In this document: one piece after another, positions 1 to 41,134 of the stretch
Numbering within the stretch: the first letter of the stretch is position 1
Layout of the letters: each line of letters begins with the position of its first letter
Assembly: GCA_009391275.1 (NCBI GenBank)
Contig: VEXF01000014.1
Coordinates: 1 to 41,134 of the forward strand
DNA length: 41,134 nt
Source: SAR202 cluster bacterium AD-804-J14_MRT_500m
GTDB taxonomy: Bacteria > Chloroflexota > Dehalococcoidia > UBA3495 > GCA-2712585
Direction of reading: 5' to 3'
The notes under the pieces: generated by a model
Seen by the model: only the letters and a program-made list of their open reading frames with translations
The model's database searches: none
What the model was told of the DNA's origin: nothing
Position numbers and translations under genes: made by a program

Positions 1-231
1 GAACGAAAATATTTCCACAAATCGTAACGACTGATGTCTATGAAACAATAGCATGGTCACAATGATTCCCGGGAGAATTATAAGTGCGAACAAACCAACA
101 ACCCATCTGACCAATTCCAAAGGAAAAAGCGCCACGGTACTGTACAAACCTGCCAACATCATCAGACCTGCAAGAGCAACAACAATTACAGGCGATCTAA
201 ATTTATAACAATGCATCAGAGGTGTCCTCAT
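1..231 (-). CDS. Partial membrane protein, DUF1616-like N-terminus
   Basis: This open frame runs off the left edge of the window, leaving 77 N-terminal residues. It has a short basic N-terminus, a hydrophobic helix (about residues 14-33), then a second hydrophobic stretch containing LELVRWVVGLFALIILPG. The pattern of Leu-Glu-Leu-x-Arg, a membrane helix, Leu-Pro-Gly, and then a basic patch with a Leu-Arg-Phe-Val-Glu segment resembles the start of DUF1616 membrane proteins, which often sit in surface-glycan loci. The start at 231 is ambiguous. An internal ATG at 216 has AGGA 8 nt upstream and may be the true start. The neighbouring flippase on the same strand supports an envelope role. The family call rests on a short segment and is tentative. 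Confidence 0.5.
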   Translation of the reverse strand, partial: MRTPLMHCYKFRSPVIVVALAGLMMLAGLYSTVALFPLELVRWVVGLFALIILPGIIVTMLLFHRHQSLRFVEIFSF

Positions 232-341
232 AAGGATTATATTTTCCTTTCAGGCAGAGTTTGATAGCAACCATCAATTAGTGATGCTCTGGCCTAGCGA
301 TCTGTATCTGGCTGAATTAAAACCCAGGCCGGCATTTGAAT

Positions 342-1667
342 TTAGAGAATATACCTTGGTTGCCCATGTTGATCTATACCTTCAACGCCATTTTTTCTCC
401 AAGCAGTTCTTCCGATCGCCACTGCGGCAACAAGCTGTGCTATGAGCCAAGCCACCCCAGGGCTTAATATGCCAAGTTCAGGGCTTAACACAAATATGAG
501 CCCTATGCTTAATAAAGCGATTGTAATCCCAATAATTATCACCGGCTTCAACTTCCTTTGTACTCTCCAAATTCCCAGTGAAATACTGTTGAATGCTAAT
601 GGCAACGAAGAAATCGAGAGGATCCTAAGGAGGTTGGTGCCATGCTCTGAATATTCCCGACCGAATATTAGAAGAAATACATCTCCGAGTAAAAACACCA
701 AGATCACCACGGGCACAAGAACAGCAGTCGCCAAGAGCAGGCTTTTACGAGCGTTTGCATAAAGAGTGTCTTCTCTGTGGGAACCTTCAACCAGTAACGA
801 TGTGGAAATAGACACCGGTATCACGTTAAGAAATGCAGCTATCAACCACACTACATAGAAATACGCGGTGTCCTCGAGACCCAACAGATTGACAACTATA
901 AGCACTATAATCCAGCCAATTAAACCAGATGCTGGTGAGAACCAAGAAAGTTCGCTTATATAATTCGCCAGTGAAAACCGAAGCATCTTATTTACACTGG
1001 ACTTATGGAAAGTAATCCTCGGCTGGTACTCATGGTAAACATGGGGTATGAAGAACAAGATGCACAAACAAACTGGCGTAGCAATCGCAACGCCCCAAGC
1101 CATGAACACGCCGAAGGATCTAAGATGTTCTCCCAAAAACAGGGCTAACACAGAAATTGCCCCGAGTTTGATTATCCCGTCAAGAGAACCTACCAGCAAT
1201 GCGTAACCACCGCGTCGACGCGCCATGAAGATATTAAGAACTGAAGGTCTCAACGCTGCTGTTATCGTGAAAACTAAAAATAAGATTACTAGACCAAAAT
1301 TATCACGTAAGCTCGCCAAGCCCGGTGTCCAAAAAGACAATCCGGTTAAAAATATGGCTCCTGCTACAGCTGATACCGTTACGGTGGCAAAAAAGCTCGA
1401 ATTGATAAGGACCTTGGCTGAACTCCTTGATTCTGGAAGAAATCTAACCAGGGCATGGGGTAGTCCCAGCGTTGAAAAGGTAGCAAGCAGCATTGTGGCT
1501 GATATGGCAGTGGCTCCCAGACCAGTTTCCGTGGAAGAATATAATCTCGCGGCTATAATCCAAAATATAAATCCTGCACCTTCGGTAGCTGCATATGCCA
1601 AAATTAGGTAATATGCATTCATAAACAATAGACTACGAAGATGTCCGAGTAGCCTATCTTTAACCAT
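342..1667 (-). CDS. Polysaccharide flippase (Wzx/MOP superfamily)
   Basis: This is a polytopic membrane protein of 441 residues with about 12-14 hydrophobic helices. It is probably a lipid-linked oligosaccharide flippase moving undecaprenyl-linked glycan units across the inner membrane. The N-terminal segment (FIFWIIAARLYSSTETGLGA) carries the family pattern of a first helix followed by Ala-Arg-x-Tyr-Ser/x-x-Glu-x-Gly. The frame stays open upstream to a TTG at 1715, 5 nt after the stop of the neighbouring gene. I prefer the ATG at 1667 because it has AGG 8 nt upstream and the TTG has no clear ribosome-binding site. It lies just downstream of the YdjM-like gene on the same strand, so the two are probably co-transcribed. 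Confidence 0.85.
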   Translation of the reverse strand: MVKDRLLGHLRSLLFMNAYYLILAYAATEGAGFIFWIIAARLYSSTETGLGATAISATMLLATFSTLGLPHALVRFLPESRSSAKVLINSSFFATVTVSAVAGAIFLTGLSFWTPGLASLRDNFGLVILFLVFTITAALRPSVLNIFMARRRGGYALLVGSLDGIIKLGAISVLALFLGEHLRSFGVFMAWGVAIATPVCLCILFFIPHVYHEYQPRITFHKSSVNKMLRFSLANYISELSWFSPASGLIGWIIVLIVVNLLGLEDTAYFYVVWLIAAFLNVIPVSISTSLLVEGSHREDTLYANARKSLLLATAVLVPVVILVFLLGDVFLLIFGREYSEHGTNLLRILSISSLPLAFNSISLGIWRVQRKLKPVIIIGITIALLSIGLIFVLSPELGILSPGVAWLIAQLVAAVAIGRTAWRKNGVEGIDQHGQPRYIL

Positions 1668-1720
1668 GACGATAACCTGTTTGAATCCTAACGCATTATC
1701 TGCCGATAATTTCAAGCAGA

Positions 1721-2203
1721 CTACGCTTTAAAAAACCTAGCGTTTATCCAACTTAAAACCGGCAATATAAAGCCCTTAAACGGTATCGCCTGACACAAGC
1801 CCGAAGCCATTGTTTCACCGGGTTGATAGGTGAACGACTCAATCCGGAAGCCATGGCACAAGCGCCACGTGAAAAAGTATGCCAAGGTTCGTGCCCTATT
1901 GAAAATATTGTCGCCCATAACATGCAGCCCGTATCCAACTGTCAAACCGATTAATAGAGGACTATTACCCACAAAAACCATAATAATCAGAAGTCCTAGA
2001 AGACCTTCCCAAGCATGAAAAAACACAAATAGTCTTGTAGGTTTTGTTTTCCTCACTATCCACAGCCAGATTTCCACTATATGGTCTAGGTCAACAAATA
2101 TCCCAGTTAATAGCGTAGCTACTCCTGCGACAGGAGAATTAGTAGCAGCTCCAACCACTATTCCACCCACAGCTCCTACTAAAGCATGTCCGCTAGCTTT
2201 CAT
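1721..2203 (-). CDS. YdjM-like membrane protein (putative metal-dependent hydrolase family)
   Basis: This 160-residue integral membrane protein starts MKASGHALVGAVGG, then has several helices and polar motifs at membrane edges: FVDLDHIVEIW (Asp-x-Asp-His), FFHAWEG and YGLHVMGDNIFN. Membrane-bound hydrolases of the YdjM/DUF457 type share this arrangement of an N-terminal Gly-His, an Asp-x-Asp-His and a later His-x3-Asp. The actual reaction of this group is poorly known. The stop codon lies 5 nt before the earliest possible flippase start, suggesting one transcript and perhaps a role in envelope lipid or glycan handling. No strong ribosome-binding site precedes the ATG. Confidence 0.6.
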   Translation of the reverse strand: MKASGHALVGAVGGIVVGAATNSPVAGVATLLTGIFVDLDHIVEIWLWIVRKTKPTRLFVFFHAWEGLLGLLIIMVFVGNSPLLIGLTVGYGLHVMGDNIFNRARTLAYFFTWRLCHGFRIESFTYQPGETMASGLCQAIPFKGFILPVLSWINARFFKA

Positions 2204-2347
2204 TAGTCAATAGCCAAGAATCTATAATTTTCATGAACGTTGAGACACAAACTTAGCCTGGTACCATTGGACTGCACCTTAAGGCAATTTAAACCATACC
2301 CGAAATGGTTTTTTAGCGATCATTCACAAAATGCAACCAAAACGTTA

Positions 2348-2842
2348 CTATCCGCCAGGTCCAACCTGCAATAGACTTTTCAGCCAGTCAAACAACCGGG
2401 CTTCTAATTGGCCTTTCCGAGTGTTTAAATAGGCGCCGGAGTCTATTCTGATATATCCACCATCATCCATATGTTGAAGTCTCCGCGCCATCATGCCTTC
2501 TAAGCTGTATACATCTTGTATCTGCTTTTCAGTTAATCGCTTTTCCTTGGAGTTCTCGATTTCTATCATAATTCGCACAGAAACCGATCGGTCCACAATA
2601 AAATAAAACTGGCAATACCCCAAGAATAGGAAGAGGAAGAGGACTAATCCATTGAGGAAGTAATGAGCAGCAAAGGAGTCTGCGAATACCATGAACAGAA
2701 CAGTATATACGGGAATACATCCCAGGAATGTAAGAACTATGGAACGGAAATGCCTTTTAGGACGCAAATAATGGAAAATGACAACGTGAAGAACAAGAAA
2801 GATGGCAGCGCTGGACAAGGCAGCGAATATTCCGGTGAGCAA
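2348..2842 (-). CDS. Unknown membrane protein with C-terminal helix-turn-helix-like domain
   Basis: I do not recognise the family of this 164-residue protein. It has about four hydrophobic helices (roughly residues 4-24, 34-54, 60-86). A soluble tail of about 75 residues follows, with a segment (EKRLTEKQIQDVYSLEGMM) and a glycine-containing wing-like stretch (DDGGYIRIDSGAYLNTRKG) that resemble a winged helix. The start is a TTG at 2842 with AGGAGG 12 nt upstream, a longer spacing than usual. No ATG near the N-terminus is in frame. It is the first gene of the leftward envelope block and may belong to its operon, although 144 nt separate it from the next gene. Confidence 0.6.
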   Translation of the reverse strand: MLTGIFAALSSAAIFLVLHVVIFHYLRPKRHFRSIVLTFLGCIPVYTVLFMVFADSFAAHYFLNGLVLFLFLFLGYCQFYFIVDRSVSVRIMIEIENSKEKRLTEKQIQDVYSLEGMMARRLQHMDDGGYIRIDSGAYLNTRKGQLEARLFDWLKSLLQVGPGG

Positions 2843-3106
2843 GTTGTTAAACTACCTCCTGTTTTCTACCATTTACTAATTATAGTTGTGTGACCAATCT
2901 GCCTTCAATCCGATTGTGACGAGTTAGTGTACAGAATTCGCAACACCCATCAAAGAATTGGCTCGTCGTTTTAACGGTTTGTTTTGGCGTAGCTGACCAT
3001 ATCATAGCTAATTCCGTATGTGCGATAACACCATTTAGAAAACGATGTGTGGAACTGGTCATACCCAAGCAGAAGTCTACTGTTGCCCCAACACGGAAAG
3101 CTTTAT

Positions 3107-3126
3107 ACTGGTATTAACTGGTATTA
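3107..3126. repeat. Perfect 10-bp tandem duplication
   Basis: The sequence ACTGGTATTA occurs twice back to back in the divergent intergenic region. It could be a regulator half-site pair on one helical turn (10-bp period) or a chance slippage product. Confidence 0.5.
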
Positions 3127-3206
3127 GTTGAATGTGGATAGTAGTATGATTGCCATTACGCATCCACCAAACAAATGGTTGGGCCTGCCAATATATCGTC
3201 TACCAC

Positions 3207-3236
3207 TTGATCAGTCCTCCTCGATGAATTTATCCT
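3207..3236 (+). promoter_or_regulatory. Possible sigma70 promoter for the TPP-enzyme pair
   Basis: TTGATC and TATCCT (each 4 of 6 consensus positions) are separated by 18 nt. The predicted start of transcription is about 30 nt before the E1-alpha ATG. The match is modest. Confidence 0.3.
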
Positions 3237-3275
3237 AGCATATCTACCACTGCTATCAACCAGGAAAATAGAACA

Positions 3276-4253
3276 ATGACTTCTATCTCAGATCTACCTA
3301 GAGACGAAGCGATAGCAATCTACGAATCGCTTTTTCTCATTCGTCAGGCTGAACTTAAAATCGCCGAGCTATATCCAGAGCAGGAGATGAGATGCCCTAC
3401 GCACCTATCTGTAGGCCAAGAAGCAGTTGCCGTAGGTGTCTGCGCCGCATTGAAAATAAGTGACCACGTATACAGTACACATAGGTGCCACGCTCACTAT
3501 CTTGCGAAGGGCGGGAACTTAAAGGCAATGGTGGCGGAACTATACGGAAAGAGTACAGGGTGCGCCGGTGGCAAAGGTGGATCTATGCATCTGATCGACA
3601 CCTCGGTAGGCATGATGGGAGCATCAGCAATAGTGGCGAGTTCAATTCCGATCGCCGTTGGCTCTGCGTTGGCGTTTCAATTACAAGGTAAAGACAATGT
3701 GGCAGTCGCATTCCTTGGTGATGCAGGAGTAGAACCGGGCGCGTTTGCGGAGTCATTGGGTTTTGCTGCTCTGCGACGACTGCCCATTATATTTGCTTGT
3801 GAGAACAACCTCTACGCCACCCAATCTCATATGGCGCAAAGACAACCCCTCGACAATATATACCAACGCGGTGAACCTTTCGGGATCCCCGGAACTAGAG
3901 TAGACGGTAACGACGTAGTTGAGATTTACGAAGTCACACGTGACGCAGTCAATCGTTGCCGGGCAGGACAAGGGCCTAGCTTGATAGAGGCCAGGACATA
4001 CAGATGGTTAGAGCACGTTGGACCATATCCCGACTACGATATGGGTTATAGAAGCATTGATGAATTACACGAGTGGCAGAAGAACGATCCATTACCTTCT
4101 TACCGCAATTTACTCACACAGTCAGATCTCATCGGCAACAAAGAATTAACTGATCTCGAATCGCAAATAAACGACATGATCGAAGATGCAGTTGCTTTCG
4201 CTAAAGAAAGCCCGATGCCTTCTGCCGACAAACTTGATCAATTTTTATACTAG
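3276..4253 (+). CDS. TPP-dependent dehydrogenase/transketolase-like E1 component, alpha subunit
   Basis: This 325-residue protein matches the alpha subunit of 2-oxoacid or acetoin dehydrogenase E1 (PdhA/AcoA-like). Seen in the sequence are CPTHLSVGQEAVAVG near residue 45, GCAGGKGGSMH near residue 100, and a thiamine-diphosphate signature starting GDAGVEPGAFAESLGFA and ending about 30 residues later in Asn-Asn (CENNLYATQ). The usual Gly-Asp-Gly is Gly-Asp-Ala here. The C-terminal loop reads YRWLEHVGPYPDYDMGYR, not the YRY.GHS loop typical of pyruvate dehydrogenase. The ATG has AGGA 10 nt upstream. The beta subunit follows after 29 nt. There is no lipoyl E2 or E3 nearby and the surroundings are sugar-nucleotide genes. 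I infer a stand-alone TPP enzyme acting on a sugar or keto-acid, not part of a pyruvate dehydrogenase complex. Confidence 0.85.
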   Translation: MTSISDLPRDEAIAIYESLFLIRQAELKIAELYPEQEMRCPTHLSVGQEAVAVGVCAALKISDHVYSTHRCHAHYLAKGGNLKAMVAELYGKSTGCAGGKGGSMHLIDTSVGMMGASAIVASSIPIAVGSALAFQLQGKDNVAVAFLGDAGVEPGAFAESLGFAALRRLPIIFACENNLYATQSHMAQRQPLDNIYQRGEPFGIPGTRVDGNDVVEIYEVTRDAVNRCRAGQGPSLIEARTYRWLEHVGPYPDYDMGYRSIDELHEWQKNDPLPSYRNLLTQSDLIGNKELTDLESQINDMIEDAVAFAKESPMPSADKLDQFLY

Positions 4254-4282
4254 AATCTTGGGGTTCGATTTGGGGAGACCGA

Positions 4283-5341
4283 ATGCGCAGTCTTAAATAC
4301 CGTGAAGCCCTAAGCGAAGGGCTCGTACAGGCTATGGAGGCAGATCCTTCAATTTTCGTAATGGGTGTTGGAGTAGACGACCCAAAAGGGATTTTTGGAA
4401 CCACATCAGGGGCCTTCCAAGCCTTTGGGAACTCCAGGGTATTCGATACTCCGCTCTCAGAAAATACCCTGACCGGAGCTTGCATAGGTTCTGCACTTTC
4501 AGGGATGCGTCCTGTGCTAGTCCATGCAAGGAATGACTTCATTCCATTAACACTTGACCAATTAGTCAACAACGCCGCTAAATGGCGATATATGTCGGAC
4601 GGAAAGTGTCGAGTCCCTATGACCATACGCGGCATCGTCGGTAGGGGCTGGGGTCAAGGAGCCCAACATGCGCAGAGCTTGCAGTCCATGTTCGCACACA
4701 TACCAGGGCTCAAAGTTGTGATGCCAGTAACACCAGAAGATGCAAAAGGGTTGTTGATTGCCAGCATCCAAGAAGAATGTCCTGTCATTGTTCTAGAACA
4801 TCGATCGCTTTTCGAGCGTGAAGGCCCGGTCCCAGAAGACATTTACACTACTCCTTTGGGCCAAGCAATAGTGAGACGTTCAGGTTCGGCCGCCACTATA
4901 GTGGCGGCCTCTTTTATGGTCATTGAAGCGTTAGAAGCTGCGGATAAGCTCGCGACAGAAGGTATCGATGTAGAGGTAATAGATTTACGCACCATCTGTC
5001 CTCTAGATAACGAAACTATCTATCAATCCGTGCGTAAAACTGGTCGTCTTGTCATAGCTGACACAGGGTTTAAAAATTGCGGAATCGCAGCAGAGATATC
5101 TGCCCGAGTGGCTGAATCTCAATTCTCGTATCTCAAATCTGGTATCCGACGGGTGACATTACCCGACCTTCCGGCTCCTACCAGTTGGTCACTAGAAGCT
5201 TTGTATTACCCCAACGTCGACGACGTTATATCTGCAGTGAAAGGTACGCTTAAAACCTCGGATTTTCCAGATGACCCATCAGATAAAAATGACCTTCTAG
5301 CTCGAGGTCCGATAGATAAAGAATTCCAAGGGCCTTTTTAA
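4283..5341 (+). CDS. TPP-dependent E1 component, beta subunit (transketolase-like)
   Basis: This 352-residue partner of the preceding alpha subunit carries the pyrimidine-binding and C-terminal transketolase domains. It begins MRSLKYREALSEGLVQAMEADPSIFVMG, the standard opening of the family, with the Glu of SENTLTGACIG near residue 60 at the place of the cofactor-activating glutamate. Further motifs are GWGQGAQHAQSLQSMFAHIPGL (about residue 125 on), VVMPVTPEDAKGLL and the C-terminal EVIDLRTICPLDNETI. A GGGGAG ribosome-binding site lies 6 nt before the ATG. It is slightly longer than usual (about 325 residues) because of an acidic tail, DFPDDPSDKNDLLARG. With the alpha subunit it would form an alpha2beta2 enzyme; the substrate is unknown. 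Confidence 0.87.
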   Translation: MRSLKYREALSEGLVQAMEADPSIFVMGVGVDDPKGIFGTTSGAFQAFGNSRVFDTPLSENTLTGACIGSALSGMRPVLVHARNDFIPLTLDQLVNNAAKWRYMSDGKCRVPMTIRGIVGRGWGQGAQHAQSLQSMFAHIPGLKVVMPVTPEDAKGLLIASIQEECPVIVLEHRSLFEREGPVPEDIYTTPLGQAIVRRSGSAATIVAASFMVIEALEAADKLATEGIDVEVIDLRTICPLDNETIYQSVRKTGRLVIADTGFKNCGIAAEISARVAESQFSYLKSGIRRVTLPDLPAPTSWSLEALYYPNVDDVISAVKGTLKTSDFPDDPSDKNDLLARGPIDKEFQGPF

Positions 5342-5417
5342 ATGATTTTCTGGCAAACTTTTTCACCAACAATGGGGTCATTCGGGACGTATCCAGCGTT
5401 TCCGCATGGTTGGGTGA

Positions 5418-6536
5418 TCACTCTCCATAGAACCTGCGTATCATTTCCACCGTGTAGTCCAGTTCATCTTGTGTCAAATGTTGATGGGCGGGCAGTGTAA
5501 TTATAGATTGACAATCCGCTTCACACACTGGGAAATCCCCAGTTTTATACCCCAGGTATGCGGCGGCAGGTTGCAAATGCATGGGTATAGGGTAATGAAC
5601 CTTGGCTTCCACTCCGTGATCATTTAAGTACGCCAAAAGCTCGTTTCGTCGTGCCACTCTCACAATATAGAGATGATATACATGCCGCACTCCCGGCCTG
5701 CGAATAGGCACTGAAACAAACCCTTCTAACCCAATTAATGCCTGATCATAAAACTCGGCGTTGGCGACACGTCTCGCCGTTATAGACTCCGTTTCTCCGA
5801 TTAGACGGTTGCCAATAGCCGCCTGCACGGAATCTAGCCGTGAGTTGACTCCGAACATTTCAACTTCGTCCCGGTTGGCAAGACCATGATTTCGGTAAAG
5901 CCGCAGATGTTCGGCAAATTCAACGAATCTAGTGACTATGACACCTCCATCACCCCAAACATTAAGATTCTTAAGGGGGTGCAGGCTGAAACACGCGGAC
6001 TTGCCCCAACTACCTACGGGGTTGCCATCAATGCTACCCATTATAGACTGGCACGCGTCTTCAACAATTGGGAGCCCATGTTTATCGGCTATTTCCGCGA
6101 TTCTCGGCATATCAGCCACGTTCCCAGTATAGTGAACCGGAAGGATGGCTTTTGTCTGCGGAGTTATGGATGCTTCGATCAGTTGAGGATCAATAACAAA
6201 CCCGTCTTCGCTATCTACAAACACAGGACGAGCTCCGGTGGACACTATTGGCCCAATGGTGGCAATGAAAGTGGTAGGAGTGGTAATGACTTCGTCCCCT
6301 GGGCCCACCCCAAGCATTTTCAACGACAACGTAATAGCATCTGTCCCACTCCCAACTGAAACCGCATATGGCATTTGGCACAAAGACGCGAACCGCCTCT
6401 CGAACTCAGCAACTGCTCCACCCAAGGTAAAATCCGCACTTTTGGCTACCTGACGGATTTCATCTAAATAACCTTCTAAATCTTGAAATTGCCGATCCAA
6501 ATATGAAAACGGGACACGATGATGAGAAGTGGTCAT
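5418..6536 (-). CDS. DegT/DnrJ/EryC1/StrS aminotransferase
   Basis: This is a PLP-dependent sugar aminotransferase of 372 residues, the usual family length. Expected features are visible: SVGSGTDAITLSLKM (phosphate-binding loop), Asp160-Ala-x-Gln163 (VEDACQS, contact to the pyridine nitrogen) and the Schiff-base lysine Lys189 in SLHPLKNLN. Such enzymes convert NDP-keto-sugars into amino-sugars for surface glycans or glycosylated metabolites. The start codon overlaps the stop of the upstream aminotransferase (ATGA at 6533-6536), so translation is coupled. The order suggests two successive or alternative transaminations on related keto-sugars. The exact sugar cannot be read from sequence. It is convergent with the E1-beta gene; an imperfect inverted repeat (5363-5370 with 5409-5417) lies in the short gap between them. 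Confidence 0.92.
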   Translation of the reverse strand: MTTSHHRVPFSYLDRQFQDLEGYLDEIRQVAKSADFTLGGAVAEFERRFASLCQMPYAVSVGSGTDAITLSLKMLGVGPGDEVITTPTTFIATIGPIVSTGARPVFVDSEDGFVIDPQLIEASITPQTKAILPVHYTGNVADMPRIAEIADKHGLPIVEDACQSIMGSIDGNPVGSWGKSACFSLHPLKNLNVWGDGGVIVTRFVEFAEHLRLYRNHGLANRDEVEMFGVNSRLDSVQAAIGNRLIGETESITARRVANAEFYDQALIGLEGFVSVPIRRPGVRHVYHLYIVRVARRNELLAYLNDHGVEAKVHYPIPMHLQPAAAYLGYKTGDFPVCEADCQSIITLPAHQHLTQDELDYTVEMIRRFYGE

Positions 6537-7657
6537 CGATTGTAGAACTCCTTAATGGTCTGAACAACATGTGTCAACTGCTCTTCTGACAACTCGGGGT
6601 ATACAGGCAGACTCAAAATCTCGCCTGCTTGGCGTTCGGCTTCCGGAAACGACCCGATTGGGCAGTTGAGATGTGAAGCTGCATCTTGGAGGTGTATGGG
6701 TACAGGATAATGGATAGCAGTACCTATCCCATTATCAGACAAGTATTTCCGAAGTTTTTCGCGACGTTCCGCCCTGACAACAAAGGTATGATACACAGCT
6801 CGTTCATCATCTCTTTCATCAGGAACACGGAGACCATATTGTCCAAGGAAGGCCAATTCGGTTTGGTAAAATTTAGCGTTCGCCCTTCGTCTATCCGTCC
6901 ATTCCTGTACGAACCTAAGCTTCACCTGAAGCACCGCTGCTTGAACAGCGTCTAGGCGTGAATTCCCGGCCCAGACAACGCTATTATCCCTAGATTCTAA
7001 CCCGATGTTCCGTAAGATTCGGAGTCGTTTTGCTACTTCCAAATCGTTTGTGGTAACTACCCCAGCGTCCCCCATCGCATTCAATGTCTTGAGTGGATGA
7101 CAACTAAAACAACCTACATCACCAAAAGACCCAACCTTTTGCCCCCTATACTCCGCAAGAACAGCTTGGGCAGCATCCTCTAAAATAAAAAGGTTCTTAT
7201 CTCGAGCTAAATCAACGAGAGGGGCCATCCGAGCTGATCGTCCTGTTAAATGAACTGGAAGAATAGCCTTGGTTCTAGGCGTAATCGCCGATTCTACCAG
7301 TTTCGGATCAAGGTTATAGTCATCTCCTACATCTGCAAACACTGGAACTGCGCCAACTAAGCTGATGCACGAAGCACTAGCAACAAAAGAGTTTGGCGCA
7401 GTTATAACTTCATCACCAGAGCCAATCCCCAAAGCTCTTAAACCTAGAATAAGCGCGTCAGTGCCTGAATTTACTCCTACTGCGTAATCTGTCCCGCATA
7501 GTTCCGCAAATTGGGCCTCAAATTCTTCGACTTCGGGGCCCAACACAAATATTCCGTGGTCTATTACACGCTCAATAGCAGCTAGCAATTCTTTTTTAAG
7601 AGGAGCGTGCTGGCCGGCTATGTCCACATAAGGAACTTTAATAATTTCGCTATTCAC
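6533..7657 (-). CDS. DegT/DnrJ/EryC1/StrS aminotransferase (second copy)
   Basis: This second PLP-dependent sugar aminotransferase has 374 residues and is clearly related to the overlapping downstream gene, yet diverged. Visible are GVNSGTDALILGLRAL, Asp161 in ILEDAAQAVLAEY and the Schiff-base Lys190 in SCHPLKTLN. The N-terminus VPYVDIAGQHAPLKKEL is the typical opening (V-x-D-L-x-x-Q-x-x-x-L). The stop overlaps the start of the next gene by 4 nt. The NDP-sugar epimerase/dehydratase-like gene lies just upstream on the same strand, which could supply the keto-sugar. Whether the two aminotransferases form a heterodimer or act on two sugars cannot be decided from sequence. Confidence 0.92.
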   Translation of the reverse strand: MNSEIIKVPYVDIAGQHAPLKKELLAAIERVIDHGIFVLGPEVEEFEAQFAELCGTDYAVGVNSGTDALILGLRALGIGSGDEVITAPNSFVASASCISLVGAVPVFADVGDDYNLDPKLVESAITPRTKAILPVHLTGRSARMAPLVDLARDKNLFILEDAAQAVLAEYRGQKVGSFGDVGCFSCHPLKTLNAMGDAGVVTTNDLEVAKRLRILRNIGLESRDNSVVWAGNSRLDAVQAAVLQVKLRFVQEWTDRRRANAKFYQTELAFLGQYGLRVPDERDDERAVYHTFVVRAERREKLRKYLSDNGIGTAIHYPVPIHLQDAASHLNCPIGSFPEAERQAGEILSLPVYPELSEEQLTHVVQTIKEFYNR

Positions 7658-7732
7658 TTAAAACCATGTTCCCAAATAAGTTAACCCTTCCCCTGTGCGA
7701 CATTGCTTCATTAGCAGAGACAGGACTCATCA

Positions 7733-8710
7733 TCAACCACCTACTTGTAGTCTTTTCATCATCCTCACGTTGTAATAAATGTCGTCGTCGAAATCTTGAA
7801 ATCTGCCATTATCAAACGCCTGTTTGATATCACGCATAGCCTGACGAATGCTCCTTTGGGGCACATATCCCAATTCCCGTTTTATCTTTTCGGACGAAAT
7901 CCTGTAGGACCGGTTATCTGCGGCACCGGAGTCTATCTCTATGGCACCACCGATCTCTTCTTTAGCCATCATTGCAATCTCTTTAACTGAATGGTTGGGC
8001 GCACCTACGTTAAAAATCTTTCCGTTTATTAATTCAGTAGGCGTATCTAGAAGCAATTGATATAAATCTGTGATGTCCTCTATATGTATGTTTGGACGTT
8101 GTTGATCTCCGCCCCAAACCGTTATTACCTGGTTCGTGGCCGCTAGTTTTGCCATGATATTTACGATGACATCGAATCTCATCCTGGGGGACACTCCGCA
8201 AACAGTAGCAGAACGAATCGAGGTCGTAGTAAATGAATCATCTGCCGCGTTGCCAACAATTTTTTCAGATTCAGCCTTCAATTCAGCATATAGAGTTAGT
8301 GGACAAAGGCTGAGTTCTTCTGTAACTGATTCCTCTTCTTTGATCCCATAAACACTACTAGAAGATGCACTGATGAACCGGTGAATTCCAAATGACTTGG
8401 CAGCACCCACAAGATTCACGATGGCATCTCTATTGACTGCCCGGGTCATATCAGGATCCAGATCAGAAGATGGATCATTTGCAATGGCAGCTAGGTGTAT
8501 AACATCAGTCACGCCATCAAGAACCGCATTGACTAACGAGTAATCCCTGATGTCTCCCTTTACTGGAGTAACATTTGGAATTCCTTCTATCTGATTGCCG
8601 AAGGCCATAGAGTCCAATACTGTCACTTGGTACTTGGACGCGATCTTAGGAACCAATACGGAACCAATATATCCGCAGCCGCCTGTAACCAAAATTCTGC
8701 GCTCAGTCAT
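7733..8710 (-). CDS. NAD-dependent epimerase/dehydratase (extended SDR)
   Basis: This is a 325-residue extended short-chain dehydrogenase acting on a nucleotide sugar. The Rossmann motif GGCGYIG lies at residues 10-16, the catalytic Tyr141-x3-Lys145 in YAELKAESE, and the catalytic-serine region is SASSSSVYG. GGDQQRPNIHIEDITDLY is a typical NDP-sugar SDR segment. The frame is open for 23 more codons upstream, to 8779. I chose the ATG at 8710 because it is preceded by AGGATCTATC (AGGA, 6-nt spacing) and puts MTERRILVTGG at the usual distance from the glycine motif. It is the first gene of the leftward epimerase-aminotransferase-aminotransferase operon. Confidence 0.9.
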   Translation of the reverse strand: MTERRILVTGGCGYIGSVLVPKIASKYQVTVLDSMAFGNQIEGIPNVTPVKGDIRDYSLVNAVLDGVTDVIHLAAIANDPSSDLDPDMTRAVNRDAIVNLVGAAKSFGIHRFISASSSSVYGIKEEESVTEELSLCPLTLYAELKAESEKIVGNAADDSFTTTSIRSATVCGVSPRMRFDVIVNIMAKLAATNQVITVWGGDQQRPNIHIEDITDLYQLLLDTPTELINGKIFNVGAPNHSVKEIAMMAKEEIGGAIEIDSGAADNRSYRISSEKIKRELGYVPQRSIRQAMRDIKQAFDNGRFQDFDDDIYYNVRMMKRLQVGG

Positions 8711-9075
8711 GATAGATCCTGATTCTCCTTCGTACAGGGTATGATGTGATGCTTTTTGGGAATTGGAGTTCCAACCCACAGGTACCGTTCGTTCTGTTAG
8801 CTTCTAGATCCGTATGATATCTCTTCCACTACAAGAACCAATTCTTGATGTTTCCAGGTTTGCTTGTCAAGACTTATTGGCATCCGTGAATTAGGAAATA
8901 ATATCTGACCCATACGTTAATCAAGACATTAACGCTCATATATAAACATTATCATATCCCTTGGATACGCTACTTCCGTAACAGATATATCTACTGCTAA
9001 AACGATCTGATTTTTCTTGACAGTTCATGAATGAATTCTTACAATCGACTTGATATTACGATAACATACCTTCTG
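8711..9075. other. Divergent intergenic region between two glycan operons
   Basis: This gap of about 365 nt separates the leftward epimerase operon from the rightward radical-SAM operon. It holds a strong rightward promoter at 9017-9045 (listed separately). A possible leftward promoter has its TTGACA at 8865-8870 on the minus strand and AAGAAT after an 18-nt spacer (8841-8846), 4 of 6 at the -10. No gene is visible. Confidence 0.5.
9017..9045 (+). promoter_or_regulatory. Near-consensus sigma70 promoter
   Basis: A perfect -35 (TTGACA, 9017-9022), an exact 17-nt spacer and a 5-of-6 -10 (TACAAT, 9040-9045) predict transcription from about 9052. The first in-frame ATG of the downstream gene (9031) lies inside this promoter, so the functional start should be the ATG at 9076, leaving a leader of about 24 nt. 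Confidence 0.7.
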
Positions 9076-10272
9076 ATGACCGCCCCCTTACTAATAGATT
9101 ACGAAACTCTGGTACAAACCTACTTACAAAGACTGAATACGGTCTTACGGAGTTTTACCCCAGCAGCAGGACTCGAATTTATAGTGACTTGGGTTCCTGA
9201 TGATGATCACATAACAAGCATACTCAGTTTACTGGAATTAGCCAAAGATGAAGGGCCCAGTAAGATCACCGTGCACATCGGCACCACCACTCTTGAAACA
9301 CTCGATCTGCCAAGTTTAGAGGAAGCAGCTGGGAGATTCGCTTCCATCAAGACCGTTCTGCGTGATGATGGAGTTTACCTAGAAGCTGACTTCAAAAATT
9401 CGAAAGTAGCACGCAGAACCAAACCAAATTCAGGTATACGTTCTCAAAAATCTTCTCCCAAACCAGATCGAGTTTCCACGAAACGCTCAAGTGCAAAAAC
9501 TAAAAGCGAAGCTCCACGATCTCAAATCTCAGTAGCTGGTGGAACGGCTCACCCCGCATACGAGTCACAAATTCTTTCATCGTTAAAAGCGCAGAGCCAT
9601 GAGGGAGAGATAACGTCAGATACAGAACAAACCAAGGTGAAACATACCTACGACGGAGTCACTTTATCAGCGTTGATTAACCCAAAGGATCATATGGTAG
9701 ATAAAGTAACTTTCCAAGGGACGACTACAGGTATCCAAAAGAGTCTATTGGAAACACTATCATGTCTTATGGAAGGAAAACCAGTAGTTGAATGCGGCCA
9801 CCATGCGGTCATATACCTTGAACACGCAATGCGTGACCAGTCTATGGTCCGGCCAGTAGCAGGAATAGTAATGCCCAGTAACGCAGACCCTATGTTTCTC
9901 TTGCCGCTGAAATTGGTAGAAGGTCTTATATCAGCATATAGGACACAAGCGAATTACTGGGAGAACGAAAACTTTTACACGGCTCCTGCATCACCATGGT
10001 GGCGATCTCTTTCTAAAGCCACGAGAATTGAACAAGTCCAGAAGATGTTAAATGAACATCCAGCAGGGCGAAAACTCAAAGTCGTGCGTATGGAAGGACA
10101 ACAACGGGTTATCGTGGACTTCGGAGACGATCCGGATTACACTACCCTGCCTGGCCGACTTATGAAGTTGGAATCACACTTGCAAAACTCACTTGAGAAT
10201 ACAATCCAGTTGCACGCGGAACCCAGGGTGGATCAAAATAAACTGCGCAGACTCGCGGAGGTAGTTACTTAA
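9076..10272 (+). CDS. Unknown protein coupled to a radical-SAM enzyme
   Basis: I do not recognise a family for this 398-residue protein. It has an alpha/beta N-terminal part (about 1-115), a low-complexity basic Ser/Lys/Arg linker (about 120-165) and a conserved-looking C-terminal part. Two C-terminal segments recall NifU/IscU scaffolds in outline only. The first (DKVTFQGTTTGIQKSLLETL, followed by CLMEGKPVVECGHH) lacks the normal cysteine triad, having just two Cys. The second (LKVVRMEGQQRVIVDFGDD and LPGRLMKLESHL) lacks the NifU C-terminal Cys-x2-Cys. The start at 9076 is set by the promoter just upstream. The stop overlaps the radical-SAM start (TAATG), so the two proteins are probably made in fixed ratio and may work together. 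Confidence 0.75.
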   Translation: MTAPLLIDYETLVQTYLQRLNTVLRSFTPAAGLEFIVTWVPDDDHITSILSLLELAKDEGPSKITVHIGTTTLETLDLPSLEEAAGRFASIKTVLRDDGVYLEADFKNSKVARRTKPNSGIRSQKSSPKPDRVSTKRSSAKTKSEAPRSQISVAGGTAHPAYESQILSSLKAQSHEGEITSDTEQTKVKHTYDGVTLSALINPKDHMVDKVTFQGTTTGIQKSLLETLSCLMEGKPVVECGHHAVIYLEHAMRDQSMVRPVAGIVMPSNADPMFLLPLKLVEGLISAYRTQANYWENENFYTAPASPWWRSLSKATRIEQVQKMLNEHPAGRKLKVVRMEGQQRVIVDFGDDPDYTTLPGRLMKLESHLQNSLENTIQLHAEPRVDQNKLRRLAEVVT

Positions 10273-11426
10273 TGGCTATCCGACATGTGGATCATAGCAT
10301 GGTGAGTACGGCGGAAGACCATGCTGAAAGGTTGATACTTGATGGCACGAAGATAGGCTGGCACATGGACAGAGTGCAAGCCTGGGAGAGAGGGGAGCGA
10401 GTTGCGCCGATTACCATCGACATGGCCCTGACCCGAGCCTGTAACTACGCGTGTGGGTTCTGCTATGCCATGCTTCAGGAGAACGACAGACAGGCTATTT
10501 CGACAGATGTTATGTATCAGTTCCTAGAAGATTGCGCGGAGATAGGGGTTCGCGCTATAAGCTTGGTGTCAGATGGAGAAAGCACTTTATCTCCAGCATT
10601 TATGGCGACTATTAAACGCGGCCATGAATTAGGGATATCTATGGCCTCAGGAACCAATGCTTTCATATTTAACCGATCCAAGCTAGAACAAGTGCTTCCA
10701 TATCTCACATACCTTCGGGTTAATTTCAGCGCTGGAACTAGGGACAGATATGCCGAAATCATGGGAGTTAAACCGGAATGGTATGACAGGGTCGTACAAA
10801 ATATTAAAGATATGGTGGATATAAAACAACACGACAATCTTCCGGTAACCATTGGCATGCAGATGGTTCTAATGCCTCAGGATGGAGACCAAATCATGCC
10901 ATTTGCAGAACTCGGTAAAGAGATCCGACCGGATTATGCAATTATCAAACACTGCTCTGACGACGAAGACGGTAATCTAGGTGTGGATTATTCAAAATAT
11001 GAAGAGCTATACGATTTGTTACAGAAAGCCGAGGCCCTGTCGGACGACGAATATCAAGTGGTGGTCAAGTGGTCTAAGATTCAAGCTAAAGGAACTCGCA
11101 GCTACCAACGCTGCTACGGACCTCCTTTCTTACTCCAGATCTCAGGATCCGGCTTAGTCGCACCCTGTGGAATGCTTTTCAATGAGCGCTATAACAAATT
11201 CCACATCGGGAACATTGCTCAACAAAGATTCAAGGATATCTGGGCTAGCGATAGGTATTGGGAAGTAATGAACTTTTTGGCATCGCCGAGCTTTAATGCC
11301 CAAAAAATGTGCGGAACGCTTTGTCTACAGCACAAGGTAAACGAGTATTTAGACGATTTTAAAAAAGGCCAAGTAGAATTGGCCGTACCGGCGGGTCCCC
11401 GGCCTCAACACATCAATTTTATTTAA
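10272..11426 (+). CDS. Radical SAM protein with SPASM/twitch-like C-terminus
   Basis: This is a 384-residue radical-SAM enzyme. The [4Fe-4S] motif Cys57-x3-Cys61-x2-Cys64 (ACNYACGFCYA) binds the cluster that cleaves S-adenosylmethionine. VSDGESTLSP (about 99-108) stands at the Gly-Glu position that contacts SAM. Four further cysteines, Cys281 (RCYGPPF), Cys299 (APCGM), Cys347 and Cys351 (MCGTLC), are placed like ligands of an auxiliary cluster of the SPASM/twitch type. Such enzymes modify peptides or sugars. GGAGG lies 10 nt before the ATG, inside the end of the preceding gene, with TAATG stop-start overlap. A glycosyltransferase follows, so a sugar or lipid-linked glycan substrate is plausible; a peptide substrate cannot be excluded. 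Confidence 0.88.
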   Translation: MAIRHVDHSMVSTAEDHAERLILDGTKIGWHMDRVQAWERGERVAPITIDMALTRACNYACGFCYAMLQENDRQAISTDVMYQFLEDCAEIGVRAISLVSDGESTLSPAFMATIKRGHELGISMASGTNAFIFNRSKLEQVLPYLTYLRVNFSAGTRDRYAEIMGVKPEWYDRVVQNIKDMVDIKQHDNLPVTIGMQMVLMPQDGDQIMPFAELGKEIRPDYAIIKHCSDDEDGNLGVDYSKYEELYDLLQKAEALSDDEYQVVVKWSKIQAKGTRSYQRCYGPPFLLQISGSGLVAPCGMLFNERYNKFHIGNIAQQRFKDIWASDRYWEVMNFLASPSFNAQKMCGTLCLQHKVNEYLDDFKKGQVELAVPAGPRPQHINFI

Positions 11427-11449
11427 GATAAAACCACTGTAGATGTTGA

Positions 11450-11499
11450 GAAAGGCGGATTAAAACAAAACGCCACTCGATATAGATGGATCCGCTTTC
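11450..11499 (+). other. Long-range inverted repeat (hairpin) before glycosyltransferase
   Basis: GAAAGGCGGAT (11450-11460) can pair with ATCCGCTTTC (11490-11499), giving a 10-bp stem with one bulged G and a 29-nt loop. No T-tract follows, so it does not look like a standard terminator. It may shape the leader of the glycosyltransferase gene starting at 11540. Confidence 0.3.
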
Positions 11500-11539
11500 C
11501 ACGCCAAATCACATGAACATCGGATGATTTAATACCGCC

Positions 11540-12250
11540 ATGCCCTCTTCTCTCACCGTTATTGTTCCCGCTTACAATGAGGAAATAAATCTCGCTGGAG
11601 CTGTCGAGACGGTTCAAGGTGCCACCGCAAACAGAGTTACTTCGCTGCAGGTGATAATCGTAGATGATGGAAGCACTGATAGCACGGGCGCCATTGCAGA
11701 TGAAATCGCCTTACATGACGTGCGGATCAAAGTCGTGCACAACGGTATCAATAAAGGCCTAGGCTACAGCTATAGGCGGGGTCTCGAAATAGCGTCTGAA
11801 GACTACGTGATAATGATACCTGGGGACAACGAGAATTCCACTGTCTCAATTAGTCCGATCGTGGATCAGTTAGGAGAAGCGGATATCATTGTCCCATATG
11901 TATTAAACCCCGAAGTCAGACCCATGACGCGTAGATTGTTATCGAAAGCGTTTGTTGCAACGATCAACATTTTGTGCGGACTCAGCCTTCAGTACTTCAA
12001 CGGGACTTGCGCAATCAGACGCAATGCTATACAAGCAATCAACCTTGACACTCATGGTTTTGCCTATATGGCTGCTACGTTAGTTCGCCTTTTAAAACTT
12101 GGGTACACTTACCAAGAAGTAGGGATAGAATTAGACAAACCTAAGGGTGGTTCAAGTAAAGCTTTCATGCCTAGGAACATTGCGCAAGTACTGCGCACAG
12201 TGTTTGCGCTTTTCTGGGAAGTACGAGTGACTCGGACTCGCCAAATCTAG
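11540..12250 (+). CDS. Family 2 glycosyltransferase (DPM1/polyprenol-phosphate mannosyltransferase-like)
   Basis: This is a 236-residue GT-A fold glycosyltransferase. The N-terminus LTVIVPAYNEEINL, the IIVDDGSTDSTG motif (Asp42-Asp43, nucleotide and metal binding) and PGDNENS (equivalent to the Asp-x-Asp acceptor/metal region) are typical. The length matches single-domain dolichol/undecaprenyl-phosphate sugar transferases (DPM1-like). There is no clear C-terminal transmembrane pair, but LLSKAFVATINILCGLSLQY is an amphipathic segment often seen in this group. It probably moves a sugar from an NDP-donor onto a polyprenyl phosphate at the inner face of the membrane. The ribosome-binding site is weak. 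Confidence 0.88.
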   Translation: MPSSLTVIVPAYNEEINLAGAVETVQGATANRVTSLQVIIVDDGSTDSTGAIADEIALHDVRIKVVHNGINKGLGYSYRRGLEIASEDYVIMIPGDNENSTVSISPIVDQLGEADIIVPYVLNPEVRPMTRRLLSKAFVATINILCGLSLQYFNGTCAIRRNAIQAINLDTHGFAYMAATLVRLLKLGYTYQEVGIELDKPKGGSSKAFMPRNIAQVLRTVFALFWEVRVTRTRQI

Positions 12251-12334
12251 AAATAATCCGGCGCAGCTTGATCGAGTTTTTGAACATTCTGGAAGGTCAT
12301 AGCTTACCAATTTAAATGTCCGATAAACCACCGC

Positions 12335-12352
12335 CGAACCCCAACCGGTTCG
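12335..12352 (+). terminator. Possible weak terminator after the glycosyltransferase
   Basis: CGAACC-CCAACC-GGTTCG forms a 6-bp stem with a 6-nt loop, followed after 6 nt (GC-rich) by TTTT. This is a weak match to an intrinsic terminator. Confidence 0.2.
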
Positions 12353-12472
12353 CCGCCGTTTTGATGGGATGATCTTCCAGTGTTTACAAGCATATATGGG
12401 AATGCCAAAACCGGAACCTGGGAATCATGAGGTCTACTAGCTACATCCACATGGCGTGCTCCAACTAACCTA

Positions 12473-13441
12473 ATGACCGCTATTAACCCTCTGGTTTTGA
12501 TATTAGATTTAGGAGGGACCAACTATCGTATTTGTCTGGTACAACAAGACGGAACAATAGTACGAAAATCTCAATACTTGTCCTTAATGGATAGGGGCCG
12601 CGATCAGGTTTTGAAAGAAGTTATAGACCGGCTCGAAAGTACTATGCATCAGGCAAAAGGCACCACCATAATCGGGTTAGGGGTTTCTGTTCCAGGCCCG
12701 GTCGATATCTGCGGGCTCACATTATTATCGCTGCCTGGGCGTCCAGAGTGGAATAAAACCCACATGAACAGATTACTGAGTAAAACCTTTGATTTCCCAA
12801 TCTTTATCGGTAACGATGCTAATTTAGGCGTTCTGGGAGAACATCGATATGGTGCGGGACAAGGAATCAAGAATATGGTCTACGTCACCGTTAGTACGGG
12901 AATAGGCGGCGGTGTATTGATAAATGGATCTGTTTTCCATGGCACCACTGGGCTGTCTGGAGAAATAGGTCATATGACTGTCGCGCCAGATGGACCACGA
13001 TGTCGCTGTGGCAATTTTGGATGCCTGCAAGCTCTCTCGTCAGGTCCAGCCATCGCATCCGCCGCAGTGTTAAGGATACTGAATGACGAAAAGAGCATCA
13101 TCAGTCAATTGGTCGACGGGCAACTAGATCAAATATCAAGCGAAACCGTAGCTGATGCTGCTAGAAAAGGCGACCAAATGGCTATCGAGGTACTAGATAA
13201 AGCTGGTCGGCATCTTGGCCAAGCTTTGGTCAATATAGCACACTTATTAAATCCTCAGCGCATCATCCTAGGTGGGGGCGTACTTAAAGCAGGTTCGTTC
13301 ATCATGGGAGCTGTAATGAAGGAAATTGACCAGAGAACGATGATCGAATTGAATGGCAGCTTCGAAGTAGTATTGGCAGGTCTCGGTGACAATGCGCCCA
13401 TCCTGGGGGCGTTAACGCTTGTGACTGATGGAGTTCAGTAG
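12473..13441 (+). CDS. ROK-family sugar kinase
   Basis: This 322-residue ROK (repressor/ORF/kinase) protein has no N-terminal DNA-binding domain, so it is a kinase and not a repressor. Features are the ATP phosphate loop ILDLGGTNYRI (Asp12), the catalytic Asp115 in GNDANLGVLGEH, STGIGGGVLINGS, Glu164-x2-His167 (GEIGHM) and a zinc site Cys177-x-Cys179-x4-Cys184. The residue after the zinc-site CysLeu is Gln186, where most ROK kinases have Glu. The likely substrate is a hexose or N-acetylated hexosamine such as glucose or ManNAc, which would feed precursor sugars to the neighbouring glycan genes. It stands alone, with 222 nt before it and 285 nt after it. The ribosome-binding site is weak. Confidence 0.88.
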   Translation: MTAINPLVLILDLGGTNYRICLVQQDGTIVRKSQYLSLMDRGRDQVLKEVIDRLESTMHQAKGTTIIGLGVSVPGPVDICGLTLLSLPGRPEWNKTHMNRLLSKTFDFPIFIGNDANLGVLGEHRYGAGQGIKNMVYVTVSTGIGGGVLINGSVFHGTTGLSGEIGHMTVAPDGPRCRCGNFGCLQALSSGPAIASAAVLRILNDEKSIISQLVDGQLDQISSETVADAARKGDQMAIEVLDKAGRHLGQALVNIAHLLNPQRIILGGGVLKAGSFIMGAVMKEIDQRTMIELNGSFEVVLAGLGDNAPILGALTLVTDGVQ

Positions 13442-13507
13442 CATCACAATCCACAACCGGTCGGTAATCGATAAAAACAATTATCAAAGCAGACACCAAT
13501 GTTACTA

Positions 13508-13530
13508 TGACCTGCCTAGCAGGTTATAAT
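13508..13530 (+). promoter_or_regulatory. Hairpin abutting a consensus -10 box
   Basis: TGACCTGC-CTA-GCAGGTTA (13508-13526) is an 8-bp inverted repeat with one G-U pair. It overlaps a perfect TATAAT at 13525-13530, whose -35 (TTACTA, 13502-13507) is poor. This could be an operator-controlled promoter for the epimerase at 13727. No terminator T-tract is present. Confidence 0.3.
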
Positions 13531-13726
13531 TCGCTATGTTATGATCGAAACCCTGCCAATTCAATGATTGTGTAGATAATACGCGATCATCCAAGAAACT
13601 TATATTTGTCAATACATTGCATTGTGACCACCAACCAACGGAACCAACCATGATTCATAAAGGGGGCGTGTCGCTGATTCAACATTTATCCATAACAGTG
13701 GCGCATTCCATCAACAGAGTCCCAGC

Positions 13727-14722
13727 ATGAGGAGCGTCGTAACCGGAGGAGCAGGCTTCATTGGAAGCCACGTCGTGGATCGTCTACTGAGTGAAGGTCA
13801 CGAAGTAGTAGTTCTGGATAACCTAGTTACTGGTAGAACCGCTAATTTAGCTGAACATTCAAAGAATCCGAAACTAACACTCTGCCAGACAGATATATCC
13901 AATCTTGAAGACGTCAAAGCCATCATGGACGGAGTAGACTGGGTTTTTCACCTAGCTGGCCGGGCAGACGTCGTACCATCAATAGAACACCCTTTAGATT
14001 ATCACCGGTCTAACGTTGACGGAACAATCAACGTTCTTGAGGCTGCCAGATTGGCTGATGTGAGGCGTTTTATCTACACCGCTTCCAGTTCATGTTATGG
14101 CATACCAGACTTAGTCCCAACACCAGAAACTGCTGAAATCCGTCCTCAGTATCCCTACGCGTTGACCAAGTCTCTGGGGGAACAATACGCTCTCCATTGG
14201 AATCAGATCTATAAACTGCCAGTCGTATCAATGCGGCTATTCAACGTTTATGGACCACGGTCTCGAACATCTGGAGTTTACGGCGCAGTTTTTGGAGTGT
14301 TTTTAGCACAAAAACTCAACAACCTCCCATTTACCGTAGTTGGGGACGGCACTCAATCAAGAGATTTCACCTTCGTCTCCGACGTAGTAGAAGCGCTAAT
14401 ACTAGCGGCCAAAAGCACCTTGGAAAACGAGGTTTTGAACGTAGGACAAGGTAGCCCATCAACGATTAACCATCTGGTAGAACTGCTTCAAGGGAAAGTC
14501 GTGTACGTCCCCAAACGCCCGGGAGAACCCGATACTACCCATGCTGATGTGTCTAAGATTAAAAGAACATTGGGATGGGAACCAAAAGTGTCGTTTGAAG
14601 ATGGAGTCCGGGTAATGATGTCCAACATAGAAAACTGGCGGGAGGCGCCAATATGGACACCAGAAACAATAGCAACGGCCACCCGGGAGTGGTTCAAACA
14701 ATTAGGACCGGCAGGCAACTAA
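13727..14722 (+). CDS. NAD-dependent NDP-sugar epimerase (GalE-like extended SDR)
   Basis: This 331-residue extended SDR belongs to the UDP-glucose 4-epimerase group. The Rossmann motif GGAGFIG lies at residues 7-13, the Ser region is TASSSCYG and the catalytic pair Tyr144-x3-Lys148 is in YPYALTKSLGEQY. NVYGPRS and VGDGTQSRDFTFVSDV are sugar-binding segments typical of UDP-sugar or dTDP-sugar epimerases. The length is normal. It is followed after 75 nt by the HldE-like fusion, and together they probably supply activated sugars for the surface glycan. Whether it makes UDP-galactose, UDP-GalNAc or a heptose epimer cannot be decided. There is no strong ribosome-binding site. Confidence 0.9.
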   Translation: MRSVVTGGAGFIGSHVVDRLLSEGHEVVVLDNLVTGRTANLAEHSKNPKLTLCQTDISNLEDVKAIMDGVDWVFHLAGRADVVPSIEHPLDYHRSNVDGTINVLEAARLADVRRFIYTASSSCYGIPDLVPTPETAEIRPQYPYALTKSLGEQYALHWNQIYKLPVVSMRLFNVYGPRSRTSGVYGAVFGVFLAQKLNNLPFTVVGDGTQSRDFTFVSDVVEALILAAKSTLENEVLNVGQGSPSTINHLVELLQGKVVYVPKRPGEPDTTHADVSKIKRTLGWEPKVSFEDGVRVMMSNIENWREAPIWTPETIATATREWFKQLGPAGN

Positions 14723-14797
14723 AATAACTTCGATGTAACATCTGAACATCGCCACGTAATAACAAAGAATAAATATAGAACGACGAGTGTAAATCAT

Positions 14798-16333
14798 ATG
14801 GGCGTAGTTGGAATCGAGAAAAAAATTCTTACGCTGGATGAACTAGCAAAAGTCATCCAGGACCTCAAATCAAAAGGTAAGACTGTCGTCCAGTGCCACG
14901 GCGTATTTGACCTTTTACATCCTGGCCACATACGGCATTTTGTTGCAGCCCACGAACAAGGAGATATATTAGTGGCGACTGTGACACAAGACGAACATGT
15001 CGGCAAAGGACCTGGCCGCCCAGTCTTCGACCAGAGGCTACGAGCAGAAAGCATAGCAGCGTTAGAACCAGTAGATTATGTCGCTATCAACAAATGGCCG
15101 GACGCAGCAAACACAATTCGATTACTTAAACCCGATATTTATGTGAAGGGGAGTGACTACCAAGATCCGGATCAGGATCTCACCGGCATGATCAGACCTG
15201 AAGAAGAAGCAGTGAACAGTGTGGGGGGTGTCATCCGATTCACGGACGAGATACGATTTAGCTCAACGAATCTGATCAACACTCATTTTGACGTGTTTTC
15301 AGAAGAAGCTGTGGCTTTCTTGAAGTCATTCCGAAGCAAGTGGAGTGCTGTAGAAATCATCGATCGCCTTAAAGCGTTAACTCAATTAAAGGTACTTGTG
15401 ATTGGCGACACTATTATTGATGAATATCATTATTGTCGAGCGATGGGTAAATCGCTTAAAGAAAATGTAATAACAACGAAATACATCGGCGATGAGACGA
15501 TGGCAGGGGGAGTATTAGCAGTTGCTAATCATTTGGCGGGATTCTGTGGACAAGTGGATCTCGTGACATCACTAGGCCGGCAAGACTCCCGTGAAGATTT
15601 CATACGGAGCAATTTGAAACAGAATGTACAGCCGTATTTTATTTACCGGAACGATGCACCGACCACTGTAAAGCGTAGGTTCGTGGATGTTGATTTCTTT
15701 TCCAAGATGTTCGAAATCTGTTTTCTAGACGATGGAAATCTGCCTGACTCGGCAGAAACAGAAATGTGCCGTTACATAGATGGAATATCGCAGAATTACG
15801 ACGTAGTCTTGGCTGCAGATTTTGGTCATGGCGCTATTGGCCAGAAGTTAATTGATACCATTACGAGCAGCTCAAATTTTCTTTCTGTCATGACTCAAAC
15901 GAATAGTGCTAATGCAGGCTTCAATCTGGTTACTAAATATCCGAGAGCGAATTATGTATGTGTCAATGGCCCCGAGCTTCGATTGGCTAGTGGTAATAAA
16001 TTCGGAGATTTAGAACAAATAGCTGGGGATATCTCCAACCGATTGGGCTGCCAATCTATGGTGGTTACCTTAGGACACCAAGGACTTATGGTCGTGACAC
16101 CGGGTTCAGAGCCGTTCCATATACCCGTCTTCTCCCAGGAGGTTAAAGACAGAGTAGGAGCAGGAGACTCAGTATTTGCCATGACGTCCGCATGTGTGGC
16201 AGCAGGTCTGCCGAACGAATTGGTCGGGTTTGTTGGAAATGCTGTAGGATCACTAGCGGTTCGGATCGTAGGAAACAAAAGCTATGTGGAACCCGCACCA
16301 TTGTACAAATACATCACCACGCTATTATCCTAA
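14798..16333 (+). CDS. Fused cytidylyltransferase-PfkB kinase (HldE-like, reversed domain order)
   Basis: This 511-residue protein joins two enzyme domains. Residues about 1-180 are an RfaE2/TagD-type nucleotidyltransferase: HGVFDLLHPGH with the His41-x2-His44 signature, VGKGPGRP and LKPDIYVKGSDY. Residues about 190-511 are a PfkB/ribokinase-type sugar kinase: VIGDTIIDEYHYC, the substrate segment YIGDETMAGGVLAVANHLAG, and the catalytic DRVGAGDSVFA with Asp457. E. coli HldE has the same activities with the kinase first, so the order here is reversed. The likely reactions are phosphorylation of a heptose or related sugar phosphate and NDP activation. The kinase domain is divergent, so another sugar is possible. 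A GmhB-like phosphatase lies 4 kb downstream; no GmhA or HldD is in the window. Confidence 0.85.
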   Translation: MGVVGIEKKILTLDELAKVIQDLKSKGKTVVQCHGVFDLLHPGHIRHFVAAHEQGDILVATVTQDEHVGKGPGRPVFDQRLRAESIAALEPVDYVAINKWPDAANTIRLLKPDIYVKGSDYQDPDQDLTGMIRPEEEAVNSVGGVIRFTDEIRFSSTNLINTHFDVFSEEAVAFLKSFRSKWSAVEIIDRLKALTQLKVLVIGDTIIDEYHYCRAMGKSLKENVITTKYIGDETMAGGVLAVANHLAGFCGQVDLVTSLGRQDSREDFIRSNLKQNVQPYFIYRNDAPTTVKRRFVDVDFFSKMFEICFLDDGNLPDSAETEMCRYIDGISQNYDVVLAADFGHGAIGQKLIDTITSSSNFLSVMTQTNSANAGFNLVTKYPRANYVCVNGPELRLASGNKFGDLEQIAGDISNRLGCQSMVVTLGHQGLMVVTPGSEPFHIPVFSQEVKDRVGAGDSVFAMTSACVAAGLPNELVGFVGNAVGSLAVRIVGNKSYVEPAPLYKYITTLLS

Positions 16334-16372
16334 TTTCGACGAGAATCGGGTACGTCTGAAGGGAGTCATTAG

Positions 16373-17134
16373 ATGCCAATCTCAAACGACGGTATCGATC
16401 ATGAACTGCAATATATTTCAAAGCCGTCTGAGCGCAATCATATCTTAAAGCTATTCACCGACTCCGATCCTCTAATGCAAGAAATAGCTCACAACCTAAT
16501 TCTCGGCCACAATATAGACGTGGACCGACTTACCCAGCAGGCTCTCCACAATGGATTCGACGCCAATACCATACTAGACGACGGCCTAGTTGCAGGTATG
16601 GCAATCGTAGGGATCAAATTCAGGGACAATATTATATTTGTCCCGGAGGTTTTAGTAGCTGCCCGGGCTATGAAAGCTGGCATGGCCCATATTGAACCTA
16701 TCCTTTCAGCTGCCGGGATTGAACCAGTAGGTACAGTAGTAATGGGAACCGTAAAGGGAGATCTCCACGATATAGGTAAAAATCTTTGCATAATGATGCT
16801 GCGTGGATCGGGATTTACTGTTCATGATCTGGGAGTCGATACGAAGCCCGAAGAATTTATTGACGCAGTATTAGAACATGGGGCGCAAGTCCTAGGAATG
16901 TCTGCCCTTCTAACTACCACCATGCCCAACATGGGTAAGACTATCGACGCATTTGAAGAATCCGGACTACGGGAAGAAGTCAAGATTATGGTAGGAGGAG
17001 CCCCTCTTAGTCAGGGGTTCGCCGATGAAATGGGTGCAGACGGATACGGCAAGGATGCTATGGACTGCGTTGCTCTTGCGCGGCGATTGATCAATGTAGA
17101 AGATGCACAAGAGACTATGGCCAGCGGAACGTGA
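16373..17134 (+). CDS. Methyltransferase corrinoid protein (MtaC/MtbC-like, B12-binding)
   Basis: This 253-residue corrinoid carrier has the two classic domains. Residues about 25-115 are the helical cap domain (PLMQEIAHNLILG, then VLVAARAMKAGM). Residues about 118-245 are the cobalamin-binding Rossmann-like domain, with the His-on motif Asp130-x-His132-x2-Gly135 in KGDLHDIGKN and the later VMVGGAPL and GADGYG segments. Such proteins carry a methyl group on cobalt between a substrate-specific methyltransferase and an acceptor. GGGAG lies 7 nt before the ATG. No substrate methyltransferase (MtaB, MtbB or MttB type) is adjacent. The next gene is a RACo-like activator, which fits re-reduction of inactive Co(II). 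Its presence inside a sugar region is unexplained. Confidence 0.9.
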   Translation: MPISNDGIDHELQYISKPSERNHILKLFTDSDPLMQEIAHNLILGHNIDVDRLTQQALHNGFDANTILDDGLVAGMAIVGIKFRDNIIFVPEVLVAARAMKAGMAHIEPILSAAGIEPVGTVVMGTVKGDLHDIGKNLCIMMLRGSGFTVHDLGVDTKPEEFIDAVLEHGAQVLGMSALLTTTMPNMGKTIDAFEESGLREEVKIMVGGAPLSQGFADEMGADGYGKDAMDCVALARRLINVEDAQETMASGT

Positions 17135-17529
17135 TCGCAACTCCAAAATGAACGATAATGTGGACAAGACACGTTATTATTCTAGCATCATACGCCTCCA
17201 ACGTATCTTCCATGACATCTCCAGAACGGCGAATGAGGTCTCATCAAGGCGCTGCCCATATAAAAACTCGATGGACCAATGCAGTGCTGCATTCAAATGC
17301 CGAAATCAGGCCAAGAATCTCGAATCTTACCCGATCTTCATCTGTACTGGCAGCGATGATCTCAACTATAGATCAGCGTGGGAATAATGATTCGTTTGCG
17401 GATTTCGCAACCATTGTGATAACCATCTGATCTACAACGTATCTTTTACAAGTATATCTACACACTAGTTCCCCAATTTTTTTAGAGGAATTGTGTAATC
17501 GTAACAGAACACAGTGTTACAATTGTCGC
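17135..17529. other. Gap between corrinoid protein and activator
   Basis: The stretch of about 350-395 nt contains no convincing gene. The open frames are short, have no ribosome-binding site and show no recognisable motif. There is a 5-bp hairpin (TTGCG-GATTT-CGCAA, about 17396-17410) and an AGAGGA purine box at 17484-17489 that lies too close to the TTG at 17491 for a normal start. Confidence 0.4.
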
Positions 17530-19152
17530 ATGTCCCCTCTTTTTTGCGATGGTCGACAGATGGATCTCAAAGTAGGTAAGAGCCTTTTTGACTACGCAGA
17601 TCAGGTGCATGTGCGCGTTCCTACTTCGTGTGGCAGAAACGGTGAATGCCACGAATGCATAGTTGAAGTGCGCAGGGGAGAGGACGCACTAACCAGGCCC
17701 ACTACGTCCGAGACTTTTTTAAAGGATGGTTTTCGCTTAGCCTGTCAGGCTAAAATTCGGAACTTGGACGGCTATATCGAATTAGCAGTTTCGCGTCGTC
17801 AGCCTCAGATATTGACCCACTCCATCAAGAGAGCCATTGACCTTGATCCGTTAACCATTAGACATGGTGAACAAGTCCGATTTCAGGGTCGTCGAATTGA
17901 CGAATATCGACGGAATATCTTTGGGCTAGCGATTGACATGGGCACCACTACTGTGGCGATGAATCTTGTAGATCTAGAGACAGGCAACGTAGTCTACACC
18001 ACATCATTTGAAAATCCTCAACGCTTTGGAGGAAGTGATGTAATGAACCGCATATCATACGATGGTGGTCCATACCGTGGCGAACTCCGTCAATCTATCC
18101 TCTCAGCAATTAACTTCGAAATTGGTGATATTGTCCGTCGTCTTAAGATACATCGACGGCTGATATACGAAGCGGTAGTAGTTGCAAACACAACTATTCG
18201 AGACTTGTTTTTTGGGCTTGATGTACAACCGATCGGTGAGAGGCCATACAAATCCACAACCGAATTAGACCAAGAGCAAGGCTTAATCGAGTCGACTTCG
18301 TTAAGTGTTAGGGCGTCAGAAATCGGTCTGCGGATAAATTCACAGGCGAACGTTTATGGTGGCCCATTGATCGGCTGTCACGTAGGCGCCGATGTTGCTG
18401 CAGACATGCTCGCATTAAGCATGGACGAGGAAGACCGGATAGTAATGTTGGTAGATATAGGAACCAATACGGAGGTAGTAATCGGCAATCGCCATAAATT
18501 CATAACCGCATCTTGCCCAGCTGGCCCAGCGTTCGAAGGTGGTAATATTCTTTATGGCATGCCCGGATATGAGGGCGCCGTAGAATCTGTAAAAATCATT
18601 GGAAACGAAGTCCAACTCAAAACCATAGGAGACCAAGTCCCTCATGGAATTTGTGGATCTGGATTGGTAGATCTATTAGCCGAACTTCGGCTTACCGGGA
18701 AGATGGATCCTCTAGGTGTTTTTGTTGATGGATCACAAGAGTTTTCCTTTGCGCCAGAACAGGGAATGACTTTGTCTCGTTCCGATATCAGTATATTAGC
18801 TCAAGCTAAAGCTGCTAATTTCTGTGGCCAATTCATATTGTTACGCGAATATGATATCCATCCTGATCAAGTTGACAATCTCTATCTGGCTGGAGCCTTT
18901 GCCAATTACGTTGATACCAATAACGCTATCGACATCGGCTTCGTAGCCAACATACCCCATGAAAGAATTATCAAGGCGGGTAATGCTTCCCTAGAAGGTG
19001 CTACCATCATGCTACTGTCTAGCAATCTCCGTAACCGAATTGAAACTATGGCACGCCAAATCCGCCATGTAGAACTAGAAACCACCACAGATTTTTTCGA
19101 TATTTTCGTAGAAGGTTGCATGTTCAAACCTATGCAGGCCGAAGCCCTATAA
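17530..19152 (+). CDS. RACo-like reductive activator of corrinoid protein (ASKHA, 2Fe-2S)
   Basis: This is a 540-residue iron-sulfur ATPase of the RACo/DUF4445 family, which uses ATP to drive reduction of Co(II) corrinoid back to Co(I). The N-terminal 2Fe-2S ferredoxin domain shows SCGRNGECHEC (Cys-x5-Cys-x2-Cys) plus a fourth Cys in FRLACQAKI. The ATPase part has FGLAIDMGTTTVAMNLVDLETG, GNTTIRD-like VVANTTIRDLFFG, MLVDIGTNTEVVIG and HGICGSGLVDLLAEL. I use the ATG at 17530. A TTG at 17491 would add 13 residues with three extra cysteines, but its purine box is only about 1 nt away. It follows the corrinoid gene on the same strand, matching its role. Confidence 0.88.
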   Translation: MSPLFCDGRQMDLKVGKSLFDYADQVHVRVPTSCGRNGECHECIVEVRRGEDALTRPTTSETFLKDGFRLACQAKIRNLDGYIELAVSRRQPQILTHSIKRAIDLDPLTIRHGEQVRFQGRRIDEYRRNIFGLAIDMGTTTVAMNLVDLETGNVVYTTSFENPQRFGGSDVMNRISYDGGPYRGELRQSILSAINFEIGDIVRRLKIHRRLIYEAVVVANTTIRDLFFGLDVQPIGERPYKSTTELDQEQGLIESTSLSVRASEIGLRINSQANVYGGPLIGCHVGADVAADMLALSMDEEDRIVMLVDIGTNTEVVIGNRHKFITASCPAGPAFEGGNILYGMPGYEGAVESVKIIGNEVQLKTIGDQVPHGICGSGLVDLLAELRLTGKMDPLGVFVDGSQEFSFAPEQGMTLSRSDISILAQAKAANFCGQFILLREYDIHPDQVDNLYLAGAFANYVDTNNAIDIGFVANIPHERIIKAGNASLEGATIMLLSSNLRNRIETMARQIRHVELETTTDFFDIFVEGCMFKPMQAEAL

Positions 19153-19201
19153 CCTTGTATTGATCCCTCTTCGAAATCATGTTTTTAATTTGGAGCAGCT
19201 A

Positions 19202-20200
19202 ATGGAAAAGAGAGTTCTCTTAACTGATTACGTCTGGCCTTCAGTCGAACCGGAACGGATTGTATTACAAAACGCTGGAGTAGAACTCGTGGTCGCGCCT
19301 GACAGCGAAGAAGATACTCTTGTTTCATTATCCAAAGACATCGATGGGATCCTCACGTGTTTTGCCCAAATTACTGGAAGCATTCTGCGTTCGGCGAGCC
19401 AATGTGTCGTAGTAGGTCGCTGTGGTGTTGGAGTAGATAACATAGATGTCGGAGTCGCCACAGAGCTCGGCATCGCTGTAACTTACGTCCCGGACTATTG
19501 CGTTGATGAAGTTTCAGATCATGTGATGGCTCTGATGCATACCTGGAACCGGCGCATAATCACGTTCGACCGTTCGGTAAGAGAGAATGGATGGGGTACA
19601 TTACCGTTGACTATGCGCATTATGCGGCTTCGTGGTAAAAAGTTTGGCGTTATAGGGTTCGGCCGGATAGGACAAGCAGTTAGCTCAAAGGCCAGAGCTT
19701 TCGGGCTCAATGTTTTAACTTACGATCCGTATCTTTCTCAGAGTGAAGGTTCCCGGGCAGGTGCTGAGGTAGTTGATTTACAGACATTGTTAAAAGAATC
19801 AGATTTCGTCAGCCTTCACTGCCCGCTTACCGCTGAAACGAGACATCTGATAGGAAAGCCGGAGTTAAACATTATGAAACGGGATGCATTTTTGATTAAC
19901 GCTGCACGAGGTCCTTTGGTAGATGAAGAAGCTCTGTACCAAGCGCTCAAGAATGGTCAGATAGCAGGAGCCGGAGTTGACGTATTAACAGAATCGAGCC
20001 CGCCGAATGATCATCCATTGTTCCAACTACAAAACTTGATAATAACACCACACGTAGCTTTCTTCTCACAAGAATCAACCTTAGAACTCGAACACCGTGC
20101 TGCCAGGGAAGTCATTCGTGTGCTGAACAACGATATGCCAGAAAACCTGGTTAATCCCCAAGTCATTAATCACTCACGAGCGAATCTGAACCGCAAATGA
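19202..20200 (+). CDS. D-2-hydroxyacid dehydrogenase (phosphoglycerate dehydrogenase-like)
   Basis: This is a 332-residue NAD-dependent D-isomer-specific 2-hydroxyacid dehydrogenase. The dinucleotide fold is VIGFGRIGQAV, and the catalytic residues appear as Arg in NAARGPLVDEEAL, Glu in GVDVLTESSPP and His in ITPHVAFFSQ. CGVGVDNIDV is the family substrate-loop segment. There is no C-terminal ACT domain, so serine-feedback regulation as in SerA is unlikely. The frame is open from 19160 (TTG), but the ATG at 19202 has GGAG 6 nt upstream. It follows the activator gene by 49 nt and probably shares its transcript. The substrate could be 3-phosphoglycerate, glyoxylate/glycerate or a hydroxyacid produced by the corrinoid pathway. 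Confidence 0.88.
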   Translation: MEKRVLLTDYVWPSVEPERIVLQNAGVELVVAPDSEEDTLVSLSKDIDGILTCFAQITGSILRSASQCVVVGRCGVGVDNIDVGVATELGIAVTYVPDYCVDEVSDHVMALMHTWNRRIITFDRSVRENGWGTLPLTMRIMRLRGKKFGVIGFGRIGQAVSSKARAFGLNVLTYDPYLSQSEGSRAGAEVVDLQTLLKESDFVSLHCPLTAETRHLIGKPELNIMKRDAFLINAARGPLVDEEALYQALKNGQIAGAGVDVLTESSPPNDHPLFQLQNLIITPHVAFFSQESTLELEHRAAREVIRVLNNDMPENLVNPQVINHSRANLNRK

Positions 20201-20297
20201 TTTCGTGCCAGATTATGAAATACTATTCTACGAGAAGAGAACGCAACGCGCGAATCTGACGGGTAGGTTGAACAATTATCTGTTCTTACCACACAAA

Positions 20298-20834
20298 TCA
20301 AGGTTTTCGTAATATCCAAGCCACCGCATCTTTAATCGAACAAGTTTGGTAATCAGCTAACCGGACCTTCGTGTTCCCCAGCGACCATCCGTCATTGAGC
20401 ATGACAGTCCTGCATCCAGCGGCGATGCCTGCTTCTACGTCAGATATGCTATCGCCAACCATGAACGATCTATCAAGGCTAACGCTTAATTCCGCGCTTG
20501 CCCGCAACAAAAGACCCGGTCTAGGCTTCCTACATCTACAATCATCTTCATCGCGATGAGGGCAGTAATAGATACGATCGATTCGGGCCCCCTCCTGCGT
20601 CATCTGAAGCTGCATATACTCATGGATTCTCCAGAGGGTTTCTTCAGAAAACAATCCTCTGGCGACACCTGATTGGTTTGTAATCACCACCACCAAAAAC
20701 CCCGCACGGTTCAGAGCTTTTACAGCCCCTGCAGTCTCCGGCAACAGATGGAATTCATCCAATGTTCGACAATAGCTTACGTTGTAGTTGATGGTTCCAT
20801 CCCGATCCAAAAAAACCGCACGACGCTGCATCAT
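20298..20834 (-). CDS. gmhB: D,D-heptose 1,7-bisphosphate 7-phosphatase-like HAD hydrolase
   Basis: This is a 178-residue HAD-IIIA phosphatase. Catalytic Asp10 and Asp12 lie in VFLDRDGTIN, the Ser/Thr motif in VITNQSGVARG, and Asp128/Asp132 in MVGDSISDVEAG. The zinc-binding loop of GmhB is present: Cys91, His93, Cys99, Cys101 in CPHRDEDDCRCRKPRPG. GmhB removes the 7-phosphate of D-glycero-D-manno-heptose 1,7-bisphosphate, the step between the kinase and nucleotidyltransferase reactions of HldE. That fits the HldE-like fusion at 14798, although the gene is on the opposite strand. AGGA lies 7 nt before the first of two adjacent ATGs. The length matches the family. Confidence 0.87.
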   Translation of the reverse strand: MMQRRAVFLDRDGTINYNVSYCRTLDEFHLLPETAGAVKALNRAGFLVVVITNQSGVARGLFSEETLWRIHEYMQLQMTQEGARIDRIYYCPHRDEDDCRCRKPRPGLLLRASAELSVSLDRSFMVGDSISDVEAGIAAGCRTVMLNDGWSLGNTKVRLADYQTCSIKDAVAWILRKP

Positions 20835-20985
20835 AGATTAGTCCTGTTTGAAAGCCCTATACATTTATGAGCAGATATCAGCTTGAATACTACTGACATA
20901 TTATCCATCGTCTTATTAATGCGCGATCTTTGGCGTGTAGCTGCTGCTATCCGAACGGTGGTCAATCTTGATCATGTGCGATCAA

Positions 20986-21888
20986 TTATTCCCTCGGTTT
21001 TACAGCGCTGCATGTTATGCTCTTACGAAGCGCAACCTGTACCCCACTCGCATGGCGCACGAGTCCAAGCCTAAGCGATTCAGTCTCTTGAACATATACA
21101 TCATGCGCTAATCGTATTCCTTCAAGAGTTCGTATCAAAATCCAGCTCATGTCAAAATGCCACCAATAAAGGCCGTGTCTCGCCGATTTTGGAGAAGCAT
21201 GGTGAGTGTTGTGTCCCCCTTCTCCCAGAGCCAACAAACCGACCAACCAGAAATTTGTGCTTTGGTCTTTTGTATTAAATGGCCTAGACCCAAACATGTG
21301 ACATACTGAGTTAACTGACCAAGTTACATGGTGCGTTACAAAAATCCTCACTACTCCTCCCCAAATAAAACCCGTCCAACCTCCCAGAATATATGGGATA
21401 ACTAATCCAATAATCATCCATAAAATAGTCAAACGACTAACCAACACAATTGTTCTATCCTGAACGAGATCATCTGCCCAATACGCCGCATCGGATTTCC
21501 TGTCGGTAAACAACCATCCGAAATGAGCGTGAATGAAACCCGTAATGGAACCTCTGCTAAGATGGGGACTATGCGGGTCTCCCTCTCTGTCAGCATATGC
21601 ATGATGCAACCTATGATTGGAGACCCAAGAAATCGGCGACCCTTCAAACGCCATAGCACCTACTGCCGTTAGGATTACCTTCAAAAACCAATTCGTCCTG
21701 AAGCTCCCGTGTGTAAGATATCGGTGGAATCCAACTGTTATACCTAGGGCCACCATAATGTACATCCCAATGAGCAGCGCCAACTCTGTTAGCCCGATAA
21801 AATGTCCCCATGACACGTACACTGCATAGACTGTTCCTATGAGTGGTCCGACTACGATGAGACCGGTTATTAACTTACTAAAACTCAT
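20986..21888 (-). CDS. Acyl-CoA/acyl-lipid delta-9-type fatty acid desaturase
   Basis: This is a 300-residue integral membrane di-iron desaturase. The three histidine boxes are intact: His55-x4-His60 (HRYLTH), His92-x2-His95-His96 (HRLHH) and His226-x2-His229-His230 (HNTHH). They are separated by hydrophobic helices in the expected order. SVNSVCHMFGSRPF and the ISWVSNHRLHHAYADREGDP context are characteristic of the stearoyl-CoA delta-9 desaturase group. The enzyme introduces a cis double bond into fatty acyl chains, using oxygen and an electron donor, and adjusts membrane fluidity. It implies an aerobic lifestyle. The ATG at 21888 has AAGAG close upstream. No ferredoxin partner is adjacent. 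Confidence 0.92.
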   Translation of the reverse strand: MSFSKLITGLIVVGPLIGTVYAVYVSWGHFIGLTELALLIGMYIMVALGITVGFHRYLTHGSFRTNWFLKVILTAVGAMAFEGSPISWVSNHRLHHAYADREGDPHSPHLSRGSITGFIHAHFGWLFTDRKSDAAYWADDLVQDRTIVLVSRLTILWMIIGLVIPYILGGWTGFIWGGVVRIFVTHHVTWSVNSVCHMFGSRPFNTKDQSTNFWLVGLLALGEGGHNTHHASPKSARHGLYWWHFDMSWILIRTLEGIRLAHDVYVQETESLRLGLVRHASGVQVALRKSITCSAVKPRE

Positions 21889-22216
21889 TGGCTCTTTTGG
21901 ACATACTCACGATATAACTGGTAATTCTGATTTTACGGCAATTCTAATCTAGTATTTAACCCTGTTTGATATCCAGCTTTTCTCAAATTTATAAATCTCA
22001 TCACTTATTGAAATAAATACACGCCGGTTGAAGATAAATCTACTACACTATCCGAGATCTTATTTATATTTCGAAAACTTAACTTCTATTTTAACCCTAA
22101 CCTCATAGACTCTCCTTTCCAAACTCTAACACGGTTATACTAAGTGAACTCCACAGGAGAGCTAATGTCCACTAACCACTATCTGTGTAACAACCTGTAG
22201 ATGGAGGATTTCGAAA
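21889..22216. other. Divergent intergenic region, AT-rich
   Basis: This 328-nt gap separates the desaturase and the LLM oxidoreductase. A -10-like TATACT is at 22136-22141 but has no recognisable -35. I see no gene or RNA structure. Confidence 0.4.
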
Positions 22217-23365
22217 ATGGACGTCTATTTTTTTACAGAAATGCCATATGCAGAATTCGATGAGAATGAGGCGGACAAGTACCCGTCTATGCGCTTGACG
22301 TTTCCCAATACGTACTTTGACCCAAATAAGGCCCACTACTTGTTTCAACGATACCTAGATGAATACCAATATGCCGAAGAAATGGGCTGGGACGGTCTCA
22401 TGACCAATGAACACCACAACACTCCTTCGTGCATGGACGTTGAGGTAAACATTATAAGCGGCATATTAGCCCGTATTACCAAACGGGTACCTATATTGAT
22501 TTTAGGCAACGTTTTGCCAACGTCAGATAATCCTACCCGACTTGCAGAAGAAGTTGCTATGGTAGATGTCATCTCAGGGGGTAGGGTTATCTCCGGCATA
22601 GTACGTGGAATAGGTATCGAGAGCTGGGCTTACAACATAAATCCTACTCAGAATCGGGAAAGATTTGAAGAAGCACACGACCTTATGGTTAAGACCTGGA
22701 CTACGCCGGGACCTTTCCGATGGGAAGGAAAGCATTACCACTATCGTGTGATCAATCCATGGGTATTACCAGTCCAGAAGCCCCACCCCCCGATTTGGAC
22801 GCCGGGAGCAGGAAGCCCAGAAACAGTGGAATGGGCAGCTCGACACCGATACACATACGCAGCTTTCTTGACACCATTAGACGTTGCGTCGAATCTCTTT
22901 GATATGTACCGCACTGTAGCATCAGAGGACGGTTGGGAACCCGGGCCTGACAAGTTCTCCTTTATGGTGACATGCCACGTTGACGATACAGATGAAAAAG
23001 CTTACGAAGAAGGAAAGCATTTCATGTGGCGTATGCGTAGACCACTCGAAGGTCCTACGGAGTACTTCTCACCACCGGGTTATGTCAGTAGAAGAGGAAC
23101 AGTTAATTTCAGCGCAGTGGCTCATCCAGGATCGAACAGACCCAAGGCATTAAGTCAACTGAGCTATGATGAGCTAATCGAAAGCAACCGCATAATTGTT
23201 GGGAATCCAGAAACTGTGATAAAAAAATTACGTCACATTAAAGATACCCTTGGCATAGGAGCGCTTATGTTGGAATCTCAAGCAGGGAAAATGTCCCACG
23301 AGTCCACAATGCGCCATATAGAACTAATGGGCAAAGAGGTGATACCCGCTCTTAGAGAAAACTGA
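22217..23365 (+). CDS. LLM-class flavin-dependent oxidoreductase (luciferase-like monooxygenase)
   Basis: This 382-residue protein folds as a luciferase-like TIM barrel using reduced FMN or F420. Family features visible are YAEEMGWDGLMTNEHHNTP, the strand PILILGNVLPTSDNPTRLAEEVAMVDVISGGRV (read in two pieces), SGIVRGIG and PHPPIWTPGAGSPETVEWAARH near residues 185-215. Such enzymes oxidise or cleave small organic compounds, and many are found in bacteria that degrade recalcitrant organic matter. GGAGG lies 9 nt before the ATG. It is a single gene between divergent and convergent neighbours. The substrate cannot be told from sequence. Confidence 0.9.
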   Translation: MDVYFFTEMPYAEFDENEADKYPSMRLTFPNTYFDPNKAHYLFQRYLDEYQYAEEMGWDGLMTNEHHNTPSCMDVEVNIISGILARITKRVPILILGNVLPTSDNPTRLAEEVAMVDVISGGRVISGIVRGIGIESWAYNINPTQNRERFEEAHDLMVKTWTTPGPFRWEGKHYHYRVINPWVLPVQKPHPPIWTPGAGSPETVEWAARHRYTYAAFLTPLDVASNLFDMYRTVASEDGWEPGPDKFSFMVTCHVDDTDEKAYEEGKHFMWRMRRPLEGPTEYFSPPGYVSRRGTVNFSAVAHPGSNRPKALSQLSYDELIESNRIIVGNPETVIKKLRHIKDTLGIGALMLESQAGKMSHESTMRHIELMGKEVIPALREN

Positions 23366-23412
23366 CCCAGAGGGTAGCCTTCATACAAGACTAGATGCGC
23401 CATCCGGCAGGC

Positions 23413-25236
23413 TCACATTTTGCGCTCTGCCCTATGTCTCTTCCCTTGGGCAAGAATCCTTTTGCGAACTCTCAGATTTTTTGGCGTGACCTCTAACAAT
23501 TCGTCTCCGGCGATGAAATCTAACATCTCCTCAAGACTCATTTTGACCGATGGACTCAATTTGATAGCAATCTCTGCAGTGGACATTCGCATATTGGTGA
23601 GCTTTTTTTCCTTACAAACGTTTACGGGTATATCGTTGTCTCGGGCGTGAAAACCCACCACCATTCCTTCATACACATGGTTGCCTGGCTCTAAAAAAAG
23701 AGTTCCTCTGTCTTGGGCATTGTTCAGACCATAAGTCACCGCCGTACCAGAGGCCGAAGCCACTAGTACGCCTGATCGAGTTCTCCCAATCTGTGAACCA
23801 CAAGGCTCATACCCAAGAAATTCCCCGTTCAACACGCCGTTTCCTCTAGTTGCTCTAAGGAAAAAACTTCTGAATCCAATCAACCCTCTGGTCGAGATTT
23901 TAAACTCGAGTTGAGGGTCGCCGAAATCATCACTTCGTATGTCTACAACTTCACCACGACGTATTCCCATCTCTTTGTAAATTGCGCCTACATATTCTTC
24001 TTTTGTATCTATGATGACGATCTCATAAGGCTCAAGTAGAATACCATTCACCGTCTTGGTTACAGCTTCCGGTTTCGACACCTGAAACTCATATCCCTCT
24101 CTACGCATAGTTTCTATCAATACGGCGAGATGTAATTCCCCTCTACCAGAAACCAGGAACTCATCTGGGCTGGGGGTATCTTTCACACGCAAACTAACAT
24201 TAGTTCGTAATTCTTTCATCAACCGTTGCCGAAGTTGTGGGGTCGTACAAAACTTTCCTTCTTGACCAGCAAAAGGGCTAGTTCCTACTCCAAACGTCAT
24301 CATAACTGTCGGTTCTTGAATATCTATCGCAGGAAGACTTTCCAAAACATTAGGGTCCGTTATCGTGTCACCAATGGAAACCTGTTGGCTGCCGGTTAAT
24401 GCAACAATATCGCCCGCAACGACCAAATCGACTTCGTTTCTTTGCAGTCCCCCGAAAACAAAAACACGAGTTACCGAAAACAACGCCGAGTCTCCCATCG
24501 CGTTAATGCAAGCCAATCTCTGGCCCTTGGTGACCTGCCCATTTAATATGCGGCCAATTGCAATCTGCCCGAGATGCAAGTCGTAGTCGAGTGATGCGAC
24601 TTGCAATTGGAAGGGACAATCCGGATTTCCTTGAGGGTGTGGTATTTCATTTCTTATAGCTTCAAATAGTGGTCTGATACTCTCAGGTTTATCTGACAAA
24701 TCAGATATTGCATACCCCTCACTAGCTGCGGCATATAAGACTGTAAAATCCAGTTGATCAGCGTCCACAGCCAGATCCAAAAACAGGTCTTGAACCATGT
24801 CGAGGACATATACAGGGCGTGCAGTCGGTCGGTCTATCTTGTTTATAACTACGATAGGTTTCAAAAGTTTACGTAGAGCCTGTTTTAGAACTATCTCGGT
24901 CTGTGGCATCACTCCATCGACAGCATCAACAACCAGTAGAACACCATCGGCCATGTTTATGACCCTCTCTATTTCTCCACTGAAATCTGCATGGCCAGGG
25001 GTATCGATAATATTAATTTTTACTCGTTCATATGTTATCGCGGTGTTCTTGGCAAGAATAGTGATGCCTCTCTCACGTTCCAGTTCATTGCTATCCATAA
25101 TAAGATTACCGACTTTTTGGTTATCTCTAAAAACATAGCTTTGCTTTAACATGGCATCTACGAGGGTCGTCTTACCATGATCTACATGAGCCACTACGGC
25201 AACATTACGAATATCATGTGGTTGAAATATTGTCAT
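23413..25236 (-). CDS. typA: Ribosome-associated translational GTPase TypA/BipA
   Basis: This is a 607-residue translational GTPase. The G1 loop AHVDHGKTTL, switch II DTPGHADFSGE and the G4 motif NKIDRP are at the N-terminus. EF-G-like domains follow, then the BipA-specific C-terminal domain (about 480-600) ending in ASAEIA-type MSTAEIAIKLSPSVKMSLEEML and a basic tail. BipA binds the ribosome and aids 50S assembly and growth under stress. The frame is open up to 25254, but the ATG at 25236 is preceded by AGGA (4-nt spacing) and gives MTIFQPHDIRNVAVVAHVDHG, a normal N-terminus. It is convergent with the LLM gene, 47 nt apart. Confidence 0.97.
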   Translation of the reverse strand: MTIFQPHDIRNVAVVAHVDHGKTTLVDAMLKQSYVFRDNQKVGNLIMDSNELERERGITILAKNTAITYERVKINIIDTPGHADFSGEIERVINMADGVLLVVDAVDGVMPQTEIVLKQALRKLLKPIVVINKIDRPTARPVYVLDMVQDLFLDLAVDADQLDFTVLYAAASEGYAISDLSDKPESIRPLFEAIRNEIPHPQGNPDCPFQLQVASLDYDLHLGQIAIGRILNGQVTKGQRLACINAMGDSALFSVTRVFVFGGLQRNEVDLVVAGDIVALTGSQQVSIGDTITDPNVLESLPAIDIQEPTVMMTFGVGTSPFAGQEGKFCTTPQLRQRLMKELRTNVSLRVKDTPSPDEFLVSGRGELHLAVLIETMRREGYEFQVSKPEAVTKTVNGILLEPYEIVIIDTKEEYVGAIYKEMGIRRGEVVDIRSDDFGDPQLEFKISTRGLIGFRSFFLRATRGNGVLNGEFLGYEPCGSQIGRTRSGVLVASASGTAVTYGLNNAQDRGTLFLEPGNHVYEGMVVGFHARDNDIPVNVCKEKKLTNMRMSTAEIAIKLSPSVKMSLEEMLDFIAGDELLEVTPKNLRVRKRILAQGKRHRAERKM

Positions 25237-25553
25237 ACTATCCTGAGAATTCAATGTATATCAGATGATATGGTTTTTCCGTATATGCCCAGGGAATCCT
25301 GAAATATCCGACCAAAATCTCTGTGCATATTCAAAGGTGTAGGCAAAATATATAGCGGGTTTCCAATCAATTCATAACTCGTTAGATCTGAGACGAAAGT
25401 CCAAGTAGATCTCCCTTTATCATAAAGGAACTATTTGCTGACCCTCTATCCATTTGCACACATGTTTTCGGGCATTACCATCTGACATAGCTCTTAATGC
25501 CAGCATCTAAGTTCTTAGTATCAGACAATTTGACGACGATGTGGCGAGAACTT
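25237..25553. other. Gap upstream of typA
   Basis: The 317-nt spacer between the small gene at 25554 and typA holds no credible gene. It contains a perfect 15-bp palindrome at 25414-25428, listed separately. A typA promoter is expected here but I could not assign one. Confidence 0.4.
25414..25428. promoter_or_regulatory. 15-bp perfect palindrome, operator-like
   Basis: CCTTTAT-C-ATAAAGG is a perfect dyad with a single central base, about 180 nt upstream of the typA start. It has the size of a dimeric regulator site. The loop is too short for a stable RNA hairpin at full pairing, and no T-tract follows on either strand. Confidence 0.35.
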
Positions 25554-25865
25554 TTAGCCGTATTTAAGAACGACGGATCCTAATGAGGGGCCGGCTTTTT
25601 CGAAATCTTCAGCGTTGAGAACCGGTGTCACTTGCACTGTAGCTCTAAATGCAAGAATCCAGGGTTCTATCAATTCAGGTAATTTTGACGAATCCTCCAA
25701 ATCGAAGATTCCTATCACAGTTCTCAGTCCGTCTTCTAATAAAAAATAAACATCCTCAGGTTTAGTATCACTCAATATAGAATCCAGAGTAGATCCGAGA
25801 CTACCGTCTTTCAGCTTTGAATTCCCATTTTCCGCGGATAACTGTGCTTTTAAAAAAATACGCAT
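25554..25865 (-). CDS. Small protein, possible dimeric alpha/beta-barrel domain
   Basis: This 103-residue soluble protein starts MRIFLKAQLSAENGNSKLKDGSLG and ends LNAEDFEKAGPSLGSVVLKYG. It matches a pattern I recall for conserved hypothetical proteins: a first strand, an early Asn with a Gly-x-Leu-Gly segment, KPEDVYFLLEDGLRTVIGIFDLED in the middle, and a proline-rich EPWILAFRATVQVTPV strand. The strand-helix order suggests a ferredoxin-like or dimeric alpha/beta-barrel fold, as in ABM or DUF3303-type proteins. No catalytic motif is evident. The ATG at 25865 has GAGG 9 nt upstream. It lies 99 nt downstream of msrA on the same strand and could be co-transcribed. Function unknown. Confidence 0.75.
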   Translation of the reverse strand: MRIFLKAQLSAENGNSKLKDGSLGSTLDSILSDTKPEDVYFLLEDGLRTVIGIFDLEDSSKLPELIEPWILAFRATVQVTPVLNAEDFEKAGPSLGSVVLKYG

Positions 25866-25964
25866 TTAGCGGTGCCTCTGTTTATGATGAGATCGTGGTG
25901 CATTCTAGCATAAGTCAGTAATTGTACTCTCTCGGCTTACGTTACTAAGATCTCGAGAGAGTTT

Positions 25965-26522
25965 TCAAGCTGAAATGGTTGGCTTAAGTTTATCCACATT
26001 TTCCTTGCGGAACTTCGATAATTTGGGGGATATTACCACTTGGCAGTAAGGTTGGAATTCATTTCTTTGGTAGTATTGTTGGTGGTAATCCTCAGCTGGA
26101 TAGAACTCTTCCAGCGGAACAACCTCGGTCACTATCGGGTCTTCCCACAATCCTGCCCCATCAAGTTCACATATCGTTTCTTCTGCCGCCGTTTTCTGAG
26201 CAGCATCATGGTAAAAAATCGCAGATCTATATGAAGAACCCACATCATAACCCTGCCTATTAAGGGTGGTAGGATCATGAATTGCAAAGAGAATTTTTAA
26301 GACGTCCCGGTAGGACAAAACCCGTCTATCAAATGTGACCTGAACGACTTCAGCGTGCCCGGTCGTCTCGGAGCAAACCTGCTGATATGAGGGATTTGGC
26401 ACATGTCCACCCGAATATCCATTCACTACCTGTTTTACGCCTTTTATCTGTTCATAAACAGCTTCCAAACACCAGAAACAACCTCCCGCCAACGTTGAAA
26501 GCTCTAGCGCATGATCATCCAT
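25965..26522 (-). CDS. msrA: Peptide-methionine (S)-S-oxide reductase MsrA
   Basis: This 185-residue enzyme reduces methionine-S-sulfoxide in proteins or free. The catalytic Cys15 lies in the signature AGGCFWCLEAVY. Other family segments are VVNGYSGGHVPNPSYQQVCSETTGHAEVVQV, here given by its ends VNGYSGG and GHAEVVQVTFD, and LFAIHDPTTLNRQGYDVGSSYRSAIFY, represented by HDPTTLNRQG and GSSYRSAI. The C-terminal PYCQVVISPKLSKFRK is typical. The ATG at 26522 has AGGA 7 nt upstream; a start 12 codons earlier lacks this. No MsrB is adjacent. The catalytic residue is a normal cysteine codon, so unlike the SelW gene upstream it is not a selenoprotein. Confidence 0.96.
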   Translation of the reverse strand: MDDHALELSTLAGGCFWCLEAVYEQIKGVKQVVNGYSGGHVPNPSYQQVCSETTGHAEVVQVTFDRRVLSYRDVLKILFAIHDPTTLNRQGYDVGSSYRSAIFYHDAAQKTAAEETICELDGAGLWEDPIVTEVVPLEEFYPAEDYHQQYYQRNEFQPYCQVVISPKLSKFRKENVDKLKPTISA

Positions 26523-26705
26523 ATTCTTGTCCTTAATAAGAATCGCACAGCAAAACATCGACGCTGTGTTAATTGTTTTCTAGCATACCCCGTTAATTTA
26601 GATCCCAAACAAGAACTGAATCCCGTTTTCCGATCACAAAAAGTGACATCCAATATTCTTATCTGAGATATAAACCCGGTGAATCTATCTGCGTAATTTT
26701 ACTAT

Positions 26706-26746
26706 AAAAAGAAAACCACTCCTTTGACTGGAGTGGTTCTCTTTTT
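26706..26746 (-). terminator. Strong intrinsic (possibly bidirectional) terminator
   Basis: A 17-bp inverted repeat with one mismatch has arms at 26706-26722 and 26730-26746 around a 7-nt loop. The core ACCACTCC/GGAGTGGT is flanked by an A-rich left arm and a T-rich right arm, so T-tracts follow the stem on both strands. It lies 14 nt beyond the stop of the SelW-like gene and should end that transcript before msrA. Confidence 0.85.
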
Positions 26747-26760
26747 ATTTGCAGAAACTT

Positions 26761-27036
26761 TTAGGCAGCCGGAGTCGGAGCAGCCGCGACTTTTTCCTCG
26801 ATTATGGCCCTAAGTTCACGCACCCGGGTCAAATCAGGATACTTTCCATCTTCTTCATGTCTGTCAAAAATCTTTTCGCCATCGACATAGACTTCAAGAC
26901 GACCGTTAGCACCCGGGGTCAAAGATATTCCGACATCCTTACCACAATGCCTCCAGAACTCATTCGCCATCCACGTGGCGACGGCATGGTATTGTCAAGG
27001 TACACAGTATACGATCTCTACATTTACCTTCCACAT
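26761..27036 (-). CDS. SelW/Rdx-family selenoprotein with in-frame TGA (Sec)
   Basis: Reading from the ATG at 27036, the protein is 91 residues and opens MWKVNVEIVYCVP-Sec-QYHAVATW, with TGA at 26995-26997 as codon 14. This gives the Cys11-x2-Sec14 redox motif at the usual place after the first beta strand in SelW/SelT/SelH (Rdx) proteins. The rest matches the family: LTPGANGRLEVYVDGEKIFDR, then KYPDL. An open frame begins only at Met 23 (26970), but that version would lose the first strand and redox motif and has no ribosome-binding site. The ATG at 27036 has GAGGAGG with 7-nt spacing. A hairpin follows the TGA. Rdx proteins are thioredoxin-fold oxidoreductases. No selenium-insertion gene is in the window, so decoding is inferred. 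Confidence 0.88.
26964..26981 (-). promoter_or_regulatory. Candidate bacterial SECIS hairpin
   Basis: In the mRNA, UCGCC (26981-26977) pairs perfectly with GGCGA (26968-26964) around the 8-nt loop ACGUGGAU. The stem starts 13 nt and the loop 18 nt after the UGA, with a G in the second loop position. This agrees with known bacterial SECIS elements, which sit in the coding region just after UGA and bind SelB. An alternative fold pairs CCAU (26989-26986) with AUGG (26970-26967) and CGU with ACG around a CGCC loop, with one G-G mismatch and one bulged U. Confidence 0.6.
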
Positions 27037-27255
27037 ACGAAAACCTCCTCGATAGCCTATTATCCGCTTTCCTGTTACGCCCATCGGCGTATCTATGATA
27101 ATAATTTAGGCACAAGTTCTTCGTCAAGTGTCAAACTCGATATCTATCCTGTAGATCGACACCTTATAGTAATGGTATAAATTTGTATTATGATGTATGC
27201 CAGCGTACACAAGGGCCCCTACGCCGCGACAATAAGGAAGTCTGATCTTTAAAAA

Positions 27256-27795
27256 ATGACTGCACCTCGAACTCGACAAACAAACTGGCCGGACAGATTC
27301 CGCGACTTATTAGAATTTTCCGGAATATCGGACAACGACCTCAAATCGGTAAAAGCCACCGGGCCGATTATTGTGAAATACGCCGTGAGTCTTACCGATG
27401 AGGTCTATGATCGTATTTTTGAGTTCCCCGCTGCCAAACAATTCTTCGTTGACAAAAATGGCCACCCAGATGCTAAAAGAATCAAAGACAACAAGGACAC
27501 CATGATTCAATGGCTATATTATCTGGCGAAAGCCCCAACAAATGATGGATTCACACGTTATCTTGCTGCGATCAGCTCCATGCATCATACCGTTCCATCG
27601 CATCGCCCCGGTTTGCCAGCCGTGCCGTCTCGGTTTGTGATAGGAACTATCTCTTATTACCAAACTCGTTTATCGGAAATTTTGCAGGATGAGCTTGACG
27701 ATCCTGATGAAGCATCAAGAGCTAGTACCGCATGGAACAAATTCCTCATGGTATCGCTAGATCTATTGCTCGTTGCTTATTTATCAGACTCGTAA
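27256..27795 (+). CDS. Protoglobin-like heme protein
   Basis: This 179-residue all-helical protein fits the protoglobin/globin-sensor family as a single domain. Segments consistent with the fold are IFEFPAAKQFFVD (about 55-66), TMIQWLYYLAKAPTNDGFTRYL (seen as WLYYLAKAP and GFTRYLAAI) and AAISSMHHTVPSHRPGLPAV, where His110 is the probable proximal heme ligand. PSRFVIGTISYYQTRL is the helix after it. There is no attached chemotaxis or cyclase domain. Such proteins bind oxygen, CO or NO; the role is unproven. The ribosome-binding site is weak. It is divergent from the selenoprotein gene, and both are redox-related. Confidence in the globin fold is moderate to high. Confidence 0.75.
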   Translation: MTAPRTRQTNWPDRFRDLLEFSGISDNDLKSVKATGPIIVKYAVSLTDEVYDRIFEFPAAKQFFVDKNGHPDAKRIKDNKDTMIQWLYYLAKAPTNDGFTRYLAAISSMHHTVPSHRPGLPAVPSRFVIGTISYYQTRLSEILQDELDDPDEASRASTAWNKFLMVSLDLLLVAYLSDS

Positions 27796-27845
27796 GAAGG
27801 CATTCGAAGCGTCTAAATTATTTTGGTTTTAGGTGGAAACCCATT

Positions 27846-28769
27846 TCATCTGCTATCCACCGTGTAATTTTTATACCAGCTAATTATTTCCAATCCTGAG
27901 GCCGACCACACCCCAGGACTTGTGCAAATATGACCAAGGGCTTTATCTAGAAACCCGATACGGTGAGGTTGACCGATAAGCCAAGGGTGCAAGTTTAAGG
28001 TGAGCAACCTACTGCTTTCCGTTGATTCCGAATGGATTCTATCGAAGGCCTCTTGGGCAATTTGAGCATAGCCATTCGCTGCGAATTTACGCTCCCACAG
28101 GGCAAACACTGTGTCAAGTTCCAGGAATATGGGAAGTGCGTAGAGTTCTCCCTGAGATGTATCTAGTTTATAAGGTTGTTCATCGTTTACCCAATCGCAC
28201 ACATATTCAATCCCTGCTTCTGCCAAGAGATTCGGTGTTCTATGCGACTCTCCGTACTCAGGCCCCAACCAACCCCTAGGAGACGTTCCTGTGGCTGCGG
28301 CTATGGATTGGATTGATTCATTGATGTACGCTCTTTCTTCGGATTCTGACATCCGGCTGGTTATCACACGACTTACTGACACACCATGAGCAATTATTTC
28401 ATACCCTTCGCGCAAACAATACCGAACTAGGAATGGATAGTTTGTTGCGGTAAATGCATCCATGGCAATAGTCGGTCTGACCCCATGTCGTTTCAACACA
28501 TCTAACACCCGAAACACACCGATCCGATGCCCATATTCCCGATGAGATAATCGAGCATAGTCTGGAAAAGGACGGGGACGTCCTATCCCTCCGGCGTTTG
28601 TAGGTAGCTCAAAACTTCCTTCGGGAGGGAGCCACTCAGCATGTTCCAGGTTGACGATCACGCAGAGAGCCACCTTAGCGTTTTGGGGCCATCTTAAGAT
28701 GTTTCGAGTAACTATTGGAGACCAAGAGTAGTGATCATGATCCATTCCGTACCGGCGTGCAGCGGGCAT
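27846..28769 (-). CDS. PuuE-like polysaccharide deacetylase-fold protein (putative allantoinase)
   Basis: This 307-residue NodB-fold protein belongs to the PuuE-type group. It opens with residues typical of that group (NILRWPQNAKVALCVIVNLEHAEW, seen as RWPQNAKVAL and VNLEHAEW), then YGHRIGVFRVLDVL and EIIAHGVSVSRV. In metal-dependent deacetylases the second motif is His-x3-His; here the second His is replaced (HGVSVSRV), as in PuuE, a metal-independent allantoinase. The end LLTLNLHPWLIGQPHRIGFLDKAL is also typical. AGGAGG lies 5 nt before the ATG, 15 nt after its paralogue's stop, so the two form an operon. The adjacent divergent urease genes support a ureide (allantoin) role, but a xenobiotic substrate is possible. 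Confidence 0.85.
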   Translation of the reverse strand: MPAARRYGMDHDHYSWSPIVTRNILRWPQNAKVALCVIVNLEHAEWLPPEGSFELPTNAGGIGRPRPFPDYARLSHREYGHRIGVFRVLDVLKRHGVRPTIAMDAFTATNYPFLVRYCLREGYEIIAHGVSVSRVITSRMSESEERAYINESIQSIAAATGTSPRGWLGPEYGESHRTPNLLAEAGIEYVCDWVNDEQPYKLDTSQGELYALPIFLELDTVFALWERKFAANGYAQIAQEAFDRIHSESTESSRLLTLNLHPWLIGQPHRIGFLDKALGHICTSPGVWSASGLEIISWYKNYTVDSR

Positions 28770-28784
28770 AGTTACCTCCTGTGC

Positions 28785-29687
28785 CTAATGGTTAACCGTT
28801 TTCGCATGGCTTACAAAAGCATCGTAGTAGTTGTCCATATAATATTCAGCTATTTGATCAGCGGTGGCTTGCCACACTCCATCATGAGACATTATGTAGT
28901 CCAAGATTTCGTCTAAGTATCCTATTCTGTGTGGTTGGCCGGTAAGAAACGGATGAATAGGTAAGCAAAGGACACGCCCACTCTCTGCACCTTCTTTGTA
29001 CAATTGGTCAAACATCCCCTTACATATTCTTACCCAGTAATTCCCATCCGAGTAATTTCTCAGCACTAAGCCATCATTTATCTCTACAGAATAGGGTACA
29101 GAAATCAACCTGCCAGATTTAACGTTGATAGGCGTAGGTTGATCATCGTGTTGCCAATCCGTGTGATATATCAATCCAGCTTCAGCCATCAAATCGGGAG
29201 TCCGCTCTGTTCCCGAAATAGCTGGTCCCAACATTCCTTTCAATTGTTTCCCGGTATGTCGTCTCAGAGTGTCGATACAATCTTGATAGAATTCGCGTTC
29301 TTGCTCTTCGGTATATGAATTTAGAAATCGTGTGTTATAAATGCCATGGCTCATAAAATCCCAATTACGGTCAATCATGGCTTTCCCAACCTCAGGGAAA
29401 TGTTCTAGTACCGCAAGGTTCAGAGAAACCGTACACCTGATATTATGCTTGTCCAGAACGTCCAACATCCTCCAAAATCCCACACGGTTACCATAATCAG
29501 TATATGAATATTGCTGGACATCCGGATACGGGACTCGAGGCCACGGGTCTCTTTGGCCATCAAATTCAGGCAAATATTCATAATGTTCAACATTGGGAGC
29601 AACCCAGAAAGCTACGCGTGCGTTGTCAGGCCACCGTATAACTGGCCTATCTATCATCGGCAAATAATCAATACGGTTGGCTAACAT
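28785..29687 (-). CDS. PuuE-like polysaccharide deacetylase-fold protein (paralogue)
   Basis: This 300-residue protein is paralogous to the next gene, with the same motif order: VIRWPDNARVAFWVAPNVEHYEY (seen as RWPDNARVAF, PNVEHYEYLP), YGNRVGFWRMLDVL, DFMSHGIYNTRF and LPIHPFLTGQPHRIGYLDEIL. The second His of the NodB metal pair is Asn (HGIYNTRF), again pointing to the metal-independent PuuE branch. Two ATGs compete: 29693, with AGGAGG only 2 nt away, and 29687, with AGGAGG 8 nt away. I chose the latter. It heads the two-gene operon, which is divergent from ureABC with a shared 200-nt regulatory region. The two copies differ enough that they may take different substrates or form a mixed oligomer. 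Confidence 0.85.
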   Translation of the reverse strand: MLANRIDYLPMIDRPVIRWPDNARVAFWVAPNVEHYEYLPEFDGQRDPWPRVPYPDVQQYSYTDYGNRVGFWRMLDVLDKHNIRCTVSLNLAVLEHFPEVGKAMIDRNWDFMSHGIYNTRFLNSYTEEQEREFYQDCIDTLRRHTGKQLKGMLGPAISGTERTPDLMAEAGLIYHTDWQHDDQPTPINVKSGRLISVPYSVEINDGLVLRNYSDGNYWVRICKGMFDQLYKEGAESGRVLCLPIHPFLTGQPHRIGYLDEILDYIMSHDGVWQATADQIAEYYMDNYYDAFVSHAKTVNH

Positions 29688-29889
29688 GGACATGGCCTCC
29701 TTTGGCGTTTCTATCTGTCTGTAACCGTGGCGTTCATCGCATCAGGATCCGTCGTTCCCAACCCTTGGCGCCTAGGACCTCTTACATTGATATACTTAAG
29801 ATCAAACCTGTCATAACCACATCAGGAAGTTGAGATATATCGATCCATTATTTAGTTTTATAGGTATTAGCCGAGAAAGAAGGTGCAAG

Positions 29890-30195
29890 TTGGATCTAAC
29901 ACCCAGAGAGAAGGATAAACTTTTGATATCTATGGCGGCAATTGTAGCAAGGAAACGACTGCAGAGGGGAGTGAAGCTTAATTATCCAGAGACCGTTGCT
30001 TTAATTTCCGATTTTGTCGTTGAAGGAGCACGAGATGGCAGATCAGTCGCCGAACTGGTAGATGAAGGATCTCAAATCATAAAGAGAGAACAAGTGATGG
30101 AGGGTGTTGCAGAGTTGATAAAAGACGTCCATGTGGAAGCAACTTTTCCTGACGGCACCAAACTCGTCGCAATTACTCAGCCTGTGAGAGATTAA
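29890..30195 (+). CDS. ureA: Urease gamma subunit
   Basis: This 101-residue urease small subunit opens [12 protein letters not shown], has [25 protein letters not shown] (seen as [10 protein letters not shown] and EGARDG) and ends [14 protein letters not shown], all hallmarks of UreA. The frame is open from 29830, but the family starts about 20 residues later. I use the TTG at 29890, which has AAGG 6 nt upstream and gives the standard length of about 100 residues. An earlier TTG at 29830 has AGGAAG directly before it and is the alternative. It is the first of ureA-ureB-ureC, with 2 nt to ureB. Non-ATG starts suggest modest translation initiation. Confidence 0.95.
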
Positions 30196-30197
30196 AA

Positions 30198-30509
30198 TTG
30201 ATTCCTGGACAAATATTTGTCAAACCCGGAGATATTGTGCTAAATGCAGGCCGCAAAACAATCATTTTAACAGTACAAAACAACGGAAATCGACCCATTC
30301 AGATCGGCTCCCATTTCCATTTTTACGAAGTTAATAGCGCTTTAGAATTCGAGAGACAGAGTACAAAGGGGTTCAGGTTAGACATTCCCGCCGGAACGTC
30401 AATTCGCTTCTCCCCTGGCGAAACCAGAACTGTTTGCTTGGTTACGTTCGGTGGCAGACGTGTAATTCTGGGATTCACAGGACAATTTAATGGACCGCTG
30501 GAGGAATAG
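30198..30509 (+). CDS. ureB: Urease beta subunit
   Basis: This 103-residue subunit matches UreB in length and motifs: [19 protein letters not shown] at the start, [21 protein letters not shown] (seen as [18 protein letters not shown]), [20 protein letters not shown] and the C-terminal [15 protein letters not shown]. The start codon is TTG (30198-30200), 2 nt after the ureA stop. It is a structural subunit of the (alpha-beta-gamma)3 urease trimer and has no catalytic residues of its own. Confidence 0.96.
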
Positions 30510-30511
30510 AC

Positions 30512-32221
30512 ATGCCTTCAAAAATTAACCGCGATAGTTACGCAGGTTTGTTCGGACCCACCACAGGAGACCGTATCCGTCTCGCTGATACTGAAATCGT
30601 AATTGAAATTGAAGATGATCGGACTGTGTATGGAGATGAAGTAACGTTTGGCGCTGGAAAGGTAATCCGAGAAGGTATGGGACAATCGCCAATTTCACGA
30701 GACGCAGGGTCTGCAGACCTAGTTATTACAAACGCTGTAGTTTTGGATCACTGGGGCATAATTAAGGGAGATATCGGGGTTAGAGATGGTCGTATTATGT
30801 CAGTCGGGAAATCCGGTAACCCTGACATCCAATCCAAAGTAGATATTTTCATCGGCCCAGGAACAGAAATAATCGCGGGTGAAGGTAAAATCGTCACCGC
30901 AGGTGGCATCGACACACATGTCCATTTTATCTCACCCCAGATAATTGAAGAGGCACTGTATAGCGGCATCACCAGTATGCTTGGTGGTGGTACCGGACCC
31001 GCAGAAGGGAGTAAGGCCACAACCTGCACGCCGGGTTCTTGGTATCTCGGGCAAATGCTCCGATCTGCGGAGGGTTTCCCGGTCAACATTGGATTTTATG
31101 GCAAAGGGAATTCTAGCGATCCCAAAGGTCTAATAGAACAAGTAGCAGGGGGCGCTTGTGGTTTTAAAATTCACGAGGATTGGGGAGCCACTCCATCTGC
31201 TATCGATTGCTGTCTCCAGGTAGCTGACGAAACAAACATCCAAGTCATGCTGCACACCGACACCCTGAACGAATCGGGTTTTCTGGAAGAAACGATTGAG
31301 GCCATCCGAGGACGTACAATTCACGCCTTTCATGTAGAGGGAGCTGGCGGAGGGCACGCACCAGACATGTTAAAACTTTGTAGCGCTTCAAATATAATCC
31401 CTTCATCCACAACTCCTACAAGACCTTATACAATTAACACGGTTGATGAGCATCTAGATATGGTGATGGTGTGTCATCATTTGGATCCTAATATCCCAGA
31501 AGATGTTGCCTTTGCCAAGAGTAGAATACGCGGTGAGACTATGGGTGCTGAAGATATTCTTCATGATATGGGGGCTATAAGTATTATCAATTCTGATAGC
31601 CAAGCTATGGGCAGGGCAGGAGAAGTTATCATTAGAACATGGCAGACAGCGGATAAAATGAAGCGGGAGCGCGGCAGGCTCGCGGAAGAAACAGGCGACA
31701 ATGACAACTTCCGAGCAAAACGGTATTTATGTAAGTACACTATCAACCCGGCTATCGCTCAAGGGATCTCTGAACAAGTAGGGTCAATCGAACCGGGAAA
31801 ACTAGCAGACCTTTGCATATGGAGGCCAGGTTTCTTCGGAGTCAAACCAGACCTCATTTTGAAGAACGGGTCGATAGTGGCAGCGCTAATGGGTGACCCC
31901 AACGCATCTATCCCTACCCCGCAACCGACTCATTACAGGCCGATGTTCGGAGCATTTGGATCAGCAATCTACTCTGGATCAGTGATTTTTACTTCGCAGA
32001 TGGCTATCGATCAGAACCTTGGAGAACATCTAGAATTACGCAAAACGCTAATCCCAGTTAAGTCGACTCGAACGATTAACAAGCGATCTATGATCCTCAA
32101 CAAAGAGACCCCCAATATAGAAGTGGACCCGCGCACATACGAGGTTCGATCTAACGGAACGCTTTTGACCTCAGCTCCATCCCGTATTCTCCCTATGGCA
32201 CAACGGTATTTTTTGTTTTGA
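30512..32221 (+). CDS. ureC: Urease alpha (catalytic) subunit
   Basis: This is a 569-residue nickel amidohydrolase that splits urea into ammonia and carbamate. All active-site residues are present, shifted by two from the Klebsiella numbering: His136 and His138 (DTHVHF), carbamylated Lys219 (GFKIHEDWG), His248, His274, the flap Cys321-His322, and Asp362 (NSDSQAMG). GGAGGA lies 6 nt before the ATG; the gap to ureB is 2 nt. With complete catalytic and structural subunits it should be functional if nickel is inserted. No ureD, ureE, ureF or ureG is in the window, so the nickel-loading chaperones must be elsewhere. It is followed after 11 nt by a homocysteine methyltransferase gene. Confidence 0.98.
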
Positions 32222-32232
32222 GGTAGTATTTC

Positions 32233-33180
32233 ATGTATTTTTCACATCCTATACAGGACAAATTAGATGCCAAACAAACAGTGGTGATGGACGGGGGGAC
32301 AGGGACAGAGATATCCCGTCGAGGTGTTCCTTTAGATTCAAATCTCACTTGGTCTGGTATTGCCAATGTTGATTCTCCAAATCTAGTCCGGAAAATACAT
32401 GAGGAATATATACAAGCTGGAGCCGAAATAATTATCGCAAACACGTTTTCCACTCGCAGGTCTCTGTTGGCGAGGTCTGGATTGGACGATTTTACAGCTG
32501 AGATTAACGTCAAATCAGTAAATCTTGCCTTGGCAGCTAGGGAGAAGTGCGCAATAGATAAATCTAGCGTTATCGTTGCGGGCTCAATATCTACATTCGA
32601 ACCCATGGATCAACCTAAAATCATCCCTTCTTACAATGAATCTTTGAAAAATTACGAGGAGCAGGCAAGCCTTTTGGTCAAGGCCGGCGTAGATATCATC
32701 ATATTAGAAATGTTTATAAGAACCGTCGATGCAATGGCAGCAATCGAGGCTACAAGCAAATTAGACATTCCCATATGGATGGGTTTCTCCTGTGAGCTGT
32801 TCGACGATAAAATTTATCTCGGCATACAAGGACGGCACGCGAATGAAACCCTGCAAGACGGAGTTCGTTCCACATCATCCGAAAATATCAATGCCTACTT
32901 CGTTATGCATTCCCCACCAGGCATTACCATCCGCGCCCTACGGGAACTGAGAGATTCCACCTCTTTGCCGATAGGTGCTTATGCACATACTGACGACCTT
33001 GAATCCCAAACCGGTGTTGCTCCTGGACTACGTGCGATTCCCAGCATATCTCCATCACAATATCTAGAAACTGCTAGAGAATGGGTGGACGTAGGAGCCC
33101 AAATTATAGGGGGATGTTGCGGCACAACCCCTGACCACATTAGAGCTTTACACAACGGTATACAAAAAAATATAGATTGA
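32233..33180 (+). CDS. Homocysteine S-methyltransferase family protein
   Basis: This is a 315-residue MmuM/BHMT-type zinc methyltransferase. It opens VVMDGGTGTEISRRG (Gly-Gly-x-Gly-Thr-x-Leu/Ile), has EIIIANTFSTRRSLL, the first zinc Cys in GFSCELFDD (about residue 182) and the final zinc pair in IIGGCCGTTPDHIRAL (about 291-306). It transfers a methyl group from S-methylmethionine, betaine or another donor to homocysteine, or acts on a related thiol or selenol. It is 11 nt downstream of ureC on the same strand, so likely co-transcribed. The donor is not determined by the sequence. A link to the corrinoid protein at 16373 is conceivable but not shown. Confidence 0.9.
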   Translation: MYFSHPIQDKLDAKQTVVMDGGTGTEISRRGVPLDSNLTWSGIANVDSPNLVRKIHEEYIQAGAEIIIANTFSTRRSLLARSGLDDFTAEINVKSVNLALAAREKCAIDKSSVIVAGSISTFEPMDQPKIIPSYNESLKNYEEQASLLVKAGVDIIILEMFIRTVDAMAAIEATSKLDIPIWMGFSCELFDDKIYLGIQGRHANETLQDGVRSTSSENINAYFVMHSPPGITIRALRELRDSTSLPIGAYAHTDDLESQTGVAPGLRAIPSISPSQYLETAREWVDVGAQIIGGCCGTTPDHIRALHNGIQKNID

Positions 33181-33238
33181 TAAATCTTAATGGTTCACCC
33201 ACACTAACAACTTAAAACATTTAGGAGTTCAATATAAA

Positions 33239-34312
33239 TTGAGCAAACTATTCGACCCAATACATATACGGGGCCAATTGATCAAGAACAGGGCTTTTGT
33301 AGCCCCCATGTGCCAGTATTCCGCTGAAGGTGAAGACGGCAAACCTACTTCGTGGCACATGGTTCATCTAGGAAGTCGAGCCGTAGGCGGGGCTGGGTTG
33401 GTCATGTTTGAAGCGACCGCAGTTACCCCAGAAGGGCGTATATCTCCTCAAGATCTAGGGATATGGTCAGACGACCATGTGGAACAATTCGCGAAAATAT
33501 CAGATTTCATAACCGAACAAAGAGCGACGCCGGCGATTCAATTAGCACACGCAGGGAGAAAAGCTTCGCACGACATACCTTGGGCCGGTGGAGCCGCTTT
33601 GACTGACCAACAATCAGGTTGGCAGATCTCTGCTCCCAGCCCACTGCCCTACGATGAATCGTGGCCGGCACCACAAGAGTTAACGATTCCCGCAATTCAC
33701 GCCATCACCAAATCGTTTGCTTCTGCTGCAAGAAGATCCGTAGAAGCAAATATAAAAGTAATAGAACTGCATTTCGCTCATGGATATCTCCTCAGCGAAT
33801 TTCATTCCCCCATATCCAACCATCGGACAGATCTCTACGGAGGTTCATTCGAAAACAGGACTCGCTTTTCGATCGAAATAGTAGATGCTATACGCGATGT
33901 TATACCGGAATCACTTCCGCTTTTTGTGCGACTTTCCAGTACTGAGTACGTTAATGGAGGCTGGGACATCGAAGATTCAGTAATGCTCTCAAAAGAATTA
34001 AAATCACACGGGGTAGACCTAATTGACTGTTCCTCTGGTGGTAATTCACCTGACCAACAAATGACAGTATATCCCGGCTATCAGGTCCAATTCGCGCATC
34101 AGATCCGCAAAAGTTCAGACATTATGACCGGTGCGGTGGGTTTAATTACTGACCCACACCAAGCAGAAGACATTCTAAATAAAGAACAAGCTGACGTAAT
34201 TTTTCTAGGGCGCGAACTTCTGCGCAATCCTTACTGGCCCTTACAGGCCCAACAGGCACTCGACTCTTCATCCACACTATGGAAAGACCAATATTCACGT
34301 GCCATCCCATAA
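33239..34312 (+). CDS. Old yellow enzyme family NADPH:flavin reductase (YqjM-like)
   Basis: This is a 357-residue FMN TIM-barrel ene-reductase of the YqjM/thermophilic-like branch. Motifs are NRAFVAPMCQYSAE with the YqjM-type Cys25, the paired histidines in ELHFAHGYLLSEFHSPISNHRTDLYGG (seen as LHFAHGYLL, SNHRTDLYGG), SFENRTRFS and the C-terminal LGRELLRNPYWPL. It reduces alpha,beta-unsaturated carbonyl compounds or similar. The start is a TTG at 33239; AGGAG lies about 11 nt upstream, somewhat long. The stop overlaps the start of the next gene by 14 nt (34299-34312), suggesting translational coupling with the amidohydrolase. Confidence 0.93.
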   Translation: MSKLFDPIHIRGQLIKNRAFVAPMCQYSAEGEDGKPTSWHMVHLGSRAVGGAGLVMFEATAVTPEGRISPQDLGIWSDDHVEQFAKISDFITEQRATPAIQLAHAGRKASHDIPWAGGAALTDQQSGWQISAPSPLPYDESWPAPQELTIPAIHAITKSFASAARRSVEANIKVIELHFAHGYLLSEFHSPISNHRTDLYGGSFENRTRFSIEIVDAIRDVIPESLPLFVRLSSTEYVNGGWDIEDSVMLSKELKSHGVDLIDCSSGGNSPDQQMTVYPGYQVQFAHQIRKSSDIMTGAVGLITDPHQAEDILNKEQADVIFLGRELLRNPYWPLQAQQALDSSSTLWKDQYSRAIP

Positions 34313-35456
34313 AACTGACAACTCAAACAATTACACGATCATATCGTCGGATTCTCACGTTATAGAACCCCCGAGGTTGTGGCTTGACCGCATGGATCAA
34401 GAATTTGGTAGTCGCATACCCCATCTTGAGCGAGATGGATCGTACGATAATTGGTATTGCAACGGTGAAATCGTCAGCACATTGGGATCTTTTACGTCTG
34501 CTGGCAAAAGATTCAGCGAACCAGCGAGCATAATACCAGAAGGAAATTTCTCAGACGTGCCGCCTGGTGGTTATGATCCACACGCTCATGTGAAAGATCT
34601 TGCGATCGACGGCGTGGATGCCGATGTCCTATATCATTCTGTAGGATCTAGTCTCTTTGGTATAACCGATACTCGCCTGTGCCGTGCTATCTTCCAGGCC
34701 TATAACGATTGGCTGGTAGAGTTTTGCTCTCCTTACCCAAACCAACTGAAAGGCATAGCGATGGTCCTACTAGAGGATGACATACAAGCGGGTATAGCCG
34801 AGTTGAAACGGTCCGCCAAGATGGGATTGGTAGGAGCATCTATTAGCGTCTATCCAGGCCACGGTTTCTTCTACGACCTACCGATCTACGATCCATTCTG
34901 GGCTGTTGCACAAGACATGAACATACCTCTAAGTCTGCATGTAGGTACTGTTAGGAGCAGAACAGGTTACAGAAATATCGATCCGCCGGAACATCAAACC
35001 GGGGCCGATAGAAGCAATAGTGACCATTGGGTGCGAATGTCGCTGAGCCACCTCGTTCTAGGCGGTGTTTTTGAACGTTTCCCGAATTTAAAAATAGTCA
35101 ATGTTGAACACGAACTTTCTTGGATGCTGTATTGGCTACAAAGGATGGACCTTACGTATATAGAGCGGCCAACTCAGGCAACATACCGTTTCTCCTCAAA
35201 CATGATCCCAAGCGACTTCGTTAGACGCAACGTTTACCATAGTTTTCAAGAAGATGGAATTGGTATACTGCATCGAGACATGATAGGTGTAGACAAACTC
35301 ATGTGGGCTTCAGACTATCCACATGCCGAGGCAACGTATCCAGAATCACAGCGCATACTTAATGAGATTCTTTCCGACGTACCTCCCGGTGAACGTGCCC
35401 TGATCGTTGGTCAGAATTGTGCCCGGCTCTATAATTTCGAGGCTTACCTAAAATAA
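34299..35456 (+). CDS. Amidohydrolase family 2 protein (ACMSD-like)
   Basis: This 385-residue metal-dependent hydrolase or decarboxylase has the TIM-barrel amidohydrolase-2 fold. Asp18-x-His20 in SSDSHVIEP starts the metal site. LSLHVGTVRSR, HLVLGGVFERFPNLKIVNVEH and the C-terminal MWASDYPHAEATYPES, carrying the last metal-site Asp, follow in order. The start is a GTG at 34299 that overlaps the OYE gene; no closer ATG is available without cutting the SSDSH motif. Relatives decarboxylate aromatic or meta-cleavage products or hydrolyse lactones. Its coupling to the OYE-type reductase suggests a shared degradative pathway. The specific substrate is unknown. Confidence 0.9.
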   Translation: MPSHKTDNSNNYTIISSDSHVIEPPRLWLDRMDQEFGSRIPHLERDGSYDNWYCNGEIVSTLGSFTSAGKRFSEPASIIPEGNFSDVPPGGYDPHAHVKDLAIDGVDADVLYHSVGSSLFGITDTRLCRAIFQAYNDWLVEFCSPYPNQLKGIAMVLLEDDIQAGIAELKRSAKMGLVGASISVYPGHGFFYDLPIYDPFWAVAQDMNIPLSLHVGTVRSRTGYRNIDPPEHQTGADRSNSDHWVRMSLSHLVLGGVFERFPNLKIVNVEHELSWMLYWLQRMDLTYIERPTQATYRFSSNMIPSDFVRRNVYHSFQEDGIGILHRDMIGVDKLMWASDYPHAEATYPESQRILNEILSDVPPGERALIVGQNCARLYNFEAYLK

Positions 35457-35550
35457 TAACAATCACTTCCCCAAACTTCTTTGATTGACACCTTACTGTC
35501 ACTAATTCGACTGGCTATCCAACTTCTCCAATATCAATGAAGGCTGAAAA

Positions 35551-37032
35551 TTGATAGATAAGCCACTTGCTATACTGATAGCTATAACAGTACCTGTTGT
35601 ATTTGGAATATCTGGTGTAATCTTTGCTCGGCGTAAGAGAATCGACTTAGAAGGCTTTTTGATAGCCCGTAACAGTGTTAATGGTCCGCTCGCCATGGCA
35701 ACACTGGTGGCATCCGTAATTGGAGCTTGGGTACTATTAGGGCCGGCTGAGACAGGAACCTGGGCTGGGATAACCGGAATAATCGGCTACAGCGTTGGAC
35801 AAGCCGCGCCTTTGTTGGCATTTGTATACATAGGGCCGAGAATGCGCCGGCTTATGCCGGAAGGCCATTCGCTAACTGAGTTTGTATGGCATCGTTATGG
35901 GTCCACAATGCATTTGTTTGTTCTGATCATAATCGTGTTCTATATGTTTATTTTTCTATCGGCAGAATTAACCGGAATCTCGAAAGCTTTCAACTTGCTA
36001 TCTGGTATGCATTTAGGTATGACTGCCGTGATCGTTGGTATCCTGACCGTTGCTTATACGGCATACGGAGGAATCAGGGCATCTATATTTACTGACGGCA
36101 TTCAATTCGTCCTGATATTGCCTCTAATCATCGTAGTATTCATTATTGCTGTAGTAGCTCTTGGGTTTGGCGAAGCATTAACGCCGATACGCGAAAATCA
36201 CCCTAACCTATTGTCTATGACCTACCGCCCGGGGATTGAGTTCGGGCTTACTCTAGCCATAGCGGTATTAGCCGCCAATATGTTCCACCAAGGATTTTGG
36301 CAAAGGGTATACAGCTGTAAAGACGAAAAGACTTTGAAGATAGGATTTGCCGTAGCCGGTTTCACAGTAGTACCCATTATATGTCTTGCTGGATTACTCG
36401 GAATCATGGCGGTTGGTCTAGGGTCATCATTCGATGCATCAGTCGCGTTGTTCTCGTTATCACAAGAAGTTATGGCGGATTGGGGGTTGGTCATAGTATT
36501 GGTTCTTGCCTTAGTGCTAGTTATGAGCAGTATGGACACCTTGCTGAACGGAATCGCGAGCGCGATAACAACCGATTTGTCGCGTTTTCGTCCGAAACTA
36601 CAAACAGCATCTCTGCTTAGTTCATCACGCATGTTAACCGTAGTGTTAGTGGTACCAGCAATCCTGATTGCATGGCAAGGATACAGTGTACTCTATCTGT
36701 TCTTGATCGCAGACGTGGTCTGCGCAGCAGTCGTCTTCCCGGTATTTTGGGGCTTGTACGCCCGCAATTTTAGTGGGACCTCGGCTTTATTAAGTTCAGT
36801 GTGTGGTCTAGTTGCAGGGTTGTTGTTCTTCCCAACATCTGAAGCCCCATATATATTGGGATGGATAATTGACATCAATTGGGCTTCTCAGCTTCTCGTC
36901 AGTTTTAGTGCAGCCTTGGGGATTTCAATGTTGTTAAGTCTAATATTCAGCGTCATCACCCGGTGTTCATCTGAACCATATTCCTTTAATTTTGAAAAAT
37001 TACGCCAAGAAGTAACTATATTCACCGATTAA
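35551..37032 (+). CDS. Sodium:solute symporter family protein
   Basis: This 493-residue polytopic membrane protein has about 13 hydrophobic helices and belongs to the SSS family. The N-terminal FGISGVIFARRKRIDLEGFLIARN with GPLAMATLVASVIGAWVLLGPAETG (seen as ASVIGAWVLLGPAE), then LTVAYTAYGGIRASIFTDGIQF (seen as YTAYGGIRASIFTDGIQF), matches the Na-site helix pattern of the group. VLALVLVMSSMDTLLNGIASAIT is helix 8, which carries the second sodium site. The start is TTG at 35551 with AAGG 7 nt before it. The position after urease and amidohydrolase genes suggests uptake of urea, a ureide or an organic acid; this is context inference only. Confidence 0.92.
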   Translation: MIDKPLAILIAITVPVVFGISGVIFARRKRIDLEGFLIARNSVNGPLAMATLVASVIGAWVLLGPAETGTWAGITGIIGYSVGQAAPLLAFVYIGPRMRRLMPEGHSLTEFVWHRYGSTMHLFVLIIIVFYMFIFLSAELTGISKAFNLLSGMHLGMTAVIVGILTVAYTAYGGIRASIFTDGIQFVLILPLIIVVFIIAVVALGFGEALTPIRENHPNLLSMTYRPGIEFGLTLAIAVLAANMFHQGFWQRVYSCKDEKTLKIGFAVAGFTVVPIICLAGLLGIMAVGLGSSFDASVALFSLSQEVMADWGLVIVLVLALVLVMSSMDTLLNGIASAITTDLSRFRPKLQTASLLSSSRMLTVVLVVPAILIAWQGYSVLYLFLIADVVCAAVVFPVFWGLYARNFSGTSALLSSVCGLVAGLLFFPTSEAPYILGWIIDINWASQLLVSFSAALGISMLLSLIFSVITRCSSEPYSFNFEKLRQEVTIFTD

Positions 37033-37292
37033 TACAATGCCCTAACCTGGTTGTTCACTTAACCGAACCTCAAAAAAGTCCAGAGCAATGCAACTCATCT
37101 GGTTCAATCCTACTCTTGATTCACGTCGAAATTTTCTCACGTCAGCACATGAATCCAGTAAATCATTTAGCTCTGTGTTGGGTACTATAGAGATCAAAGC
37201 ATCCAGATATGGTGCGTAGAGGAGATCTGAGGCAAACTCCATTACAATTTGTTCTGGTTATAGGCCATGACCAAGTCCAAACAGGAAACCCG

Positions 37293-37460
37293 GTGAAAAG
37301 CAGCCTTGATTTTTATGGGTGGAGTTTATTTCTTGTCTGTGGTCTTATGTGGATCATTCAGGCATTGTTAGCTAAAGACGTCCTTGGAACACTAGTAGGA
37401 GGCACCTAGATCTTAGGATGCGGATTATTCATCCTCGCCTATTCCAACAAAATTAAATAG
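37293..37460 (+). pseudogene. Small two-helix membrane protein interrupted by in-frame amber codon
   Basis: A GTG at 37293 with AGGA 6 nt upstream opens MKSSLDFYGWSLFLVCGLMW and continues to KDVLGTLVGGT, 38 residues in all, ending at TAG 37407-37409. The same frame goes on for 16 more codons (ILGCGLFILAYSNKIK) to a second TAG at 37458. Residues 8-27 form one membrane helix; a second helix would span the amber codon (LGTLVGGT-x-ILGCGLFILAY). The most economical reading is a single point mutation in a 55-residue membrane protein gene, although a genuine 38-residue protein cannot be excluded. I do not recognise the family. Readthrough with pyrrolysine is unlikely with no supporting genes here. 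Confidence 0.5.
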
Positions 37461-37490
37461 CTATTAGCTGGTCATCGAAACGAGAACCTA

Positions 37491-38261
37491 ATGAACATGA
37501 TTCCAGCCTCCAGTACTGGGTGGTCTCGTATAAAGATTCTTGCATTTGTCCACCCTTCGTCAAGCACAAAGTTGGTTTGGAGATTATTGATTGTCGCCAC
37601 ACTGATGACTCTTGTGTTGGGGTGCACCATATTTAGGCCGGAGAAAGAAGACGTATTCTCGAGGGGCGACAAGTATCTCGAGAGCCTCGAATACAATCTC
37701 GCGATCAATGAATACACGAAAGTAATCGAGTTGGATCCTACCGACCCTGAAGCCTACGCAGCCCGCGGTGATGCTTATTCCGGTTTGCGCGAACACCAAC
37801 GGGCTGTTGAAGACTATAACAATGCGATACAGTTAGATCCCGATTTTGCCCGAGCCTACAACAACCGGGGCTTTTCTTACGCAACTCTCGGGAAATACCA
37901 GCGTTCGATTCAAGACTTAGACGTGGCAATACGATTGGAACCTAACTACGTAGAGGCGTATTACAACCGCGGCAATGCGTACAAGAATCTTTTGGAGTTC
38001 GGACGTTCTATTCAGAATCTGAACATAGTCATACGTCTGAACCCGAACTTTGCACAGGCATACAATAATCGTGGCGTATCTTACAACAACCTTGGGGAGT
38101 ACCATCTCGCCATTCTTGACTTCGATACGGCCTTACAGCTAGCCCCGGAAAATCCCGTGGCTTACTACAACAGAGCACACGCGCACAATAATCTGGGTGA
38201 AATACAACTCGCCATACAAGATTCTCAGAAAGCCTGTTCTTTAGACCCCCAGTATTGTTAA
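37491..38261 (+). CDS. TPR-repeat lipoprotein
   Basis: This 256-residue protein has a long N-terminal region with a hydrophobic segment ending LVLGC (Cys about 45), a plausible lipobox for lipid attachment. About six 34-residue tetratricopeptide repeats follow, from about residue 55 to the end. They show the regular Tyr/Ala-Asn-Arg-Gly pattern (AYNNRGFSYATLGKY, YYNRGNAYKNLLEF, AYNNRGVSYNNLGEY) and the LDP/LNP helix cap. Such repeats form a superhelix for protein binding. The unusually long N-terminus before the lipobox (about 44 residues) leaves the start uncertain. No partner is identifiable; it is the last gene of the rightward block and converges on the M24 gene. Confidence 0.85.
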   Translation: MNMIPASSTGWSRIKILAFVHPSSSTKLVWRLLIVATLMTLVLGCTIFRPEKEDVFSRGDKYLESLEYNLAINEYTKVIELDPTDPEAYAARGDAYSGLREHQRAVEDYNNAIQLDPDFARAYNNRGFSYATLGKYQRSIQDLDVAIRLEPNYVEAYYNRGNAYKNLLEFGRSIQNLNIVIRLNPNFAQAYNNRGVSYNNLGEYHLAILDFDTALQLAPENPVAYYNRAHAHNNLGEIQLAIQDSQKACSLDPQYC

Positions 38262-38297
38262 TCAATTAGCCGCTCTGATCCAACCAACCTATCACAA

Positions 38298-39431
38298 TCA
38301 TCCCGCAACGAACATATCGTCAGTATTAAAACGCGTAGAAAGCAATCTTGGTCCACCAGGTTCGACCAACACCATATCCTGTAGATGCCAGTACCCTATA
38401 TGTGGCTCCAACGCCAACACCATCCCTTCCTCCAAGATATTTTTGCTGGAAGCCACGATATACGGTTCCTGCTGGTGCCACCAAGGTCCTACCCCATGCC
38501 CAACCAGGGCTGGCGAACCCTGGAACTTGTGTCGTTTGAAAGCCTCTGCTGCATAGGTATACACATCAGATGCTCTGACTCCTGGTTGACACTGTGCGAT
38601 GGTTCCACGGTATATATCAAGAACCGTTTCATAAGTAATTTTTTGCTCGGAGGATGGCTTCCCTAGCACCACGGTCCGAGATTGGTGGCCGGGATAACCT
38701 CTAAGATACGAAACATAATCATTTCGGATTATATCCCCCTGTCGAAGCACCATGTCTCCTTCGCCTCCATAGGGCACCGTATTACGACTGGAATTTAAAA
38801 TCCCGTGAGCCCATCCAGCTTTTCTCCGGATACAGCTTTCAAGAATACGTCCGTGGATCTCACGCTCTGTGTCTCCTTCCCTCACCTTCGCAAACACCTC
38901 CAGATATGCCTCGTCCAACAGATTTGCTGCCTCAATTAACAAATCGATCTCGCCAGTCGTCTTTATCCACCGCGTCTCATCCATCAATCGCGTGCAATCT
39001 ATTATATTTGCCTTTGGCAACAATCCAGTAATCTCAACCCAACTCGCAGCACTTAGATAAGACTTCTCACAGCCGAGTTTTGCCCGCCCAAGCCCCATAG
39101 ATTTAAGTACGCTGGCCGCTTTTTCCCACGGTGATTCCCCATAGCTATCGTATATCTCGATTCGCTTAAGCCATGAGTCCCGCTCAGCCAGCGGTGCCGC
39201 GAAACTGTTTAATATCATCACGGGATCTCCTGTCCTAGGATACACAAGTAACACCTCTCTGGGAGAATCTGGAAAATCTAGGTGCCTTGCCAAGGTTCCC
39301 GGGTATGCAAACCCTGTGAGATAGGTGAAGTTCTTTCCGGATCTCAATATCAAACCTTCACAGTGAGACTCGTCCATTAAACGGTGAAGACGGCTTAAAT
39401 TAGCTATCACCACGCTAGTTCCGTTAGTCAT
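38298..39431 (-). CDS. M24 (pita-bread fold) peptidase-like protein with altered metal ligands
   Basis: This 377-residue protein has the creatinase/prolidase N-terminal domain (SGKNFTYLTGFAYPG, about 31-45) and the pita-bread catalytic domain. Aligning by eye to aminopeptidase P and prolidase, the five metal positions read Asp238, His249 (normally Asp), His312 (GHGVG), Glu342 (LALEP) and Gln351 (normally Glu). The His usually in N-x-x-x-P-H-Y is Tyr221 (NTVPYGGEG). The site therefore resembles neither a standard two-metal peptidase nor creatinase, whose catalytic His is at that same place. It may have one metal, another chemistry, or be inactive. GGAGG lies 4 nt before the ATG. Convergent with the TPR gene. 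Confidence 0.85.
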   Translation of the reverse strand: MTNGTSVVIANLSRLHRLMDESHCEGLILRSGKNFTYLTGFAYPGTLARHLDFPDSPREVLLVYPRTGDPVMILNSFAAPLAERDSWLKRIEIYDSYGESPWEKAASVLKSMGLGRAKLGCEKSYLSAASWVEITGLLPKANIIDCTRLMDETRWIKTTGEIDLLIEAANLLDEAYLEVFAKVREGDTEREIHGRILESCIRRKAGWAHGILNSSRNTVPYGGEGDMVLRQGDIIRNDYVSYLRGYPGHQSRTVVLGKPSSEQKITYETVLDIYRGTIAQCQPGVRASDVYTYAAEAFKRHKFQGSPALVGHGVGPWWHQQEPYIVASSKNILEEGMVLALEPHIGYWHLQDMVLVEPGGPRLLSTRFNTDDMFVAG

Positions 39432-39639
39432 TTCCCCTCCGTAACATTCAAGCAGCCGCTGAGTTTACCCAGTCAATATGCCAAATGTGTAAAGGCATAC
39501 CCCGATGGTGTCGGGTTGGCACCCAACATACAGATCGATGATAAGATAGTATTGCACTAATCACCTAACCTCAAATCTGTTGTTGTTATATTTAATTTCG
39601 AAGCTTGCTTTCGTTCATAGCCAGAAGGAGGAAAACATT

Positions 39640-40665
39640 ATGGCAGATAACTCAAGCGCCTTTATTTACGTTGGCCTAGGCAGCGAAGGAAAAGGTCCTA
39701 ATGGACATGGTTTATACCGACGATCCGTTAACGATGGCCCCTGGGAACAAATGGCAAATGGTCTGCCCGAGATTGCTATGATTCGCACCATAACCATTGA
39801 CCCAGAAGACCCAGCCACAATCTATGTGGGTACTCAAAATGGCGCCTACATAAGCTATGACCGGGGCGACAGTTGGAAACAACTTGATTTGCCTGGTGAA
39901 TCTGTACCTATCTGGTCAGTAAATTTCCATCCAACTAATCCTAAAATCATATTTGCAGGAGGCGAGGACGCCCGGTTATGGCGTAGTAAAGATAGCGGCA
40001 AATCCTGGAACATTATTCGGATTGACGTTATATATCCATCTGTAACGACTTCTCCTAAATTGAAATCTAAACGAATCCTAGACGTGGCCGTGGACAGTAA
40101 TCTTCCCAACGAAATATATGCATCTATTGAAGTTGGTGGAGTTATTCGTAGCCGCGACAATGGGGACACTTGGGAGGGTATTAGCGAGGGATACTATCAC
40201 AATGACGATCCGGTGGATTGCCACGGGGTTCTCGTCAGCAGTGCCCATCCCCGTCACGTGAGCGTAATATCTAGAGCCGGATTGTATAGAAGCGAAGATG
40301 GCGGAGACCATTGGTCATGGGGAAATATCAAACGAATCGGGACAAGCGGAACCTATAGTCGTGTTATACGGGAAGTTCCAGGAGATCCCTCCACTCTCTA
40401 CCTAGGCACAGGCCCACAATTTAGGGGAGATCACGGAGAGCTGTTACGAAGCCACGATTACGGTTCATCATGGGAACTAGTTGATATGGGAATTGTCCCA
40501 AATTGTACATTGTTCGGCGTGTCCATTAATCCTAGAGATCCCAGTCAAATATACTGTGCCACTCGACACGCACAAGTGTTAGGTAGTCATGACGGAGGGG
40601 ATACATGGCACGATTGTTCACTGCCTGACGATTTGTCCGAGGTGAACAGCCTGGCTGTCGGATAG
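39640..40665 (+). CDS. Asp-box (BNR/sortilin-like) beta-propeller protein
   Basis: This 341-residue protein contains about six Asp-box motifs (Ser-x-Asp-x-Gly-x-x-Trp). They are SYDRGDSWKQ, SKDSGKSWNI, SRDNGDTWEG, SEDGGDHWSW, SHDYGSSWEL and SHDGGDTWHD, each before a strand, as in sortilin/Ycf48/sialidase-like propellers. Linkers with IDPEDPATIYVGT, HPTNPKIIFAGG and NPRDPSQIYCAT recur, the usual blade-to-blade segments. There is no signal peptide at the chosen start (39640), which has GGAGG 8 nt upstream. An earlier in-frame start (39580) would add a slightly hydrophobic 20-residue leader but lacks a ribosome-binding site. Function unknown; sialidase catalytic residues are not evident. Confidence 0.88.
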   Translation: MADNSSAFIYVGLGSEGKGPNGHGLYRRSVNDGPWEQMANGLPEIAMIRTITIDPEDPATIYVGTQNGAYISYDRGDSWKQLDLPGESVPIWSVNFHPTNPKIIFAGGEDARLWRSKDSGKSWNIIRIDVIYPSVTTSPKLKSKRILDVAVDSNLPNEIYASIEVGGVIRSRDNGDTWEGISEGYYHNDDPVDCHGVLVSSAHPRHVSVISRAGLYRSEDGGDHWSWGNIKRIGTSGTYSRVIREVPGDPSTLYLGTGPQFRGDHGELLRSHDYGSSWELVDMGIVPNCTLFGVSINPRDPSQIYCATRHAQVLGSHDGGDTWHDCSLPDDLSEVNSLAVG

Positions 40666-40758
40666 GATAATTCAAACCCGCTCGATACAAAGGACCGGAC
40701 AAGCTTGATATCAAAAGGCTCATACTCATAGCAACCAAGATCAGGTTCGATAACTGTT

Positions 40759-40956
40759 TTACCTGACGAAATTAATGATGATGGTCAATACGATACTTAT
40801 GAGAATACAAGTGACTATGGGGAAGACAAAAGAGAAACCATCTGACTGGTAAAACACATCCCCCGGTAGCTGCCCAATCGGAAGTTTTCTAATGTAGGGA
40901 TATAGCAAGCCAACTGAAACGATTGCTAACCCTATTAAGATTAATATCTTCTGCAT
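40759..40956 (-). CDS. DUF2905 small membrane protein
   Basis: This 65-residue protein has two membrane helices (about 3-20 and 44-63) joined by a loop reading RKLPIGQLPGDVFYQSDGFSFVFP. The LPGD followed by a Phe-x-Phe-Pro segment is the DUF2905 signature. Function is unknown. It follows the amidohydrolase end with a 47-nt gap on the same strand. The ribosome-binding site is weak. Confidence 0.85.
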   Translation of the reverse strand: MQKILILIGLAIVSVGLLYPYIRKLPIGQLPGDVFYQSDGFSFVFPIVTCILISIVLTIIINFVR

Positions 40957-41003
40957 TTAATGATTGCTTGTAACAGACTCAAACGATTAAAAGTGATATC
41001 CAG

Positions 41004-41134
41004 CTAGCCATTAATATTCTTAACGATCTTCCCACCCTGTATGACTACCTGGATCTTCTGCTCATCCTGCAGAATAGCAATGTCATCCAGCGGGTTACCG
41101 TCTACCAGGATGATGTCAGCCAGTTTGCCTTCCT
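41004..41134 (-). CDS. Partial amidohydrolase, C-terminal end
   Basis: The frame enters from the right edge and gives 43 codons including the TAG stop: EGKLADIILVDGNPLDDIAIL, then IQVVIQGGKIV. Gly-x-Leu-Ala-Asp-x-x-x-x-x-Gly-Asn-Pro with Val-Ile-x-Gly-Gly-Lys-x-Val is the standard C-terminal strand pair of imidazolonepropionase-like amidohydrolases, where it forms the small beta domain. The catalytic part is outside the window. The substrate cannot be told. Confidence 0.85.
   Translation of the reverse strand, partial: EGKLADIILVDGNPLDDIAILQDEQKIQVVIQGGKIVKNING

Follow-up and report, generated by a model that had tools for sequence, protein, structure and literature searches.

The window, i.e. 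the whole stretch of 41,134 nucleotides analyzed here from contig VEXF01000014.1 of SAR202 cluster bacterium AD-804-J14_MRT_500m, carries on its minus strand (27036..26761) a gene that encodes a 91-aa protein of the Rdx/SelW type if an in-frame TGA at 26997..26995 is read as selenocysteine. The gene starts with an ATG at 27036-27034, has the TGA as codon 14 and ends with a TAA at 26763-26761, and residues 11-14 of the read-through form make up the motif CVPU (Cys-Val-Pro-Sec). A Shine-Dalgarno sequence, GAGGAGG, lies on the same strand at 27044..27050, with a spacer of 7 nt to the ATG, and a SECIS-type hairpin is found downstream of the TGA (26964..26981, minus strand). Conventional gene calling yields only a 69-aa open reading frame (26761-26970), which starts at ATG 26970 inside the loop of this hairpin and lacks both the first strand and the CxxU motif; this short form is already present in the protein database (P0002, on 14 contigs). 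A preliminary description of the DNA had named the family, the Cys-Val-Pro-Sec motif, the ATG start, the ribosome-binding site and the shortened frame devoid of a redox motif, and all of these were recovered as claimed.

Divergent from the selenoprotein gene, on the plus strand, is a protoglobin gene (27256..27795; PF11563, E 1.2e-23). The two genes stand head-to-head in the window and in three further loci (L001, L002 and L004), and a protoglobin match was found in nine of 15 genomes searched. The arrangement points to a common promoter region and, possibly, to a connection with oxygen or NO chemistry. Downstream, the selenoprotein gene is followed on its own strand by msrA in its Cys form (25965..26558; PF01625, E 1.4e-64). 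As a general link the msrA synteny was dropped, there being no msrA match at E <= 1e-10 in the 46 related loci described below, many of which are short. Elsewhere in the window, the Rfam family 5_ureB_sRNA matched with 81.7 bits on the minus strand at 30667-30953, antisense to an open reading frame (30512-32221) that looks like urease alpha. A comparison of TypA gave no full-length match in the genomes G001-G004, and a search with the CMD family returned one TGA-bearing match, which did not enter any of the counts below.

Family assignment and structure model

The extended protein was compared with profiles of SelW-type families, and it exceeded the cut-offs of both general models, Pfam PF10262 (Rdx) and TIGR02174 (CXXU_selWTH). 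With PF10262 the full form gave an E-value of 9.6e-15 (55 bits against a cut-off of 22.6), versus 2.1e-5 for the 69-aa form. The TIGR02174 cut-off of 34.2 bits was passed by the full form only (42.5 bits, E 5.8e-11), the short form remaining below it. The more specific Campylobacter SelTWH equivalog NF041051, with a cut-off of 88 bits, was not reached by the full form (42.5 bits).

A structure model predicted from the single sequence with Cys replacing Sec (mean pLDDT 80) shows the strand and helix order E-H-E-E-E-H, which is that of SelW; a SelW-type thioredoxin-like fold is possible for the protein. The first strand of the model spans residues 4-11, so that the CVPU motif is predicted to follow it, as the Rdx/SelW family requires. 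The three solved relatives that are best by sequence (2ojl, 2fa8 and 2obk) carry Cys at the position of the query's Sec. One database homologue, P0077, reads GAPD instead of CxxU and therefore probably has no redox pair.

Conservation of the UGA codon

A scan of genome contigs identified 46 loci, labelled SAR202, Dehalococcoidia or Chloroflexi/Chloroflexota except for one assigned to Proteobacteria (L005). Codon 14 is spanned by 45 of these, L045 being a fragment, and together with the window the loci comprise 44 distinct sequences around the UGA, here termed near genes. In all 45 spanning loci codon 14 is TGA and codon 11 is TGT or TGC. Coding conservation is seen on both sides of the UGA; in the 11 codons 5' of it, differences from the window amount to 198 synonymous versus 118 nonsynonymous.

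We further surveyed 294 genomes of the class to which G002 belongs, and fetched 20 Rdx regions for reading. An Rdx match was present in 112 genomes, of which 65 had a TGA-bearing one and 47 had none of that kind. The motif CVPC occupies the Sec position in six genomes (G048, G084, G202, G235, G282 and G322), while tandem pairs of a Sec and a Cys Rdx gene occur in another four (G264, G224, G305 and G141; loci L075, L076, L077 and L078). Since homologues of the same class read CVPC, in some cases as a tandem paralogue, the Sec position aligns with a redox Cys.

A SECIS-type hairpin

The hairpin consists of the stem halves TCGCCA (26981-26976) and TGGCGA (26969-26964), i.e. six base pairs, around the 6-nt loop CGTGGA (26975-26970), and has a folding energy of -7.8 kcal/mol. 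According to a figure legend in PMC13188914, the bacterial SECIS model has a loop of 3-9 nt, a stem of 4-16 bp, a G among the first two loop bases, a distance of 16-37 nt from the UGA and a minimum free energy of at most -7.5 kcal/mol. The window's hairpin, with G as its second loop base and a gap of 19 nt between UGA and loop, agrees with the model as given in that legend. The preliminary description was right about the presence of a hairpin, while its figure of 18 nt for the gap was one short.

Taken alone, the hairpin is weak. Its folding z-score of -0.63 counts against any exceptional stability, and 1059 out of 5000 synonymous recodings reach six pairs, about one in five, so that stability was dropped as stand-alone evidence. 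The earlier statement that four agreeing signals are hard to explain by chance accordingly overrates the hairpin, but the comparative evidence does exceed chance. At gathering score, Rfam has no family in the gene region, and relaxed settings gave one match at chance level.

Silent positions were compared in the 36 distinct genes that have Thr, Met or Ser at codon +7 from the UGA. Grouping was by the +7 residue alone, as a grouping by silent stem bases would be partly circular; the counts are the same. Within this set, Ala at +6 is GCC in 36 out of 36, Thr at +7 is ACG in 29 out of 29, and the codon for Leu or Val at +9 has G as its third base in 32 out of 32 (CTG 20, TTG 11, GTG 1). A standard pair joins the wobble base of codon +5 to that of codon +10 in all 36 genes (CG 27, UG 5, UA 2, AU 2). 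The silent stem bases are hence frozen while neighboring silent sites vary, as seen in the control codons Ala +4 (GCA 6, GCT 4, GCG 3, GCC 2) and Val -2 (GTA 11, GTG 10, GTC 8, GTT 7).

An alignment of 31 genes from this set, without the remaining five and the eight near genes of the other type, served to assess covariation. Pairing is seen in 96.8% of its cells, a share that is 66.7% or less when the alignment is slid, and no shuffle reaches its covariation score. The covariation itself is thin: a single pair of the stem varies at both of its bases (4 cells), and 257 out of 500 shuffles have as many such pairs; the outermost stem pair is broken in 5 of the 31 rows. The eight other near genes have a shifted hairpin with a Trp codon in the loop.

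Distant Rdx genes, counted by coordinates, comprise 31 with Sec and 12 with Cys. A simple test for a hairpin of -5 kcal/mol or lower was positive in 38 of the 44 near genes, 26 of the 31 distant Sec genes and none of the 12 Cys homologues, and the published -7.5 kcal/mol was reached in 30, 11 and none of them, respectively. The six near genes above -5 kcal/mol are five of the eight with the shifted hairpin, plus L041.

The base directly 5' of the UGA

The base preceding the Sec-UGA is T in all 44 distinct Rdx genes (CCT 34, TCT 5, GCT 3, AGT 2). It is likewise T in 20 out of 21 distinct SelD genes (GGT 20, GGC 1), in which the preceding Ala codon varies (GCC 11, GCT 6, GCG 3, GCA 1), and in all four UGSC/UGTC sites found by a motif scan, one of which (L161) has an in-frame TAG. 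These sites, mostly silent codon positions, are located at position 26998 of the window and in loci L001-L046, L071-L074 and L095-L114. For comparison, a T precedes 5 out of the 13 ordinary TGA stops in the window; among the distant Rdx genes it is found in 10 of the 31 Sec genes and in 3 of the 12 Cys genes, for which reason the pattern is not a general one.

Part of this pattern could be due to common descent within each gene. A tentative and rather doubtful further reading is that the Sec signal in the SAR202-type group is wider than UGA plus hairpin, and that a U directly 5' of the UGA, near-obligatory in selenoprotein genes of unrelated kinds, helps the ribosome to choose Sec over termination. 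The observation may be new. Our literature search found no printed report of such a 5' U context, and the passages of PMC12013277 and PMC4513850 available to the search make no mention of it.

Selenocysteine machinery in related genomes

By searching the genomes of 34 relatives, taken from the 46 loci, for selA, selB, selD and tRNA-Sec, we found selB over cut-off in 33, selA in 30 and selD in all 34. The best selD match contains one TGA in 33 genomes, and in the last one the TGA is in a separate N-terminal piece. A tRNA-Sec scoring at least 62 bits was present in 30 genomes, and 31 were over the Rfam cut-off of 47; as weaker matches also reach that cut-off, the threshold was set at the gap between 62 and 51 bits. 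Not all genomes show all four genes, but every one of the 34 has at least two of them. The Sec genes that the preliminary description had predicted for the organism thus occur in the relatives searched, albeit with gaps in some. ARAGORN reported a tRNA-SeC with anticodon UCA in all six loci given to it. In two genomes (L051 and L055), a selenoprotein-like frame with a UGSC motif shares a 3-kb stretch with the tRNA-Sec gene.

In the class survey, selA was over cut-off in 196 of the 294 genomes. It was found in 55 of the 65 genomes with a TGA-bearing Rdx match, but also in 34 of the 47 Rdx genomes without such a match and in 107 of the 182 genomes without any Rdx match. Being this common where a TGA-bearing match is absent, selA alone is a weak marker, and its use as a strict one was dropped. 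Among the other 10 genomes with a TGA-bearing match, eight have selB over cut-off and nine a tRNA-Sec of at least 66 bits, and none lacks both. Four of the 13 Rdx genomes with neither TGA nor selA, two of which read as CVPC, served as controls; none of the four had selB over cut-off, and their best tRNA score was 50.3.

Interpretation and alternative readings

The existence of a gene with an in-frame TGA is confirmed, and its interpretation as a selenoprotein gene is supported. We hold it to be very highly probable that the gene encodes an Rdx/SelW selenoprotein with Sec inserted at UGA codon 14, on the basis of the conserved UGA, the Cys/Sec exchange, the hairpin with its conserved silent bases, the coding conservation on both flanks and the Sec machinery of the relatives. 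For the organism of the window itself, Sec insertion and the redox role are what we infer from these comparisons. The product would be a small thioredoxin-like oxidoreductase whose active site reads Cys-Val-Pro-Sec. At codon 14, the hairpin just downstream would recruit SelB carrying Sec-tRNA(Sec), whereby selenocysteine would be inserted instead of termination taking place. In its mature form the protein probably works through a selenenylsulfide between Cys and Sec, reducing thiols of proteins or of low molecular weight or passing electrons on to them.

Gene callers predict the 69-aa form, and one could accordingly suppose that only this frame is made, from the ATG in the hairpin loop, with the upstream reading being a coincidence or a decayed N-terminus. 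That is very unlikely. The internal Met23 at which the short frame begins is not conserved, being Leu in 31, Met in 12 and Val in one of the 44 distinct genes; moreover, the codons upstream of the UGA differ mostly synonymously, and the short form would be deprived of the first strand and of the CxxU motif. An altered code or general readthrough, with TGA read as Trp or some other standard amino acid, would fit the Trp found at the Sec position in three database homologues (P0005, P0008 and P0046), which look as if they had been predicted with a TGA=Trp code. Against this, 13 of the 35 open reading frames of the window taken as genes have TGA as their stop codon, with TGG occurring 150 times among them; homologues have Cys rather than Trp at the aligned position, and SelB and tRNA-Sec are present in relatives. 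Such decoding thus appears extremely improbable. Even more negligible is a sequencing error, for instance for a TGT or TGC codon at 26995-26997, or a single pseudogene, for which no support was found: with the TGA kept in 45 out of 45 loci from many assemblies, this explanation is excluded for all practical purposes.

With the Sec reading preferred over these, a short and easily missed gene of uncultured bacteria emerges as almost certainly a selenoprotein gene. Counting the window's own copy, it has 89 homologues in the database; 83 of these are at most 76 aa long, and the short ones that were examined start downstream of the UGA and hence have no active site, which is why gene catalogues tend to hide this selenoprotein. 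JGI has already given many of the database homologues the name "predicted Rdx family selenoprotein". Two testable leads are the divergent protoglobin gene and the U that precedes the Sec-UGA.

Relation to known selenoproteins

An experimental parallel is the SelW of Campylobacter jejuni, a homologue of about 80 aa in which UGA is read as Sec and whose full length past the UGA is documented by Ribo-seq and proteomics in the consulted sections of PMC11955535. The protein of the window differs from it by falling far below the Campylobacter equivalog cut-off, as noted above. For Chloroflexi, three selenoproteins of three families are listed in the portion of PMC1794560 available to us. Our literature search, in which SAR202 combined with selenocysteine does return matches, found no paper joining a selenoprotein with SAR202, and the name Chloroflexi has no occurrence in PMC2398784.

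Marine SelW-like selenoproteins were catalogued already in 2005 and 2008 (PMC1088965, PMC2398784), so that novelty is low. In the excerpts of these surveys at hand, SelW-like CxxU proteins are the most abundant selenoprotein family both in the Sargasso Sea set (48 genes; PMC1088965) and in GOS (427 genes; PMC2398784). The gene of the window is like them in its CxxU motif, its Rdx/SelW type, its bacterial SECIS and its marine source, and no difference of kind was found relative to those excerpts. Almost certainly, then, it joins this well-known marine bacterial family, which makes the finding correct but ordinary. What distinguishes it from the marine surveys is that the gene is here tied to SAR202- and Dehalococcoidia-labelled assemblies together with their Sec genes.
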